Below are positions 1 to 64,000 of a stretch of 64,000 nucleotides of DNA, one piece after another. Made by a program: the position numbers and the translations under genes. The stretch is from Spirosoma radiotolerans (GTDB taxonomy: Bacteria > Bacteroidota > Bacteroidia > Cytophagales > Spirosomataceae). The stretch lies in contig NZ_CP010429.1 of NCBI RefSeq assembly GCF_000974425.1, positions 4,821,501-4,885,500 on the forward strand. Reading direction: 5' to 3'. The notes under the pieces are model-generated. The model was not told where the DNA came from and made no database searches. It saw only the letters and a program-made list of their open reading frames with translations. Each line of letters opens with the position of its first letter. Position 1 is the stretch's first letter.

Positions 1-235
1 AGGTTAAAGCAACATGATTGGTGGCTTTATTCCAGAGCGACCGAAGTCCTGTCAGCAGCCGTTTAACCTCCCAGGTATGCAACCTTGCCGACTGTGTATC
101 AGTCTGTTGCCGCCAGAAAGTCGAGAAACGGCACTGAAGCCGATTTCGGTCACGCCAGCTTTTTGTCGCTTGACCGTAACCAAGGATGGCAAACTCAAAA
201 GAATCGAGAGAGTTAGCAGACGATATAAATTTCAT
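1..235 (-). CDS. WapI-like immunity-type protein, N-terminal part (cut by window edge)
   Basis: On the minus strand an ATG at 235 opens a frame that continues without a stop to base 1, giving about 78 residues. It begins MKFISSANSLDSFEFAILGY, has a W-x-x-x-N-x-L stretch, and later reads LHTWEVKRLLTGLRSLW. This order resembles the WapI family of small proteins associated with immunity to toxin domains, which start with a short beta strand ending in LGY and later have a TWE-(L/I)xxLxxWL helix. The family call is by eye only. The C-terminal half lies outside the window, so neither length nor toxin partner can be judged. The plus-strand frame over the same bases is probably its shadow. Confidence 0.5.
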   Translation of the reverse strand, partial: MKFISSANSLDSFEFAILGYGQATKSWRDRNRLQCRFSTFWRQQTDTQSARLHTWEVKRLLTGLRSLWNKATNHVALT

Positions 236-458
236 AACGATATAATTTAGGGAGAGCGACTATTCTCTACCTAACAAATATACTAATTGTGTTGTTACAG
301 ATTTTCGGCAAAAATGAACTATTTATAAGGCGTGTACCCAATTCTATCCAACGGGAAAGTTTATCAATCCGTTAACTTCCACCGTTAGTCACTGTTCCAA
401 GTAGTCACTTTCCTTATCTTTGCGGCCGAAAGGATATACAAACTAATCATTCAGATAG
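236..458. other. Divergent intergenic region
   Basis: This AT-rich gap separates the WapI-like gene (minus) from the saccharopine dehydrogenase-like gene (plus). Apart from the promoter box at 415-422 I see no gene or strong hairpin. Confidence 0.5.
415..422 (+). promoter_or_regulatory. Bacteroidetes -7 promoter box TATCTTTG
   Basis: TATCTTTG matches the TAnnTTTG consensus of the primary sigma factor in Bacteroidetes. It ends 36 bases before the ATG at 459, leaving a short leader. No clear TTTG box is seen 19-21 bases upstream, so the match is to the -7 box only. Confidence 0.5.
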
Positions 459-1667
459 ATGGCAAACGTGCTCATCATTGGAGCCGGTGGTGTTGGTAGT
501 GTCGTGGCGCATAAATGTGCCATGAACAGCAATGTCTTCACAACGATTATGCTGGCTAGTCGCACGAAATCAAAGTGCGACCGTATTGCAGCCGAAATTC
601 AGGAGATGCACGGCGTCACGGTTCAAACAGCGCAGGTAGACGCTGATGTGGTGGCCGAGATGGTCGCGTTGATCCGCTCATTCAAGCCCGTGCTGGTTAT
701 AAATGTGGCCCTCCCCTACCAGGATTTGCCCATTATGGACGCATGCCTGGAAGCGGGTGTGCACTATATGGATACGGCCAATTATGAACCCAAAGATGTT
801 GCCAAGTTTGAATATAGCTGGCAGTGGGCCTATAAAGAGCGATTCGAGCAGGCTGGCCTGATGGCCCTTCTGGGTTGTGGCTTCGATCCGGGTGCCACGC
901 AGGTATTCACCGCCTATGCCAACAAGCACTACTTCGACCGGATGGATTATCTGGACATCGTAGACTGTAATGCAGGCAATCACGGCAAAGCGTTTGCCAC
1001 CAATTTCAATCCCGAAATCAACATCCGGGAAATAACTCAGCCTGGCCGCTATTGGGAAAATGGCGAATGGATCGAGATTCCGGCGATGAGTATTCATAAA
1101 CCCATTGACTACCCCGAAATCGGCGCTCGTGAGTCGTACGTGCTGTATCACGAGGAACTGGAATCGCTGGTGAAGAACTTCCCGACTCTGAAGCGGGCTC
1201 GCTTCTGGATGACCTTTGGTCAGGCGTATCTGACTCACCTGGAAGTGCTCCAGAACGTGGGCATGACCCGCATCGACAAGGTACAGTTCCAGGGCATGGA
1301 CATTGTCCCGCTCGAATTTCTGAAAGCAGTGCTGCCTGCCCCTGATTCGCTGGGCGAAAATTACACGGGCCAAACCAGCATTGGTTGCCAGATCAAAGGT
1401 GTGAAAGATGGCGAAGAGCGCACATGCTTCATCTGGAACAACTGCGATCATGCCGAAACCTACCGCGAAGTGCGTGGACAGGCCGTTAGCTACACGACGG
1501 GCGTTCCGGCCATGATCGGCGCCATGCTAATGCTGACCGGCGTCTGGATGAAACCGGGTGTCTGGAACTGCGAAGAGTTGGACCCGGACCCGTTCATTGA
1601 GCAAATGAACAGACAGGGGCTACCCGTTCAGGAGCGTATCAACATCCCACTGCCACACGAGTATTAG
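459..1667 (+). CDS. Saccharopine dehydrogenase family protein, probable carboxyspermidine/carboxynorspermidine dehydrogenase
   Basis: This 402-residue protein probably condenses a diamine (putrescine or diaminopropane) with aspartate semialdehyde using NADPH, giving carboxyspermidine or carboxynorspermidine in the cytosol. The N-terminus carries the Rossmann motif GAGGVGS (residues 8-14), and the saccharopine dehydrogenase fold continues through LLGCGFDPGATQVF near residue 140. The length is usual for carboxynorspermidine dehydrogenases and shorter than bifunctional lysine-pathway enzymes. The assignment is strengthened by the matching decarboxylase (NspC) at 3565-4725 on the same strand. The ATG at 459 follows a -7 box and fits the start of the Rossmann fold. 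Saccharopine dehydrogenase of lysine metabolism is the alternative but less likely. Confidence 0.8.
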   Translation: MANVLIIGAGGVGSVVAHKCAMNSNVFTTIMLASRTKSKCDRIAAEIQEMHGVTVQTAQVDADVVAEMVALIRSFKPVLVINVALPYQDLPIMDACLEAGVHYMDTANYEPKDVAKFEYSWQWAYKERFEQAGLMALLGCGFDPGATQVFTAYANKHYFDRMDYLDIVDCNAGNHGKAFATNFNPEINIREITQPGRYWENGEWIEIPAMSIHKPIDYPEIGARESYVLYHEELESLVKNFPTLKRARFWMTFGQAYLTHLEVLQNVGMTRIDKVQFQGMDIVPLEFLKAVLPAPDSLGENYTGQTSIGCQIKGVKDGEERTCFIWNNCDHAETYREVRGQAVSYTTGVPAMIGAMLMLTGVWMKPGVWNCEELDPDPFIEQMNRQGLPVQERINIPLPHEY

Positions 1668-1675
1668 GGCGTTGA

Positions 1676-1724
1676 TTGGCAGGTTGGGCGTTCGTTATGT
1701 AGCGATTAACGCCCAACCTGTTAA
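1676..1724. terminator. Hairpin downstream of the dehydrogenase gene
   Basis: Perfect 13-bp arms at 1680-1692 and 1708-1720 (CAGGTTGGGCGTT and its complement) are extended by G-T and A-T pairs to 1676-1724, with a 15-base loop. It starts 9 bases after the stop codon. There is no clear T tract, so it may instead protect the 3' end of the transcript. Confidence 0.6.
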
Positions 1725-1814
1725 TTGGCACGACTTATCCATGGCCCGTTCATCTCAGATGGCGGGATTTTTCGTTATTTAGGCAGCCAATCATATCGAC
1801 TAATCTTTGCCCTT

Positions 1815-2582
1815 ATGAAAACACTTCTTCATCTTACAGTCGTCTTTCTCTCCCTTTCGATTGGCCATGCCCAAACCCGCGACACCACCAAAGCGAACAG
1901 CTCCACGCCCCTCAACCAGCGGAATGGCTACGAAACTTATCAATCTACAAATCAGATTGTTGGCGCTGGGCCAAATAGTATGGTTAACACCATTGATACC
2001 CGCTACGAAGGGTTGAAGGGTACGCCATATTTTTTGCCCGACTGGATAAAGGGGCAAGTCGAGATGACGACCGGGAAGAACTATACCAATGTGCCGCTCA
2101 AATTCAATGCTCATAAGCAACAGTTGATTCTGCTGCGCACAGGGGCCGGGAATGACTCAATCATTGTCGACGCCAATCAGGTGAAGCGGTTTACCTTGAA
2201 CAGTAACGATGGGCAAGCGTATGTTTTTGAACGATTACCCATGGCAAAAACCAGTGATCAGGCCCTCAAAGACGGTTATTTTCTAGTACTATACGCAGGC
2301 AAGAATGCCCTTCTGAAACGAGTCGCCAAAACATTCAAATCGGCCGATTACAAAAACCCGTACGCAAGCGATGTACGTTATGACGCCTACCAGAATGCGT
2401 TTTCCTACTATTTGCTCAAACCCGACCAGACACTGACCAAAGTCAAGCTTTCAGACAAGTCGATTATCGATGCCTTGGGAGACCGAAAAGACGATCTGAA
2501 AGCGTTTGTCAAGCAGGAAAATCTGACGTTCAAAACCGACAATGACGCTATCTTACTCATAAAAAAATACGATAGTCTGTAA
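1815..2582 (+). CDS. Secreted protein of unknown function, 255 aa
   Basis: The ATG at 1815 is preferred over an upstream alternative start (1725) because it begins a clear signal peptide, MKTLLHLTVVFLSLSIGHAQ, with cleavage likely after AQ. The mature part is soluble-looking, rich in Lys, Asp, Asn and Tyr, with no motif I recognise. It is probably periplasmic or on the cell surface. The sequence TAATCTTTG lies five bases before the ATG and resembles a -7 box, hinting at a very short leader. The TonB protein gene follows 63 bases downstream, so the two may be cotranscribed. No function can be assigned. Confidence 0.7.
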   Translation: MKTLLHLTVVFLSLSIGHAQTRDTTKANSSTPLNQRNGYETYQSTNQIVGAGPNSMVNTIDTRYEGLKGTPYFLPDWIKGQVEMTTGKNYTNVPLKFNAHKQQLILLRTGAGNDSIIVDANQVKRFTLNSNDGQAYVFERLPMAKTSDQALKDGYFLVLYAGKNALLKRVAKTFKSADYKNPYASDVRYDAYQNAFSYYLLKPDQTLTKVKLSDKSIIDALGDRKDDLKAFVKQENLTFKTDNDAILLIKKYDSL

Positions 2583-2645
2583 GGCTAACTGTGGAATCTG
2601 GCGGGTGCGAACATCCTGATAAAGCAAACCAAATCGCCTTTCGCC

Positions 2646-3476
2646 ATGTATAAATCTACAGCTTCTCAGACGGCTTTACCTACTTACGATGACATCATTT
2701 TTCAGGCCCGCAACCGAGCCTACGGCGCTTTCGACCTCCGCAGACAGTACCGACCAACGCTCAGCCGCGCTTTGGGGCTGGGCATTGCGTTGTTTTTAGG
2801 CGCCTTAGCTGCGCCTACGCTGTACGCCCACTTTTGGCCTCAGGCATTGATGCGTCATGACCAATCCATGACCGAGGCAACCCTAACCAAACTGGCCGAG
2901 CCACCCGTTGAACCGCCCATTACCCTGCCGCCCACCGAAACGGCTCCGGCAGTCAATACGGTCAAAAACTTACCGCTCGTCGTCATGCCCGAAGCCGATG
3001 TTATCGAAGAGGATTTACCACCCACAACGGATCAATTAGAGAATGCCACGTCGGGTACTGAAACAGCCCAGGGTACAGGTGATATTGACATCATTGCGGC
3101 ACCAGAGGCAAGTACTCCTACTATAAAAGAGAAAGCGCTGGAAGTAGAGAGTAAACCCGAAGCGCCCTTTGTGACGGTCGAGCAACAACCGGAGTATCCC
3201 GGCGGACTGGATGCCCTACGAGCCTTTCTGGGCAAGAATCTTAACTATCCAAGGTCAGCGGCTTCAGCGGGTGTATCGGGTCGGGTGTATGTTAGTTTCG
3301 TCGTCAATACGGACGGTAGCCTGACGGATATACAGGTGTTAAAAGGTATCGGGTTTGGCTGTGATGAAGAAGCTGTGCGGGTCATGCAAAAGATGCCTCA
3401 TTGGCGACCCGGCAAACAGGCTGGTCGTGCGGTTCGGGTGAAATACAACTTACCCATCTCGTTTACGCTAGAATAA
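2646..3476 (+). CDS. TonB family energy transducer
   Basis: The 276-residue protein has the Bacteroidetes TonB layout. A cytoplasmic N-terminus contains NRAYGAFDLRRQY, a form of the usual YGAY-LRR motif. One membrane helix spans about residues 38-62. A Pro/Glu/Thr-rich periplasmic linker covers about 75-175. A TonB C-terminal domain (about 180-276) runs from PEYPGGLDALRAFL through GRVYVSFVVNTDGS to HWRPGKQAGRAVRVKYNLP. It should transmit proton-motive energy to outer-membrane TonB-dependent receptors. No ExbB/ExbD or receptor gene is in the window, so the partner is unknown. It sits between the two polyamine genes on the same strand. Confidence 0.88.
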   Translation: MYKSTASQTALPTYDDIIFQARNRAYGAFDLRRQYRPTLSRALGLGIALFLGALAAPTLYAHFWPQALMRHDQSMTEATLTKLAEPPVEPPITLPPTETAPAVNTVKNLPLVVMPEADVIEEDLPPTTDQLENATSGTETAQGTGDIDIIAAPEASTPTIKEKALEVESKPEAPFVTVEQQPEYPGGLDALRAFLGKNLNYPRSAASAGVSGRVYVSFVVNTDGSLTDIQVLKGIGFGCDEEAVRVMQKMPHWRPGKQAGRAVRVKYNLPISFTLE

Positions 3477-3552
3477 TCGCGTTATGGAAAAGCCGTATAA
3501 ATTACCCATACTATTCGGCGTCGACTATCCCAAACGGAAAGGGCATTAGTTA

Positions 3553-3560
3553 TACCTTTG
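3553..3560 (+). promoter_or_regulatory. -7 box TACCTTTG almost abutting the nspC start
   Basis: TACCTTTG fits TAnnTTTG exactly and ends four bases before the ATG at 3565. Transcription would begin at or within a few bases of the start codon, so the mRNA would be leaderless or nearly so. No matching -33 box is evident. Confidence 0.45.
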
Positions 3561-3564
3561 TGGC

Positions 3565-4725
3565 ATGAATACGACTCTGCTTCAACACCTCGATTCAACC
3601 GACGAATCAGTTATTCCGTCCCCTTGCTTTATCCTTGAGGAGGCCAAACTTCGCCGAAATCTTCAGTTGATTGATTCGGTGCAGCAAGCGGCCGGAGTTA
3701 CCATTATTCTGGCGCTGAAAGGTTTTTCCATGTACAATGCGTTTCCGCTGGTGCGCGAGTACCTGAGCGGTGCTACAGCCAGTTCGCTCAACGAAATCAA
3801 GCTCGTCAACGAATACATGGGCGTGCAGGCACATACCTACATACCCGCTTATCAGGATGCTACATTCGATGAAGTTGTCAGTCGAAGCAGCCACCTGACG
3901 TTCAACTCCTGGACGCAGTGGGAGCGCTTCAAGGATCGGGTAGCAGGTAAACCCGTTTCCTGCGGAATTCGCGTCAATCCGCAGTATTCGGAAGTGGCAA
4001 CGGATATGTATAACCCCTGTGTGCCTGGCTCCCGACTGGGCGCTACCCGCGATCAACTACCCGATCAGTTGCCGGAGGGGCTAGAAGGTATCCACTTTCA
4101 TACCCTTTGCGAAAACGATTCGTTTACGCTCGAACGCACGCTCGAAGCGCTCGAAAGCCGGTTTGATACCTTGCTGCACCAGGCCAAATGGGTCAATTTT
4201 GGCGGGGGCCACCTGATGACTCGTGAAGGCTATGATATCAATCACCTGATCGGATTGTTGACTGCTTTCCGCCAGAAATACAATGTGGATGTCATTCTGG
4301 AACCCGGTTCGGCTATTGCCTGGCAAACGGGTGTGCTGGCCTCTACCGTACTCGATGTTTTTGATAGCCAGGGCATTTCTGTGGCGGTGCTGGATACCTC
4401 GTTTGCGGCCCACATGCCCGACACGCTCGAAATGCCGTACAAGCCACGCATTATTGGGTCCTATCATGAGCCGGTTGCGGGCAAACCAACCTATCGTTTA
4501 GGTGGCATGACCTGTCTGGCGGGCGACTTCATGGGCGATTATTCGTTCGATAAACCCCTGACCGTGGGCGACAAAGTCGTGTTCGACGATATGATTCACT
4601 ACACGATGGTGAAAACCACCACGTTCAATGGCGTAAACCTGCCTTCTATCGGCGTATGGAAGGAAAATGAGTCGTTTGAGCTACTCAAAACGTTCGGCTA
4701 CGAAAGCTTCAAAGACCGGCTCTAA
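3565..4725 (+). CDS. nspC: Carboxynorspermidine/carboxyspermidine decarboxylase
   Basis: This 386-residue PLP enzyme decarboxylates carboxyspermidine or carboxynorspermidine to the triamine, the last step of the route begun by the dehydrogenase at 459-1667. It has the alanine racemase-like fold-III layout: substrate entry region SPCFILEE (18-26), PLP lysine K52 in ILALKGFSMYNAF, the HFHTLCEN segment, the glycine loop NFGGGH, EPGSAIAWQTG, and the C-terminal GDFMGDY and DDMIHYTMVKTTTFNG segments. The length is typical of NspC and shorter than ornithine or diaminopimelate decarboxylases. The start is set by the ATG just after a -7 box. A terminator hairpin follows at 4765-4796. Confidence 0.9.
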   Translation: MNTTLLQHLDSTDESVIPSPCFILEEAKLRRNLQLIDSVQQAAGVTIILALKGFSMYNAFPLVREYLSGATASSLNEIKLVNEYMGVQAHTYIPAYQDATFDEVVSRSSHLTFNSWTQWERFKDRVAGKPVSCGIRVNPQYSEVATDMYNPCVPGSRLGATRDQLPDQLPEGLEGIHFHTLCENDSFTLERTLEALESRFDTLLHQAKWVNFGGGHLMTREGYDINHLIGLLTAFRQKYNVDVILEPGSAIAWQTGVLASTVLDVFDSQGISVAVLDTSFAAHMPDTLEMPYKPRIIGSYHEPVAGKPTYRLGGMTCLAGDFMGDYSFDKPLTVGDKVVFDDMIHYTMVKTTTFNGVNLPSIGVWKENESFELLKTFGYESFKDRL

Positions 4726-4764
4726 GGCCAACGAGAGCGCTTGTTCTGTCAAGAATACAAACAA

Positions 4765-4796
4765 AAAACCTGCATACGATATCGTGTGCAGGTTTT
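4765..4796. terminator. Bidirectional terminator between nspC and the UDP-sugar genes
   Basis: AAAACCTGCA at 4765-4774 pairs with TGCAGGTTTT at 4787-4796, and CGAT pairs with ATCG inside the loop. It sits between convergent genes and has A/T runs on both sides, so it can serve both strands. Confidence 0.75.
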
Positions 4797-4878
4797 CATT
4801 AGACAGCTAAAGGTAACCACCTAAGGCAGTTACGAAAAAGTAAATCTACGATGTTTTCGGGAATCGACGCCCGTTCGC

Positions 4879-5859
4879 TTACTTTTTTGAAAACTCCCGG
4901 TGGTAGGCCGCTGTATATAATTCTTCTTCTGGCAGGTTTTTGAAGTAGTCGTACGTGATCCGAAGCCCTTCTTCGCGTGACACTTTCGGCTCCCAGTCCA
5001 GAATTGCTTTTGCCTTCGTTATGTCGGGCTGGCGCTGTTTCGGATCATCAACCGGTAAGTCTTTAAGCACGAGCTTTTGCTTAGTCCCGGTAAGTTTGAT
5101 GATCTCTTCACCAAACTCCTTAATGGTGATTTCCGATGGATTGCCAATATTGACCGGATACGCGTAATCGCTGAGTAACAGGCGGTAAATACCCTCTACC
5201 AGATCGTCGACATAGCAGAATGAACGGGTTTGGCTACCATCGCCGAAGACCGTCAGGTCTTCACCTCGCAGGGCCTGACCGATGAAAGCGGGCAATACCC
5301 GACCGTCGTTCAGACGCATCCGTGGGCCGTAGGTGTTGAAAATACGAACGATGCGCGTTTCCAGACCATGATACGTATGGTAAGCCATCGTGATTGCTTC
5401 CTGAAACCGCTTTGCTTCGTCGTAGACACCCCGTGGTCCAATTGGGTTTACGTTGCCCCAATACTCTTCAGGTTGTGGGTGAACATTTGGATCACCGTAT
5501 ACCTCCGATGTGGAAGCAATCAATACACGGGCACCTTTCACCCGCGCCAGACCCAGGCAGTTATGAATGCCCAGAGAACCCACTTTCAGGGTTTGAATCG
5601 GGATTTTCAGGTAATCGATCGGGCTGGCTGGGGAAGCAAAGTGAAGAATGTAATCCAGCTCGCCCGGTACATGGATGTACTTGGATACATCGTGGTGATA
5701 GAACTCGAAATTTGGCAGATGGAACAGATGCTCAATATTACGGATGTCGCCCGTAATGAGGTTGTCCATGGCCATTACGTGATAACCTTCTTTAATAAAC
5801 CGGTCGCAAAGGTGCGACCCCAGAAATCCGGCTCCACCCGTAATCAGTACACGTTTCAT
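4879..5859 (-). CDS. UDP-glucuronate decarboxylase (UDP-xylose synthase)
   Basis: The 326-residue extended short-chain dehydrogenase converts UDP-glucuronate to UDP-xylose in the cytosol. It shows the NAD-binding GGAGFLGSH (8-16), the STSEVYGD segment (116-123), and the catalytic pair Y146/K150 in [12 protein letters not shown]. It also has [10 protein letters not shown] and [15 protein letters not shown], which are typical of UXS enzymes and separate them from UDP-glucose 4-epimerases. The upstream gene on the same strand makes its substrate. The product would feed a xylose-containing surface polysaccharide or glycan whose genes are not in the window. Confidence 0.9.
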
Positions 5860-5881
5860 ATATTGCTTAGAAAAGGATTAC

Positions 5882-5940
5882 ACACAAATACACAGAGTAC
5901 ACAGTATATATACTCTGTGCAAATCTCTGTGTATTTTGTC
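5882..5940. repeat. Nested CACAGAG-type palindromic intergenic repeat
   Basis: Three symmetrical elements share one centre region: AAATACACAGAG (5886-5897) with CTCTGTGTATTT (5925-5936), CACAGAGTA (5891-5899) with TACTCTGTG (5911-5919), and the 12-bp palindrome AGTATATATACT (5903-5914). They are mutually exclusive foldings. The repeat lies between ugd and the decarboxylase gene on the same strand. Confidence 0.6.
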
Positions 5941-5957
5941 TTTATGCGCAAAAAAAG

Positions 5958-7289
5958 TTAGACTTTCTGTTCAACGGGTGCTAAAACAGCTTCGCGTCCA
6001 ACACTGTAATAGGTATAATTCACTTCGCGCATCTGGTCGAGTTCATATACGTTACGACCGTCGAAAATCACTTTATTTTTCAGCAACAGATTCATTTTGT
6101 CGAAATCTGGTGTGCGGAACAAGGGCCATTCCGTAACGATAACCAGGGCGTCGGCATCATCCAGCGCAGCATATTGCGTATGTGCGTAGGTCACCGAGTT
6201 ACCAATCACGCCCCGAACATTTTCCATCGCTTCGGGATCATAGACCGTCACTTTAGCACCGGCATCCAGCAAGGCCTGGATGTTGTCCAGCGCTGGTGCT
6301 TCGCGAATATCATCCGTATAAGGTTTGAACGCCAAGCCCCAAACAGCAATCGTTTTACCCGTCAGGTCACCACCGAAGTGGTTCAGGATCAGCGGCATCA
6401 ACTTTGTTTTTTGCTCGTAGTTCACATCCATAACCGATTTAAGCACTTTAAAATCGTAATTGAAATCCTTGGCCGTTTTGGCTAGTGCCTGCACATCTTT
6501 CGGGAAGCAGCTACCACCATAACCAATGCCAGCAAACAGGAAACGCTTACCGATCCGGCTGTCCGTACCAATACCCCGGCGAATGTCATCGACGTTGGCG
6601 CCAGCCCGCTCACATAGGTTAGCGATTTCGTTCATGAAGGTGATCTTCGTAGCCAGGAATGCGTTAGCGGCATATTTGGTCATTTCGGCCGAACGCTCGT
6701 CCATGAAAATAACAGGGTTTCCCTGGCGCACCAAAGGCGCGTAAAGTTTATTCATAACCGCCTTGGCCCGGTCTGATTTCGTACCAATGACAACCCGGTC
6801 GGGCTTCATGAAATCTTCGACGGCAACCCCTTCCCGAAGGAATTCAGGATTCGATACAACGTCGAAATCCACTTTGGCGTTGTCGGCAATGTGAGCATGT
6901 ACTTTTTCGGCCGTTCCGACAGGAACCGTGCTTTTGTCAACGATAACAGCGTATTGGCTCAGGATTGGACCCAGGTCGCTGGCTACTTTCAGGATATATT
7001 TCAAATCGGCCGAACCATCTTCGCCCGGAGGGGTCGGCAAGGCAAGGAAAATAACTTCCGCCCCTTTAATGCCTTCTTCCAAATCCGTTGTGAAAGATAA
7101 CCGACCTTCCTCAACGTTCCGGTGAAACAAGGTTTCAAGGCCCGGCTCGTATATAGGAACGATACCATTGTTAAGCTTTTCGACTTTGCGTACGTCAATG
7201 TCAACGCACGTCACCTGGTTACCCGTTTCGGCGAAACACGTGCCGGTAACAAGTCCTACATATCCGGTTCCAACAACTGCTAATTTCAT
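5958..7289 (-). CDS. ugd: UDP-glucose 6-dehydrogenase
   Basis: The 443-residue enzyme oxidises UDP-glucose to UDP-glucuronate with two NAD. The N-terminus has the Rossmann motif GTGYVGLVTG (7-16). Other marks are PTPPGEDGSADL, K215 in FLATKITFMNE, the catalytic cysteine C261 in GYGGSCFPKDV, and WGLAFKPYTDDIREAP in the C-terminal UDP-binding domain. Length and motif order match bacterial Ugd throughout. About 100 bases separate it from the UDP-glucuronate decarboxylase gene downstream, so the two probably form one UDP-xylose operon, although the palindromic repeat between them could modulate transcription. Confidence 0.94.
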   Translation of the reverse strand: MKLAVVGTGYVGLVTGTCFAETGNQVTCVDIDVRKVEKLNNGIVPIYEPGLETLFHRNVEEGRLSFTTDLEEGIKGAEVIFLALPTPPGEDGSADLKYILKVASDLGPILSQYAVIVDKSTVPVGTAEKVHAHIADNAKVDFDVVSNPEFLREGVAVEDFMKPDRVVIGTKSDRAKAVMNKLYAPLVRQGNPVIFMDERSAEMTKYAANAFLATKITFMNEIANLCERAGANVDDIRRGIGTDSRIGKRFLFAGIGYGGSCFPKDVQALAKTAKDFNYDFKVLKSVMDVNYEQKTKLMPLILNHFGGDLTGKTIAVWGLAFKPYTDDIREAPALDNIQALLDAGAKVTVYDPEAMENVRGVIGNSVTYAHTQYAALDDADALVIVTEWPLFRTPDFDKMNLLLKNKVIFDGRNVYELDQMREVNYTYYSVGREAVLAPVEQKV

Positions 7290-7653
7290 ATCTATTTATT
7301 AATAAAATTTCCCAATAACATAATTACAGGCTCGTCCAAATAAGCAATGTCACAAAAATAGGAGTTTTTCAATAAGCACCCTCATCTACGATATAATAGT
7401 GACTTATCGGTCTACACACCTATTTACAACGGCTTTTACTTAATTCTAAGGCTAACGCAAACATAATATGATACCAAATCGTAATTCAAATGCCTTTGTA
7501 GTTTCAAATATATGAAAATCATTAATAAATATCTTAGCTAACGGTATTATTCGCCAAAAAATGTTGGGCTAATTCAGCTCAAAAAAAAGATTGAACTTCT
7601 CCTAGAAAATGTTTAAATTACTCACTGGTCACTCTATCAGGAGGCTTCACTTT
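7290..7653. other. AT-rich divergent intergenic region
   Basis: This gap lies between ugd (minus) and the acyl-CoA dehydrogenase gene (plus). It is strongly AT-rich with no convincing gene. A small symmetrical site TTTCA-N6-TGAAA occurs near 7502-7517, but its spacing differs from the sites near 57.9 kb. No exact TAnnTTTG box was found on the plus strand. Confidence 0.4.
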
Positions 7654-8796
7654 ATGACAAACGAAATTGTAGAAAATCAAGAATTAATTGCCCAATCAGT
7701 CCGTGATTTAGGCGAACGGCTTATTCGGCCGAATATACGTCATTGGGATGATACTCAGCACTTTCCGGCAGAATTGTTTCGGCAATTGGGTGAGCAGGGC
7801 CTGATGGGTATGTTAGTCCCTACCGAGTATGGCGGTGCTGGCCTGGGGTATTACGAATATGTAGCGGGTATCGTCGAACTCGCGCGTATTGATGGCTCGA
7901 TCGGCCTTTCAATGGCCGCTCATAATTCCCTTTGCACCAACCATATTTTATTATTCGGCGACGAAGATCAGAAACAAACGTACTTACCACGGCTAGCTTC
8001 TGGCGAATGGCTGGGGGCCTGGGGCCTGACTGAACCGAATACGGGTTCGGACGCGGGGAACATGCGAACGACAGCCGTACGCACCGACCAGGGCGACTGG
8101 ATTTTGAACGGGTCCAAGAACTTCATTACCCACGGCAGAAGCGGTAATGTAGCTGTTGTCATTGCCCGAACTGGTGAACCAAACGCACCCCACAACGCAA
8201 CAGCGTTTATTGTTGAGCGGGGCACAGCCGGTTTTTCGGGTGGGCGCAAAGAAGATAAATTGGGCATGCGAGCCTCGGAAACCGCCGAGATGCTTTTTGA
8301 AGATTGTCGAATTTCGGACAGTCAACGACTGGGTGCCGTAGGTGACGGCTTCGTTCAGTCACTGAAAGTGCTCGATGGGGGCCGTATTTCAATTGCTGCT
8401 CTTAGCCTGGGGATTGCACAGGGGGCTTACGATGCCGCGCTGGCCTACGCTAAAGAGCGTGAGCAGTTTGGCCAACCCATTGCTACCTTTCAGGGGATAA
8501 GTTTTAAACTGGCCGACATGGCGACCGATCTTGAAGCAGCCAAACTTTTGACTTATCAGGCAGCCGCGCTAAAGGATGCGGGGAAACCCGTAACAAAAGA
8601 ATCAGCGATGGCGAAATTGTTTGCTTCGGAAACGGCCGTGCGGGTGGCCAATGAAGCGGTGCAGATTTTCGGCGGCTATGGTTATACGAAGGATTTTCCT
8701 GTCGAGAAATTCTACCGCGATGCGAAACTTTGCACAATTGGAGAAGGTACCAGCGAAATTCAGAAACTTGTCATTTCGAGGCAGATATTGAAATAG
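7654..8796 (+). CDS. Acyl-CoA dehydrogenase
   Basis: The FAD enzyme oxidises acyl-CoA to trans-2-enoyl-CoA in fatty-acid or branched-chain amino-acid breakdown. The start at 7654 ([12 protein letters not shown]) gives 380 residues, the usual family length. It is preferred to the ATG at 7609 because a good AGGAGG lies nine bases upstream and the family's first helix starts there. Visible motifs are [15 protein letters not shown] for FAD and substrate, [33 protein letters not shown], and the C-terminal [21 protein letters not shown]. The catalytic glutamate is in GEGTSEIQ. A perfect hairpin terminator follows immediately. Substrate chain length cannot be told from sequence. Confidence 0.92.
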
Positions 8797-8867
8797 TCAG
8801 AAGCGGGATTTATTTGCTTACGCCAATTTTTCAAAAATCAGTGTAAGCAAATAAATCCCGCTTCTGA
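8797..8867. terminator. Perfect 25-bp hairpin between convergent genes
   Basis: Bases 8797-8821 are exactly complementary to 8843-8867, with a 21-base loop. The hairpin begins on the base after the TAG of the acyl-CoA dehydrogenase gene and ends three bases before the last codon of the facing GlsB-like gene. It probably terminates both transcripts. Confidence 0.8.
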
Positions 8868-8870
8868 TGA

Positions 8871-9113
8871 TTATACCGTACGACGTGAACCTTTGATGAG
8901 GGCTGCGATGCCAAGAATGATGACAGCACCGACAAACGCCGTCAGGATTTGATCGACTATACCACCATCACGGCCAAAAATCCAGCCGCCAACAAATCCA
9001 CCAGCGATACCAAGTAAGATTTCGGCGAATAAGGAGAACGAAAACCGTTTGAAAACAAGGTCAGCTAGCCAGCCAGCTACTGCACCTACCAGAATTGATA
9101 CTAAGATTCCCAT
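8871..9113 (-). CDS. GlsB/YeaQ/YmgE family membrane protein
   Basis: An 80-residue integral membrane protein of the transglycosylase-associated/GlsB family, small stress-related inner-membrane proteins of unknown biochemical role. Three hydrophobic segments are visible: ILVSILVGAVAGWLADLV, EILLGIAGGFVGGWIFG and ILTAFVGAVIILGIAALI, with the Gly-rich GGFVGGWIFG loop typical of the family. It ends in basic residues (KGSRRTV). It faces the acyl-CoA dehydrogenase gene across a shared hairpin and precedes pgeF on the same strand with a 69-base reversed spacing, so joint transcription is possible. Confidence 0.88.
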   Translation of the reverse strand: MGILVSILVGAVAGWLADLVFKRFSFSLFAEILLGIAGGFVGGWIFGRDGGIVDQILTAFVGAVIILGIAALIKGSRRTV

Positions 9114-9182
9114 GACGTTTGAGTGTTGAGTAAAAAGTATGTTATAAAAACAGATACATAACTCAACAGGACTACGTATTGT

Positions 9183-9950
9183 TTAAGCAGCCAGGCCGAT
9201 TACGGCCAGCATACGTCCGGTTTGGCCCTGTTCTGCCCGATATGAGAAATAACTATCGTTATGAAGGACTGTCGAAAAGGGTGAAATCTCAACCTGCTTC
9301 TCGGGAATACCAGCCGTTAATAGCAGGTACGCGTTAGCCGCTTTCAGATCGACAAAGCTTTTATCGCTGTCGGCATTCGCCCGCCTGAAGGCAGCATCGA
9401 ACTGCTCGGCTACCTCCGGCCCGACTTCAAAAGCGCATTCATCAATGCAAGTCCCTACGTAGGCGTAACACTGCCCGGCAGTTGTCCCGAACTGTTGCTG
9501 CATTTGAGTCAGCGTTTTGGTGACAATACCGCCCACCGTGCCACGCCAGCCAGCATGAATAGCGGCAACCGCTTTATGTGCTGGGTCATAAATCAGGATG
9601 GGCACACAATCGGCAACGGTGACGCCAAGTAGTAAACCGGGCTTATCCGTGATGAGCGCATCGTGACCCGTATAACGGCCTGCTTCCGTAGCATATAAGA
9701 TTTCGGTGCCGTGAACCTGGTACGAGGACGCAAACGGATACGTGCTGCCCCCAATAGCGCTGAAAAAACGACGGCGATTCTCGTCAACATTTGCTGTCTC
9801 ATCGGCGGTGTTAATGCCCAGGTTAAGCGACGCAAACGGGGCAGGGCTAACGCCCCCATGCCGGGTACTTTCGGCGGCAACTAGTTGGGGAAAGCTGGAA
9901 AAGATAGCCGGTGAAGTATATAAAAACGTGTGCGTTGTTTCGTCGGTCAT
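9183..9950 (-). CDS. pgeF: Peptidoglycan editing factor PgeF (YfiH/laccase-domain family)
   Basis: The 255-residue cytosolic protein belongs to the DUF152/multicopper polyphenol oxidase-like family. Its described role is removing wrongly incorporated amino acids from peptidoglycan precursors, and related proteins act on purine nucleosides. The metal and active-site residues are in ESTRHGGVS, YQVHGTEI, VTVADCVPILIYDP (Cys) and AAIHAGWRGTVGGI (His), with CIDECAFEVGPEV after them. The length fits the family. A -7 box at 10004-10011 gives a leader of about 50 bases. Confidence 0.9.
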   Translation of the reverse strand: MTDETTHTFLYTSPAIFSSFPQLVAAESTRHGGVSPAPFASLNLGINTADETANVDENRRRFFSAIGGSTYPFASSYQVHGTEILYATEAGRYTGHDALITDKPGLLLGVTVADCVPILIYDPAHKAVAAIHAGWRGTVGGIVTKTLTQMQQQFGTTAGQCYAYVGTCIDECAFEVGPEVAEQFDAAFRRANADSDKSFVDLKAANAYLLLTAGIPEKQVEISPFSTVLHNDSYFSYRAEQGQTGRMLAVIGLAA

Positions 9951-10244
9951 GAGGTGATTTATTAATCAAGTTGAAGCCTGCTGTCAACTAATTCGTAGGT
10001 AGTCAAAAGTACTGGGCAGGCCTGTTTTATCCAAAACAGCAGGATGGTAGCAGTTCAGGCCGATTGCCTAAAAATCTACTTTGCGAATACAGGAGAAGTC
10101 GTCTATGATTTCTCTTTACTACTTGCATTAAAATAGGTGAACCGTAGCTTTTATATAGAAAGCGCTTGACAAAGAGTATCAATATAGTACGAAATATGGT
10201 CAATTCTGCTTAGTTTTATCGGTATAAATCCTCTTTTTAACCGT
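9951..10244. other. Divergent intergenic region pgeF / hybrid regulator
   Basis: Apart from the minus-strand promoter box at 10004-10011 I see no gene or long hairpin. The plus-strand part before the hybrid regulator is AT-rich and lacks an exact TAnnTTTG. Confidence 0.4.
10004..10011 (-). promoter_or_regulatory. -7 box TACTTTTG upstream of pgeF
   Basis: On the minus strand TACTTTTG fits TAnnTTTG and lies about 54 bases before the pgeF start codon. Confidence 0.4.
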
Positions 10245-13200
10245 ATGGTACGTTTACTCCTGCTTTTTACGTTACTGATTTCATCAGGGCAGGGTTTTCC
10301 GCAGGTGTACCAGGCTGGTAGCAAAATAACCAGCCAAGAGCAGGGGCAACCGATCGCCAATCAGTTTGACCACTTGTCCGTTAGAGACGGTCTGTCTAAT
10401 AATTCGGTCAACTGTATTCTTCAGGATCGGGAAGGATTTATTTGGCTTGGTACCAGCGAAGGGTTGAACAAGTATGACGGTTATACCTTTACAGTCCTGC
10501 AACATGACCCGAACCACCCAACACAGAGCCTTCAGAATAACAACATAACGGGCCTTTGCGAAGATCATTCAGGCCGGCTATGGGTTGTAACCGAAGGCGG
10601 TGGGCTCCATGAAGTAGACAAAAAAACGGGACTCGTTACGCCCCATCTCATTCAGGCCGGAGAAGCTCATAAGTGGAATAAGCAGCTTTCCATTTACGAG
10701 GACAAAGGCGGGGTGATCTGGATAAGCACATTTGCCGGTCTGGCCCGCTACCAACCAGCACAGCATCAGTTCACGCTTTATTCGTCGCCCCAACCAGGCG
10801 TGCCCATCAAGACGGTCTTTGAAGATAATCAGCACCGCTTTTGGGTGGCAACGAACCGGGGATTGTATCTCTTCGATCGGCCAACAGGCCGATTTACACC
10901 GCTACCCGTTCCAGGCATAACAGGCAATCAGCCTACGTTCATTTCGTTTCATCTGGATGCCAACGATGTACTTTGGCTAGGTACGGCAGGTCATAGTCTT
11001 TTTCGGCTCGATCTAGGCCGTCAGCCCTGGCAATTAATCCCGTATAATCCGGGGGGGATAATCAATCCGTTTGTGTACATGAATTCCGTCCATCGCGATG
11101 CCAAAGGAATTCTGTGGGTAGGCACAACGAACGGCCTGCAAGGCATCGATACACAGACTGACCATGTGTTCACCTACCGCCCTCAAGCCAATGCCTCCAG
11201 GGGTATCAGTAGCATTAACGCCCAGGCGGTTTATCATGATCGAACGGGTATGCTCTGGGTGGGCACGGACAACGGCATTGACCGGCAAGCCATCACCATA
11301 AAACCCTTTCAAACGTATCAGGTAATTTCCAATAAGGGTACGGCGAACTTGCCCGAGAACAAGGTTGTCGCGCTGGTGAAGGACAGCTACGACCAGCTTT
11401 GGGTCAGTAACTTGCATGTTGTTTACCGAACCAAAGCCGGGAAGGACCACTTCGAGGCCATACCTCGGACTGAGTTTGGGTCAGTCGGCCAGCACGAGAA
11501 TTTTATATGTGCTTTATTACCAAATAAATCGGATGGTATTTGGCTAGGCACCACGGATGGCCTGTACCAGTTCGATCAGGCGACCGGACATTTTCACGGC
11601 TACCCCTCCGAGGTACCTGCCCAATTTCTGGATCGGTCCCCCTCTGGCGACTTGTGGCTTGGTGGAGAGGGCGGCATTGCTTCGTTTAATCCCGGCACGC
11701 ATCAATATACCTACTATAAAACAGGCCCCAATGCCCTACCTGATAAGTATGTACATGGCGTGATGGCGAGCCGAACAGGTGACGTATGGGTATTGATCGA
11801 ACGGCAGGGAATCTGCCGCCTTCATCCGCAAACGGGGCGCTTCACACGTTACACGGCAGGGCCCGCAGGGCAGTTGAGCAGTAACGATGTTCAGTCCATT
11901 TACGAAGACACCAATGGCGTTATCTGGGTTGGCACGCATCAGGGAGGCCTTAATCGGTTCGATCCACGAACGGGGTTATTCTCCGTTATTTCCCACCGGG
12001 ATGGCCTATCGGGAAACAATGTGCTGGGTATCACGGGCGATCGTGCCGGGCATCTATGGCTAAGTACCGATCAGGGACTGTGCCGATTTGATCCGTATTC
12101 TAAGGCTATTCGTCATTATGAACTGAATAACGATCTGCCGAGCAATGATTTTGTCCGAAATGCGACCTTTCGGGAGCAAAATCAGCTCTATTTTGGTAGC
12201 CTGAACGGAGTAGTTTGTTTTAACCCGGACAGCATTCGCGATGACAAACGCCCATTTCCTGTTTACATAACAGAGATTAACGTACTGGGGAAGAAACGAC
12301 CGCTAACGGATAGCGTGCTTAGGCTGAACCATGATGAAAACTTTGTATCGTTCAGGTTCTCAGCTCTGTCGTATAATCAATCACAGCAGAATCAGTATGC
12401 TTACCAACTCGTTGGTGTAGAAGAAAACTGGGTTCAGAATGGCAACAGCCATTTTGCCAACTACACCAACCTGTCGCCTGGTCACTACACATTTCGCGTC
12501 AAGGCAGCCAACAGCGATGGTATCTGGACCAGTAAAGGGGCTTCAATTCATGTCCTTATTTATCCACCCTGGTGGGCCACCTGGTGGGCCTATAGTCTGT
12601 ATGCCTTGCTGGCAGGGGGCGCTGTATGGGCGTATTTTCGGTTCTACACAAACCGGATCAGGCAGCAACAGGAACTGGAACTCAATCGGCGCGAAGCCGA
12701 ACAACTAAAGTCGGTCGACGAGTTAAAAACGCGCTTGTTCTCCAACATCACCCACGAATTTCGTACACCGTTATCCCTCATCATTTCGCCTGTGGAGAAG
12801 CTGTTGCAGGATGGTCGTCTTGACGCATCAACCCAACAGATTCTGGCCCTGGTACAGCGCAACGCCGATCAGTTGCTCCGGCTGATCAACCAGTTGCTGG
12901 ACCTCTCAAAGCTGGAAGCCCACCACATGAACGTATCACTGATGCGGGGTGAAGTAACGGAATTTGTCAACCATCTTGTTGAGTCGTTTCGGCAGGGAGC
13001 TCAACAGAAAAACATACGACTTATTTACACAACATCGATTCTTTTACCGAAAGAACAATTATTCGATGCCGATAAATGGGAGAAAATACTGACCAACTTA
13101 CTCTCGAATGCCCTGAAGTTTACGCCAGAGGGCGGCCAGGTAACCGTTGCGTTTGAGGCAAGCCCAGCGCCAGATACACAAGAGACTACCAGCGTACAGC

Positions 13201-14306
13201 TCCGAATTACCGACTCGGGTATTGGCATTCCACCCGAAAACCTGCCGCATATTTTTGACCGCTTTTATCAGGTCGATAATTCGCGTACCCGTTCTTACGA
13301 AGGCACCGGTATTGGTCTGGCGCTAGTGAAGGAACTGATCGAGTTGTTGGGGGGCTCCATTGTCGTAGAAAGTCAGCTTACTATAGGCACCACCTTCCTA
13401 TTGACCTTGCCCGTTTTGCCAGTACACGAGAAGGCCGATGCGCCTTACGTGACTTTGTATGCTAAAAAGCCCCAATTCGTCGATTCGAAAGCTATTACTA
13501 AGCCAACTACCGTCGACGAACCGCCGGTTGATGATACACCAAAACCGCTGGTACTTGTTGTCGAAGACAATACCGAATTACGCGAGTTCCTGTCTGCCGA
13601 GTTGGCCGTTTCTTATCAGGTCATGAGCGCCCCTAATGGAGAAGTAGGCTGGCAACTGGCACAAACCGAATTGCCGGATATTGTCCTTTCGGATTTAATG
13701 ATGCCCCAAATGGATGGCTATGAACTGACGCATCGCATCAAAAATCAGGCCGATACGGACCATATTGCCGTTATTCTGTTAACAGCTAAAGCGGCTCACC
13801 AAAGCCGTATGGAGGGCTTACAGAAAGGGGCCGACGATTACTTAGCCAAACCTTTTCATTTAGACGAACTGCATGCACGGCTCCATAATCTGATTACCCG
13901 CCAGCAAAAGCTACGCGATCAATACCACCGGCAACTTACTCAACCGGATGCGCCTGTCCCGCTGGAACTCACGCAGGACCCGTTTCTGCATCAGATCTAT
14001 ACACTACTGGACAAACACCTCGACGATTCAACAATCAATGTAGACTGGCTGGCCAACCAGGTAGCCATGAGCCGCAAAACTCTCTATCGAAAAATCCATA
14101 GCCTGATTCAACTGGCGCCCAATGAACTAATCCGTCAATACCGGCTTCGAAAAGCGGCAGATCTGTTGCGGTCGGGACATAGTGCCGCAGAAACGGCCTA
14201 TCTGGTGGGCTTCAAAACCCCATCGCATTTTTCGATTCTTTTTAAAGAATTTTATCACAAGACCCCTACTGAATTCATAGCCCACAGCCTAAAAAGTAGT
14301 GAATAA
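10245..14306 (+). CDS. Hybrid two-component system sensor/regulator (HTCS)
   Basis: One 1353-residue chain holds a whole signalling pathway. Signal peptide about 1-20. Two seven-bladed periplasmic propellers, about 40-680, are built from repeats of the LWVGTxxGL type (for example IWLGTSEGLNKYDG). A Y_Y_Y immunoglobulin-like domain covers about 690-765 and one membrane helix about 775-797. The histidine kinase has its phosphorylated H837 in ITHEFRTPLSL, and its ATPase has DSGIGIP and GTGIGLALVK. The receiver (about 1098-1215) has phosphoacceptor D1150 in VLSDLMMP and K in YLAKPF. An AraC-type helix-turn-helix closes the protein (about 1255-1350: MSRKTLYRKIH, AYLVGFKTPSHFSILFKEF). Such proteins sense polysaccharide fragments and switch on degradation loci. 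No SusC/SusD pair is nearby, so its target is unclear. Confidence 0.95.
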   Translation: MVRLLLLFTLLISSGQGFPQVYQAGSKITSQEQGQPIANQFDHLSVRDGLSNNSVNCILQDREGFIWLGTSEGLNKYDGYTFTVLQHDPNHPTQSLQNNNITGLCEDHSGRLWVVTEGGGLHEVDKKTGLVTPHLIQAGEAHKWNKQLSIYEDKGGVIWISTFAGLARYQPAQHQFTLYSSPQPGVPIKTVFEDNQHRFWVATNRGLYLFDRPTGRFTPLPVPGITGNQPTFISFHLDANDVLWLGTAGHSLFRLDLGRQPWQLIPYNPGGIINPFVYMNSVHRDAKGILWVGTTNGLQGIDTQTDHVFTYRPQANASRGISSINAQAVYHDRTGMLWVGTDNGIDRQAITIKPFQTYQVISNKGTANLPENKVVALVKDSYDQLWVSNLHVVYRTKAGKDHFEAIPRTEFGSVGQHENFICALLPNKSDGIWLGTTDGLYQFDQATGHFHGYPSEVPAQFLDRSPSGDLWLGGEGGIASFNPGTHQYTYYKTGPNALPDKYVHGVMASRTGDVWVLIERQGICRLHPQTGRFTRYTAGPAGQLSSNDVQSIYEDTNGVIWVGTHQGGLNRFDPRTGLFSVISHRDGLSGNNVLGITGDRAGHLWLSTDQGLCRFDPYSKAIRHYELNNDLPSNDFVRNATFREQNQLYFGSLNGVVCFNPDSIRDDKRPFPVYITEINVLGKKRPLTDSVLRLNHDENFVSFRFSALSYNQSQQNQYAYQLVGVEENWVQNGNSHFANYTNLSPGHYTFRVKAANSDGIWTSKGASIHVLIYPPWWATWWAYSLYALLAGGAVWAYFRFYTNRIRQQQELELNRREAEQLKSVDELKTRLFSNITHEFRTPLSLIISPVEKLLQDGRLDASTQQILALVQRNADQLLRLINQLLDLSKLEAHHMNVSLMRGEVTEFVNHLVESFRQGAQQKNIRLIYTTSILLPKEQLFDADKWEKILTNLLSNALKFTPEGGQVTVAFEASPAPDTQETTSVQLRITDSGIGIPPENLPHIFDRFYQVDNSRTRSYEGTGIGLALVKELIELLGGSIVVESQLTIGTTFLLTLPVLPVHEKADAPYVTLYAKKPQFVDSKAITKPTTVDEPPVDDTPKPLVLVVEDNTELREFLSAELAVSYQVMSAPNGEVGWQLAQTELPDIVLSDLMMPQMDGYELTHRIKNQADTDHIAVILLTAKAAHQSRMEGLQKGADDYLAKPFHLDELHARLHNLITRQQKLRDQYHRQLTQPDAPVPLELTQDPFLHQIYTLLDKHLDDSTINVDWLANQVAMSRKTLYRKIHSLIQLAPNELIRQYRLRKAADLLRSGHSAAETAYLVGFKTPSHFSILFKEFYHKTPTEFIAHSLKSSE

Positions 14307-14333
14307 GCTATGTTAAGGCGTATGTCCATTCGA

Positions 14334-14361
14334 TTGTCCCCAATTTGACAGCATTTGTCCC
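14334..14361 (+). promoter_or_regulatory. Direct repeats TTGTCCC spaced 21 bp, candidate AraC-type operator
   Basis: TTGTCCC occurs at 14334-14340 and 14355-14361, with further likeness in the flanks (CCAATTT, CAAAT). A 21-base period is two helical turns, as expected for direct-repeat binding by two AraC-type DNA-binding domains. It starts 28 bases after the hybrid regulator's stop codon. Binding is inferred, not shown. Confidence 0.45.
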
Positions 14362-14435
14362 AAATCAGAAAGTGTATTTACGTGTTTCTATCGACATTTG
14401 ATCTACTATAATTTCTATCCACACCTCTCCCCTTT

Positions 14436-14561
14436 GCAGATGTACTTCCGGTTGATCACGGCTTACGCCGGGTAATGAGTCTAGTCCGAATTAACATCTG
14501 CTTTTGTTTCTGCTTTATCAGGCAACACGTGCCAGCATAGGTCTATCCTATGCTGGCACGT
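14436..14561 (+). ncRNA. Candidate structured RNA or leader between operator and secreted protein gene
   Basis: The stem GCAGATGT (14436-14443) / ACATCTGC (14494-14501) encloses a CGGC-TTAC-GCCG hairpin and is followed by a T-rich run. A perfect 15-bp hairpin (14527-14541 with 14547-14561) follows. No frame fits. It could be a small RNA driven from the operator-like repeats, or simply tandem terminators of the regulator gene. Confidence 0.25.
14527..14561. terminator. 15-bp hairpin, likely terminator
   Basis: ACGTGCCAGCATAGG (14527-14541) is fully complementary to 14547-14561 with a five-base loop, and a pyrimidine-rich stretch follows. It lies about 220 bases after the hybrid regulator gene. 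Confidence 0.6.
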
Positions 14562-14742
14562 ACTATTTCTCCCTTTTCTTACCAGCTTTTCCCAACTATT
14601 TGCTCAAACTCTAATCAGCCTCATGGTTAGAAGCGGGCTGCCGCACGACCGCGTTGCACACCGCACTAAACAGCAGCGAACCGCTCATCTGGCAAAAAAG
14701 CCGTTCCAGTAGTTTGTATTACATAGTACCCATCATAGCCTA

Positions 14743-14750
14743 TATCTTTG
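14743..14750 (+). promoter_or_regulatory. -7 box TATCTTTG upstream of the small secreted protein
   Basis: Exact TAnnTTTG match, 57 bases before the ATG at 14808. A TTTG at 14713-14716 lies 26 bases upstream, farther than the usual 19-21. Confidence 0.45.
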
Positions 14751-14807
14751 TTTCACCAAACGGCAATAAACCGACTCGCTTTTACACTAAAATTAAAACA
14801 TACCATT

Positions 14808-15215
14808 ATGAAAACGCTTATCAAATCCCTTGCTCTAGCCCTTTCACTGGGTTTTCTGACATCGGCTGCCTCCTTAGCGGCTTCTACCGGAACGAACCCT
14901 ATTGGCCGTCCATCGGGTGTAGCATCCTATAAAACGGGTGTGTACTCAACGAAGACCGGAAGACTGCATATCTCGCTCGACAAAGCAACGGGTGGCCGGG
15001 TTGATATTCGATTGATCGACGCTGACGGCAAAGCCTTGTACACGCAGCACCTTGGTAAGAACGAAAAAGGTTGCCGGGTCCGGTTGAATCTCAGCGATCT
15101 GGAGGATGGTGCTTACACCCTGGAAATTACAAACGGCGTTGAAACCACCACGCAAACCGTGACTATCGCGACAAAACAGCCTGCCATCCCCAACCGTGTC
15201 GTTGCGCTGAACTAA
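14808..15215 (+). CDS. Small secreted protein with T9SS-like C-terminal beta domain
   Basis: The ATG at 14808 starts a signal peptide, MKTLIKSLALALSLGFLTSA, cleaved near AASLA or LAAS. This gives 135 residues. The earlier in-frame start at 14748 would overlap the promoter and put charged residues before the signal. The mature part has the pattern RLHISLDKATGGRVDIRL-IDADGKALY and LNLSDLEDGAYTLEITNG, a compact beta sandwich like the Por-sorting or DUF3244-type modules that end many Bacteroidetes secreted proteins. Here the module is almost the whole protein. Function is unknown; it may be a cell-surface or periplasmic structural protein. A strong terminator follows. Confidence 0.75.
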   Translation: MKTLIKSLALALSLGFLTSAASLAASTGTNPIGRPSGVASYKTGVYSTKTGRLHISLDKATGGRVDIRLIDADGKALYTQHLGKNEKGCRVRLNLSDLEDGAYTLEITNGVETTTQTVTIATKQPAIPNRVVALN

Positions 15216-15243
15216 CGCGTCTCCTAGCATTCCTTTCTATCAT

Positions 15244-15278
15244 AAAAGCCTCCCCTGCCTAAACAGGGGAGGCTTTTT
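15244..15278 (+). terminator. Rho-independent terminator
   Basis: AAAAGCCTCCCCTG (15244-15257) pairs fully with 15264-15277 across a six-base loop and runs into a T tract. It ends the small secreted protein gene 28 bases after its stop. Confidence 0.88.
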
Positions 15279-15482
15279 GTAGTTAAGACCTTGTTGTGAG
15301 CCCCGGCACGGTTATTCGTTAACGGGAAAGCATGCTGGTACGGCTAACAACCTAAACTTTAACTACCCACAGGCACATTTATCGGGTCTTCTGCGTTGAC
15401 GCTGCCAATTTCTTTTTTAGTGTATATTCAAGAAATTTTTGACTTGTGCTGTGTGCCATTCTAACGTATTCGCTTTTTGTCT

Positions 15483-17150
15483 ATGCTCACAACGCAACCT
15501 ATAAGTCTGCTTAGTTCCTGGATCGACGCAGGTTCGAATAACCCATTCTGGGAAACTCTGTCGCAAACGGTATTGCCATCTTACGTCAATTCATGCCGGT
15601 GGTTCGCCGGAAAAGCCAGGCAACAAACGGGCTTTTCGGTAAAAACGGTACACACGCTCCCTCTACCCGATGGCGATGTTGCCTACTTACTGATTCTGGA
15701 AGCCCGCTATACCGATGGTATTCCTGAAAATTACCTGTTACCCATTTCGTTTCTGGCCGATCACACTGCCCATACATTGCCCTTTCGACTTGCTGATGTT
15801 CCCGAGAAAGGGCGTATTGGCGATGTTACTCTTGCCAAACAAACGGGTCTGCTGATCGATGCCATCTACGATGAACGATTTCGGGAAGCTTTATTTTCCG
15901 CTATTTACCAGAGTCGTACGTTACCGCAGCCCGACGGCACCCTGATGTTTCATCGGGGAAATGGGCTGGAAGAAGGCGACGAACGGCTCTCCTCACGCGT
16001 GTTACCCGTCGATTCGAGCAACTCAGCCATGACGTTTGGCGATAAGTATTTCCTTAAGCTGTATAGAAAACTCTTCCAGGAAACAAACCCGGAAGTCGAT
16101 ATGGTTGCCTTCCTGACCGACGAAAGCAAGTTCGACCACATTCCGGCTTTTGGCGGAAGCATCGTCTGGCAAGGCGAACACAGACCCGATATTACCCTAG
16201 GAATGGTGCAGCGCATGGTGCCTAACGACAAGGACTCGTGGATGCAAACCGGCGATTACCTGAACGATTTTTTATACGCTGTGCCGCAACGCCTGTTTGC
16301 CATTCGGGAAGATGTGTTCGATAAAGTTGAGTTGCTGGGACGACGAACGGGCGAAATGCACTGCGCTTTGTATAAACCCTCCCGTCCCAACGCGCCCACC
16401 GATCCGGCTTTTGCGCCGGAACCCTTTACGGACGACTATCGTGAGTTTCTCATCAAGCGCTTCGAAGACTTACTTGACCGCCGGTACGCCCTACTCATCG
16501 ACAATTATACAAAGCTGGATATACAGGCGCAACGGCTGGCCTGGGTGTTTATGGAGGCAAAGGAAATGATCGATACATTCATTGATGACTTCCGTACGCG
16601 CCCCATCGAGTCGCTTCGGGTCCGTATTCACGGCGATTATCACCTTGGGCAGGTACTGGCAACCGAAAACGATTTTGTTATTATTGATTTCGAAGGTGAG
16701 CCAGAAAGCAGTATTACCGAACGAAAGATAAAGCACTCGCCCCTTAAAGACGTAGCCGGAATGATTCGGTCCTATCACTATGCCGTTTCAGCCAAGCTGT
16801 TCAACTCGACAGAAACCGACGCACTGGACCCCGACCATCTGCAACGGGTATCGGACCGCTGGTTTTACCTAATTCGCGATACGTTTCTGAATGCCTATCT
16901 CGATGTCTTTGGCGCTCCGCATCCCCTGTTCAAAAACAATAGCGAAATAAACTTCCTGCTCCTGATTTACCTACTCGAAAAAGCCGTTTATGAACTGGGT
17001 TACGAAATAAGTTACCGGCCATCGTGGGTAAAAATTCCGCTGAAAGGCATCATTGATGTGATCCGTGATATCGAGAAAATCCGCCTGAGCGACGGCAACA
17101 GCGTTCCTCATGTGGCTATGCTGCAAACAAACTTACTGCAAACCAAATAG
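15483..17150 (+). CDS. Maltokinase
   Basis: This 556-residue kinase probably phosphorylates maltose to maltose-1-phosphate with ATP, feeding the GlgE route to alpha-glucan. The N-terminal cap has RWFAGKARQQTGF (about 40-52), characteristic of maltokinases and of the kinase half of TreS fusions. The kinase core has VFMEAKEMIDTF, then the catalytic loop HGDYHLGQVL and the metal-binding IDFEGEPESS, as in aminoglycoside phosphotransferase-type enzymes. The end region EKAVYELGYEISYRPSWVKIPLKGI is also typical. The ATG at 15483 is preferred to a TTG two codons earlier. The branching enzyme follows on the same strand. No TreS or GlgE is in the window. Confidence 0.88.
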   Translation: MLTTQPISLLSSWIDAGSNNPFWETLSQTVLPSYVNSCRWFAGKARQQTGFSVKTVHTLPLPDGDVAYLLILEARYTDGIPENYLLPISFLADHTAHTLPFRLADVPEKGRIGDVTLAKQTGLLIDAIYDERFREALFSAIYQSRTLPQPDGTLMFHRGNGLEEGDERLSSRVLPVDSSNSAMTFGDKYFLKLYRKLFQETNPEVDMVAFLTDESKFDHIPAFGGSIVWQGEHRPDITLGMVQRMVPNDKDSWMQTGDYLNDFLYAVPQRLFAIREDVFDKVELLGRRTGEMHCALYKPSRPNAPTDPAFAPEPFTDDYREFLIKRFEDLLDRRYALLIDNYTKLDIQAQRLAWVFMEAKEMIDTFIDDFRTRPIESLRVRIHGDYHLGQVLATENDFVIIDFEGEPESSITERKIKHSPLKDVAGMIRSYHYAVSAKLFNSTETDALDPDHLQRVSDRWFYLIRDTFLNAYLDVFGAPHPLFKNNSEINFLLLIYLLEKAVYELGYEISYRPSWVKIPLKGIIDVIRDIEKIRLSDGNSVPHVAMLQTNLLQTK

Positions 17151-17322
17151 GAAGAATTCTTTAACCTGAAAACAGCAACCGGCGTAAAGAGAAAGCTATT
17201 TTGAAACCACATGCGACCATCGGACCGACAAATTGACCGAACGTTTTAGTAGGTAAGGGTAAGTTTTTTTCTAACTTTCCGCTTCTGATTACGTTCAACA
17301 ACGTATCTATTAGTTCCAACAA

Positions 17323-19335
17323 ATGGCAAAACGCAAAACTTCTACACCTTCGACCGATACCGAACGAACGGTGCAACCTACGCTACCCGAACAACCTGCG
17401 AGCACACCAGACACGGCAGGCGAAGCCTCCCAGGATGCGGGTATATATTCCCGCTTCTCCGACTTCGACATTCACCTGTTCCGTAGTGGAAAACATCAGC
17501 GGCTTTACGAGAAATTTGGCGCTCATGTCGTTGATCATAACGGGGTTACCGGCACCTATTTCGCCGTCTGGGCACCTTCGGCCAAATACGTTGCTGTCAT
17601 CGGCAATTTCAATGGCTGGAACAAAGGAAGCCAGCCGATGAATGTCCGCTGGGATTCGTCGGGTATCTGGGAAGTGTTTGTTCCGAACATTGGCCGGGGC
17701 GAAACCTATAAATATTTTATCGTCAACGAGAACGGCCGCGAACTGGAGAAAGGCGACCCATACGCCCATTGGTGGGAAGTTCCGCCCAAAACGGCCTCCG
17801 TTGTTTGGGATACCTATTATGAATGGCAGGATCAGGACTGGATGGGGAGCCGAAAAGAAAAAAATGCTCTTGATGCGCCTATTTCTGTTTACGAAATGCA
17901 CCTCTCCTCCTGGCGCCGAGACCCTAGCAACCCAGATCGGGAACTGACCTATGGCGAAATTGCCGACGCACTGGTACCGTATTTACAGGATCTGGGCTTT
18001 ACGCACGTTGAGTTCATGCCCGTAATGCAGTACCCGTATGCGCCATCGTGGGGGTACCAGATTACAGGCTATTTTGCCCCCAGCAGCCGGTTTGGCACGC
18101 CACAGGAGTTTATGAAACTCATCGAACGGTTGCACCAGGCGGGCATTGGCGTATTTCTGGACTGGGTTCCCTCCCACTTCCCGGGCGACGCACACGGCCT
18201 GTATGAGTTTGATGGGTCACACCTTTACGAATACCCTGACCCCCGCAAAGGGTATCACCCAGACTGGAAAAGCTACATTTTCAATTACAGTCGGCCAGAA
18301 GTTCGCTCGTTTTTAATGAGTAATGCCATGTTCTGGCTCGACCGCTGCCACGTTGACGGGTTGCGCGTTGATGCGGTAGCCTCTATGCTTTATCTGGATT
18401 ACTCCCGCAAGGCCGGCGAATGGGAGCCCAACATGTTCGGCGGACGTGAAAACCTGGAAGTCATTTCGCTCATTAAAGAGATTAACGAAGCGATTTATAA
18501 AGACTTCCCAGATACTCAGACAATTGCCGAAGAATCCACTGCTTTTCCGGGCGTATCCCGCCCCGTGTATACGGGAGGACTGGGCTTCGGCATGAAATGG
18601 ATGATGGGCTGGATGAACGACACGCTTCGCTATTTCGAGCGCGATCCGGCTTTCCGTAAATTTCATCAGGACGAACTGACGTTTAGCACGGTGTATGCCT
18701 ACACGGAAAACTTCATGCTGCCTCTCTCGCATGATGAAGTGGTTTATGGCAAACACTCGCTGGTTGGCAAAATGCCCGGCGACGAGTGGCAGCGGTTTGC
18801 TAACCTACGGCTCCTGTTCTCTTATATGTTTACTCACTCTGGCACGAAGCTGGTGTTTATGGGTGGCGAATTCGGGCAAACAGCGGAGTGGAAATTCGAT
18901 ACCAGCCTCGACTGGCACCTGCTTCAGTATGCGCCCCATAAAGGCACGTTGGCCTGTGTGAAGGCATTAAACTCGCTCTACAAAACAGAACCAGCGATGC
19001 ATGAGCGCAACTTCTCGTCGGATGGTTTTGAATGGATCGATACCTCCGACCGGGAAAACAGCGTCATTAGTTACCTGCGTAAAGGCAACCGTCCGGAAGA
19101 TAATTTGCTGATTGTTCTGAACATGACGCCCGTTCCGCGTACCCAGTACCGGATTGGCGTGCCAGCGGCAGGTTCCTATAAAGAGATTTTCAATAGCGAT
19201 GCCATTGAGTTTTACGGGAGTGGTGTATCGAATCCCACCCCAATCTCCAGCGAAGCTGAACTATGGCACGGTCGGCCGCAATCAATCAATGTGAACATTC
19301 CACCCCTGGGTGCAGTGGTGCTAAAAATGAGTTAG
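17323..19335 (+). CDS. glgB: 1,4-alpha-glucan branching enzyme (GH13)
   Basis: The 670-residue enzyme makes alpha-1,6 branches in glycogen. A disordered, Thr/Pro-rich N-terminal tail of about 45 residues precedes a CBM48 domain (FAVWAPSAKYVAVIGNFNGWN, about 85-105) and the GH13 barrel. Conserved regions are HVEFMPV, DWVPSHF (region I), the nucleophile D350 in GLRVDAVASM, the acid/base E403 in IAEESTAFP, and LSHDEVVYGK (region IV). The C-terminal beta domain ends LGAVVLKMS. Size is normal for the short bacterial GlgB class. The maltokinase gene 172 bases upstream supports joint glycogen or glucan synthesis. Confidence 0.94.
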   Translation: MAKRKTSTPSTDTERTVQPTLPEQPASTPDTAGEASQDAGIYSRFSDFDIHLFRSGKHQRLYEKFGAHVVDHNGVTGTYFAVWAPSAKYVAVIGNFNGWNKGSQPMNVRWDSSGIWEVFVPNIGRGETYKYFIVNENGRELEKGDPYAHWWEVPPKTASVVWDTYYEWQDQDWMGSRKEKNALDAPISVYEMHLSSWRRDPSNPDRELTYGEIADALVPYLQDLGFTHVEFMPVMQYPYAPSWGYQITGYFAPSSRFGTPQEFMKLIERLHQAGIGVFLDWVPSHFPGDAHGLYEFDGSHLYEYPDPRKGYHPDWKSYIFNYSRPEVRSFLMSNAMFWLDRCHVDGLRVDAVASMLYLDYSRKAGEWEPNMFGGRENLEVISLIKEINEAIYKDFPDTQTIAEESTAFPGVSRPVYTGGLGFGMKWMMGWMNDTLRYFERDPAFRKFHQDELTFSTVYAYTENFMLPLSHDEVVYGKHSLVGKMPGDEWQRFANLRLLFSYMFTHSGTKLVFMGGEFGQTAEWKFDTSLDWHLLQYAPHKGTLACVKALNSLYKTEPAMHERNFSSDGFEWIDTSDRENSVISYLRKGNRPEDNLLIVLNMTPVPRTQYRIGVPAAGSYKEIFNSDAIEFYGSGVSNPTPISSEAELWHGRPQSINVNIPPLGAVVLKMS

Positions 19336-19345
19336 TTTAAAGAAG

Positions 19346-19413
19346 TACGGGCGATGGGTTGAGCGGATGTCGGTAGAGTTAATCAACGGCATTCGCTCAA
19401 CCCATCGCCCGTA
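19346..19413. terminator. Perfect 20-bp hairpin after glgB
   Basis: Bases 19346-19365 are exactly complementary to 19394-19413 with a 28-base loop, starting 11 bases after the glgB stop. There is no clear T tract. It resembles the hairpins at 8797-8867 and 55270-55355. Confidence 0.65.
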
Positions 19414-19453
19414 TTCCATTTCAGCTTGTACCTGTCGGCTCCTTTTCCTTAAC

Positions 19454-19461
19454 TATCTTTG
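19454..19461 (+). promoter_or_regulatory. -7 box TATCTTTG
   Basis: Exact TAnnTTTG match, 25 bases before the ATG at 19487. Confidence 0.45.
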
Positions 19462-19486
19462 CCCCAGCAACAGCCTATTTGTATTG

Positions 19487-20263
19487 ATGAAGCAATTAAT
19501 TGGTCTACTAGTAATCAGTGCGTTTCCCCTTTTTACCTTCGCCCAATCGCCGGTATCGGCCCGTCTCAGCAGTGGTTATGATCTGGGCATGGCCTACTCA
19601 AAAAGCAATTACAACCCGTCCATTACCTACTATCAGCTAATCAATATTGGCGAACGCAAACGGTTCTCGCTTGGCTGGACAGCTCGTTTGGGCGCTTTTT
19701 ACGGCGACAATATAAATTACTACACCGCCCCAGCCCGACTAACGCGCGGCAAAACCGGCTTCAATGCGTTATCAGGCCCTGTTCTCGTTAGTAACATAGA
19801 CACCGTCCGCTACGATTACATGTCCAATACCTCGCTGAATGTTGGCATCCGGGCGCAGGTTAATCTGGGAAGAGTGGAACTGGGCGTAAGCGCGGATCTG
19901 CTGGGATTTTCGTTCGGCAAGTCACGCATAGGCCGCTATCAGTCATCCGATGGCCAGTTTCGGATAAAATCATCTACAGGATCAGATTCAACGACGGCCT
20001 ATTTTAGAGGAGCAAACACGTTTCAGAAGTCTCGCCCAAGTATCCTGAATGTGCGCCTACTCGGCGATAATGACATCGGGACCTTATCGACAGAGGTGTA
20101 CGCCCGTATTCGGGTTAGCCAACGAATTGGTATTAAACTGGGCTATCAATGGCTCACGACCGAAACGACCGTATCTAACCGGGATATTGTGGCGGACAAC
20201 AATCGTTTCCGCAACCGCGCAAACATGGCTTATGTAGCGGTGACAATACCCGTCTTTTATTGA
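19487..20263 (+). CDS. Predicted outer-membrane beta-barrel protein, 258 aa
   Basis: The ATG at 19487 begins a signal peptide, MKQLIGLLVISAFPLFTFAQ, and follows a -7 box; the longer frame from 19367 runs through the glgB hairpin and is unlikely. The mature protein has alternating hydrophobic strands typical of a small barrel (RFSLGWTARLGAFYG, TSLNVGIRAQVNLGRVELGV, IGIKLGYQWLTTE) and ends in the aromatic strand AYVAVTIPVFY, as expected for recognition by the BAM machinery. I recognise no specific family and cannot give a substrate or function. It appears monocistronic, with a terminator about 100 bases downstream. Confidence 0.7.
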   Translation: MKQLIGLLVISAFPLFTFAQSPVSARLSSGYDLGMAYSKSNYNPSITYYQLINIGERKRFSLGWTARLGAFYGDNINYYTAPARLTRGKTGFNALSGPVLVSNIDTVRYDYMSNTSLNVGIRAQVNLGRVELGVSADLLGFSFGKSRIGRYQSSDGQFRIKSSTGSDSTTAYFRGANTFQKSRPSILNVRLLGDNDIGTLSTEVYARIRVSQRIGIKLGYQWLTTETTVSNRDIVADNNRFRNRANMAYVAVTIPVFY

Positions 20264-20367
20264 TCTGATTTGCGAGAGCTGTGCGGACACAGACCTCAGC
20301 AATGGCGTAACCATCCGGCAGTGAGACCCTGAAGACACGGCCCCAATAAGTTAGTTATACAACAAAA

Positions 20368-20421
20368 CTAGGCAACGTACAACTCACCACCCCAACGTGA
20401 GTTATATGTTGCCTAGACTTT
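20368..20421 (+). terminator. Terminator hairpin with T tract
   Basis: Arms 20368-20387 and 20397-20416 pair over 20 bases with one mismatch and one G-T pair. ACTTTTT follows. It ends the upstream barrel protein gene. Confidence 0.75.
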
Positions 20422-20445
20422 TTATATAACTATTATATATCTAGC

Positions 20446-20574
20446 GTGGCTGTTACAAAAGTAGGCATATCGTTGAGAAGACTAAAAGCAAATCATATTT
20501 TAAGTTGGTTTGAGCCGGAAAACTAACACTCAAAACTCTATAAATTGGCGAAATCTGGCTTTTGCAACAGCCAC
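20446..20574. mobile_element. MITE-like element, copy 1 (129 bp)
   Basis: Terminal inverted repeats GTGGCTGTTACAAAAG (20446-20461) and, inverted at the right end, GTGGCTGTTGCAAAAG (20559-20574) differ at one base. Four-base direct repeats TAGC flank it (20442-20445 and 20575-20578), as a target-site duplication would. The inside is AT-rich and non-coding, so any transposase would act in trans. Confidence 0.55.
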
Positions 20575-20578
20575 TAGC

Positions 20579-20696
20579 TTTATGTTAAGAGAATATTCCT
20601 AGACCACCCACTCTATACAAGCCCTAAAAACAGGCCGGCTTGTAACTTGGAAAGAGAGAAGAAAGCGCTGCATTATGTTAAGGGAATATTCGTAGA
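20579..20696 (+). repeat. Two direct copies of a TTATGTTAAGrGAATATTC motif
   Basis: Copies lie at 20579-20603 and 20673-20696; a third lies at 21581-21606, right after the second MITE-like element. Each contains the palindrome GAATATTC. The first and third directly continue the right end of a MITE-like element, so they may be part of that mobile unit or of its preferred target. Confidence 0.5.
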
Positions 20697-20790
20697 TGAA
20701 CCCTGTTAATGTTGAGTGAAGTACCACCTGAAATGGCTTCTGATTTATCATAATGCTGGATCATATAACGGCTATAAGCTCAACAAATTC

Positions 20791-21435
20791 ATGAAGGCTA
20801 AACTGATTGTTTTGTTATTGGTACTAACAGGCCTTAAAGAACCTATTCTGGCTCAATCTGCGCTTCGCTTGGGCCTAAGTGGTGGCCTAAACGGCAACTT
20901 GATCCATGCTAACTACTTAGGACCTAATTCGGAATCGAAAGGACTTTGGGATTATACGGGGGGGATAAGTCTAGAACATCGATTAACACCGAGCTTTACG
21001 GTAACATATAATTTACTCTATTCACGTCAAGGCGGTATTGAACTAATTACGAGTAAGCTAGGCCTCGGTAGCGATCAGATGATTTCTAAGCTGTCCTATC
21101 TTACTCTACCGGCTATGCTTCGTTACCAGTTCGGGGTCAGACGGGTGTTCATTAGTGGTGGTCCTCAGATCGGGTACTTCCTGAAGGCCGAATGGTATGC
21201 TGCTCGTTTTGGGGAAGGATCTGCCGAGCGGTGGAACTTGAGTTCAATGCACCGGTTCGATGCTGGGTTGACGGCTGGCATTGGGTATCGTCTTGGAAGA
21301 CATTTTGTCATTGAGAGCCGCTACTACTATGGCCTAAATCCTATTAATAAACCTGACAATCAAACACATACCTATTATAATGATTATAAAGAGTTTAACC
21401 GTACTTGGGCGTCAAATCTAGTTTATTATTTCTGA
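20791..21435 (+). CDS. PorT-type outer-membrane beta-barrel protein, 214 aa
   Basis: The ATG at 20791 starts a signal peptide (MKAKLIVLLLVLTGLKEPIL then AQ); an earlier in-frame GTG at 20716 lacks a signal. The remainder has the pattern of Bacteroidetes PorT/outer-membrane beta-barrel family proteins: LRLGLSGGLNGNLI at the first strand, PSFTVTYNLLYSRQGG, YLTLPAMLRYQFG, VFISGGPQIGYFLKAEW and GIGYRLGRHFVIESRYYYGLNPI, ending in the aromatic strand WASNLVYYF. It probably sits in the outer membrane; no ligand is known. It lies between two MITE-like repeats, and its stop codon is only 12 bases from the second, so it may have moved with them or lost its native terminator. Confidence 0.78.
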   Translation: MKAKLIVLLLVLTGLKEPILAQSALRLGLSGGLNGNLIHANYLGPNSESKGLWDYTGGISLEHRLTPSFTVTYNLLYSRQGGIELITSKLGLGSDQMISKLSYLTLPAMLRYQFGVRRVFISGGPQIGYFLKAEWYAARFGEGSAERWNLSSMHRFDAGLTAGIGYRLGRHFVIESRYYYGLNPINKPDNQTHTYYNDYKEFNRTWASNLVYYF

Positions 21436-21447
21436 CGGGTTAACATA

Positions 21448-21577
21448 GTGGCTGTTGCAAAACTCGATTCGAGTATGGGTTGGCTCTATACACCGCTAAT
21501 TATAATCCTAAATTCAGGCCATAATCGGCTTACAACTAATGCCTCTTTCGTTCAAGCGGGACTTTTGCAACAGCCAC
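21448..21577. mobile_element. MITE-like element, copy 2 (130 bp)
   Basis: Terminal inverted repeats GTGGCTGTTGCAAAA are perfect over 15 bases (21448-21462 and 21563-21577). The length is nearly that of copy 1 (129 bp), but the insides are not clearly alike. No convincing target-site duplication is visible. The 45 bases ending at 21606 match those ending at 20603 in about 40 positions. Confidence 0.55.
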
Positions 21578-21674
21578 TAATTTTATGTAAAGAGAATATT
21601 GCCAGAAAACAACGTCTATTTGTTTTTACGAAATGAATTAATAATACAAATTTTCAGTGATTGATATACTCTCA

Positions 21675-22136
21675 TTATTTCGAGTTCATTAATGACACCT
21701 TTGAATTACTCAACGTGTATTTCTTAAGATGACCGCTTAATTCATTCAAGCCAACATACAATTGAAAAGATCGCTCAGTCATTTCTTCGATATCCAAATG
21801 TTGACTAGACATGATAGGGCCAATCTTGAAGTAATAGGACTTCCCTTTTTCTAACTGTATGAAGACTGGTTCAGGCTTTTTAGCAAATAATTGAGACTCA
21901 GTATCCGAATAGTTATTTCCTTTAAAAACGCCCAAGCTATCCGCATCCGTTTCAATCTGCACATACCCATTGTTTTTCACACTAATGACTTGATTTGGGT
22001 CAAGTGTAGTATAAAACTGAGTAGGTCCTAATGTCTGAGCTCCGTTCTTAACTATAAAGATTTTACTGGTAAGAGCCTGACCAAAGCTAAATAATGTGCT
22101 CAGGCATAAGAGGCAAATCAATGCAATCGCTTTCAT
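21675..22136 (-). CDS. Secreted protein of unknown function, 153 aa
   Basis: It starts with a signal peptide, MKAIALICLLCLSTLFSFG, cleaved near FGQA. The mature protein is about 134 residues, with VFIQLEKGKSYYFKIGPI suggesting a small beta-rich fold like proteins that carry a DUF2846 or similar module, but I do not recognise the family firmly. It is probably periplasmic or outer-membrane associated. It stands alone: the second MITE-like element lies beyond its 3' end, and about 230 bases of quiet sequence separate it from the FabG-type gene upstream. Confidence 0.65.
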   Translation of the reverse strand: MKAIALICLLCLSTLFSFGQALTSKIFIVKNGAQTLGPTQFYTTLDPNQVISVKNNGYVQIETDADSLGVFKGNNYSDTESQLFAKKPEPVFIQLEKGKSYYFKIGPIMSSQHLDIEEMTERSFQLYVGLNELSGHLKKYTLSNSKVSLMNSK

Positions 22137-22363
22137 GAGTCATATCGATTTTATGGTTCAATAATAAGCTAAAGCTGTTGTATAAGTGGCAATCATGTTA
22201 ACTTATAAGGAAAGTTAAACATAATTGCCGTTTTGTTTAGCAGGTAGTTTGCTTATTCTATTACGGATCTGGCAGGTAATGAGGATTTTACACAGGTGTC
22301 AGGACTTACTCAGGCTACTGGGCGGTGCGATTCTGCATAGGAACCCGGATCGCAGGAATAACC

Positions 22364-23101
22364 CTACAAAGCCTGCCCGCCATTGACGGCCAGCACGTGT
22401 CCATTGACAAACGAGGCTTCGTCGGAGGCCAGGAATAAGTAGGCATTGGCAATGTCTTCGGGTTTGCCAATGCGCCGTACCGGAATGGTCGCCACGGCCT
22501 GATTGCGAACCTCATCAGGCATAGCATCTGTCATAGCGGTTTGGATAAATCCGGGTGCTACCGCATTAGCAGTGATGCCCTTGGGGCCAAGTTCTTTCGA
22601 CCAGGAGCGTACCATGCCAATGATGCCCGCTTTAGCCGCAGCATAGTTGGTCTGTCCAAAAGCGCCATGCACACCGTTGATAGATGAGGTACAAATGATA
22701 CGCCCGTATTTTTGCTCGACCATGTAGGGAGCAATAACCTTGGTGCAGTTAAACACACCCGTCAGGTTCACATCAATAACCTGCTGCCATTCATCAACTG
22801 ACATTTTCAGCAGCGTTTTATCCCGCGTGATGCCCGCATTGTTAATCAGAATGTCAATTCGCCCATACTGGTCATATACCGCTTTGGCAGCCGTTTCGAT
22901 TCCAGGTACATCTGTTGTACTAACGTGCCTGAAATCGCACCTGAACCCCTGATCACGAAGCGTTTGGACCGTCGTTTCGCCCTCGGGAAGCACATCCCAG
23001 ATAACAACCGTAGCGCCCTCCCGGCAGAATAACTCGGCAGCAGCCTGGCCAATACCCCGGGCGGCCCCGGTAATGATCGCGACTTTATCCTGTAGTCTCA
23101 T
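22364..23101 (-). CDS. SDR family oxidoreductase, 3-oxoacyl-ACP reductase type
   Basis: A 245-residue NADPH-dependent classical short-chain dehydrogenase. It has TGAARGIGQ (11-19) for the cofactor, NNAG (86-89), and the catalytic set S139, Y152, K156 in SSINGVHGAFGQTNYAAAKAG. PGFIQTAMTDAMPDEV and the C-terminal FVNGHVLAVNGGQAL are as in FabG and acetoacetyl-CoA reductases. It likely reduces 3-oxoacyl-ACP or acetoacetyl-CoA in the cytosol. The gene stands alone, away from other fatty-acid genes, so it may not be the essential FabG; a MaoC-type hydratase lies 2 kb away, which would fit a hydroxyacyl-CoA pathway. Confidence 0.85.
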   Translation of the reverse strand: MRLQDKVAIITGAARGIGQAAAELFCREGATVVIWDVLPEGETTVQTLRDQGFRCDFRHVSTTDVPGIETAAKAVYDQYGRIDILINNAGITRDKTLLKMSVDEWQQVIDVNLTGVFNCTKVIAPYMVEQKYGRIICTSSINGVHGAFGQTNYAAAKAGIIGMVRSWSKELGPKGITANAVAPGFIQTAMTDAMPDEVRNQAVATIPVRRIGKPEDIANAYLFLASDEASFVNGHVLAVNGGQAL

Positions 23102-23211
23102 AACTCAGTGTTAAAATAATAGTTAATCTTACGAAACAACTAACGAACGAATCCAGACTCTTCTTCAACGTTGTCTGGCCGACCGTTCCTTCACCCAACA
23201 ACCCTCTTTGT

Positions 23212-23664
23212 ATGAAACAACTCTTTCTGATTCTGTTGCTCAGTCTGCTGTCTTTCCCTGCTGTGTGCCAACCATTGTCTCAAAAATTAGCCGCGAACCG
23301 CGACCGCCGAATCATTCTGGAAGCTCTAAAACGCCAAACCGATGACTGGAATGCGGGGCGCATCGAGAAGTTTATGGTAAGTTACTGGAATTCTGACTCG
23401 CTCACATTTGTGAGCAAAGTGGGCGTTACTTACGGGTATCAGCCCACACTGGCAAACTACAAAAAGCGCTACCCGGACCGAGCGTCGATGGGTAGCCTCA
23501 AATTCGACATTTTACAACTGGATTTACTAACACCAACCCTGGCGTACGTCATCGGCCGGTTCCAGCTTACACGCCCGGAAATTGGCAATAGCGAAGGACA
23601 TTTCACCTTACTCTGGCGCAAGATTAAAAACCGATGGGTAATTATTAGCGACCATTCCAGCTAA
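23212..23664 (+). CDS. Secreted SnoaL/NTF2-like protein (DUF4440 type)
   Basis: The 150-residue protein has a signal peptide, MKQLFLILLLSLLSFPAVCQ, then a cone-shaped NTF2-like domain. Marks are an N-terminal helix with ILEALKRQTDDWNAGRIEKFM, then SYWNSDSLTFVS, GYQPTLANYKKRYPDRASMG, and the closing strands EGHFTLLWRKIKNRWVIISDHSS. This is the DUF4440/ketosteroid isomerase-like superfamily, where many members have no known activity. A periplasmic binding or enzymatic role is likely but unspecified. It is divergent from the FabG-type gene and convergent with the acyltransferase gene. Confidence 0.8.
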   Translation: MKQLFLILLLSLLSFPAVCQPLSQKLAANRDRRIILEALKRQTDDWNAGRIEKFMVSYWNSDSLTFVSKVGVTYGYQPTLANYKKRYPDRASMGSLKFDILQLDLLTPTLAYVIGRFQLTRPEIGNSEGHFTLLWRKIKNRWVIISDHSS

Positions 23665-23690
23665 ACCGGCGAAAGACCAACTGTTGTCGT

Positions 23691-24923
23691 TTATTCGTTC
23701 ACTCGCTCACTAACCAACTGAGTTGGCTCCTTCGCAGATATGCGTTCGCGGAGTTGGGTAACAGGTTTTTCGAAAAATTTGAACAGCAAGGTTGACAACA
23801 CCAGAACAAGCACCCAGAACAGACCAACTTTGCCCCAGCCAACAGCCAGGGAGGTGGTTGGTATCCGCTCAACGAAGGTTACCATGATGGGTGTCAGATT
23901 GAGCAGGTACATCGAATACGAAATCAGGCTAATGTGCGTAATGGTTCGGGCAATTCCGAATCGCGTCCATAAGCCCGTCGCCGTGCGCCACCCGTCCATG
24001 TAGGGCATCAACAACGCCATACTCAGACCGATCGCCGGAAAATAGAAGGTGCGTTTATAAAACGTATAGGCATGAAACAGGCCAAAATCGCCGTAGTATT
24101 TTATGATAAATATAGACGAAGTAAAAGCGGCTGTTAATGTTAGCGCAAGACCAATCAATAAAAACCGGCGACGTAAGGCGTCGTCTCGCCAGCTCGTTGG
24201 GAAATAGTTTTTTACATAAGCGGCCAGAACTCCATACGAAATAGCATCCAGTCGGGTAATCACAATCCCCCGGTAGCCCAGTTCCCCTTCGGAAATCGGA
24301 ATTTGAAGTGCAGCGATAAACCGGTACAGATTGGTCCCGATGATAATAAACAATATCGTTGTCAACACAATGCGCTGTCGCGGCCAGCGAGCTGAAAACA
24401 GGCTATGAAACGCCCATAACACCAACGGCAAGGTTATGTACGACCATTCTTCAATGGCCAGACTCCAGGTTTCGGGAAAGAAGTCAGGAATGTAATGCGC
24501 GAAATTTTGCAGAAAAAAGAAATAAGTAATCAGGGTGCCCTTGTCAGGCAGTTTGTGATGGAGACCGCTTCGCAATGCCTGGAGCAAAGCAAAGGCAATC
24601 AATCCAATCAAAACCAGGTAATAATTAGGCAACGTCCGAAACCACCGGCGTGTCCAGAAATTTAGCAGCAACTGCCGATCAAACGTTGCTTTTTTCTCAT
24701 ACGACCGAATGAGTATTCCCCCAATCAGGAAGCCACTCAGGACAAAAAACAATTCCACACCATCGGGCAGGAGGTGATGCCAGAAGGCTCCGCTATAGTA
24801 TTCTTTCAGCGCAACGGTTGCGTGTGCATCCACTACAATCAGAATAGCAGCCGCCCGCATGATGTCTAAGCCAAATACGCGCTTTGCTGTCGCCGTATCA
24901 AGTTCAACTAATTTTCTCAGCAT
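23691..24923 (-). CDS. Acyltransferase 3 (OafA/YrhL) family membrane protein
   Basis: The 410-residue protein has about ten membrane helices and starts MLRKLVELDTATAKRVFGLD at the ATG at 24923; the longer frame from 25094 runs through the divergent promoter and into the MaoC gene and is rejected. Family marks are GLDIMRAAAILIVVDAHA in helix 1 (with the conserved His), FFVLSGFLIGGIL, the RRWFRTLPNYYLVL segment and WSLAIEEWSYITLPL. Such enzymes acetylate or otherwise acylate sugars of surface polysaccharides or lipids at the inner membrane. The substrate cannot be inferred from the neighbours. Confidence 0.88.
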   Translation of the reverse strand: MLRKLVELDTATAKRVFGLDIMRAAAILIVVDAHATVALKEYYSGAFWHHLLPDGVELFFVLSGFLIGGILIRSYEKKATFDRQLLLNFWTRRWFRTLPNYYLVLIGLIAFALLQALRSGLHHKLPDKGTLITYFFFLQNFAHYIPDFFPETWSLAIEEWSYITLPLVLWAFHSLFSARWPRQRIVLTTILFIIIGTNLYRFIAALQIPISEGELGYRGIVITRLDAISYGVLAAYVKNYFPTSWRDDALRRRFLLIGLALTLTAAFTSSIFIIKYYGDFGLFHAYTFYKRTFYFPAIGLSMALLMPYMDGWRTATGLWTRFGIARTITHISLISYSMYLLNLTPIMVTFVERIPTTSLAVGWGKVGLFWVLVLVLSTLLFKFFEKPVTQLRERISAKEPTQLVSERVNE

Positions 24924-24949
24924 AATTACTACGAAGGTACAAGCGAATA

Positions 24950-25036
24950 ATAAATTAAGAATGATGAATCCTGAATGATTTGGTAGTGCGTTACGAACTT
25001 TACCGACTTTTGCATCACTTATCATTCTTAATTTAT
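24950..25036. repeat. 16-bp inverted repeat in a divergent promoter region
   Basis: Bases 24950-24965 (ATAAATTAAGAATGAT) are exactly complementary to 25021-25036, with a 55-base loop. It spans most of the gap between the divergent acyltransferase and MaoC genes. It could be a shared operator, a palindromic intergenic repeat, or a degraded mobile end. Confidence 0.5.
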
Positions 25037-25051
25037 CATTCACCTTTCGAT

Positions 25052-25468
25052 ATGGTTCCTGATTTTGGCCTCGATGCCGTCCATCGCTATTCATTTCGTT
25101 TCTCCCAGGCCGATGTAGCTGACTTTGCCCGGGTTACCGGAGATAACAACCCGCTCCACCTCGACGCTGACTTTGCGGCACAAACGCCCTTCAAGCGACC
25201 CATTATCCACGGCATGCTGGGCGCCAGCGTTTTTACGAAAGTGCTTGGTACCGAGTTTCCGGGGTATGGATCAGTTTACCTGGGTCAAACACTGGAGTTT
25301 CTAAGGCCCATGTTTGTGGATACTGATTATGAAGCCACCTTTACAGTACAGTCGATTGATTCGGCGAAGCACATAGCTCAAATTCTGGGTGAAATTCGGG
25401 ATAAGCAAACTGGCAAGGTCACCACAAAGGGCATTGCCACGCTCATGCACCGGGAAAAGATTTCGTAA
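25052..25468 (+). CDS. MaoC family hydratase, (R)-specific enoyl-CoA hydratase type
   Basis: The start at 25052 gives a 138-residue single hot-dog domain, as usual for PhaJ-type hydratases; the upstream extension to 24980 crosses the inverted repeat. The hydratase motif is clear: FARVTGDNNPLHLDADFAAQ with catalytic Asp and His, then FKRPIIHGML. It should convert trans-2-enoyl-CoA to (R)-3-hydroxyacyl-CoA in the cytosol. A role with the FabG-type reductase 2 kb upstream is possible but only inferred. It ends in a shared bidirectional terminator. Confidence 0.88.
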   Translation: MVPDFGLDAVHRYSFRFSQADVADFARVTGDNNPLHLDADFAAQTPFKRPIIHGMLGASVFTKVLGTEFPGYGSVYLGQTLEFLRPMFVDTDYEATFTVQSIDSAKHIAQILGEIRDKQTGKVTTKGIATLMHREKIS

Positions 25469-25490
25469 CGCCGGGTTGATTGACCTAAAT

Positions 25491-25536
25491 GTAAAAACTC
25501 CCTCGCCTGTGCATATGCCAGACGAGGGAGTTTTAC
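25491..25536. terminator. Bidirectional terminator
   Basis: GTAAAAACTCCCTCG (25491-25505) pairs with CGAGGGAGTTTTAC (25523-25536) with one bulged base. It lies between the convergent MaoC and histone H1-like genes. Confidence 0.8.
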
Positions 25537-25560
25537 TTGATGGTCAAAGCGACCGTTTAC

Positions 25561-25740
25561 TTACGCAGCACTGTTCTTGGCATTCTGAACTTCAGAACGA
25601 ATTTCCTGTGCTAACGTCTTCAAATCTTGCATTCCTTTACGAACGCGAGTTCCGGCAGCCTGGTTATTTTTTTCGTAGAATTTCTCGAAATCACCTTCAA
25701 GCGACATAACCAAATTCTTTACTTCATCGAAGCGTGCCAT
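25561..25740 (-). CDS. Histone H1-like DNA-associated protein, 59 aa
   Basis: The ATG at 25740 starts MARFDEVKNLVMSLEGDFEK, the conserved opening of a small protein annotated as histone H1 in Cytophagales; the frame open from 25842 only adds upstream non-coding sequence. The protein is 59 residues, helical and charged, with KNNQAAGTRVRKGMQDLKTL in the middle and a Lys/Asn/Ala C-terminus, but it lacks the long Lys/Ala/Pro tail of chlamydial Hc1. It probably binds the nucleoid or a related target; direct evidence for this family is scant to my knowledge. It precedes the convergent terminator. Confidence 0.75.
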   Translation of the reverse strand: MARFDEVKNLVMSLEGDFEKFYEKNNQAAGTRVRKGMQDLKTLAQEIRSEVQNAKNSAA

Positions 25741-25884
25741 AGCGATGTGTATGGGTTTAAGTGTATAAAAATGCCCAAATTCCGCTAAAAACGCGGTTTT
25801 AGATCGAAATTTAGTCATTCTCTCATACAGCGCAATAGGCAAGTCAAAAAAATAGCCAAAAAATGCAACTTTTTTACAAAAACC

Positions 25885-27189
25885 CTACTCACTGGCTGCT
25901 TCCGCAGATACTTCGACGGTTTCTGGGGCAATTTCGGTCGTATTCTGGCGATAATACCCTTTTTCCAAATTAGCGGCTACTTTCGAGAATGCTTCGAGTG
26001 TATACTGCACGTCGGCGAGCGTATGAGCAGCCGTTGGAATGATTCGCAGCATCACAATTTCTTTAGGCACAACCGGGTAAACAACAATGGAACAGAAGAT
26101 ACCATGGTTTTCGCGCAGATCACGAATCAGGCCCGTCACTTCTGGAATTCCGCCTTTTACATTCTGCAAGAGAACCGGTGTTACCGGCGATTGGGTATCG
26201 CCAATATCGAAGCCCCGTTCGCGCAAACCGTTCTGCAGGGCGTGCACATTCTCCCACAGTTTATCCCGAAACTCCGACGAGTTACGAATCATATCCAATC
26301 GCTTCAACCCGCCCACTACATACGGCATCGGCAAGGCTTTCGCGTAAGTCTGCGACCGCATGTTGTACTTCAGGTACATGATGATGTCATGGTCGGCCGC
26401 AATAAAGGCGCCAATAGCTGCCATCGACTTGGCAAAGGTGGAGAAGTACAGATCGATACCATCCTGACAACCCAGCATTTCGCCAACACCGGCACCGGTT
26501 GCGCCCATCGTACCGAAGCCATGAGCGTCGTCGACCAATAACCGGAATTCGTATTTTTCTTTTAAGGCAACAATTTTATCGAGGCTACCTACTTTACCCG
26601 ACATACCAAATACGCCTTCTGTAATCACCAGGATACTTCCTCCTTTTTCGGCAGCTTTTTTGGTTGCCCGCTGGAGGTTTTTCTCCAGGCTGGCCATGTC
26701 ATTGTGGTTAAACTTATAGTATTCGCCCATTTTGGCTTTGTGCAACCGAATACCGTCAATCAGGCAGGCGTGGCACTCGGCATCATAAACGATTACATCG
26801 CGGTGGTCAACAACGGCTTCGATGGCCGACATAACCCCCTGATACCCGTAATTCAGCAGGAACGAGTCTTCTTTACCAACAAACTCGGCCAACTCTTTTT
26901 CGAATTGCTCATGCAGGTCGCTGTTTCCCGACATCATCCGGGCACCCATTGGGTAAGCCAACCCCCACTGGGCTGAAGCCTCGGCATCTGCCTTCCGGAT
27001 GTCGGGATGGTTGCCTAAACCCAGGTAATTGTTCAGGCTCCAGTTCAGCACTTCCTTCCCCCGAAAACGCATATGTGGGCCAAGTTCGCCTTCAAGCTTA
27101 GGGAACGCGAAATAATGGTGGCCATTGAACTCCCGTGCCGGTGAACCAATGGGGCCTAAGTTGTTACGTAGTTTCTCAAATAAATCCAC
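25885..27189 (-). CDS. Alpha-oxoamine synthase family enzyme, probable serine palmitoyltransferase
   Basis: The 434-residue PLP enzyme likely condenses serine with a long acyl-CoA to 3-ketosphinganine, the first sphingolipid step in Bacteroidetes. Family residues include NNYLGLGNHP (53-62), H140 in YDAECHACLIDG, the VDDAHGFGTMG segment (D220, H223) and the PLP lysine K254 in FSTFAKSMAAIG. A C-terminal extension of about 25 residues is Glu/Ala-rich. The alternatives are 2-amino-3-ketobutyrate CoA ligase and BioF, which have the same fold. The length and the TFAKS variant fit the serine palmitoyltransferase group better, but the choice rests on memory of family sequences. A -7 box lies 52 bases upstream. 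Confidence 0.72.
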   Translation of the reverse strand: MDLFEKLRNNLGPIGSPAREFNGHHYFAFPKLEGELGPHMRFRGKEVLNWSLNNYLGLGNHPDIRKADAEASAQWGLAYPMGARMMSGNSDLHEQFEKELAEFVGKEDSFLLNYGYQGVMSAIEAVVDHRDVIVYDAECHACLIDGIRLHKAKMGEYYKFNHNDMASLEKNLQRATKKAAEKGGSILVITEGVFGMSGKVGSLDKIVALKEKYEFRLLVDDAHGFGTMGATGAGVGEMLGCQDGIDLYFSTFAKSMAAIGAFIAADHDIIMYLKYNMRSQTYAKALPMPYVVGGLKRLDMIRNSSEFRDKLWENVHALQNGLRERGFDIGDTQSPVTPVLLQNVKGGIPEVTGLIRDLRENHGIFCSIVVYPVVPKEIVMLRIIPTAAHTLADVQYTLEAFSKVAANLEKGYYRQNTTEIAPETVEVSAEAASE

Positions 27190-27240
27190 TTATTGCTATT
27201 GTTTATCAGGGCAAACCCTTACTTTATTACAGAGTAAGTG

Positions 27241-27248
27241 CAAAAATA
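27241..27248 (-). promoter_or_regulatory. -7 box TATTTTTG upstream of the alpha-oxoamine synthase gene
   Basis: Minus-strand TATTTTTG fits TAnnTTTG and lies about 52 bases before the ATG at 27189. Confidence 0.4.
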
Positions 27249-27460
27249 CGGTTAACTTTCGGTAGCACAAATTCGAGCCCGTAAAATTCAATTTGATAAT
27301 CGTTTTGTGACAAATGTGTATTATTGGTTTATCGTACAACAGAGCCCCAGTCCAGTGAGCCATCAGGTTGCGCTGAATTCGCTAATTTCTAGTCGCTTTA
27401 TGGCTCAAAACAGGGTCACTGCATACACCGACAGGGAGGCTCCATCCGTTTGATAACCCT

Positions 27461-28960
27461 ATGCCAACCATAAAAAAACTTCTCATCGCGAACCGGGGCG
27501 AAATCGCTTTACGGATTATGCGAACAGCCCGGGAAATGGGCATCCAAACGGTAGCCATCTATTCCGAAGCCGACCGTACCGCTCTCCATGTTCGCTATGC
27601 GGATGAATCGGTTTGCGTTGGGCCTGCCCCTTCCTCCGAGTCTTACCTGCGGACCGACATGATTATTGATGTCTGTAAACGACTAAACGTCGATGCCATT
27701 CACCCTGGTTACGGCTTTCTGTCAGAAAATGCTAACTTCTCCCGTGCCGTACGCGAAGCAGGATTAATTTTTGTTGGTCCATCGCCCGAAAGCATCGAGA
27801 TCATGGGCAGCAAACTGGCCGCTAAAGCAGCCGTTGCGAACTACAATATCCCAATGGTTCCGGGTACGCCGTCGGCCATCACGGATCGGGCCGAAGCAAA
27901 ACGCATATCGGCAACGATTGGGTATCCGATTTTGATCAAAGCGAGTGCGGGTGGTGGTGGCAAAGGCATGCGGGTGGTCGAAAATGAAGCTGATTTTGAT
28001 GAGCAAATGGACCGTGCCGTCAGCGAAGCCATATCAGCCTTTGGCGATGGATCGGTATTTATTGAGAAATATGTCACCTCTCCCCGGCACGTCGAGATTC
28101 AGGTGCTGGGCGATCAGCATGGGACGATTATTCATTTATTTGAACGTGAGTGCTCCATTCAGCGCCGGCATCAGAAAGTGGTTGAAGAAGCCCCCTCGTC
28201 TATTCTGACGCCCGAAATCCGGGATGCGATGGGCCGTGCCGCTGTCGATGTAGCGCGCGCCTGTGGGTATTACGGTGCGGGCACGGTTGAGTTTATTGTT
28301 AACGATGATCTCGACTTTTATTTTCTCGAGATGAACACGCGCCTGCAGGTGGAACACCCCGTTACGGAGCAGATTACGGGGGTAGACCTGGTGCGGCAAA
28401 TGATTTACATTGCGGAAGGCAAACCCCTGACAATTAAGCAGGATGACTTAAAAATAAAGGGCCACGCTATGGAAGTCCGGGTGTATGCCGAAGACCCGGC
28501 GAACAATTTTTTGCCCGATGTGGGCACCCTCGATACGTATGTGCGGCCACAAGGAAATGGCGTGCGGGTAGACGATGGTTTCGAGCAGGGCATGGCGATT
28601 CCCATTTATTACGACCCAATGATCGCCAAACTTATTACGTATGGCGACACCCGCGAGGAAGCCATCCAGAAAATGATTCGGGCGATTGACGAATACCAGA
28701 TTTCAGGTGTACAGACAACGCTGCCTTTCTGCCGGTTTGTAATGGAACACGACGCTTTTCGGTCGGGTCAGTTCGACACGGGCTTTGTGAGTAAATACTT
28801 TACGCCTGATGACCTTATCCCTCCGCCCAATACCACCGAAGAGCAGTTGGCGGTTGTGCTGGCAGCCTGGTTACTGGATAACAATAAGCCGAAACAGAGT
28901 GGAACAAATGTTTCGATTAAAGCGAAAGGGAGTAAGTGGAAAACGAATCGGCTTCAATAG
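27461..28960 (+). CDS. accC: Biotin carboxylase subunit of acetyl-CoA (or acyl-CoA) carboxylase
   Basis: The 499-residue ATP-grasp enzyme carboxylates biotin on its carrier protein. Visible features are the N-terminal preATP-grasp domain (KLLIANRGEIALRIMRTARE), HPGYGFLSENANF, the Gly-rich ATP loop KASAGGGGKGMR, the EKYVTSPRHVEIQVLGD and RECSIQRRHQKVVEEAPS segments, and EMNTRLQVEHPVTE. After the usual end near residue 450 comes a tail of about 45 residues ending in basic KAKGSKWKTNRLQ. No biotin carrier (accB) or carboxyltransferase gene is adjacent, so the gene may be a second copy or serve a different acyl-CoA carboxylase. Confidence 0.9.
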   Translation: MPTIKKLLIANRGEIALRIMRTAREMGIQTVAIYSEADRTALHVRYADESVCVGPAPSSESYLRTDMIIDVCKRLNVDAIHPGYGFLSENANFSRAVREAGLIFVGPSPESIEIMGSKLAAKAAVANYNIPMVPGTPSAITDRAEAKRISATIGYPILIKASAGGGGKGMRVVENEADFDEQMDRAVSEAISAFGDGSVFIEKYVTSPRHVEIQVLGDQHGTIIHLFERECSIQRRHQKVVEEAPSSILTPEIRDAMGRAAVDVARACGYYGAGTVEFIVNDDLDFYFLEMNTRLQVEHPVTEQITGVDLVRQMIYIAEGKPLTIKQDDLKIKGHAMEVRVYAEDPANNFLPDVGTLDTYVRPQGNGVRVDDGFEQGMAIPIYYDPMIAKLITYGDTREEAIQKMIRAIDEYQISGVQTTLPFCRFVMEHDAFRSGQFDTGFVSKYFTPDDLIPPPNTTEEQLAVVLAAWLLDNNKPKQSGTNVSIKAKGSKWKTNRLQ

Positions 28961-28974
28961 CTATGGGAGACAGT

Positions 28975-30057
28975 TCAAAAACCAACTTTTTTCGTTTCCT
29001 GACGCTCTCCTGACACCGTTTGCTCATCAAGGTTAAAGATATCAGCCAGAGTCATGGGTTGGTCGGTTCGGTACTCTACACCGAGCTGAGCGAGCAGACT
29101 GTTGGCTTTGGCCGGCATCAGTTTCCCAAACGCATAATCGACCATCAGGCGTCCCTTCCGAAGTAAGGCCTTGTCTAATAGATGTTTACTGGCGTTGAAC
29201 GTTGCAATAACCTGAATGTGCATGCAATCGGCCAGCAGACCGTCAGTCAGGTTCAGAATATTCGAGACACTGTTGGTATCTCCTCCCGCTTCGCGCGACT
29301 GGAGTATCCGCTCGGCATCTTCAATAATGAGTACCGACTCTTTGTTTTCCAGCAAAAACGGAATGATCTCGGGTGAGGTCAGGTAGTTCGTCATGTAAGG
29401 AGGCAGGATGAGCATATCCTTTTTAACCAGCGAACTCAGGTGTTTGATATAGGTCGTTTTACCGGTGCCGGGTTCGCCATGGAGCAGGATCAGGCCTTTA
29501 CTTTTGGGTTGCGCCAATAAGCTGACCAACCGCTCATGAACGGCCGGAAAGTCATCGTTGTAATGAAGATCAAGGTCTATCTTGGGAGGCAGAATCTCGA
29601 CCCGTTCCGTGTGCAGCCCGCCCAATCCACTCTGAATCAGATAAATGTGTGTCTGATTGTCTTCATGGACGTATTTGTGCTCCTGAAGCCCGTCCATCAG
29701 CACTTTGGCCGATGCTTCATCGCGGTAGTAGCCATAAAGCCGAAAGAAACGATCGCCTACATATTCGGCCTTCAGAATCATCCCATCCTCATGCTGGTAA
29801 ATCCGCTCAATCACATGCCAGCCTTCATCGTTCACGCGTGTTGAACTGTTTACCAGCGTAAAGCCACGGCTATCCAGCAATTGCTGGGCCGAGGGCTTAA
29901 AATCATCGTTGAAGTGAAGGTAATTCGGATAGCTACCGAACGTTTGGACGTAATGGGGCGCCAGTGGAAACTCACGGTCGAGATCGCTGGGAATATACAA
30001 ATTTTGAATGGTGGTTTGGTTAGGCATACGACTGTTGGCCGACAAATAGCGCAACAT
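28975..30057 (-). CDS. AAA family ATPase
   Basis: The ATG at 30057 gives 360 residues; a TTG at 30090 and an ATG at 30027 are possible alternatives. The N-terminal 180 residues have no motif I recognise and contain aromatic-rich strands (FFRLYGYYRDEAS, HIYLIQSG). The AAA core has Walker A GEPGTGKTT (K200), Walker B SVLIIEDAE (about 241-249), sensor 1 IQVIATFNAS, and the arginine-containing LLRKGRL. This resembles the Cdc48/Bcs1-like bacterial ATPases of unknown target. The gene faces accC with only 14 bases between the stop codons, so transcripts must read into each other or stop inside the genes. Confidence 0.8.
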   Translation of the reverse strand: MLRYLSANSRMPNQTTIQNLYIPSDLDREFPLAPHYVQTFGSYPNYLHFNDDFKPSAQQLLDSRGFTLVNSSTRVNDEGWHVIERIYQHEDGMILKAEYVGDRFFRLYGYYRDEASAKVLMDGLQEHKYVHEDNQTHIYLIQSGLGGLHTERVEILPPKIDLDLHYNDDFPAVHERLVSLLAQPKSKGLILLHGEPGTGKTTYIKHLSSLVKKDMLILPPYMTNYLTSPEIIPFLLENKESVLIIEDAERILQSREAGGDTNSVSNILNLTDGLLADCMHIQVIATFNASKHLLDKALLRKGRLMVDYAFGKLMPAKANSLLAQLGVEYRTDQPMTLADIFNLDEQTVSGERQETKKVGF

Positions 30058-30170
30058 ATCGGCCCTGGAAACCTCGTTGTAGGATTTCAATCAGGCGCAG
30101 CGTTACGTTTATCTGGGTACGAAGGTATCGAAATTTCTATTATGGATTGAGGACGAGGCCGGTCACTCAA

Positions 30171-31088
30171 TTAATACGTGAATTTAAGGCCATTGGGCGA
30201 AAAACGAAGCATAATTTCATGGACGCTTTTTTGATCGTACTGCATGGCATTCGGGCTTTCGGGCGTTTGCGAGTTGAATGTATACGCTAACCGGATGGCT
30301 TTCGTTAGCTGGTATTCGACAAAGGCCTGCAGGTAGTTGGTCTGAACAATCCCAGGGCTGTTTTGCCGATACGATAGCCCTAAGCCCACTTCTTCATTGA
30401 ACCAGGCCCGCAGGTTTACGTCCACCCCAAGCGGGCGGTCCGCAATTTTCGAAACAAGGATGGACGGAATCAGCACGGTAGTTTCGGCAACCTCAATGGG
30501 CACACCCGCCTGGAACATAACTGGCCGAACACTTTTATAGATATAGCGGCCGGTTGCATCCGTTATTTGTCCGCCTAATTCGGGGGCGGAGACACCCGCG
30601 AAAAAGCGATCCGACTGGTAATAGACGCCTACACCCAGGCTGGCAACGGCCCGGTTGATACTCGCAGCCGTCGTAACATCATAAATGGGCAGTACATTGA
30701 CGCCCCCCTGAAAGCCAATGGATAGTTTAGCCAATGCAGGCATGTTGAAGCGATACGCCACGCTCCCATAGGCGCCCGTTGTCGCAAACAGGCCCATCCG
30801 GTCGTTTAACGCCTGAAATCCCAATCCAATTCGACCGTTAGCAACGGCTCCGTCGGCCGACACGCTCTGTGTTATTGGTGCATAGCGAACGCTAATCCAT
30901 TTGCGCCGAAGAAAAGCCGATAATTGAAAGGACTCCCGGCTACCAGCATAAGCTGGATTGATGCTCAGCGGATTTAACAGGTACTGCGAATAAAGGACTT
31001 CTTTCTGGGCCTGAACATGTTGGCTGATGAACAGAATTAGACTGCTTACCAGCATGCAACTAACTAAAGGGTAGTGAGTAAAACGCAT
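30171..31088 (-). CDS. PorP/SprF family type IX secretion membrane protein (downstream copy)
   Basis: A 305-residue outer-membrane barrel of the PorP/SprF family, which anchors or helps export large adhesins carrying a T9SS type B C-terminal domain. After the signal peptide comes the family opening KEVLYSQYLLNPLSINPAYAG with the NPAYAGSR motif, then beta strands such as GRIGLGFQALNDRMG and VAYRFNMPALAKLSIGFQGG. It ends with SVHEIMLRFSPNGLKF, the family's usual closing strand. It lies downstream of the OmpA-family gene, separated from it by a terminator hairpin (31139-31180), so it may be transcribed separately. Confidence 0.92.
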   Translation of the reverse strand: MRFTHYPLVSCMLVSSLILFISQHVQAQKEVLYSQYLLNPLSINPAYAGSRESFQLSAFLRRKWISVRYAPITQSVSADGAVANGRIGLGFQALNDRMGLFATTGAYGSVAYRFNMPALAKLSIGFQGGVNVLPIYDVTTAASINRAVASLGVGVYYQSDRFFAGVSAPELGGQITDATGRYIYKSVRPVMFQAGVPIEVAETTVLIPSILVSKIADRPLGVDVNLRAWFNEEVGLGLSYRQNSPGIVQTNYLQAFVEYQLTKAIRLAYTFNSQTPESPNAMQYDQKSVHEIMLRFSPNGLKFTY

Positions 31089-31138
31089 AGGGACGTCGAA
31101 TAAGCAATCAATTTGCAGGAGTTACTACTAAAAACCTA

Positions 31139-31180
31139 AAACGCCGGGTATCCTATTTACGTACAGGATGCCCGGCGTTT
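31139..31180 (-). terminator. Terminator downstream of the OmpA-family gene
   Basis: A 16-bp stem (31139-31154 with 31165-31180, one G-T pair) with a ten-base loop is followed on the minus strand by a TTTT-containing stretch. It separates the OmpA-family gene from the second PorP/SprF gene. Confidence 0.75.
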
Positions 31181-31271
31181 ACTAGCTGGCTGGTACTATA
31201 GCCCCTACCCCGGCTTTAAATCCCTGATTACTAAGAGGTAGCTACATAAGTCAGGAGCGTGTACCCAGACC

Positions 31272-33662
31272 TTATAATTTCATTATTTTTATTTCCGTCC
31301 GACGGTTTTGCTGGTGATCCTCTTCCGGACAGTTTACGCCGTCTTTGCATTTGTTCAGCAATTCCGTTTCGCCATAGCCTTTGGCCACTAAACGTTTCGA
31401 CGTAATACCTTTCGACTTCAGATACCCCACTGCCGCCTTAGCCCTATTGCTCGATAAAGTTTTGTTATAGGCCGCCGTAGCCCGACTATCGGTGTGCGAC
31501 CGCATTTCAATGGTCATATTCGGGTACTTCGCTAACAGGGCCACTACCTTATCTAACTCAGCAGCGGCATCCGGTCGAATAGTGGACTTATTTCGATCGT
31601 AGTAAATATTGTCGATTTTAATGACGTCCCCTTTCTTGAACATCGTTAGGTCGGCAACACCCGTCCCATCTTTAGCAACATGCCCGCCAATGGTTCCCAT
31701 ATTGTCTTTCATGGCTTCGAGCGAGTAGTCGCAGCCGGGCTGCACCGGGAATTCATAGCTACCATCAGGGCCGGTAATGGCTTCCTGAGTAGTACCATCA
31801 CAGCCATTTACCAACACAACTTTTACACCGGCAATGGGCAATTTGTCGGTTTGAGTCGTTACATGGCCTCGCAGGGTTGTCGTCGTTGGTTTATCAGAAG
31901 CTTTCGGTTTATCCAGCAGAATTTCCAGACGTGATGGCTGGTCATCAGAAAGGTCTTTGGTAGAAAACCCAACTTTGTTGTCCATGTATCCCTCGTGGGT
32001 AGCAAGAAATTTAAAATCGCTATCAACATTAAGGCAAATTTTCACCAGCCCATCCGCATCGGTCTTCAGGTTTTTCTGCTTATCGTTAAGCGGATTGTCC
32101 ATGACAATGCCGGTATTGGCCAAGGGTTCTCTGGAAGTAGCATCCACGACACTTACGGTCAGTTCGCGGCACGGATACAGAGATCCTTCGCGGGTAAATC
32201 GGTACACATCATCGTCGGCCCCACCGTGCTTGCGGTTGCTACTGAAATAACCCGCATTCCGATCGCCATCGGTAACAATGCCAAAATCATCCTGGGGAGA
32301 ATTGATTGGCTCGCCCAAATTGCGAACAACCTGGCCTTGCAGGCCATCGTCCGACAGTTGTGCGTAAAAAATATCCAGACCACCTAATCCGGCACGTCCG
32401 TCCGATGAGAAATAAATATTTCCTTTTTCGTCGGCAAATGGGAAAAGCTCATTTCCCTTTGAGTTGACTTCTTTACCGAGGTTTACGGGCTCCCCCCATT
32501 TTCCACTTGTCCATTTGGACACATAAATGTCCGTGCCACCAAACCCGCCGGGCCGGTCAGACGAAAAATATAGCAGTTGATCCGGTTCACCATTGCGTTT
32601 TTTTGCCAGGGCAGGGTGCCCCGTCGAATACTCGTCACTATTGAACGGTAGTTCTTCTGCCTTGCTCCAAACGCCATTTGTTTGGGTAGCGGTATACAGC
32701 TTTAGCTTATTTATGCCGTCGGAACTCTGACGATAATGGCCTTCATTGAAGTTGTTTCGCGTAAAAATAACCCGGGAGCCATCGCTGCTGAACGTAGCGG
32801 GACCTTCGTGATACTTGGTGTTCAATGTCCGGCTAAACTTGTCGGATTCGCTAATCGGCTGGTCTTCGTAGCCCATACTGATGTTGGTACCGCCGTAGAA
32901 ACCAACTGTACGCGTATCGTTGGCGGTTGGGGCGGTAAAATCATCACTACCCAGCGGCCGGATCAAACGCGTTTGTGCCCGTTTTGCCGATGAAGCACTA
33001 CTGCCGCCCAGGCTGGACGTCTTTGACGACCGTAATGTTTTGAGATCCGGCAGGTAATACAAGTCCAGAAATGGGGTGTTATTCCATTTAAACACACGCT
33101 TCACGCCATTCCCTCCGTTACCCGCTGAAACGAATACCAAGCCATCTTTATAGATTATCGGGCTAAATTCGGCCTTGCGGGTATTCATGCTTAAAAATTC
33201 GACCTTGTAGCTGCCTGCATTTCGGGTGAGGGCGCCCACGTCACTATAGAGCCTCGAGAACGACAAACTGCGCTTATCGCTCGATTGCACGCTACCGTAT
33301 TTATCATAAGCCTCCTGCGCTTCATGGTATTTGCCGTTACTAGCCAGAGACTGTGCATAAAATAAATAGCACTTGTTGTAATCGGCCGGCAACGCACCGC
33401 TATTGATCAACTCACGATATACCCGCTCAGCATTCTGCATATCACGCGTTTGCTGATAGCTATAGGCTAATTTAGCTCTTGCATTCCGGCGTTCATCGTC
33501 AGTTAAGCTGGTAGGTTTGGCGAGCGCCTGTTCATACAGTTCAATCGCCTGCGCGTAGGCCAATTGATCGAATTGATGATCAGCCTTTTTAGTGAGCGAT
33601 TGGGCCAACAATGGGGAGATCGCTAGCCAGAAAAGCACTAGAATAGGAAGAATACGTGTCAT
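31272..33662 (-). CDS. OmpA-family protein with TPR, propeller and carboxypeptidase-like domains (PorE type)
   Basis: The 796-residue envelope protein has these parts: signal peptide 1-20 (ending LLAQ); TPR-type helices about 21-140 (DQLAYAQAIELYEQAL, AKLAYSYQQTRDMQNAERVY); PD40-type propeller blades about 280-490 (PATFSSDGSRVIFTRNNFNE, LYFSSDRPGGFGGTDIYVS, NIYFSSDGRAGLGGLDIFYA); two carboxypeptidase-regulatory-like beta domains about 500-680; and the OmpA peptidoglycan-binding domain about 685-796 with MTIEMRSHTDSRATAAYN and LSSNRAKAAVGYL. This order matches PorE, a T9SS component linking the secretion ring to peptidoglycan, and related proteins near PorP genes. Because it sits beside a giant T9SS adhesin, it may serve that cargo. 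Confidence 0.9.
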   Translation of the reverse strand: MTRILPILVLFWLAISPLLAQSLTKKADHQFDQLAYAQAIELYEQALAKPTSLTDDERRNARAKLAYSYQQTRDMQNAERVYRELINSGALPADYNKCYLFYAQSLASNGKYHEAQEAYDKYGSVQSSDKRSLSFSRLYSDVGALTRNAGSYKVEFLSMNTRKAEFSPIIYKDGLVFVSAGNGGNGVKRVFKWNNTPFLDLYYLPDLKTLRSSKTSSLGGSSASSAKRAQTRLIRPLGSDDFTAPTANDTRTVGFYGGTNISMGYEDQPISESDKFSRTLNTKYHEGPATFSSDGSRVIFTRNNFNEGHYRQSSDGINKLKLYTATQTNGVWSKAEELPFNSDEYSTGHPALAKKRNGEPDQLLYFSSDRPGGFGGTDIYVSKWTSGKWGEPVNLGKEVNSKGNELFPFADEKGNIYFSSDGRAGLGGLDIFYAQLSDDGLQGQVVRNLGEPINSPQDDFGIVTDGDRNAGYFSSNRKHGGADDDVYRFTREGSLYPCRELTVSVVDATSREPLANTGIVMDNPLNDKQKNLKTDADGLVKICLNVDSDFKFLATHEGYMDNKVGFSTKDLSDDQPSRLEILLDKPKASDKPTTTTLRGHVTTQTDKLPIAGVKVVLVNGCDGTTQEAITGPDGSYEFPVQPGCDYSLEAMKDNMGTIGGHVAKDGTGVADLTMFKKGDVIKIDNIYYDRNKSTIRPDAAAELDKVVALLAKYPNMTIEMRSHTDSRATAAYNKTLSSNRAKAAVGYLKSKGITSKRLVAKGYGETELLNKCKDGVNCPEEDHQQNRRTEIKIMKL

Positions 33663-33693
33663 ATACGATGAAAATTGGGAAGCAGCAAAAACA

Positions 33694-33734
33694 GAAAAGG
33701 TATATCCTCACTATACAGGAGTCTATACCTTTTC
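33694..33734. terminator. Hairpin between PorP/SprF and the OmpA-family gene
   Basis: GAAAAGGTATA (33694-33704) is exactly complementary to 33724-33734 with a 19-base loop. It lies downstream of the adhesin-PorP pair and may end that transcript, leaving the OmpA-family gene with its own promoter. Confidence 0.55.
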
Positions 33735-33757
33735 GATAAGCAAATACTGAGCCGAAT

Positions 33758-34732
33758 TTAGAAATACCTCGGCGTCAGGATACGATTCTTACCAAAGCCA
33801 AGTTCGTAACGAATCATAATTTCGTGCGAACTTGGTGCGACACTTTGCAGGTTACTCATGGTGCGATCATAGGCATAGCCAAACCGGAACTGATCGGTCA
33901 ACTGAATCTCCAAAAGACCTACAACTGCGTCAGTCGTGTACTTAGTCCAGGATGAAAACTGATTCCGGCGAATCGATGCTCCCAGTGCAATACGGTCAGC
34001 AAACCAGAAATTAATATTCGCATCAAATCCAAGCGGTGCGTTCTCCGCATACTTAACCAGAAACGATGGTTTCATCTTGACCACCGGGCTGATTCCCACG
34101 ACGAAACCAGCCGCTAAATACGCCTGACGGGCCTGTACGGATCGCAGATCGCCGACGTTGTATTCACTCAACTTGTTTTTGATCAGGCGGGGCACCGAAA
34201 TGCTCAGATAGGTCCGGTCGTTACTCAGGTAAATACCTGTACCAAAGTTCGGCAGGATCTTCGAGATATTACTGGCAAACGCCGGGTCAACCTGCCCATC
34301 GGGCGACGTTTTCACCTCCGTTAAATTAGCCTGATAGCTGGATGCACCCGCTTGCAGGCCCAACGCCAGTGTACTCTTGGCACCGACTTTAATGCGGAAT
34401 GCGTAAGAAGCAAAAGCGCCTGTTTCCTGGATAACACCAGCTTTATCGCCGTACAGTTGTAAACCGACACCAACGCGCTCATTATTGAGAGGCATATCGG
34501 CCGTAAACGTCGCCGTTTGCGGAGCGCCAGGCAGCCCAGCCCATTGATTCCGATAAAGGGCTGACATGCTCAGCACGTCGCGACTGCCGGCATAAGCCGG
34601 GTTAAGGGCCATCATGTTGAACATGTACTGCGAGAACATCTTGTCCTGCTGTGCCCGGACCTGGCTGCTACCGACCCCGAGGATCAGTAGCAGCGCGACT
34701 GCCGAATGTTTTATTGAAAACTTGTTTGACAT
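33758..34732 (-). CDS. PorP/SprF family type IX secretion membrane protein (adhesin-adjacent copy)
   Basis: The 324-residue outer-membrane protein begins with a signal peptide ending VRAQ, then QDKMFSQYMFNMMALNPAYAG, a clear PorP/SprF opening. Later strands include RVGVGLQLYGDKAGV, YAFRIKVGAKSTLALGLQAG and LGFDANINFWFADRIALG, and the closing SSHEIMIRYELGFGKNRI. The start codon lies five bases after the stop codon of the giant adhesin, so the two are certainly cotranscribed and translationally linked. In gliding bacteria such SprF-like proteins are needed for secretion of their own large partner (SprB type), which supports a dedicated pair here. Confidence 0.94.
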   Translation of the reverse strand: MSNKFSIKHSAVALLLILGVGSSQVRAQQDKMFSQYMFNMMALNPAYAGSRDVLSMSALYRNQWAGLPGAPQTATFTADMPLNNERVGVGLQLYGDKAGVIQETGAFASYAFRIKVGAKSTLALGLQAGASSYQANLTEVKTSPDGQVDPAFASNISKILPNFGTGIYLSNDRTYLSISVPRLIKNKLSEYNVGDLRSVQARQAYLAAGFVVGISPVVKMKPSFLVKYAENAPLGFDANINFWFADRIALGASIRRNQFSSWTKYTTDAVVGLLEIQLTDQFRFGYAYDRTMSNLQSVAPSSHEIMIRYELGFGKNRILTPRYF

Positions 34733-34737
34733 CGGTA

Positions 34738-37700
34738 TTAGCGGTTAATCGTCATGTATCGTACAAACTTGCGTCCGTCGCTGGTATTAATCACGTAGTA
34801 GTACGTTCCATCCGGCACTCCATTCGCATCCGAGCTGATGGAGATACCCTGATTTGGCTTACCGTCCCAATCATTGTGGTACTCGTCGTTTTTATAGACC
34901 AGGTGCCCCCAACGGTTGTATACTTCCAGGCTGACGGTCAGCCCGGCTGTGCCCCGAATGACGAACAGGTCGTTGACACCATCCCCGTTTGGCGAGAAGC
35001 CTTCCGGAATGAAGATCGACAGGAACGTTTGTGGCAAGTTCAGCGGAGTAGCCTCGCGCTCGTTCGAATCCGTTGGGTTATTATTGCCATTCAGATCAGG
35101 ATTCAACCCGCTCGTCGACACGTCGCTTACCTTACCTGATTTCGCCACTCCTTCAGCGTAGGCCGAGTTCAGGAAGGTAGTCGTGCTACCATTGCTAGCC
35201 ACATTGACAACCATCTGAAGCGTATCTACCTTACCCGCAGCTAACGTACTGGTGCTGTCGCCAAGAACCAGTACAGGGTCAGAACCGCCATTATAATTCG
35301 GGTTCAGCTTCAGCGCACTACCGGTAGAAGTTGTGAAAGGTGCTTTCACCAGGCTGAAGGTCGAGCCAGTCTGGCTATTGAAGACCTTCGATAGTGTGTC
35401 GCTAATACTCACATTCTTCAGATTCTCCGAACCGTAGTTTTTCACCACAATCTGGTAGGTAACATTGAAGCTACCATCCGTTTGCCGAACCGTATCCCGG
35501 ATGCTCATTGCCAGACCAATGTACGATGAGGTCGAGAGGCTATTCAGCGAAACCGGTGTTGGCGTGCTGTTGTTGCGTGGGTCAAGGTCATTGTCCGGAT
35601 CATTGTTGATACCAGCCGTTGACATATCGTTTACAACATCGTTCGTTGGCGTTAAGGCGGTTGCATCGGCAATGTTAAAGAATGTCAGCGAATCGGCATT
35701 CTTCACATTTACGCGAACCGTGAAGCTTAGCATGCTCTTGGCGCCTACGGCTAGCGTACTCATCGAATCGACCAGCATTTTAGTAACCAACCCTTGTCCT
35801 GTGTAGAGCGAATCGACGGCGAGGTTGCCGGTGCTCGTCACTTTAACGCGGTTGCTTACAATTAGCGCACCATGCCCAAACGCCTGAGACAGGTTGTCCA
35901 CTACCTGCACCTTCTTCAGTGGTACAGTTCCCATGTTGCTCAGCGTAATGGTGTACGGGATATCATAGATACCTTCTTCAACCAGTGTTGGTGTCCCAAC
36001 GGATTTAGCTACACCCAGCAATCCTTTTGGCAGATCGAAGCGAACCGTTGTTGAAACAGAACCAGCAGGAGCCGGGTCAATTCCGTTGTTCGAGATGTCT
36101 TTAACCACCTGACTCGAATCAGCCGTATGACCAACCACTGTAGCACTAGAGTAGAACGGACCATTGTTTCCGTTCGGTCTGACATTTACCGTGATCAACA
36201 CTGTATCCTGAACACCTGCCGCTAATTGGCTGGCACTTGTCAGAATGTTCGGTTGCGTGTTCCCGTTGAATCCAGCATTGGCGACTAACGTACTACCAGC
36301 ACCAACGACAGGGGCACCAACAACGCTGTAAGACGCTGGTGAAGCAAACGCCCGAACCAGGCTATCTGTCAGCACGACTCCTTTCAGATCGACATCACCA
36401 AAGTTCTTAAGCGTTGCTTTGTAGGTAATGTTGTACGAACTGTCGGGCAACGACTCTACTTTGACAACCGCCAGTGCCAGTCCAAGGCTTGGAGACTGGG
36501 TTGGCTGGGCGCCTAACGTGAAGGTTGAGAAGCCCATGTTATTGGTCGGATCGCCGTCATTATCGGGATCAGTATCACCACCATTGGTCGACATGTCCGT
36601 TACCAGCGTCAGACTGTTCATAGCCGATGCATTGGCTATATTCTTGAACGTCATGGTTGTATCGCCAGCCTTGCGTTTTACTATCACATCCAGTCTGAAG
36701 GTCTGCGAAGCACCGGGCAAAATCGTGCTCAATGTATCGAGTAGATGGAAGTTCGGTACCAGCCCGGTAAAGGCAGGGTTCGCTTTCAGAGTGGAGCCAG
36801 TCGCCAGCGTTACTTTCGCCGATTGGATCTGATTGGGTGCAAACGCATAGGCCAGATCATCCGTCACCTTGACATTGTGCAGGGTGTCATCGCCAAAGTT
36901 CGTTGCCAGGAAGCTATACGAAACCTTGATGAGTGAATCGCCTACCGCCACTGGCTGACCCAGTACCGCTTTCGCTAAACCGATCTGGCTGGCGCGGTGT
37001 GTCGATGTATCTCTCACCGTTACGCTCGATGTGTTGTTCGCCAGGTTGGTGTCTTTATTGTCGAGGTACGTAATCTCGGCTTTGTTCACCACTTGTTCTC
37101 CTTTGATCGTCACGCGGGCAGCAAAGACGATCTGTTCAGACTGTCCGGCTTTCAGGCTATCAATCCGTTTGGTGATCACACCGTTCGATACTTTATAGCT
37201 GGCTTGTGAAGCTGGCAGTAACTCCAGTCCTTTCGGTAGAATATCCCGAACATCGATGTTGTGAGCCGTGTGTGGTCCTGCGTTGCTTACCGTAATGGTA
37301 TACGTGACAGGAGCCCCATTTTTCACAAAGGCCGTGCTGGCTAGTTTAGCAATGCTCACGTCGGTGGCCAGTGTATCGGTAGCGCAGTTGAAGACTTTCA
37401 CAACTACTTTAACCGGTGCACTTAAACAACCCGAGGCACTCCGCTCAACGATCCAGTAGCTGCCTTCGCAAACCGAGTCTGGCCGGATAACGATGTTCGA
37501 GGTATTGCACTCGCAAATCCGATAAATGTAGGAACTACCTGCCGTCGTCGTCGACAACGCTTTCGTTAAGTCGACGATTTTAGACGGGCACTCATTCCGC
37601 AGGTTAGACACAATTGGTGTCTTAACCGGTTCAGCAACATTTACCGTTACAGGCTCCGATTTGACCGAGCTACAGCCTTTCGGGTCAAATAACTGAACAT

Positions 37701-40700
37701 CATACACCCCGCTTGTTTTCACGACGATGGATGGTGTCGTTGCATTATTGCTCCATTTGTATCCCGAAGCACCAGCCGGTGCTTTCAGGGTTACAGAGTC
37801 ACCAAAGCAAAGTTTAGTGCCACCCACTACCGTGATTACGGGTACAGATTTGATACCGTCAATTGTCAACAACATATCGTCTTTGGCAACCGGGCAGGCT
37901 GCGTTGTTGGTGCTTACCGACAGTGTCAGGGTTACTTTACCCGACAGGATGTCTTCCGTACTAGCCGTGTAGACGGCGTTCAACGCATATGAGTTATCGA
38001 AAGACCCGCTACCACTAGTAGTCCAGTGAGCGGTTTTACCCGCGCCACCCATGGAACCATTCAACTGATATGTTTTCGTTGCACAAACGCTGGCGTCTGC
38101 ACCCGCATTTGCTGTCGCCGGATTCTGCGTATCGCAAGGCGTTGGTTCATTACAGGTGTTAATCTGCACATGAATCGCAACGGGCAGGCTCAAACAGCCA
38201 TTGACCGTTTTCTCAACCACGTAATACGTTCCTGTACCGACCGCTGCAGGGTTAGCCACTTTCGAAGCACTGCTCAGCGTAGCATCCGTGTAGTATTCAA
38301 ATACACCACCGGTTGTTGCGGCTTTGCTGGTCACTGCGGTAGCCAGATCGACGGTTACGAACGGGCAGGCATTCGTTTTATCGACCACTACGGGTTGCGG
38401 TACTTTCGGCAACACCGTTACGGCGATCGCGTTCGATGGAGCACTCTTACACTGGTTCGAGTTGCAGCACTGTGCCGTGATGGTCGTGGAGCTGGCCAGG
38501 GACACTGTGATCGATGAGCCAACCTGATTGTTCGACCAGGTCACGTAACTGTTTGGCGAGCAACCTTGAGCAACCAGGGTCACTGGTGTACCGAAGCAAG
38601 TTGTCGTGCTGGCGGTTGACCCAATGATGGAGATTGTTGGAGCGGCCGGAACACCAACCTTAATGGTCGTGTAGGCAGACCATTCACCTTCACATTCGCC
38701 CACTTTGCACTTCACGCGGTAGCTCACATCGGCCGTTGGAGTTATTGTGAGCGTACTGCCAACGGTCTTATTGTCGGACCAGATGTATGTACCTCCTACA
38801 CAGCCTGTTGCCGTCAACGATACCGTTTCGCTTACGCAAACAGCCGGTGAGTTACTCACAATGATTGGGATAGCCAGCGCACCTAGCGTAATGTGCACGC
38901 TTGCCGATGGTACACTTGTGCACCCATCAACTGTACAGGTAGCCGTCAGCGTCTTGTCGCTGTAAATCGCTTTCGAGTAGGTAGTTCCTACTGTACCGTC
39001 AGACCAGTTTACGGTACCACCGGTACAACCCGTAGCGGTCAGCGATACCAGACCACCGTTGCAAACCGTGAGGGATGGGCCACTCGATAACGTTGGCGGG
39101 TTAACTACGCTCACCTTCACCTTGGCGCCCGCTACATCCAGGCTGGCACACTTGGTACCAATCAGTTGCAGCACATCCGTAGCTGTGGTAATGCCTGGTT
39201 TGACGACCGACAGATCAAGGTAGTTCTTATCCGTTGCGTTGGCATTGTAGACCAGTGTATGGATGGTGTAGTCTGCCGCAGTTGATGGGACAACAAACTG
39301 TGGTGTCGAGCTGGTTTGCTGAACAATTTTCTCAGCTCCTTTCGTCAACACATACAGAATAGAGTAACCCGCTGGCTGTACTAAACCGCCATTTAGGGAA
39401 GCCCCAATCGTTACTGTTGTGCTGGATCCTCCGCACACCGTTGGATTCACGGCAACCAGCGTTCCGGCTTTAGCCGAGCAGTCGCCGGGGTTAACGATAA
39501 TCGTTATTGACGGATCGCTCAGACATTCTCGGAACTGACACTGTGCGTAATAAGTCTGCGTACCTTCTGGCCGCACGACGATAGACGTACCTTTGTTGTT
39601 CCCGTTAATGTCATTGGCTGACCAGATCACGGTACCGGCGCAACCAGATGCCGACAGGGTAACCGTGCTGCCTGGCTCAACAACCGTAGCCGAAGCGGTA
39701 ATGGTTGGGGCAGCTACTGGAATTACCGTAATGGTGTAGGGCTGCGTACTTGCGCTTTTGCAGACACCATCCTGACAATATACAGTATAGCCAGTGGTTA
39801 CCGTTGGGGACACAATGATACTGGTTGTGGTTTCACCTGTACTCCAGTAAGGCGTACCCTGGCAGTCCTTCACCGACAGCTTCACGTGTTCACCCGGACA
39901 GATCGTATCCGCACTACACAAGCAACGAACGATGGATGGCGTTGGTGTTGGCGTCACGTTTACGTTGATCACATTCGACTTCCCGGTCCCGCACTGGGTG
40001 CCAACCTGGCAAAGTGCGTAGAACTCGTGGTTGGTCGGTGTTGCCGTTACCGAAACTACCGATCCCGTCTGGCCGTCAGACCATTTCACGGTACCACCGG
40101 TACAACCCGTAGCGGTCAGCGATACCAGACCACCGTTGCAGACGGCTAAGGTAGAAGCCGTGACAACCGGTGCTGGAGACGTAGACGAGCTAACGCTTAC
40201 ACGAACCTTGTTCGAGGCTTCGCTTTCACAAGTACCCTGCTTACAGGTTGCATAGTATTCGACCGTACTCGTTGGGTAAATGTCGATGCTCGCACCGATT
40301 TTATCAACCCCATGCCACTGCACCGTGCCAGCGCAGCCTTTTGCGGTGAGGGTTAATTTATTGCCACTACAGAGTGTTGTGCTGCTTGCCGAAATAATCG
40401 GGGTTGCTGGTGTCACTACGGTGATGTTTACCGTATTTGACTGAGCGCTCAGGCAAGTGCGGTATTTACACTGCGCGAAGTAGCTGATGTTAGCCATCGG
40501 ATATACCGTGATGCTCGGACCCGTTTGGCCATTTACGTTCCAGACAACCGTTCCGTTACAATCAGCCGCCGTTAAGGTAACTGCGCCCTTTGCACAGATC
40601 GTATCAGCGCTGGCGGTTACCGTTGGGATAACTGGCGCCACAATGTTGATCGTATATATGGCTGACGACTTACTTACACAAGCACCATTCTTACAATATA

Positions 40701-43700
40701 CCGAGTAGGTGTTGTTGCCAATGGTTGGCGTCACAACAATACTGCTCGTCGTAGCGGTTGTGCTATTCCAGACGGGCGTTCCAACACAATTTTCAACCGT
40801 TAGTGTCAGCGTTTCGCCTGGGCAAACAACGCTTGTACTACAAACGATCGTCGGTGTCGGGATATCCGTTGCAATATTAATCGTTTTTGTAGCTGGGCTA
40901 CTCAAACAGCTGCCCTGACGGCACTGAGCGGTATAGGTCGTTTTACCATAGGGCGTTACCACGATTGACGTACCGGTTTGGGCCTTATCAGACCATTCTA
41001 TTACACCACCCTCGCAACCTGATGCCGTTAGGGTCACGGATGTGCCTGGGCAAACATTGTCTGCGCTGGCTGTAATCGTTGGCGTTTTCGGATCCAGTAC
41101 GACCACCGTAATTGGGTTCGATGCTGCACTTACGCAGTTCCCAACCACACAAACGGCCGTATAGGTAGTCGTCATTGCAGGTGTTGAGAAGATCGTCAAC
41201 CCTGTTTTTCCATCCGACCATTTTACTATACCATCAGCACATCCGGTAGCACTCAGCGTCGTTGTTCCACCTTTGCAAATCTCGGAGATAGCACAGAGGA
41301 TCGTTGGGGGCTGAACCACACAGGTATTGACATCGATGGTAACGGACGACGTATCGTTTTGAGGATATTTCGGATCGTTATCCGGGCTATAGATGATCGC
41401 CGTATTTTTGATGGAACCTGCCTTGACAACGGTCGCTTCAATCAGCAAATTACGATTCGATCCATTCGTCATTGTACCGATGGTCCAGATACCCGTTGCC
41501 GGGTTGTACTGTCCAGCGGGTGTCGAACTTACGTACGTCAATGAAGTTGGTAATACGTCGCTTATATTGACACTGGTAGCCGTGATTGGGCCATTGTTCG
41601 TTGCCGTGATCGCGTAGGTAATTTTCTGGCCTATACTATACGGCCCTGGGGTCACTACCGTTTTCACGACGGCCAGATCAGCCAGACATGTGCCGACCGA
41701 GATCGTCAGCGATGTACGGGTGCTTACACAACCGGCATCCGTGAAGGATTCAGCATAGTACACAACGGCACCTGCTTTCGTGGGCGTGACAACCAGTTTA
41801 CCGCCACTCTGGGTTGTACCAATCAGCTTACCATCCTGGTCGTACCAGTTGATTTTGGCACCCGGGGCAAAGCCAATCAGCTTAGTGCTGCTTCCCTGGC
41901 AAACCAGTGTATCATCGCAGGCAACGTTTACAGGAGCGGCTGGCCGTGCATTAATCTTAGCAATCAATGAGCTGGCAGCCGACTGACAAATACCACCTGG
42001 TCCATCCGGATCATTGGTCGTTGCCGTTAACAGGACATTCCCTGTTGTAATATCGGCTGTCGAAGGTGTGTATGTTGTTGTCAGACTGGTTGGATTACCA
42101 AATGTACCTGTACCATTCGTTGCCCATATAACGCTTGTGGCCGAACCAGAGAGAACCGCTTTGACCGGAATAACATCCCCAGCACACACGGTCACGCCTG
42201 GACCGACATTCACGCCCGCAACATTTTGACAATTACAGTCAACAATGCCAACCGTCAATACCGCTGGGCTGCTATAGCAATTGCCTGATTTTGCAAAGAG
42301 GTAATATTGACCAGCGCCAACAGCCGTCAGGTTAGTTACCCGTGTTGATGTCGACCGATTTATGCTCGTATACCACTCGTAAGTAATACCTGTAGCGGAG
42401 TTGCTAACATTAATCTTAGTTAGATCAACCGTCGTTGCCGGACACGTATTTTGTACATTGACCAGAATGGTCGGCGTTGGCACCGTTGTAACCGTTATAG
42501 TAACTGGCTTACGGGCGCTCTTACATCCCCCTTCTGTTGTCACCTCAACGTAGTAGGTTGTCGTCATCGTTGGGTGGACCGAAACCGGCACTCCAGTGTC
42601 AACCGTAGCAAAGGCTGTTCCATCCGTTGGCGTTAAGTACCAACAGATTTTAGCACCCGGAACAGGCGTTGACGCAATCAGTTGCGTTGTGTCGCCATTA
42701 CAGATCGTTGCATCATTCGATACGACTACGCTAAAGTCAGTTGGGCATGATGGATAGAAACCAGCGTCCAGGTTTGGGTTGTTCTCCCCCGCTGCCAGAG
42801 TCACCGACCGGGTCTGCCCCGTAGCCGGGTTGGCATCACTGTCCTTGGCATCGTTGCCCCCCACCAGAGCCGAGGTGGAGACGTACCCCGTTGGAGTCAC
42901 AAAGCTTACCGAGTAAGGAACACCCGGTGTCAGGCCTGTGAAGGAGTAGATACCTGAACTGTTGGTGGTGGTGGAGGCAATGGGCGTGTTGGTCCCATTC
43001 AGTAAGACAACCACCACTCCGGGTATGCCCGGTTCACCTCCGTCCTGAATGCCATTCTTGTTGGTATCCACAAACACAAAGTCGCCTAAGCTGGCCGAGG
43101 GAATGTAGAATCCAGCATCCAGTGTGGGGTTGAACTCTCCATTAGCCAGCGTCACCGACTGGGTCTTGCCCGTGATGGGGTCAGCGTCCGAGTCTTTGGT
43201 GTCATCGCTACCTGCGTTGGCCAGCGTAGCGGTGTAATTGGCTGGGGCCGTGAAGCCCACCGAATAGTTGTTGCTGCTGCCAGCGGTCAAGCCCGTGAAC
43301 GAATAGAAGCCGCTGGAGTTGGTCGTAGTCGTTAACGACGTTGCGCCATTAACATATAAGGTTACCAGCACATTGCCCAGACCCGGCTCTCCGCTATCCT
43401 GAATGCCATTCTTATTCAAGTCAATAAACACAAAGTCACCCAGCCCCGCCGAGGGAAGGTAGAAACCAGCGTCCAGGTTTGGGTTGTTCTCCCCCGCTGC
43501 CAGAGTCACCGACCGGGTCTGCCCCGTAGCCGGGTTGGCATCACTGTCCTTGGCATCGTTGCCCCCCACCAGAGCCGAGGTGGAGACGTACCCCGTCGGA
43601 GTCACAAAGCTTACCGAGTAAGGAACACCCGGTGTCAGGCCTGTGAAGGAGTAGATACCTGAACTGTTGGTGGTGGTGGAGGCAATGGGCGTGTTGGTCC

Positions 43701-45057
43701 CATTCAGTAAGACAACCACCACTCCGGGTATGCCCGGTTCACCCCCGTCCTGAATGCCATTCTTGTTGGTATCCACAAACACAAAGTCGCCTAAGCTGGC
43801 CGAGGGAATATAGAATCCAGCATCCACGGTTGGATTATTACGGGCTGTACTGGACGTTGGCTGACTTGTATCAATGGTATAAACGCCCGTAAATCCACCT
43901 ACACCTGCATCGCTATCCAGATCATCTGGAACACCGGCGGCATTGGCAGTTGTCGATTGATAATTTGTTGGCGCAATGAATCGAACAACATAACTACCAT
44001 CGGTAAGACTATCGAACAAATATTTACCACCACCAGCGGTAATCGTCGAATCTAGCTTTGTTGTCCCAAGCTGATCGTATAAATATACTTTTACACCATC
44101 TATACCTGGTTCTCCTGCTGATTGAGCACCATCTTTATTTACGTCATTAAATACGTAATCACCCAGGCTACCATACGGACCCTGAATGACCTGAATGTCA
44201 CAGCAATTTGTCGCCGGACAACCCGTGCGATAGGTTACAAACCGATAGGTACCTGTACTTTTGATTGTCAATGAGAGGTCGCTGTTCACCTCAGCAAGTG
44301 AGGTTGATACGGCCGATGTACTAATCGGCACATCGTTGCGATACCACACAATCTGGTCGTAGCCAGATGGGATCGTTACGGTATATTCGTCACCAGGGTA
44401 CCAGAGAATAGGAACCGAAAAACAGACTGCATCGTAGTCATCTTCGGTCAAACTCTGATTATTGGGGATTGAATTCGAATCTGTCTGGCCAGCGGCTACA
44501 ACTTCCGCCTTATTAAACCAAACGCCCTGTTGTTGTACAGTTGCCTTTAACGTTAATACGGCGGAGTCACCCGGAACGATCAATGGGGTGTTCCAGATAC
44601 CCGTATTAGCATCGTATGTACCCGCACCGCGGACGACACTGGCAGAACCAGGCACATACGCCACTCCCCCGCTCGGTAACTCTTCCTTAACAGACACCGA
44701 AGTAGCGGTAATTGAGCCAGGCGCATTCGCTACGATAATTGTATACGTAACAACGTCCCCAATTTTCGGTGCCTGGCTACTGATTGCATTGTGAAGACTT
44801 AAATTGATTGTTGGGGTCTGCGCTTGTGACGATGAGCTTACCAGCCAAAGCATTAGTAGACTCAGCACCGAACAAGCCCCCTTCCCAAGGGATAGAGACA
44901 TGCCCTGAGACGTGCAGGTAAATGCGGATAGCAGCTCCAAAAAGCTGCTCTTCCTTACTCGCTTCGGTCTCAGCGGCACAGTCCCTCCACCTGTGTCTGC
45001 CACCGCCTGTGGGTGATCTCCGTGAATTAATTTTTTTAGTATAAATTGCTCATTCAT
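34738..45057 (-). CDS. Giant mosaic surface adhesin with T9SS type B C-terminal domain
   Basis: From the ATG at 45057 the protein is about 3439 residues. The start is chosen because a -7 box (45069-45076) lies just upstream; an ATG at 44901 and an open frame back to 45423 are alternatives. A long N-terminus leads to a signal core, SVLSLLMLWLVSSSSQAQ. Next come a DUF11 domain (about 80-190), four SdrD-type B-like modules (about 290-765; GDFVFVDTNKNGIQDGGEPG), about a dozen 75-95-residue immunoglobulin/PKD-like repeats with paired Cys (CPGTSVTLTASGC type), a second DUF11 near 1120-1240, five DUF11-like repeats from about 2550 to 3340, and the sorting domain (IPEGFSPNGDGVNDLFVIRG to FVRYMTINR). 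It should be exported by T9SS and shown on the surface for adhesion or gliding. The SdrD modules may bind calcium. Two modules are near-identical at the DNA level. Confidence 0.92.
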   Translation of the reverse strand: MNEQFILKKLIHGDHPQAVADTGGGTVPLRPKRVRKSSFLELLSAFTCTSQGMSLSLGKGACSVLSLLMLWLVSSSSQAQTPTINLSLHNAISSQAPKIGDVVTYTIIVANAPGSITATSVSVKEELPSGGVAYVPGSASVVRGAGTYDANTGIWNTPLIVPGDSAVLTLKATVQQQGVWFNKAEVVAAGQTDSNSIPNNQSLTEDDYDAVCFSVPILWYPGDEYTVTIPSGYDQIVWYRNDVPISTSAVSTSLAEVNSDLSLTIKSTGTYRFVTYRTGCPATNCCDIQVIQGPYGSLGDYVFNDVNKDGAQSAGEPGIDGVKVYLYDQLGTTKLDSTITAGGGKYLFDSLTDGSYVVRFIAPTNYQSTTANAAGVPDDLDSDAGVGGFTGVYTIDTSQPTSSTARNNPTVDAGFYIPSASLGDFVFVDTNKNGIQDGGEPGIPGVVVVLLNGTNTPIASTTTNSSGIYSFTGLTPGVPYSVSFVTPTGYVSTSALVGGNDAKDSDANPATGQTRSVTLAAGENNPNLDAGFYLPSAGLGDFVFIDLNKNGIQDSGEPGLGNVLVTLYVNGATSLTTTTNSSGFYSFTGLTAGSSNNYSVGFTAPANYTATLANAGSDDTKDSDADPITGKTQSVTLANGEFNPTLDAGFYIPSASLGDFVFVDTNKNGIQDGGEPGIPGVVVVLLNGTNTPIASTTTNSSGIYSFTGLTPGVPYSVSFVTPTGYVSTSALVGGNDAKDSDANPATGQTRSVTLAAGENNPNLDAGFYPSCPTDFSVVVSNDATICNGDTTQLIASTPVPGAKICWYLTPTDGTAFATVDTGVPVSVHPTMTTTYYVEVTTEGGCKSARKPVTITVTTVPTPTILVNVQNTCPATTVDLTKINVSNSATGITYEWYTSINRSTSTRVTNLTAVGAGQYYLFAKSGNCYSSPAVLTVGIVDCNCQNVAGVNVGPGVTVCAGDVIPVKAVLSGSATSVIWATNGTGTFGNPTSLTTTYTPSTADITTGNVLLTATTNDPDGPGGICQSAASSLIAKINARPAAPVNVACDDTLVCQGSSTKLIGFAPGAKINWYDQDGKLIGTTQSGGKLVVTPTKAGAVVYYAESFTDAGCVSTRTSLTISVGTCLADLAVVKTVVTPGPYSIGQKITYAITATNNGPITATSVNISDVLPTSLTYVSSTPAGQYNPATGIWTIGTMTNGSNRNLLIEATVVKAGSIKNTAIIYSPDNDPKYPQNDTSSVTIDVNTCVVQPPTILCAISEICKGGTTTLSATGCADGIVKWSDGKTGLTIFSTPAMTTTYTAVCVVGNCVSAASNPITVVVLDPKTPTITASADNVCPGTSVTLTASGCEGGVIEWSDKAQTGTSIVVTPYGKTTYTAQCRQGSCLSSPATKTINIATDIPTPTIVCSTSVVCPGETLTLTVENCVGTPVWNSTTATTSSIVVTPTIGNNTYSVYCKNGACVSKSSAIYTINIVAPVIPTVTASADTICAKGAVTLTAADCNGTVVWNVNGQTGPSITVYPMANISYFAQCKYRTCLSAQSNTVNITVVTPATPIISASSTTLCSGNKLTLTAKGCAGTVQWHGVDKIGASIDIYPTSTVEYYATCKQGTCESEASNKVRVSVSSSTSPAPVVTASTLAVCNGGLVSLTATGCTGGTVKWSDGQTGSVVSVTATPTNHEFYALCQVGTQCGTGKSNVINVNVTPTPTPSIVRCLCSADTICPGEHVKLSVKDCQGTPYWSTGETTTSIIVSPTVTTGYTVYCQDGVCKSASTQPYTITVIPVAAPTITASATVVEPGSTVTLSASGCAGTVIWSANDINGNNKGTSIVVRPEGTQTYYAQCQFRECLSDPSITIIVNPGDCSAKAGTLVAVNPTVCGGSSTTVTIGASLNGGLVQPAGYSILYVLTKGAEKIVQQTSSTPQFVVPSTAADYTIHTLVYNANATDKNYLDLSVVKPGITTATDVLQLIGTKCASLDVAGAKVKVSVVNPPTLSSGPSLTVCNGGLVSLTATGCTGGTVNWSDGTVGTTYSKAIYSDKTLTATCTVDGCTSVPSASVHITLGALAIPIIVSNSPAVCVSETVSLTATGCVGGTYIWSDNKTVGSTLTITPTADVSYRVKCKVGECEGEWSAYTTIKVGVPAAPTISIIGSTASTTTCFGTPVTLVAQGCSPNSYVTWSNNQVGSSITVSLASSTTITAQCCNSNQCKSAPSNAIAVTVLPKVPQPVVVDKTNACPFVTVDLATAVTSKAATTGGVFEYYTDATLSSASKVANPAAVGTGTYYVVEKTVNGCLSLPVAIHVQINTCNEPTPCDTQNPATANAGADASVCATKTYQLNGSMGGAGKTAHWTTSGSGSFDNSYALNAVYTASTEDILSGKVTLTLSVSTNNAACPVAKDDMLLTIDGIKSVPVITVVGGTKLCFGDSVTLKAPAGASGYKWSNNATTPSIVVKTSGVYDVQLFDPKGCSSVKSEPVTVNVAEPVKTPIVSNLRNECPSKIVDLTKALSTTTAGSSYIYRICECNTSNIVIRPDSVCEGSYWIVERSASGCLSAPVKVVVKVFNCATDTLATDVSIAKLASTAFVKNGAPVTYTITVSNAGPHTAHNIDVRDILPKGLELLPASQASYKVSNGVITKRIDSLKAGQSEQIVFAARVTIKGEQVVNKAEITYLDNKDTNLANNTSSVTVRDTSTHRASQIGLAKAVLGQPVAVGDSLIKVSYSFLATNFGDDTLHNVKVTDDLAYAFAPNQIQSAKVTLATGSTLKANPAFTGLVPNFHLLDTLSTILPGASQTFRLDVIVKRKAGDTTMTFKNIANASAMNSLTLVTDMSTNGGDTDPDNDGDPTNNMGFSTFTLGAQPTQSPSLGLALAVVKVESLPDSSYNITYKATLKNFGDVDLKGVVLTDSLVRAFASPASYSVVGAPVVGAGSTLVANAGFNGNTQPNILTSASQLAAGVQDTVLITVNVRPNGNNGPFYSSATVVGHTADSSQVVKDISNNGIDPAPAGSVSTTVRFDLPKGLLGVAKSVGTPTLVEEGIYDIPYTITLSNMGTVPLKKVQVVDNLSQAFGHGALIVSNRVKVTSTGNLAVDSLYTGQGLVTKMLVDSMSTLAVGAKSMLSFTVRVNVKNADSLTFFNIADATALTPTNDVVNDMSTAGINNDPDNDLDPRNNSTPTPVSLNSLSTSSYIGLAMSIRDTVRQTDGSFNVTYQIVVKNYGSENLKNVSISDTLSKVFNSQTGSTFSLVKAPFTTSTGSALKLNPNYNGGSDPVLVLGDSTSTLAAGKVDTLQMVVNVASNGSTTTFLNSAYAEGVAKSGKVSDVSTSGLNPDLNGNNNPTDSNEREATPLNLPQTFLSIFIPEGFSPNGDGVNDLFVIRGTAGLTVSLEVYNRWGHLVYKNDEYHNDWDGKPNQGISISSDANGVPDGTYYYVINTSDGRKFVRYMTINR
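42755..43121 (-). repeat. Internal duplication, copy A (SdrD-type module 4 of the adhesin)
   Basis: This 367-base stretch matches 43460-43826 at a constant offset of 705 bases, with about three differences by eye. It encodes one whole SdrD-type B-like module plus its junction. Confidence 0.9.
43460..43826 (-). repeat. Internal duplication, copy B (SdrD-type module 2 of the adhesin)
   Basis: Partner of 42755-43121. The module between them (about 43122-43459) shares the fold but differs in many bases, so the pair was made or homogenised recently. Confidence 0.9.
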
Positions 45058-45068
45058 TGGATGTTGCG

Positions 45069-45076
45069 CAAAATTA
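45069..45076 (-). promoter_or_regulatory. -7 box TAATTTTG just upstream of the adhesin start
   Basis: Minus-strand TAATTTTG fits TAnnTTTG and ends 11 bases before the ATG at 45057, implying a very short leader. It is the main reason for choosing that start. Confidence 0.4.
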
Positions 45077-45956
45077 GTAGAGGCTTTTTGTGAATGGTGG
45101 GTTCGAAAACCAGATGGGCTCAAACCAGGTATATCAGGCGGCTCGCCATCAAACCTGCCAAATTCATCAGATAGACACTCTGCACTGTCAGAAGAGGTGG
45201 TTGTCGTTGTCGCCAACAACTTAACCGTGTGTGAAGACATAGATTTCTCCAGGGACAGTAATGGTCCATGCAGTGCTCCCAGAATATAACTGATTAACCG
45301 TCCGGTAAAGGCAACTACCTGATTTTGCCGACCAACTGACAAGCCATAGCCGGTTGCTGATCTAGCACGAGTCAATGGCTTGAAACGGGTTTTATATAGC
45401 GTAGATACTTCTTCCATCTGCAACTTAATTTTGGACGGTTTACTGTTTGCAAATTGAGAGCTGCAGGTTCATAAATAATTCAGACCGACGGACCGGCAAT
45501 TGGTCACGGTTTATTACTCAGCAATCCAGGGGCTCTTATGCTCCCTTAGAATTCAACTAAAACTATGCCAAACCACACTTTTGCCTATGGGCTTGCCGTT
45601 AATAACCATTAATAGCCTAGTTATTAAGGCATTATAACATGATTGACCATTCATACAGTTGAACTATCAGACACTTATTAGCCAATTACCTGGAATGGGT
45701 TGATCATGAAGATGGTGGCAGGAGATTAGCGAAAACTATGCCAAGTGTGAAATATTCATTTATATTTTGGTTACTTACTTCAATTAAGGCGGCTCAAGGA
45801 GGATGACCTAGTGGTGTCTATTAACCAACTTGATAGGATAAAGAGAGGAAAAGAGGAAGATGGCAGTCATTTTCACCTACTGCCTGTTATGGGTGGGCGA
45901 ATATAGATATGAAGCAGGGTAGTATCGTACCTATTTATTGTTCGGTGGTGTGATGA

Positions 45957-45989
45957 GCAAAAAAATAGCCGCTCTTTTCGGAGCGGCTA
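45957..45989 (-). terminator. Rho-independent terminator of the 1090-residue protein gene
   Basis: TAGCCGCTC (45966-45974) pairs with GAGCGGCTA (45981-45989) across a six-base loop. On the minus strand a run of Ts follows. It lies 20 bases after the stop codon of the gene at 46010-49282. Confidence 0.88.
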
Positions 45990-46009
45990 GCCTGCAACAG
46001 TACGTTGAC

Positions 46010-49000
46010 TTAGAAATCATACCCAAGGGTTAAATAGGGAATCGGCTTGCTTACCGTGCGATCCTCTAATCCCCAACCATAATCGAACTTTACAAAATAA
46101 CCAAAAATCATTGTTCGTATTCCAGCACCATAACCAATCAGGAATGGATTTTTAAAGTTGGTTACGGTTGCTCTGAAGGGTATACTTCCTCCACCAACAA
46201 TTTCTGTATTCAGGCTGTTCTGCTGACTGAATGGCCCACTGCCTGTCCAGGCGGTTCCAATATCAGTAAAAGCAACCAGCTGTAGATTACGCAAAAAATT
46301 GGATGTGATATTCCCGCGGTACAGATACCGAATCAGCGGTAAACGAAGTTCAGCATTGAACAGCATGTAACTATTACCCGTTAGCTTGCCCTGATTGAAG
46401 CCTCGCAACGGAGCAGCAAAATCCAGGAAAAAAACATCCCGATAATCGTACGGAATTTCGTTTTGTATCGTATTCGGTACCAGCAGGGGGTTCGATGCAA
46501 TGGGTTCTTTTTGTCCGCCAATCCAGTTTTCCATTCCCCCTAATGTACTTTTCTTCGGGGCAGCTCCTCCCGACTGACTGAATGAAAACCGGGTAGCCAG
46601 AATCAGATCGCGGTGTATGCGCTGATAATGCCGCAAATCGAGCGACAACCGCCGGAACCCCTGCGATGGCCCTCGTAAACCAGCATACTCCTCATAGCGA
46701 AGCTTGGCTTTTGTACCAACCGTCATATTCATACCGTTTACTTTGGTGTTATCGAAAACAAACTCACCTCGTAAACCGGCATAATCCGAAACACGATCCG
46801 GCTCCGAAAAAGACGATAGATCTATCAACCGGGTAATGGCGTAGAATGGCGACACCGTAAACCGGCTATTTACTGAAATTGGGTATGAAGCAGAGACGGC
46901 CACCCGGTTATATCGATACTTTTGCAGGATACCGGACCCCTCCGCAAAAAGCGTTTGTCGATCTACACGGGCGCCATAATCAATGCGGTGTGTTAGGTTT
47001 GTATACTCGGCAAATAGATCGCTGTTCCGCAGTGTGTTGGTTAAGCTAAGAAATCCACCAGCTCGCAGTACATGATTTTCCAACAGATCAGTAAGCGTAA
47101 CTTCTTGTGCATACCCAAAACCCTTGATTGGGTCGACACGCCAGTTAGATGGCGCTTCGTTGATACCAAAAGTAGCCTTGTAGTCGAACGGACCGCGAAT
47201 TGTGATATTTTCCCGGCGTCGGTTACGGGGAAGCGGGGTGGTCAGGCCGGGCGAAACACCCGTCACCGACCGTCGTTGGCGATACTCGGCCGCCTTGACT
47301 ACCTCAGGGTCAAACCGGTAATTATCGGTATCTACTTCACCCGGCTCCAGCGCCAGCTTTGAACCGGAAGCAGGTTGTGCACCGGCTTCAGTACGGCCTG
47401 CCGCCGTTGAATCGGTTGTGGCCCGATTGGGCTGCTGGGTCGAATCAGTTTTTGCGGGGCTAACCCGCGGGGCCGCTGATGGATTTGCCCTGTTGAGGGC
47501 AATACTTCGCTGTGTGGGCGGAGCCTGGGCCGTTTGAGTAAGGCTCAGTTGCGAACGGAATCCAATGTATTCATCCCCATTTTTCAGACTGCTATAAACG
47601 AACCCGCCATTCGCTGGTTTGAGGTCATAGAGCCGGATGCTTTCTGGAAAAGCGGTTAACTGACTAACCGACTTACTTTCGGTTTCGAGCCGGTAAAGAT
47701 TCCGGATTCCATTGGCATCGTTGAGAAAATAAATCGTTGTTTCGCTGGCCGGAATAGGCTGTGTTGCCTGAGATAGTGAATCAGTCAGGCGGACCAGCGA
47801 TAAATCACGGGCGCTACCTTCGTGTGAAAATAAACTCAACCGGTCGCGAATGGTACGATAAGAGCCCTTATCGACACCCAGGGTATCGTCTTTCCGATTC
47901 GAGCTGAATACGACCTGACGGGCCGTACGGCCAACAAACGCGGGGTATAAATCGTCGTACAGATCGTTGGTCAACTGCTGATAAGACCCCCGATTGATAC
48001 TGTATAAGAATAAGTCGTTCTGTCCTTTCCGGTCAGCACTCATAATCAGGCTACCGCCATCGTCCGACGCATTCATCCAGACAACCTGCGAGAGCCCATT
48101 GACCGTCCGCTTGAATTCCCGTTTAGGCCGTTTCTCGAAACCACTGAACTGGTACAGATTTGTTTTCCCTAACTCGTCTGTAACAACGAGCAGGTTATTG
48201 TCGCGCTGCCAGGCGAGCAACGGGGTGCTCGTCTGAGTTATTTGCCCATCGAGCCGATAACCTCCTGTGAGCACAGTCATCTTTTTCCGATTTGTTGTGT
48301 TCACAACCTCAACGCTGAACTTGCCATCGCGTAGGACGGAATAGGCAATAAATTGTTTATCAGGGCTTAGTTTCAGGCTGATCAGCAAGGTCTTGTCATC
48401 GGACGAGCCCACTTTCATCTGAAAATCGTCGGTGCTGGCCCGATACGATTGCGCTACGCTACTGGCCATGCCCGCGTAATACTCGCGCCACTCGCGCAGA
48501 AACCGACTATATGGCACACCCAGTGTACTGGAAATGCTATTTTGCTCATTTCGAATAATACGTGTCAAATTCAGGATATTCGAGACATTATCGCGACCAT
48601 ACCGCTGAACGATGTAGTTCCAGATGGAGTGCCCAACCCGTTCGGCATCAGCACCCGACAATAACGAGGGTTTCTTGACGGGGCGATTCAGCGAAACGTC
48701 ACGCATGTAATCGTCCAATTCCAGGCTATTGCCTTGGGCAATGTAGGACGCGATTCCGGGCATAAACCAATCCGGCAACGTCAATAAAAGAGAGCTTTGA
48801 AGGGCATCTTTGAGGCTTCCTCCGTAGAGCATGTCATACACGAACAGCATGGCTATGTCGTGAATAATCTGTTGACGAAAACTGATCTGATCGCCCGTGA
48901 AGGCCAGTTCAACGCGGGATTTAGATAGATTTTGTTCCCGGCTGCTCAAACCACCCTGCGCCGTAAGCCCGATGTTGCTTTGCGCCAGTTCTTCCGGCGA

Positions 49001-49282
49001 ATTGAACAGAAAGATCTTGACGCGATTATAGGGCGTATAACCCAACAGCTCAGTGATCCGGTCAAACTCCGATTCGGCGTACTGGGCCGTCAGGTTAGCA
49101 ATCTGGTTGCCATCCTGATAATAATAAATCTCAAAGTTTGACGTTCGGATGATCTTCCATTCGAAGCTACGGTATTGAATACGGTTTTTCCCAAACCGCT
49201 CCAGCGATGGATAGTTTTGTGCCGTAGCCACGCCCAATCCGCCCAGCCACAGGCCCAACATCAGTATGTATTGATTTCGCAT
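46010..49282 (-). CDS. Propeller and beta-barrel protein with degenerate peptidase-like N-terminus, 1090 aa
   Basis: The ATG at 49282 begins a signal peptide (MRNQYILMLGLWLGGLGVAT, then AQ). Residues about 30-280 resemble the peptidase MA/M1-like zinc peptidase fold: a NFEIYYYQDG opening, QQIIHDIAMLFVYDM where HExxH would be, then LPDWFMPGIASYIAQG, like the LPxWLxEG segment. The zinc motif is broken (HDIAM). Residues about 300-560 hold PD40/TolB-type propeller blades, followed by a Pro/Ser/Thr-rich linker. The last 350 residues are strand-rich, contain FRLEP-like barrel signatures and end IPYLTLGYDF, as in Omp85/surface-antigen barrels. It is probably an outer-membrane protein with a large periplasmic part. 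Its position beside the adhesin locus suggests, but does not prove, a shared role. Confidence 0.72.
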   Translation of the reverse strand: MRNQYILMLGLWLGGLGVATAQNYPSLERFGKNRIQYRSFEWKIIRTSNFEIYYYQDGNQIANLTAQYAESEFDRITELLGYTPYNRVKIFLFNSPEELAQSNIGLTAQGGLSSREQNLSKSRVELAFTGDQISFRQQIIHDIAMLFVYDMLYGGSLKDALQSSLLLTLPDWFMPGIASYIAQGNSLELDDYMRDVSLNRPVKKPSLLSGADAERVGHSIWNYIVQRYGRDNVSNILNLTRIIRNEQNSISSTLGVPYSRFLREWREYYAGMASSVAQSYRASTDDFQMKVGSSDDKTLLISLKLSPDKQFIAYSVLRDGKFSVEVVNTTNRKKMTVLTGGYRLDGQITQTSTPLLAWQRDNNLLVVTDELGKTNLYQFSGFEKRPKREFKRTVNGLSQVVWMNASDDGGSLIMSADRKGQNDLFLYSINRGSYQQLTNDLYDDLYPAFVGRTARQVVFSSNRKDDTLGVDKGSYRTIRDRLSLFSHEGSARDLSLVRLTDSLSQATQPIPASETTIYFLNDANGIRNLYRLETESKSVSQLTAFPESIRLYDLKPANGGFVYSSLKNGDEYIGFRSQLSLTQTAQAPPTQRSIALNRANPSAAPRVSPAKTDSTQQPNRATTDSTAAGRTEAGAQPASGSKLALEPGEVDTDNYRFDPEVVKAAEYRQRRSVTGVSPGLTTPLPRNRRRENITIRGPFDYKATFGINEAPSNWRVDPIKGFGYAQEVTLTDLLENHVLRAGGFLSLTNTLRNSDLFAEYTNLTHRIDYGARVDRQTLFAEGSGILQKYRYNRVAVSASYPISVNSRFTVSPFYAITRLIDLSSFSEPDRVSDYAGLRGEFVFDNTKVNGMNMTVGTKAKLRYEEYAGLRGPSQGFRRLSLDLRHYQRIHRDLILATRFSFSQSGGAAPKKSTLGGMENWIGGQKEPIASNPLLVPNTIQNEIPYDYRDVFFLDFAAPLRGFNQGKLTGNSYMLFNAELRLPLIRYLYRGNITSNFLRNLQLVAFTDIGTAWTGSGPFSQQNSLNTEIVGGGSIPFRATVTNFKNPFLIGYGAGIRTMIFGYFVKFDYGWGLEDRTVSKPIPYLTLGYDF

Positions 49283-49391
49283 ACAGGTATAAAAGACGCT
49301 GATCAAGAACTTTCCGGTTCACCGTTTACCGCAAATCCACTTATCTGGTTTTACGTTTCGGTCGACTTAAAATCCTTAATCGGAAAACTAA

Positions 49392-50456
49392 TCAACTGCC
49401 ATGATATAACGAAATGCACCGGCTAATATTCGCTTCCGGCTCCAAATCTTCACCATCTAAAAGGTATCGGGCAAACTGTTCGGCCAGATAGGGCGCCAGT
49501 GATACGCCTTTTGTACCCAAACCACCAAAAATGCCCACCGCTGGCTTGGTTGGATGAAGTCCAATAATCGGGCGCCGATCTTTAGTCGACGGCCGGATAC
49601 CCGCCTGTTGATTGACAATCTGAAAAGGAGTCTTTAGGATAGCCGCCACTTTCGTCTCTAGAAACGCACGACCATCTTCTGTTGTTTGCCAATCCAGATC
49701 GTGCCAACTGTAAGTTGCGCCAATCCGAATCAGACCTGGTCGGACGGGCAGAATGAAAACGCCCTGATTGACTATGTTTTTGATCGAGTAATTGTCGACA
49801 ACGGCCGTCAGAATCTGTCCTTTCACAGGATTGTAAGGAAGCCAGTCAAATAACGGATTCTCGCGCGACTGAACCCCGTCACAAAATATAACTTTATTAA
49901 TATCGACGCCTTGCCACTTTACGCTCCTATCGTTTATAGTCAGATCATTGACACTTACTGTTCCTTCAAAAAATTGATTTTTTCGAACAAAATAGCCTTT
50001 AACAATTCGAACAAACTCAGTTAAATCGACCCACCCGGCCTGTGTTACTTCCAGACCACCCAAGGGATTATTGATAAACGAGCTATAAGCCTGATCATCA
50101 ACAGGTTTATAAATATACGGCTGCGTGTCGGGGTCAGCCGCCAGGGCGGAATAATCCATTTGTTCGCTAACGGACCTGAAGGGGCGGTAGATATGCTTGG
50201 GATGAAAGAACGTAACACCAAGCTGCTGCTCAATATTGCTATAAAATTGGTGGAGGAAAGGAAACAATTCATCAGCCTTCCAGGTGCGAACAAGTTTTCG
50301 ACCGGTAAGCGGATTCACCAGGCCAGCCGCCACCGCCGACGCTGATGGGAGCGTCGGTGCATCGACTAGCAACACGGTACATCCGCGCTGGTCGAGTGTC
50401 CAGGCCAGCACCGAACCGGCTACTCCTTGCCCGACAATCAGAAAATCAACAGCCAT
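49392..50456 (-). CDS. FAD-dependent oxidoreductase (DAO family)
   Basis: The 354-residue protein has the FAD-binding motif DFLIVGQGVAGSVLAW near the N-terminus, AAGLVNPLTGRKLVRTW after it, and the C-terminal PSTKDRRPIIGLHP and GIFGGLGTKGVSLAPYLAE segments typical of the D-amino-acid oxidase family, close to the FAD domain of MnmC and to glycine oxidases. The substrate is unknown; it could oxidise an amino acid or act in tRNA modification by analogy to MnmC, but the methyltransferase half of MnmC is absent here. It appears monocistronic, between the 1090-residue protein gene and cmk on the same strand. Confidence 0.85.
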   Translation of the reverse strand: MAVDFLIVGQGVAGSVLAWTLDQRGCTVLLVDAPTLPSASAVAAGLVNPLTGRKLVRTWKADELFPFLHQFYSNIEQQLGVTFFHPKHIYRPFRSVSEQMDYSALAADPDTQPYIYKPVDDQAYSSFINNPLGGLEVTQAGWVDLTEFVRIVKGYFVRKNQFFEGTVSVNDLTINDRSVKWQGVDINKVIFCDGVQSRENPLFDWLPYNPVKGQILTAVVDNYSIKNIVNQGVFILPVRPGLIRIGATYSWHDLDWQTTEDGRAFLETKVAAILKTPFQIVNQQAGIRPSTKDRRPIIGLHPTKPAVGIFGGLGTKGVSLAPYLAEQFARYLLDGEDLEPEANISRCISLYHGS

Positions 50457-50565
50457 TTGGTTTGGTATAGACGTCGTGCGTCGTAGAAGTCGCTGAGTAT
50501 AAAAGCCGTAAGTAGTTAACGCATGAGCACTGCATCATTAACCCAATTAGCTACACATTCGGGGC

Positions 50566-51282
50566 TTACGCTTTCTTTTTTAATTCCTGTTTTTTTCGGT
50601 GCAACTCAGCCAAGCGACGGTCGGCCAGTTCGATCACCCAATCGACTTGCTCTTCAATGGTCATGTGCGATGTATCCAGCAGGATAGCATCGTCCGCCTG
50701 CCTGAGCGGGCTTTCAATTCGGGTGGTGTCAATCAGGTCACGCTTCTCCAGGTTCTGGATAATATCGTCCAGGTTTATCAACTCGCCTTTTGCTAGGAGT
50801 TCCTGCTGTCGACGGCGGGCGCGCGTGTAGGTGTCGGCGGTCATAAACACCTTTACCTCGGCATCCGGAAATACTTTGGTGCCGATATCGCGTCCATCCA
50901 TAACAACGCCCCGCCGACGGCCCATTTTCTGTTGCTGGGCCACCATGGCCCAACGCACTTCTGGAATGGCACTTACTTCGCTGACAATATTGGAAATGTA
51001 CATTTTCCGAATTTCGTCTTCAACGTTCAGGCTGTTCAGGCACGTTTCGTTTTTGCCCGTGCGATTGTTGTGGTTGAATGTAATGTGAATTTTTTCGAGC
51101 GCAGCCGTTACTTCTCTACTATTGGAGAGAGAAACTCGCTCCTGAATAAAATAAAGACTGACAGCCCGGTACATAGCACCCGTGTCAATGTAGCCGTAGC
51201 TCATACGAGCTGCTACGGCCTTGGCGGTTGTACTCTTGCCGCAACTTGAATACCCGTCAATTGCAATCACTATCTTCGGCAT
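50566..51282 (-). CDS. cmk: Cytidylate kinase
   Basis: The 238-residue enzyme phosphorylates CMP and dCMP with ATP. The ATG at 51282 (MPKIVIAIDGYSSCGKSTT) is chosen; the frame from 51321 adds 13 residues before the first strand. The P-loop GYSSCGKSTT differs from the common GPSGSGKST but is usual for Bacteroidetes enzymes. Other marks are YGYIDTGAMYRAVSLY, VVMDGRDIGTKVFPDAEVK for the CMP and lid region, and the C-terminal DAILLDTSHMTIEEQVDWV. The protein ends in a Lys-rich tail. Confidence 0.92.
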   Translation of the reverse strand: MPKIVIAIDGYSSCGKSTTAKAVAARMSYGYIDTGAMYRAVSLYFIQERVSLSNSREVTAALEKIHITFNHNNRTGKNETCLNSLNVEDEIRKMYISNIVSEVSAIPEVRWAMVAQQQKMGRRRGVVMDGRDIGTKVFPDAEVKVFMTADTYTRARRRQQELLAKGELINLDDIIQNLEKRDLIDTTRIESPLRQADDAILLDTSHMTIEEQVDWVIELADRRLAELHRKKQELKKKA

Positions 51283-51422
51283 GAACGAATCTTCCCGCCG
51301 AAGCGGTACTGTTTTAGACAAACGAATTACAAAGATGACGTTTTGACGCTTAAGATTCTACTTCATTCACCTCAGGCATTCGGTATTGTCTTTAAACTCT
51401 GGCCTGAATACGCAGTGACTGA

Positions 51423-52022
51423 CTAGGTTAGCTCCCGATGTTCTGACCGAAGCATTGAAAAAATATGCTCATCCAGATACTGATTGTTTTTGACCGCAGC
51501 TTTTCGGTGGATCGCTTCGTGCTGGTATCCGGCGGCCTCCAGCACTTTCATTGACCCAATATTCCCTTCGAGCACGCAGGCAAAAATGCGGTTTACCTGA
51601 AAATACTGAAAAATATATTTTGTTATGATGGGCAGCGATTCGCTCATAATACCCCGGCCCCAATAACTCTCGCTGAGCCAGTAACCAATCTCGGCATTGT
51701 ACCGGTAAATGTCATCTTTTACCGTGAAGCCAACATTGCCTACGGCCTGCCCATCAACCTCAATGGCAAAGTTGTTGGGCTGCTGATACGATTTGTTCGA
51801 ACGAACCCACGAATGAGCATCCCGTGGTGTGTACGGGTACGGGAAAAAATCGCGGACATTGTTCCAGATGTGGCGATTACTGGCGTGTCGAACCAGCGAA
51901 TCTTCGTCGCCCTCACGCCAGGGACGCAATTGGCCAACAGAAAGCGGAAACGTAATCAACGTGGTAGTCAAGGTCAATGGAAGCAGATGGGTAATTACGT
52001 CACTAACAACGTACGAATCCAA
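51423..52022 (-). CDS. GNAT family N-acetyltransferase (RimJ/RimL type)
   Basis: This enzyme of up to 199 residues transfers acetyl from acetyl-CoA to an amine, probably a ribosomal protein N-terminus, an antibiotic or a small molecule. It shows LRPWREGDEDSLVRHASNRHIWNN at the start of the fold, the AEIGYWLSESYWGRGIMSE segment with the acetyl-CoA loop, and IFACVLEGNIGSMKVLEAAGY. No ATG lies in the first hundred codons; the frame is opened by a TAA just before a TTG at 52022, so the true start is one of several TTG codons between about residues 1 and 22. The exact start is uncertain. Confidence 0.82.
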   Translation of the reverse strand: MDSYVVSDVITHLLPLTLTTTLITFPLSVGQLRPWREGDEDSLVRHASNRHIWNNVRDFFPYPYTPRDAHSWVRSNKSYQQPNNFAIEVDGQAVGNVGFTVKDDIYRYNAEIGYWLSESYWGRGIMSESLPIITKYIFQYFQVNRIFACVLEGNIGSMKVLEAAGYQHEAIHRKAAVKNNQYLDEHIFSMLRSEHRELT

Positions 52023-52115
52023 ATGTTAACCCAAATTTATCCCACTCCTCCCCTATTTCATACTGTTCTTACCGGCATTCGTCGGAAAAAACAGGCAATG
52101 CCTCGCGGTATACTC

Positions 52116-52123
52116 TAGTTTTG
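52116..52123 (+). promoter_or_regulatory. -7 box TAGTTTTG
   Basis: Exact TAnnTTTG match, upstream of the small ORF at 52179 and the kinase gene at 52349. Confidence 0.35.
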
Positions 52124-52178
52124 ACCCGGTCAGCGGCCAAAATCAGTGAATTGTCGCCTAATCGATAAACTATTACTT

Positions 52179-52331
52179 ATGCACGCATCCGAACAATTTG
52201 GTGGCCCTGATACTGGTTGCCCGGCACTGAAACAGGCCGTTGAAAAATTTGCTACTTTTAAACCAGCCAGTTCCCTGTTGCCAACAGGGGGCCTGAGACA
52301 AATGGAGCCACGCCTGGCAACGTGTAAATAA
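52179..52331 (+). CDS. Possible small protein, 50 aa
   Basis: A frame starting MHASEQFGGPDTGCPALKQA and ending at 52331 lies 17 bases before the kinase start and uses codons like its neighbours. It has two Cys and no membrane segment. It may be a small protein or leader peptide, or chance. The minus-strand frame over the same bases looks worse. Confidence 0.25.
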   Translation: MHASEQFGGPDTGCPALKQAVEKFATFKPASSLLPTGGLRQMEPRLATCK

Positions 52332-52348
52332 ACTTGACTTATCGGCGT

Positions 52349-53827
52349 ATGACCCGCGAACAACTTATTGGTACCATTGGCAGGAATGGCAAACGCATTC
52401 AGTTGCGGGGTACCGACCTGGCTAAATTTGACTTCAGCGGGCTCGACCTAACGGGGGCTGACCTTAGCTTTTCCAACCTCGGCAAAGCTAACTTTCGGGG
52501 GGCTATCCTCCGGCAGGTAAACCTGAGCTTTTCGAACCTGAGCGGAGCTGACTTCACAGACGCTGACCTCTACGAAGCCAATTTCAACTTCAGTTCGCTG
52601 GAAGATGTCAACTTGAGCGGAGCCAACGTTGAAGGAGCTTCATTTAATTTCTCGGGGCGCAGTAAGTACCGCCCCGAACCCACCAATATCCGGGAAGAGC
52701 CCATTACGCTGACGACCATTCTGCAAAAACCAGGATGGGGAACCCTTATCGGCGCCTTAATTGGTGCCTTGCTGGTGTATGGATGCAATGCCATCATTTA
52801 CTTTTCAGATTTAATTTTGAAGGCTGCTAACCCGCTGATGGTGGGTTTATATCAGTTCCTGATCACTCAGAACATGGTCGATGGAGCGGCCTGCTTTCTA
52901 ATAACCTGGGCACTTTCAGGCTGGCTGGCTCGTCAGTTTCGAGCCGTTTGGCCAAGGCATCTCATTATCACCATAAGCGTCATGTTCAGCATTCTCCTGA
53001 TTAATACGGCCTTGTATTATGCGTTGGGAAAGCCCTTTATCGACGCGCTGGCCAAGCTACCCAGCGGCATTGAACGTACGGCCGACTGGTATATTTACAT
53101 AGCCGGGGATCTGCTGGTTGCCAATGGTTTTCTATACGTACTGCAACAAGGACGGCAGTTGACGCGCAAACTGTCCGAACAGGAGTTTCAACTGCTCAAT
53201 CTGGAAAAGCTAAAGACCCGTGCCGAACTGGATGCGTTACAGGCCAAGATAAATCCGCATTTTCTCTACAATGCCCTCAACAGCATTGCCAGTTTGGTCC
53301 ACGAAGACCCCGACAAAGCGGAGGAAATGACGCTTTTGCTTTCCAAACTCTTTCGCTATTCGACCGGGCGCGATGGCGAGTTGTTTGCAACACTGGCCGA
53401 CGAACTGGAAATGGTCCGTACGTATTTGCAGGTGGAGAAGGTTCGGTTTGGTAACCGGCTTACGTTCAGTGTTGAAATCAGCGACCCGGCACTTAGTGAA
53501 CTTCGTCTGCCGCAATTCCTGCTGCAACCCGTTGTTGAAAATGCCATTAAACACGGCATCGCCAAGCGGGCTGACCAGGGTCGGATTGATGTTCGTATTT
53601 ATGAGAAAAACGGAGAATTACACCTTTGCGTCCATGATAATGGGCCCGCTTTCCCCGATGATATGAGCGGTGGGTATGGGCTGCGCAGCATCCAGGATAA
53701 GCTCAAACTTCTCTACGGCGATGAGGCCAAAGTTGAGTTACAAAACTGGCCCCTCAAACAGGTCTTGATTTCTATTTTGATGACGAAAATCCGGAGTGTT
53801 CGCGATGTTGAAACACCCAATGCTTAA
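52349..53827 (+). CDS. Pentapeptide-repeat / LytS-type sensor histidine kinase fusion
   Basis: From the ATG at 52349 the protein is 492 residues. Residues about 15-95 form pentapeptide repeats of the A(D/N)LxX type (LTGADLSFSNLGKANFRGAI, LYEANFNFSSLEDVNLSGAN), a right-handed beta helix likely in the cytoplasm. About four membrane helices follow (about 115-265; ALIGALLVYGCNAIIYFSDL, HLIITISVMFSILLINTALY). The kinase core has phosphorylatable H304 in INPHFLYNALNSIASLV, the DHp motif LLSKLFRYSTG, and the ATP-binding PVVENAIKHGI, VHDNGPAF and GYGLRSIQDKL. The response regulator gene follows 11 bases downstream. The ligand and the role of the beta helix are unknown. Confidence 0.88.
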   Translation: MTREQLIGTIGRNGKRIQLRGTDLAKFDFSGLDLTGADLSFSNLGKANFRGAILRQVNLSFSNLSGADFTDADLYEANFNFSSLEDVNLSGANVEGASFNFSGRSKYRPEPTNIREEPITLTTILQKPGWGTLIGALIGALLVYGCNAIIYFSDLILKAANPLMVGLYQFLITQNMVDGAACFLITWALSGWLARQFRAVWPRHLIITISVMFSILLINTALYYALGKPFIDALAKLPSGIERTADWYIYIAGDLLVANGFLYVLQQGRQLTRKLSEQEFQLLNLEKLKTRAELDALQAKINPHFLYNALNSIASLVHEDPDKAEEMTLLLSKLFRYSTGRDGELFATLADELEMVRTYLQVEKVRFGNRLTFSVEISDPALSELRLPQFLLQPVVENAIKHGIAKRADQGRIDVRIYEKNGELHLCVHDNGPAFPDDMSGGYGLRSIQDKLKLLYGDEAKVELQNWPLKQVLISILMTKIRSVRDVETPNA

Positions 53828-53838
53828 CCGAACAGATC

Positions 53839-54621
53839 ATGACACTTCCCTTCAAAACGATATTGATTGACGATGAATCGCTGGCTGTTAGCCGCTTGCG
53901 TCGCTTGCTGAACAAGCACCGCGACAGTATAGACGTTATTGGCGAAGCAGCCAATGGCGCCGAAGGCCTGACGCTCATTGAAAGCCTGCAACCTGATTTG
54001 ATTTTCCTGGATATTGAAATGCCGTTGCTAAATGGTTTCGAGATGCTGTCTCGCCTGACAACCATGCCGATGGTCGTGTTTGCCACCGCCTTTGATCAAT
54101 ACGCCATACGTGCCTTCGAAGAAAATTCCATTGATTATTTACTGAAACCGATCGAAGCCGAGCGGCTGGCCCGCACAGTCCAGAAAATCAGGACGCTGGT
54201 CGACCGGCAGGATATGGCACAACCCGCGGTTAACCCCATGTCGGAGAGTGTCATGCGCCTGTTGGCCCAAATGCAGCCGAAGAAAGAAATCTATTCGATC
54301 TCGGTGAAAACCGGCGAAAAGATCAAGCTGGTCCCCCTTTCCGACATTGCCTTTTTTGAAGCGGAAGATAAATATGTCTTTCTAGCAACCATGGACGGAC
54401 AAAAATTTCTGACGACGTATACGCTGACAACACTAAACGAGAAACTCCCGGACACGTTTGTGCGCATCAGCCGATCTGTAATGGTGAACCGGCACAAAAT
54501 TGCCGAAGTGCACCGGCATTTTGACGGCAAATTCCTGCTGGGCATGAGTGATAAAAAAGGAACAAAACTCACTTCTGGCAGTACCTACGGTGACACTGTC
54601 CGGCAACTACTGGAACTTTGA
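53839..54621 (+). CDS. LytTR family response regulator
   Basis: The 260-residue partner of the upstream kinase has a receiver domain (about 5-125) with the acidic pair DD (11-12), phosphoacceptor D58 in LIFLDIEMP and lysine in YLLKPIEA. A LytTR DNA-binding domain follows (about 150-255; KIKLVPLSDIAFFEAEDKYV, DTFVRISRSVMVNRHKIAEV). Phosphorylated dimers usually bind direct repeats upstream of target genes. The stop codon is 11 bases before the next start, so the small membrane protein is probably part of the same operon. Confidence 0.93.
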   Translation: MTLPFKTILIDDESLAVSRLRRLLNKHRDSIDVIGEAANGAEGLTLIESLQPDLIFLDIEMPLLNGFEMLSRLTTMPMVVFATAFDQYAIRAFEENSIDYLLKPIEAERLARTVQKIRTLVDRQDMAQPAVNPMSESVMRLLAQMQPKKEIYSISVKTGEKIKLVPLSDIAFFEAEDKYVFLATMDGQKFLTTYTLTTLNEKLPDTFVRISRSVMVNRHKIAEVHRHFDGKFLLGMSDKKGTKLTSGSTYGDTVRQLLEL

Positions 54622-54632
54622 CACCCAACCTC

Positions 54633-54836
54633 ATGAAAGCGGCTACCGAACGTAAACTCATTCGCTGGTTTCACATGCTGGCCAGTATTCCCATTCTTGG
54701 CTACATCTACGGCCCTGTAGCATCTCTGCCCGAACCGGCCTTTGCGGTCAAGTATGTAATCTTACCCGCCGTGATTCTTTCGGGCTTCTGGTTATGGCAG
54801 GGCTATCGGGTCAAAAAATGGTGGCGCAAAGCTTAA
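54633..54836 (+). CDS. Small two-helix membrane protein, 67 aa
   Basis: The ATG at 54633 gives 67 residues with two hydrophobic segments (about WFHMLASIPILGYIYGPV and YVILPAVILSGFWLW) and a basic, Trp-rich end (QGYRVKKWWRKA). It follows the LytTR regulator by 11 bases. I recognise no family with certainty; it resembles small uncharacterised integral membrane proteins of Bacteroidetes. It may be a membrane partner of the signalling pair, but this is inference from position only. Confidence 0.6.
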   Translation: MKAATERKLIRWFHMLASIPILGYIYGPVASLPEPAFAVKYVILPAVILSGFWLWQGYRVKKWWRKA

Positions 54837-54883
54837 TGCGCACTCAAGGAAAGGGCTTATTTTTACGCGTAAATGATCCCTTT

Positions 54884-55219
54884 ATGAGTAAGAAAAACAG
54901 AACGGGCATCCTGTATTCCACCGATCCGGATTTTCAGTATCAATCCAGCCACGAGCCCGAAGTCGAAACGTTGCCGCCCGCTCAGCAGAACCTTAAGATC
55001 TGGCTTGTTAAACTGGGAGGCAGCAAAGTGGTAACGACTGTGCGCGACTTTGTCGGTACCGAAGCTGATCTAGCCGATCTGGGCAAACAACTGAAAGCCG
55101 CCTGTGGGGCAGGCGGCTCAAGCAAAGACAACGAAATTCTGATTCAGGGTGACCACCGCGACAAAGTGCTGGCATGGCTCACCAGCAAGGGCTATAAAGC
55201 AAAAAAAGCAGGAGGGTAG
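54884..55219 (+). CDS. SUI1/eIF1-like translation factor (YciH type)
   Basis: The ATG at 54884 gives 111 residues. After a flexible N-terminus comes the SUI1 fold: IWLVKLGGSKVVTTVRDFVG, ADLADLGKQLKAACGAGGSS with the conserved Gly-rich loop, and EILIQGDHRDKVLAWLTSKGY. Bacterial YciH-type proteins resemble eukaryotic eIF1 and affect translation start selection, especially under stress. It ends in a Lys/Gly-rich tail. The gene follows the small membrane protein by 47 bases on the same strand; the longer frame from 54794 overlaps that gene and is rejected. Confidence 0.88.
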   Translation: MSKKNRTGILYSTDPDFQYQSSHEPEVETLPPAQQNLKIWLVKLGGSKVVTTVRDFVGTEADLADLGKQLKAACGAGGSSKDNEILIQGDHRDKVLAWLTSKGYKAKKAGG

Positions 55220-55269
55220 AGGGGGATGTATGGTATAGGATGTAGGATGTATTGGCCTGCTCTACTACT

Positions 55270-55355
55270 CCGTGGGCCGTGTCCTCACGGCCCATTTATC
55301 CGGATGGTTACGCGATTGCTGACGCGAGAGTGGGCCGTGAGGACAAGACCCACGG
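55270..55355. repeat. REP-like palindromic element
   Basis: A 25-base arm (55270-55294) and its near-complement (55331-55355, about three mismatches) enclose 36 bases. Each arm also holds a palindrome of the form GGGCCGTG-TCCT-CACGGCCC. This nested symmetry is typical of repetitive extragenic palindromes. It lies between convergent genes (SUI1-like and POT transporter). Confidence 0.55.
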
Positions 55356-55374
55356 AATAAGCATACACCCTATA

Positions 55375-56880
<1,506 letters not shown>

Positions 56881-57135
56881 AAAATTAGGTTAAGTAGTCA
56901 GTTTGCCGAAGAATAATGTTGCTCGAAGTTCGTTAAGCTGCGAACCATAAATAAAAAAATAGGTGTAAATATATCCTTGATTGCTGAGACCGCCAACACT
57001 CGCCGACTACAGACTAGGGGCAAAAGTCCATCGGTCATCGAACGAGTTAGTACCCTGACGCTTACTTTTTTTAAGCAAAGTTTCTTATGTTTAACCGATG
57101 CTTATTGTTGGCCTTACAGTCGATTAATTTTACCC

Positions 57136-57798
57136 ATGCTACTCCCCTTCGATTTTCAGAAAGACCCGTTCCTTATTCTTGACTTCTCCGCGACAAACCC
57201 GGACCTCGCTCCCGAATCACAGCGGCAAACCGGCCTTGATTTGACCAATACCGCTGTCTTTTCGGACTACGTGTTTGGCAAAATGCGAACGGCGGGCGTA
57301 CAGGTTGGCGTGGGCGGATACAACGAACACCGGGTTATTTACCGCCGAAGTGAACACTTTTCGGGTACTGAAGAGTCTCGCGAAATCCACCTGGGTATTG
57401 ATTTCTGGGCAGCCGCCGGAACACCAGTCTTCGCCCCGCTGGATGGCGTTATTCATAGCTTTCAGGATAATAATAACTTCGGCGACTACGGGCCAACCAT
57501 CATACTTGAGCACAATTTGGATGGCAAACTGCTTTACTCACTCTACGGCCACCTTACCCGCACATCGCTCAACGACTTATCTGTTGGTAAGGCCATCAGC
57601 GCCGGTGAGCAACTTGGTCAGATTGGCCCTTTCCCTGAAAACGGCGACTGGCCCCCGCATTTGCACTTCCAGCTAATGACCGATATGCTTGGCTTAACAG
57701 GCGATTTCCCCGGCGTTTGTTCCCTATCCGACCGGGCTAAGTTTTTATCGATCTGCCCAAATCCCAATGAGTTATTAGGTATTCCCGGCTTGACTTGA
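57136..57798 (+). CDS. M23 family metallopeptidase, cytoplasmic-looking
   Basis: The ATG at 57136 (MLLPFDFQKDPFLILDFS) gives 220 residues; the frame from 56977 only adds promoter sequence. The M23 zinc site is complete: H85 and D89 in IHLGIDFWAAAGTPVFAP and the HxH pair H175/H177 in PPHLHFQLM. The rest of the fold is present (GDYGPTIILEHNLDGKLLYS, YGHLTRTSL, GEQLGQIG). M23 enzymes cut peptidoglycan crosslinks or Gly-rich peptides, but no signal peptide or membrane segment is visible here. This matches a group of such proteins in Bacteroidetes usually annotated as peptidoglycan DD-metalloendopeptidase; export route or another role is open. Confidence 0.82.
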   Translation: MLLPFDFQKDPFLILDFSATNPDLAPESQRQTGLDLTNTAVFSDYVFGKMRTAGVQVGVGGYNEHRVIYRRSEHFSGTEESREIHLGIDFWAAAGTPVFAPLDGVIHSFQDNNNFGDYGPTIILEHNLDGKLLYSLYGHLTRTSLNDLSVGKAISAGEQLGQIGPFPENGDWPPHLHFQLMTDMLGLTGDFPGVCSLSDRAKFLSICPNPNELLGIPGLT

Positions 57799-57851
57799 AC
57801 AGTAGCGACGCAACGATTGCGGCCCGAACAGGCTAGTACTTTTCCAATCAT

Positions 57852-57887
57852 ATTGTCTAGGCTGAGCCGGAGTTTGGCCAAGACAAT
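57852..57887. terminator. Hairpin downstream of the M23 peptidase gene
   Basis: ATTGTCT at 57852-57858 pairs with AGACAAT at 57881-57887 and the stem continues with GGC/GCC after one mismatch, giving 10 of 11 pairs. It lies just before the GbsR operator region. Confidence 0.5.
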
Positions 57888-57914
57888 CCAGTTACCTACT
57901 ACTTAGAAATTAAA

Positions 57915-57934
57915 CTTTCAAAATATTTTGAAAG
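57915..57934 (+). promoter_or_regulatory. Perfect 20-bp palindrome, candidate GbsR/MarR operator 1
   Basis: CTTTCAAAATATTTTGAAAG is fully symmetrical. Its right half contains a TTTTG whose TTTG (57927-57930) sits 20 bases before the -7 box TATATTTG, so a bound dimer would cover the -33 box. Half-sites TTTCA and TGAAA are eight bases apart, exactly as in the site at 58479-58496. Confidence 0.65.
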
Positions 57935-57950
57935 CTTAAAAACGATCATA

Positions 57951-57958
57951 TATATTTG
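57951..57958 (+). promoter_or_regulatory. -7 box TATATTTG of the regulator gene
   Basis: Exact TAnnTTTG with TTTG 20 bases upstream, the best full promoter in the window. It ends four bases before the ATG at 57963, so the transcript is probably leaderless or nearly so. Confidence 0.7.
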
Positions 57959-57962
57959 CCCT

Positions 57963-58463
57963 ATGACATTTGAAGAAGCTAAGGAGAAATTTATTCATAC
58001 GTGGGGAACATTAGCCACTCAATGGGGCATCAATCGTTCTATGGCCCAGTTACATTCCCTACTGCTGATCTCACCCGATGCGCTGGCCATCGAAGATATC
58101 ATGGAACAGCTACAAATTTCGCGGGGTAATGCCAGCATGAATCTTCGCGATTTGATGGACTGGGGCCTTATCTATAAACAGCTAAAGCCCGGCGAACGCA
58201 GGGAGTTTTTCATTGCAGAGAAAGACATTTGGAAAGTAGCCCGGCAGGTAGCCAAAGAACGCCGTCGACGGGAAATCACGCCTGTTGTAGAGGTCTTAAA
58301 TGAGCTTAAAAATATCCCTACCGATACCCCCGAAGCGCAGGAATTTCATCGGGTAATGACCGGGCTCAGTAATGTTGTTGGCTTTGCGGATAATACACTC
58401 AATGCAGTCATCAAGGCGGAAGAAAACTGGTTGGTGAGTCAGTTTCTGAACGTATTTCGATAA
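57963..58463 (+). CDS. GbsR/MarR family transcriptional regulator
   Basis: A 166-residue winged-helix protein opening MTFEEAKEKFIHTWGTLATQ, typical of GbsR-type regulators. The helix-turn-helix is in SPDALAIEDIMEQLQISRGNASMNLRDLMDWGLI, the wing in KQLKPGERREFFIAEKDIW, and a C-terminal helix with RRRREITPVVEVLNELKN helps dimerise. Characterised relatives sense small solutes. The gene's promoter carries a perfect palindrome, and a second similar site lies before the DCC-type gene 52 bases downstream, so it very likely represses both genes. Confidence 0.9.
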   Translation: MTFEEAKEKFIHTWGTLATQWGINRSMAQLHSLLLISPDALAIEDIMEQLQISRGNASMNLRDLMDWGLIYKQLKPGERREFFIAEKDIWKVARQVAKERRRREITPVVEVLNELKNIPTDTPEAQEFHRVMTGLSNVVGFADNTLNAVIKAEENWLVSQFLNVFR

Positions 58464-58478
58464 TTTTTTGCCTTTAAA

Positions 58479-58496
58479 TTTCAACTATTTCTGAAA
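58479..58496 (+). promoter_or_regulatory. Candidate GbsR/MarR operator 2 (TTTCA-N8-TGAAA)
   Basis: TTTCA (58479-58483) and TGAAA (58492-58496) have the same eight-base spacing as the palindrome at 57915-57934; 14 of 20 bases match overall. The site lies between the regulator stop and the DCC-type start. Confidence 0.55.
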
Positions 58497-58515
58497 GTTC
58501 AAAATACTAATAATC

Positions 58516-59283
58516 ATGAAAAAGCTGATCATTTATGACGAAAGCTGCCCAATGTGTAAGCTCTATACAAAGGGCATGGTAGCGGCTGACACAAGTGGTT
58601 GCCTTACACGGCTCAGTAGCAGTCAGTTGACACCGGAAACGATAAATCGCATTGATCGACAACGAGCCCGGCACGAAATACCCCTGGTCGATCTTGACGG
58701 TGGTGAGACGCTGTATGGTGTTGACACCTGGATTTACGCCTTCGGAAAACAGAATAAACAACTTAAAAAACTGTTATCGCTGAACTGGATCAAATCCAGT
58801 CTGAAAACGCTTTACGCATTCATTTCCTACAACCGGCGAATCATCATCACCTCAGCACCGGGCCGATGGAACCTCCTGGACCTCCAGCCCGATTTTCGGC
58901 TCGGTTATCGGCTCGCGTTTATCCTCACTGTTTTTGGCCTGGTCGGCGGATTGGCCACCATCGTCCACTTCCCTATCTGGCTCCCTGCCGCTTTAGTGCT
59001 AATAATCAGCCAGTTGCTTGTTGCTTGCCTTTACTTAGCCCAGCGTCACGATGACAATTTTCTTCAAACAGTGCTGGATTATACTGGACATCTTGGCATG
59101 AGTTTGTTCATCGGTGGCTTCGTTTCGGCCATTGGCTTCAGCATGCACTGGCCCGCGTTGGCTCAGATCGGTTGTGCGCTTACCATGGGTCAGCACTTCA
59201 TTCGTAGCTACCGGCTTGGCCTTAATCCCTGGTTGAGTGTCTGCTTCGCTGGCTTATTCTTCCTGTTGGTTATGCCGTATTAA
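58516..59283 (+). CDS. DCC1-like thiol-disulfide family protein with C-terminal membrane helices
   Basis: Residues 1-115 form a DCC-family thioredoxin-like domain, with the CxxC in IIYDESCPMCKLYTKGM, PLVDLDGGETLYGVDTWI and a helix to about residue 115. The C-terminal half adds about four membrane helices (LGYRLAFILTVFGLVGGLAT, FPIWLPAALVLIISQLLVACL, LGMSLFIGGFVSAIGFSM, WLSVCFAGLFFLLVMPY). The fused form suggests a membrane-bound redox or thiol protein. Its place after the GbsR-type regulator, with a shared operator motif, suggests it is the regulator's main target. The physiological substrate is unknown. Confidence 0.8.
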   Translation: MKKLIIYDESCPMCKLYTKGMVAADTSGCLTRLSSSQLTPETINRIDRQRARHEIPLVDLDGGETLYGVDTWIYAFGKQNKQLKKLLSLNWIKSSLKTLYAFISYNRRIIITSAPGRWNLLDLQPDFRLGYRLAFILTVFGLVGGLATIVHFPIWLPAALVLIISQLLVACLYLAQRHDDNFLQTVLDYTGHLGMSLFIGGFVSAIGFSMHWPALAQIGCALTMGQHFIRSYRLGLNPWLSVCFAGLFFLLVMPY

Positions 59284-59309
59284 AGCCGAGTCCGTTTCGC
59301 CATGAAGAG

Positions 59310-60113
59310 TTACTTTTTCAAAAACTCCACTACGGCTTTGGCAAATTCGGGGGTACGCATGGCTCCGCCATGATCGCCCGGCACAATGACCAGTCGGGAG
59401 CCGGGAATAGCATCAACCAGCGTCTGCGGATCGCCATTGTCCTTATCCTGGTCGCCATTGACCACCAGCACGGGCACCTTGATTTTGCCTAGCTCCGCTT
59501 TGGTGGTGACGGGCTGAAACTCCTGCAAACGAGCCAGTACAACCGTGTCGGCCCCCGACTTTTTGGCGTAATCGATAGCGCTCTGCAATTCTGGATGGCT
59601 ACCGGGCTTGGTCAATGCTTCATGAAAATTCTTGCGCCGGTACCAGTTTGGGTCCGAGAAATCGACGCTGATACCGCCCATAACTGCTCGATGCACCTGC
59701 TTATCCATGGTCAGCAATTTGGCCGTCAGAATGGCCCCGCGCGAGTAGCCCACCACATCGTAGTTCGTAAGGCCCAGGTGTTTCATGAGGGCCATGACGT
59801 CCTTTAACTCAGTATTGTCCCGATACGCTTCGGCTGTGTGCGGTTTATCAGACAAGCCATTGCCTCGTAAATCGAGCATAACGACTTTAAACCCAGCATT
59901 GGCCAACGCTTGTCGGACGGGGGCTCGTTTCCAGCTTTCGCTGTTCGAGATGAAGCCATGTAACAAAACAACCGGCTTTCCTTCCCCCAGCACATCGTAG
60001 TGAATCTTTGTCCCGTCAAATGACGTAAATAACGGCTCACGGGATGTTTGCGCGTAAACAAGACCGGAAAGCAACAGGCTGGCAACTACGAAAAAGGATT
60101 TTATGCAGAACAT
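59310..60113 (-). CDS. Secreted alpha/beta hydrolase
   Basis: The 267-residue protein has a signal peptide (MFCIKSFFVVASLLLSGLVY then AQ) and a classical alpha/beta hydrolase fold. The oxyanion region is VLLHGFISNSESW (49-61) and MLDLRGNGLSDKP follows. The nucleophile S124 is in VVGYSRGA, with Asp near residue 221 in VVNGDQDKD and His248 in VPGDHGGAM. A cap covers about 145-205. It likely hydrolyses an ester or a similar bond in the periplasm, but the substrate is unknown. It is convergent with the DCC-type gene (26 bases between stops). Confidence 0.88.
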   Translation of the reverse strand: MFCIKSFFVVASLLLSGLVYAQTSREPLFTSFDGTKIHYDVLGEGKPVVLLHGFISNSESWKRAPVRQALANAGFKVVMLDLRGNGLSDKPHTAEAYRDNTELKDVMALMKHLGLTNYDVVGYSRGAILTAKLLTMDKQVHRAVMGGISVDFSDPNWYRRKNFHEALTKPGSHPELQSAIDYAKKSGADTVVLARLQEFQPVTTKAELGKIKVPVLVVNGDQDKDNGDPQTLVDAIPGSRLVIVPGDHGGAMRTPEFAKAVVEFLKK

Positions 60114-60205
60114 GGATCAGTAGTGAATTTTGTATCCCCGAAATAAGTCTAACCTTTCGCTATTCTACCGGGTTATAGTTTACCACAGCTAAACACACTT
60201 TGACT

Positions 60206-60451
60206 ATGACAACGCTAGAAAACAAGCCGTTACCTATGGATGCCGAAATAGTCGGTTCCAGAATAGGCCGCATTGATCCGAACCTATTCACGAATCAAAC
60301 AGATCTGGATGAAGATGATGACGAGTTAGTAGAGAGCGACTTCGACGAGGAGACCACGGATGAAGATGGCGATCCCACCGGCGAACACGATCACCACCAG
60401 GATGACAACTACGCCTTAGGCGGCCATGTAACCCGGTCAGGTGGCCTTTAA
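60206..60451 (+). CDS. Very acidic small protein, 81 aa
   Basis: The ATG at 60206 (after a TTG two codons earlier) opens MTTLENKPLPMDAEIVGSRI. The middle is Asp/Glu-rich (LDEDDDELVESDFDEETTDE) and the end has His/Asp repeats and Gly. No signal peptide or membrane segment is visible. I do not recognise the family. It is followed by another acidic small protein and a DoxX gene on the same strand, so the three may be one operon. Confidence 0.6.
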   Translation: MTTLENKPLPMDAEIVGSRIGRIDPNLFTNQTDLDEDDDELVESDFDEETTDEDGDPTGEHDHHQDDNYALGGHVTRSGGL

Positions 60452-60491
60452 CAATTCCAGAATTTTACCATTTCCGCTAAATTCCAACCAC

Positions 60492-60749
60492 ATGAACCCT
60501 AACGAAACGATTAAGTATGACCCTGCTGACGATGAAAATCAGGGCATAATGACCAAGATGATACAGGGCGAAAACGCCGGTGGTGGCGTAGCACAGACTG
60601 AGTACCTGAGTCCCGTCGTGAATCAGGGACCTGAGCCAGAAAAGGAAGAAGTCAATGATTCGGATACAGAAGCCAATGGCGTAAACGACGACATGCTGGC
60701 AGAAGAAGACGTTGAAGAGGGCGACATAGACGAGAGCGATGACGAATAA
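60492..60749 (+). CDS. Acidic small protein, 85 aa
   Basis: The ATG at 60492 begins MNPNETIKYDPADDENQGIM. The protein is strongly acidic, ending with VEEGDIDESDDE, with a Pro/Glu-rich middle and no signal peptide or membrane segment. The next start codon lies inside its last codons (60739), so translation of the DoxX gene is probably coupled to it. The family is not recognised. Confidence 0.6.
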   Translation: MNPNETIKYDPADDENQGIMTKMIQGENAGGGVAQTEYLSPVVNQGPEPEKEEVNDSDTEANGVNDDMLAEEDVEEGDIDESDDE

Positions 60750-61128
60750 CCAACTCGCTCAACTCGTCATACGCATTGGACTTGGCATCAACATGCTCAT
60801 GCATGGGCTGGTTCGTCTGCCAAAACTCAGCACCTTTGTGACTAAGACGGAAGCAGGCTTCGCCAGTACCATTCTGCCGGCTTTACTGACAAGGGCTTTC
60901 CTATATACACTCCCTTTTGTTGAACTGGCCGTCGGCATCGCAATTTTGCTAGGTGGTCAATTCACGAAATGGGGCTATTTTGCGGGTGGGCTCGTTATTG
61001 CTGCACTTTTATTTGGTACTACTCTGAAAGAAGACTGGTCGGGCGCAGGCCTGCAAATGACTTATGTGATAGCATTTTACCTCGCCTTGCGTGGCCTGGA
61101 TTCTTCGGGACGAGGTCGGTTCAGGTAG
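60739..61128 (+). CDS. DoxX family membrane protein
   Basis: The 129-residue protein has four hydrophobic helices in the DoxX layout: LVIRIGLGINMLMHGLVRLP, AFLYTLPFVELAVGIAILLG, YFAGGLVIAALLFGTTLKED and AGLQMTYVIAFYLALRGLD. It overlaps the preceding acidic gene by 11 bases. DoxX proteins are small inner-membrane proteins; some take part in redox or thiol stress complexes, but most have no known role. The tight overlap with a very acidic small protein is unusual and suggests a functional unit. Confidence 0.82.
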   Translation: MTNNQLAQLVIRIGLGINMLMHGLVRLPKLSTFVTKTEAGFASTILPALLTRAFLYTLPFVELAVGIAILLGGQFTKWGYFAGGLVIAALLFGTTLKEDWSGAGLQMTYVIAFYLALRGLDSSGRGRFR

Positions 61129-61197
61129 TTTTTTGCGGTAAGTTTACAACGGTTACTAATTCGGGGGAGTCACTAAAGGAAACAAACCGAGTTAATA

Positions 61198-61911
61198 ATG
61201 AAATCAACGTTGTTCTTATTGGCCGCTCTCACAGGCAGTTTACTCACCTTCACCGCTTGTCATCAGGAGAGCACTCCCTTACAACCCGGCCTCCCCTATC
61301 AATCTTCTTTTCAACGAAATACAGATGGCTGGACAGCCGAGCTGACGGATTATGGCACGGCACAATCCGACATTATGGAGTTCAAATCGGCCTACAAAGG
61401 ATTACCAACGCCACTTGACACAACCCGCAAATCAATCCTGGTCGAAAGCATGAATCGCAGTGACGATGCGTTCATGTTTCTGAAGAGAAAAATTACGGGC
61501 TTGACGCCCAACACCGATTATTCCCTTGTCTTTGATATCGAACTAGCATCGAAATATCCAGGAAATTCGATTGGGATTGGTGGGTCGCCGGGCGGCAGTG
61601 TTTTCCTCAAAGCGGGGGCTTCGGCCGTTGAGCCGGTCAAGGTCCTAAAAGATGGCTTTTACACCATCAATGTGGATAAAGGCTCCCAAAATAATGAAGG
61701 AAAAGACGCTATTCTACTGGGCGATATCAGCACCGGGGCCGAGACAGAAGATTACAAGCTTATTAGCCGCTCTAACGTCAATAAGCCGTTTGTGGCCCGT
61801 AGTAGTGACAAAGGAGAACTCTGGCTGCTGGTTGGTACAGACTCAGGCTTCGAGGGATTAACGACGCTTTACTATAGCAGGATCAACGTAACAACTAAGG
61901 CGACGTTGTAA
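61198..61911 (+). CDS. Putative lipoprotein, 237 aa
   Basis: The N-terminus is a lipoprotein signal with lipobox LTFTAC (lipidated Cys21), so the mature protein is probably attached to the outer membrane by lipid. The rest is beta-rich: FQRNTDGWTAELTDYG, LTPNTDYSLVFDIELASK and LWLLVGTDSGFEGLTTLYYS, suggesting a carbohydrate-binding or jelly-roll-like fold, but no family is certain. It ends in a hairpin terminator shared with the facing LacI gene. Confidence 0.72.
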   Translation: MKSTLFLLAALTGSLLTFTACHQESTPLQPGLPYQSSFQRNTDGWTAELTDYGTAQSDIMEFKSAYKGLPTPLDTTRKSILVESMNRSDDAFMFLKRKITGLTPNTDYSLVFDIELASKYPGNSIGIGGSPGGSVFLKAGASAVEPVKVLKDGFYTINVDKGSQNNEGKDAILLGDISTGAETEDYKLISRSNVNKPFVARSSDKGELWLLVGTDSGFEGLTTLYYSRINVTTKATL

Positions 61912-61919
61912 GGGTTGTA

Positions 61920-61985
61920 CTCAGGCGCTTCAGTCCATACATGAACTAGAAAAACCACGGGCTGGAGCGCCTGAGCACACCCCTT
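61920..61985. terminator. Hairpin between convergent genes
   Basis: Stem 61920-61933 with 61972-61985 has 14 pairs (one G-T). It starts 9 bases after the lipoprotein stop and serves as terminator for both the lipoprotein and LacI-type transcripts. Confidence 0.65.
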
Positions 61986-62006
61986 ACGTCTCTAACAATC
62001 AGCCTA

Positions 62007-63047
62007 TTATTCATCATTTTTAACGACGGCAGTCCCCCGAAGCGATGACTTCCGGACGACTAAGCTGGTCTTTAGTACGTTGCTGATCGATGTGCTGTGT
62101 TCGCGCGGATTCCGGATCAGGTTGATCAATAACTCCGCAGCCGAGCGACCCATTTCGAAGGCAGGTTGCGCCACTGAGCTTAGCGGTGGATTTAACAAAG
62201 CAGCCATCGGCAGATCCGAAAAGCCGACTAAGGCAATATCATCGGGCATCGTTAAACCCGCTTCCGTTATGGCTGAATGACAGCCAATAGCAATGTTATC
62301 ACTGGAGGCAAAAATACCATCGGGCCGCTCTGGTTTTGCAAGCAGGCCACGGGTAGCCACCAGCGCGCTGGTCGTGTTATACGCTGCGGCAACTACCCAG
62401 TCATCCTGAATAGGGCGGCCATAATCCAGCAAGGCGGCCCGGTAGCCGTGCAACCTCCGGCGACTAATGAGCAGATGAGCAGGCCCCGACACATGAGCAA
62501 TGCGTTCGCAACCCTGCTTAATCAGGTGCTCCGTCGCTTTATAGGCCCCTTCAAAATCATCAACCGATACGTTATGCGTGTCTATCTCCTCACAAATTCG
62601 GTCGAAGAACACAATAGGAAATCCCCGTTCATGAATGGTCTTGAAATGCGCATAATCTTTCGTTGATGTAGACACGGAAACGAGTAGCCCATCTTTACGA
62701 CGGTTGTAGATGTGTTTGACATTCAGCACCTCCCGTTCATAATCTTCGTGGCTCTGGTAAATAACAACATGGTATCCCTGAGCAAACGCCACATCTTCAA
62801 TACCCGCAATGACGATGGCGAAGAATGGATTGGCAATTTCCGGGACTATAACGCCAATGTCATTTGTCTGACTACTTAACAAACTCAGCGCTACCGGATT
62901 CGGATTATAATCTAGACGCTGGGCCAGTTCCAGGACCCGCTTTTTTGTTTCAACCCCTATCTCCGAACTACCCCGCAGGGCCCTTGAAATAGTCGACGTG
63001 GATAGATTCAATGAGCGAGCCAGATCCTTGATGGTAACCGTTTTCAT
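62007..63047 (-). CDS. LacI family transcriptional regulator
   Basis: From the ATG at 63047 the protein is 346 residues; a longer start at 63089 adds 14 residues before the DNA-binding domain. The helix-turn-helix is VTIKDLARSLNLSTSTISRA with the hinge helix NPNPVALSLLSS. The periplasmic-binding-protein-like sensor follows (about 60-330): DIGVIVPEIANPFFAIVIAG, GFPIVFFDRICEEIDTHNVSVDD, RPDGIFASSDNIAIG and DIALVGFSDLPMAALLNPPL, ending in SLVVRKSSLR. It probably senses a sugar and represses a neighbouring glycoside gene. The GH3 glycosidase is divergent from it, with a perfect inverted repeat in the shared promoter region. Confidence 0.93.
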   Translation of the reverse strand: MKTVTIKDLARSLNLSTSTISRALRGSSEIGVETKKRVLELAQRLDYNPNPVALSLLSSQTNDIGVIVPEIANPFFAIVIAGIEDVAFAQGYHVVIYQSHEDYEREVLNVKHIYNRRKDGLLVSVSTSTKDYAHFKTIHERGFPIVFFDRICEEIDTHNVSVDDFEGAYKATEHLIKQGCERIAHVSGPAHLLISRRRLHGYRAALLDYGRPIQDDWVVAAAYNTTSALVATRGLLAKPERPDGIFASSDNIAIGCHSAITEAGLTMPDDIALVGFSDLPMAALLNPPLSSVAQPAFEMGRSAAELLINLIRNPREHSTSISNVLKTSLVVRKSSLRGTAVVKNDE

Positions 63048-63474
63048 ACGAGATCCGATAACAAAATAATTATATTCTACACAGGGCACGTTGCCTTATC
63101 ACTTCCTCTCTAGTTAGTACATGGCTTCTACATTATACTACTTTCATTAGAAATAATTAGAAAATTATAAGTTCACGCAAAGGATCTCGGGAACGTTTGC
63201 GTGAAAATAGGGTCTTTTTTGCGCAACTTAATTTGTAATGATCAGAAAAGGCAATTACACTTAATACAAAATAGGGTTATTTAAAACGACTTCTTGCGAG
63301 CCACTTTCTTCTTTTTCTACAATTAACAGTCTGCAAGCCTAGCCTGAGAATCCTATAGACACCATTGTACCAACGCGTCACGAAGCTGGTCAGACTAAAG
63401 TTTGTATCGGCCGAAGGGCATTGACTACCGACAAGTATCCCTAACACTGAATAGAGTTTAACCGCACGTAACGC
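63048..63474. other. Divergent promoter region, LacI regulator / GH3 glycosidase
   Basis: The 427 bases are AT-rich with no gene. The main feature is a perfect inverted repeat (63172-63205). The minus-strand frame at 63277-63480 is judged spurious. Confidence 0.5.
63172..63205. promoter_or_regulatory. Perfect 10-bp inverted repeat, candidate LacI-type operator
   Basis: TTCACGCAAA (63172-63181) is exactly complementary to TTTGCGTGAA (63196-63205), with a 14-base spacer that includes AACG and forms AACGTT across the right arm. LacI-family operators often have a central CG. It lies 125 bases upstream of the regulator gene and about 270 upstream of the GH3 gene. Confidence 0.45.
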
Positions 63475-64000
63475 ATGCATCCAATCAGACAGTCATTCTT
63501 TATCCAGAAAGTCATATTGATGGCTTGCTCCGTGCTTGTTACCAACGCGCTGGCTCAAAAACCAACACAACCGACGCTGGGATACCGATCCGTAAAGACC
63601 TTAACGCAAACCGGTTTGTTGTTCAAAGACCTGAATAAAAACGGAAAGCTCGATCAATACGAAGATTGGCGATTGCCTGTTGACAAGCGGATACAGGACT
63701 TGATTTCGCAGATGACCCTTGAGGAGAAAATTGGTTTCATGCTCATTAGTACCACCCGACTGGCTGGGGATAACTCATTCCAGCAGGGAGCCCCTAAGTC
63801 GGAGATTACCAGCGAATTCAATGAGGAAGACCTGGTGCAGAACATGAATATGTTCACCCGGAAGCCCTTGCCATACCCGATGATGATGGCTGCCGGAACA
63901 ACCAAAGGGGTAATGCAAAACCAGTTGCGCCACTTTATTCTGCGCGCCAATACATCGGCTAAAATCATGGCCGACTGGAGTAACAAGTTGCAGGCGCTTT
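63475..64000 (+). CDS. GH3 family beta-glucosidase, N-terminal part (cut by window edge)
   Basis: The frame runs open from the ATG at 63475 to the window end, 175 codons without a stop. After a signal peptide (FFIQKVILMACSVLVTNALA then Q) comes LLFKDLNKNGKLDQYEDWRL, an EF-hand-like opening common to Bacteroidetes GH3 enzymes, then RIQDLISQMTLEEKIGFMLI, the standard start of the GH3 barrel, and PYPMMMAAGTTKGV. The catalytic Asp is outside the window. Its substrate cannot be given; beta-glucosides or xylosides are likely. The LacI-type regulator is divergent and probably controls it. Confidence 0.85.
   Translation, partial: MHPIRQSFFIQKVILMACSVLVTNALAQKPTQPTLGYRSVKTLTQTGLLFKDLNKNGKLDQYEDWRLPVDKRIQDLISQMTLEEKIGFMLISTTRLAGDNSFQQGAPKSEITSEFNEEDLVQNMNMFTRKPLPYPMMMAAGTTKGVMQNQLRHFILRANTSAKIMADWSNKLQAL

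Follow-up and report, generated by a model that had tools for sequence, protein, structure and literature searches.

The window analysed here, a stretch of 64,000 nucleotides from Spirosoma radiotolerans, contains a GbsR/MarR-type regulator gene with two sites of the form TTTCA-N8-TGAAA, one over the −33 region of its promoter and one in front of the next gene, and the GbsR-type repressor very probably binds both sites, holding down itself and the next operon until a small ligand releases it. According to this mechanism, a winged-helix repressor of the GbsR branch, presumed to be a dimer, would bind the motif at two places: at site 1 it would cover the −33 region of the regulator's own, probably leaderless, promoter, and at site 2 the start region of the next operon, which encodes a DCC-like membrane protein in the window; a small ligand would release it from both. 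A sequence-only reading of this DNA had the regulator repressing itself and the DCC gene. Recognition of both sites and action on both genes are supported by comparison, whereas repression, like binding by this particular regulator, its dimeric state, the ligand and the mode of action at site 2, is what we infer.

Two matching sites around a GbsR-type regulator gene

As the sequence-only reading had described, a perfect 20-bp palindrome lies over the −33 box of the regulator gene and a second site, with equal half-sites and the same N8 spacing, precedes the next gene (Table 1).

Table 1. Features of the regulator locus (positions in the 64-kb window)
Feature	Position	Strand	Remarks
Putative operator site 1	57915..57934		Perfect 20-bp palindrome CTTTCAAAATATTTTGAAAG covering the −33 region of the regulator promoter
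Putative −33 element TTTG within site 1	57927..57930	+	Bacteroidetes consensus as given in PMC6847099
Putative −7 box TATATTTG	57951..57958	+	Predicted transcription start at or beside the A of ATG
GbsR/MarR-type regulator, 166 aa, no cysteine	57963..58463	+	Pfam, phmmer, Foldseek
Predicted recognition helix RGNASMNLRDLMDW (residues 54-67)	58122..58163	+	AlphaFold2 helix 54-67
T tract before site 2	58464..58469	+	Candidate promoter element and/or terminator tail
Putative operator site 2	58479..58496		TTTCAACTATTTCTGAAA, 19 nt 5' of the start codon of the next gene
GTTCAAAA after site 2	58497..58504	+	Matches the conserved extension (column frequencies over 119 site-1 and 91 site-2 copies); site 1 of the window has GCTTAAAA there
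DCC-like thiol-oxidoreductase domain (DESCPMC) and helical second half, 255 aa	58516..59283	+	Gene behind site 2

The regulator matches Pfam PF12802 (MarR_2) with 28.1 bits, narrowly above the cut-off of 27, and its AlphaFold2 model (mean pLDDT of 89.2) contains the helices and strands of the winged-helix fold. The nearest solved structure, and best match in both sequence and fold, is Mj223 of Methanocaldococcus jannaschii (1ku9; phmmer 2.5e-15; Foldseek 9.2e-10, rank 1), which serves as structural template for GbsR proteins (PMC6207618). Mj223 differs in being archaeal and, in the account given of it in PMC7396694, has no known operator or function. The regulator belongs to the GbsR branch of the MarR superfamily; however, it scores 51.8 bits against the NCBIfam CudC equivalog NF047500, below the cut-off of 218, and has no neighbouring betaine genes, so that neither mark of the GbsR/OpuAR/CudC osmostress sub-group was found. 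MarR regulators that sense redox state through a reactive cysteine form the OhrR type. Cysteine is absent from the window regulator and from 114 of the 119 Bacteroidota regulators with site 1, this one included; direct thiol sensing is therefore unlikely, and direct redox sensing by the regulator, as part of the redox or solute-sensing module proposed earlier, is doubtful.

Site 1 is the only perfect palindrome of 16, 18 or 20 bp in the window. The pattern TTTCA-N8-TGAAA was found twice there against 0.07 expected, none of 100 shuffles reached two copies, and the motif arose 78 and 48 times when each of the two intergenic gaps was shuffled 200,000 times. These shuffles, together with the spacer controls below, reject chance or AT-richness as the source of the sites. 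Across the genome (7,029,352 bases) there are 19 exact copies versus 10 of the reversed control pattern, and 16 of the 19 fall inside frames of at least 80 aa, one of which (at 3100796) also lies 47-91 bp ahead of the next frame. A further copy, at 1973711 of the genome, sits between two converging frames. Only the two sites of the window are both intergenic and ahead of a gene, and a genome-wide regulon in S. radiotolerans, considered as a candidate, is unsupported with 2 of 19 exact sites so placed. The TIGR01777 gene elsewhere in the genome has no TTTCA-N8-TGAAA site, its best match agreeing in six of ten positions.

A short AT-rich motif with such genome counts, 17 copies of which are seemingly meaningless, could suggest that the palindromes are bound by another protein, or that they are chance AT-rich or RNA-level features unrelated to the regulator. 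We find this hardly credible in view of the fixed spacer and place, the tie to the regulator in many families, the different operators of paralogs and the footprint of a relative. An RNA-level role is further opposed by site 1, which is not expected in RNA because it lies upstream of the predicted transcription start.

Conservation of the sites across Bacteroidota

Lack of the motif beside the gene pair in relatives had been named beforehand as the outcome that would refute the proposal; the comparison was made, and it gave no refutation. A first sample comprised 62 related loci of named genomes (L041-L102), of which L102 was left out of the upstream count because it is a paralog with another operator, the count thus covering L041-L101. 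A class-wide profile search of 295 genomes detected the regulator in 98 of them (E up to 1e-15; 102 places), and 60 of these 102 places, hand-picked to span genera and for the most part among the first entries listed, form the second sample (L138-L197). In the first sample, 54 of 61 loci (54 of 62 with L102) carry the motif no more than 200 bp upstream of the regulator, and 38 of 61 carry it within 600 bp past the regulator stop; in the second sample, the counts are 49 of 60 and 39 of 60, respectively. Control spacers of 0-7 and 9-16 bases gave 0-1 matches upstream and 0-5 downstream, and letter shuffles at most one. In a set of 138 loci, composed of these 121 loci, eight further Spirosomataceae, loci L130-L137 and L102, site 1 is present in 119 and site 2 in 91, with nine matches in the remaining 732,895 bases.

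The exact upstream site is missing in 18 of the 121 loci of both samples: 15 show neither site (six in the first sample and nine in the second) and three show site 2 only. The six of the first sample (L071, L094, L095, L097, L099 and L101) are mostly titled Saprospiraceae or Saprospirales; L092, which also belongs to Saprospiraceae, carries both sites.

Among the 103 loci with site 1, site 2 follows the direction of the next gene: it is present in 72 of the 86 with a co-directional next gene versus 2 of the 17 others (Fisher 1.9e-8), and these two may be errors of the simple gene caller. Fourteen of the 86 co-directional loci do not show site 2. In six, the next gene starts within 17 bp of the regulator stop, which would make a second switch superfluous; the other eight are not covered by such close coupling. 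Emticicia and relatives (L056-L067) have site 1 only, and their next gene of at least 90 aa is convergent. As far as can be read from sequence comparison, these loci establish the two sites, their placement and their tie to the regulator and to a co-directional next gene.

Predicted promoter anatomy and possible action at the second site

In the window, the TTTG of site 1 is located 20 bp before the −7 box TATATTTG, a spacing that fits the published Bacteroidetes promoter consensus, TTTG/TANNTTTG (PMC6847099). Across the 119 site-1 loci, a −7-like box (TAnnTTT-like) begins 15-17 nt after site 1 in 87, and none was detected in 23. The distance from the end of this box to the start codon is 4 nt in 59 loci and 3 nt in 11 (70 of the 119). 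Since transcription is reported to start 4-5 nt past the −7 box (PMC6847099), the regulator mRNA is predicted to be leaderless, a trait that would be conserved in many loci and unusual: in F. johnsoniae, transcripts are described as mostly carrying leaders (PMC6847099).

Emticicia and relatives show a longer regulator leader: a conserved CTTACGTGC occurs in 11 of 11 loci (L056-L066), a few bases past the predicted transcription start and some 30-50 bp ahead of the start codon adopted for the regulator. L067 and L137 show TACGTGC and TTACGTGC, respectively, at the same place.

The two sites differ in their cores, with TTTG in the right half of 78 of 119 site-1 copies versus 4 of 91 site-2 copies. 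Such a bias is expected if site 1 doubles as the −33 element. It could also be taken to indicate a dual regulator that represses itself at site 1 and activates the operon from site 2; nevertheless, site 2 most often lies 17-20 nt from the start codon that follows (35 of 91 loci), too near for ordinary activation, and GbsR, OpcR, OpuAR, CydE and CioR are all presented as repressors in the accounts consulted, which makes this possibility very unlikely.

Upstream of site 2, a TTTT run is found at 8-20 bp in 76 of 91 loci, versus 8 of 91 at a control place. A hairpin-like stem precedes the T tract in 30 of the 91, that is, in 23 of the 40 loci where site 2 lies at least 30 bp from the regulator stop versus 7 of the 51 others. 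A clean −7 box inside site 2 was considered and found to be weak (TAnnTnTG in 14 of 91 loci), and is now a mere possibility; within 30 nt after site 2, TAnnTTTG occurs in 1 of 91 loci.

Promoter occlusion is the preferred mode of action at site 2 because the T tract and terminator-like hairpins precede it. The same repressor and sites would also be compatible with site 2 acting as a roadblock to transcription coming from the regulator promoter, as described for B. subtilis GbsR, whose operators lie downstream of the transcription start (PMC7396694). A roadblock would fit two negative findings, as neither site 2 nor the sequence after it shows a convincing −7 box and the window has no terminator-like hairpin ahead of site 2; by contrast, the frequency of the T tract, and of hairpins where site 2 is at some distance from the stop, argue for a separate promoter. 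We regard the roadblock as a possible but rather doubtful reading.

Genes behind the second site

The product of the gene behind site 2 shares the N-terminal DxxCxxC motif of DCC1-like thiol-disulfide oxidoreductases (PF04134), with D8, C11, P12 and C14 conserved without exception in the 11 sequences aligned. It differs from them by its score, below the Pfam cut-off (E 0.0012, 20.5 bits against a cut-off of 27.8), and by an additional helical C-terminal half with five predicted helices of 14-28 residues past residue 128, which reads as a hydrophobic, membrane-type region. Foldseek returned nothing below 1e-3 for its fold, giving only weak glutaredoxin-, thioredoxin- and glutathione-transferase-like matches. 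DUF393 has been reported beside heliorhodopsin (PMC8612252), and a DCC protein in plastoglobules (PMC12587418).

The genes behind site 2 vary among loci. They were grouped in single-linkage clusters, each named from a single representative, and the DCC counts are slightly low because tblastn finds a DCC-like gene in 11 of the 62 loci L041-L102. Among the 39 site-2 loci of the class sample, the first gene encodes a small membrane protein in 13, a methyltransferase in six, a DCC-like protein in three, a TIGR01777-type protein in three, a desaturase in one and another protein in 13. Anywhere in the gene run of these 39 loci, TIGR01777-type genes are found in 23, DCC-like in 11 and DUF2071 in eight. 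In the 38 site-2 loci of named genomes, DCC is first in seven and anywhere in 10. The representative of the TIGR01777 cluster obtained 248.9 bits, above the family cut-off of 207.35. These counts make the GbsR-DCC pair one local version of a wider arrangement, and the earlier view of DCC as the characteristic partner did not hold. No glycine betaine synthesis or uptake genes were found adjacent to the window regulator, whose neighbours are an M23 peptidase gene and the DCC-like gene, or among the operon families named; nor were cyd genes found among the families named from cluster representatives.

One TIGR01777-type protein (L052:4874-5851) matches the model of the thylakoid protein ThyD, NF050030, with 174.8 bits, under the cut-off of 400, and is a lead to a membrane function.

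A rival reading is a compact two-gene redox module special to the GbsR-DCC pair, in which the regulator senses the thiol or redox state and the DCC protein responds. It would agree with the DCC-like CxxC protein that follows the regulator in the window and in the loci detected by tblastn, and with cydDC, annotated as thiol reductant exporters, after the same motif in some Pseudomonadota. The module is nonetheless unlikely, given the few site-2 loci in which DCC comes first, the general lack of cysteine in the regulators, and payloads that are freely exchanged. A respiratory or thiol-related signal is left possible by the cydDC, cydAB and DCC payloads. Repression of the regulator gene and the next operon from the two sites, whatever the payload, is the reading that we retain.

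In the same neighbourhood, positions 60200-60749 contain two small, very acidic open frames of 83 and 102 aa, and comparable frames, small and acidic, are found close to the regulator in several Spirosoma genomes.

Operator variants in paralogs

Paralogs with 43-50% identity to the window regulator show a different operator at the equivalent place. The form TTTCC-N10-GGAAA was found in L102 (the same locus as L122), L123, L124, L125, L127 and L129, and with one mismatch in L126 and L128, while L118-L121 show CTTTCA-N8-TGGAAG. A DCC- or TIGR01777-type gene is present in the run behind 11 of 12 paralogs.

Of 128 exact-motif loci, 122 have M at residue 59 of the predicted recognition helix; all eight TTTCC-type loci have L there, and residue 60 is V in the four paralogs L118-L121. 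M59 is also found in 10 of the 14 loci where no operator was recognised. In L119, a TGGAA-type paralog, the second site is an exact TTTCA-N8-TGAAA; L179, a further TGGAA-type locus, has an ordinary helix and adjoins an exact-motif locus in the quick tree, on which all clade statements rest. The TTTCC type forms one clade in this tree and L118-L121 another; because operator types follow clades, the joint change of helix and operator rests on few events. In the sequence comparison of these loci, a different operator accompanies a different recognition helix in the paralogs, and the TTTCC, TGGAA and TTTCTG types provide natural operator-specificity variants for studying DNA recognition by GbsR proteins.

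Pseudomonadota relatives and known GbsR-type systems

Xia et al. footprinted a repressor of the GbsR type, CydE of Alishewanella sp. WH16-1, on TATTTCAGAAATTTCTGAAAGTTCA (PMC6096048). This footprint contains TTTCA-N8-TGAAA followed by GTTCA, as often found after the Bacteroidota sites; a second CydE footprint is reported on a sequence unlike the motif, and repression by CydE is described in the same paper (PMC6096048). Among loci with the motif, CydE is, to our knowledge, the only regulator for which binding and repression are experimentally known.

A plasmid search gave relatives of the regulator in 179 records, of which 15 were hand-picked across genera. The exact motif lies within 250 bp upstream in nine of these 15 proteobacterial relatives (L203, L204, L206, L207, L211-L213, L215 and L216), the distance being counted from the start of the match in the unannotated L206, L209, L212, L214 and L216; L210 has an upstream site with one mismatch. 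In all six annotated loci with the exact motif (L203, L204, L207, L211, L213 and L215), the regulator is followed by cydAB or cydDC. No upstream match better than eight of ten motif positions was found in L208 and L217. A perfect palindrome, TTTCTGTCATGACAGAAA, is located near the start in L205, L209 and L214, from Methylobacterium and Novosphingobium plasmids, and overlaps the annotated start in L205.

CydE and CioR of Chromobacterium violaceum are, as described, GbsR-type repressors of their own operons, and both control cytochrome bd operons; the comparison of operators concerns CydE, no binding-site sequence of CioR having been found in the accounts consulted. They differ from the present system in that the regulator forms one operon together with the cytochrome bd genes, whereas the present one has two like sites and a payload of DCC-like, TIGR01777-type or small membrane proteins. 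The window thus has the TTTCA-N8-TGAAA operator of the CydE/CioR sub-group with a DCC-like next gene in place of adjoining cytochrome bd or cydDC genes. B. subtilis GbsR and OpcR and B. infantis OpuAR have in common with the window regulator the family, the predicted fold (Mj223) and repression (PMC6207618, PMC7396694), and autoregulation, likewise proposed here, is reported for GbsR and OpcR of B. subtilis (PMC6207618, PMC7396694). The published B. subtilis GbsR operator differs, with half-sites 4 bp apart and downstream of the start (PMC7396694); moreover, GbsR, OpcR and OpuAR are reported to control osmostress genes, with choline or betaine as the ligand of GbsR and OpuAR.

The regulator family and the operator are of known kinds. 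Neither a paper on a Bacteroidota regulon of this regulator nor binding or expression data for any Bacteroidota relative were found in the open-access literature, and a search by title and start of abstract gave no TIGR01777/DCC/DUF2071 regulon, with work on Avibacterium biofilm and Listeria FruR naming TIGR01777. The module had been called undescribed: this stands for the Bacteroidota regulon in searchable papers, but the operator had already been footprinted for CydE. The survey of GbsR proteins, where it deals with Bacteroidetes neighbourhoods, draws no consistent picture from them (PMC6207618). For this branch, an operator is now at hand, along with a promoter layout and a set of neighbours that both recur, which makes the question of its role directly testable. 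The poorly characterised DCC-like, TIGR01777, DUF2071 and SRPBCC families, and small membrane proteins that match no Pfam family, are also tied to one regulator.

We tentatively suggest, as a conjecture of limited probability, an old plug-in repressor-operator cassette, in which both phyla, Bacteroidota and Pseudomonadota, would have retained regulator and operator but exchanged the genes under control: cytochrome bd or CydDC in Pseudomonadota, and DCC-like, TIGR01777-type, DUF2071, SRPBCC and small membrane proteins in Bacteroidota. If the sensor kept its signal, the Bacteroidota genes would answer the same respiratory or thiol-related membrane stress as cytochrome bd and CydDC, and DCC, TIGR01777 and the small membrane proteins would thereby obtain a testable physiological role.

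Two further observations concern single loci. In L205, the regulator with TTTCTGTCATGACAGAAA is followed by a DUF4166 gene and an epimerase-DUF4166 fusion, likely another regulator-payload pair. In the window, positions 52334-54621 encode, as read from the translation, a predicted histidine kinase whose N-terminus resembles pentapeptide repeats and, after it, a LytTR-like response regulator.
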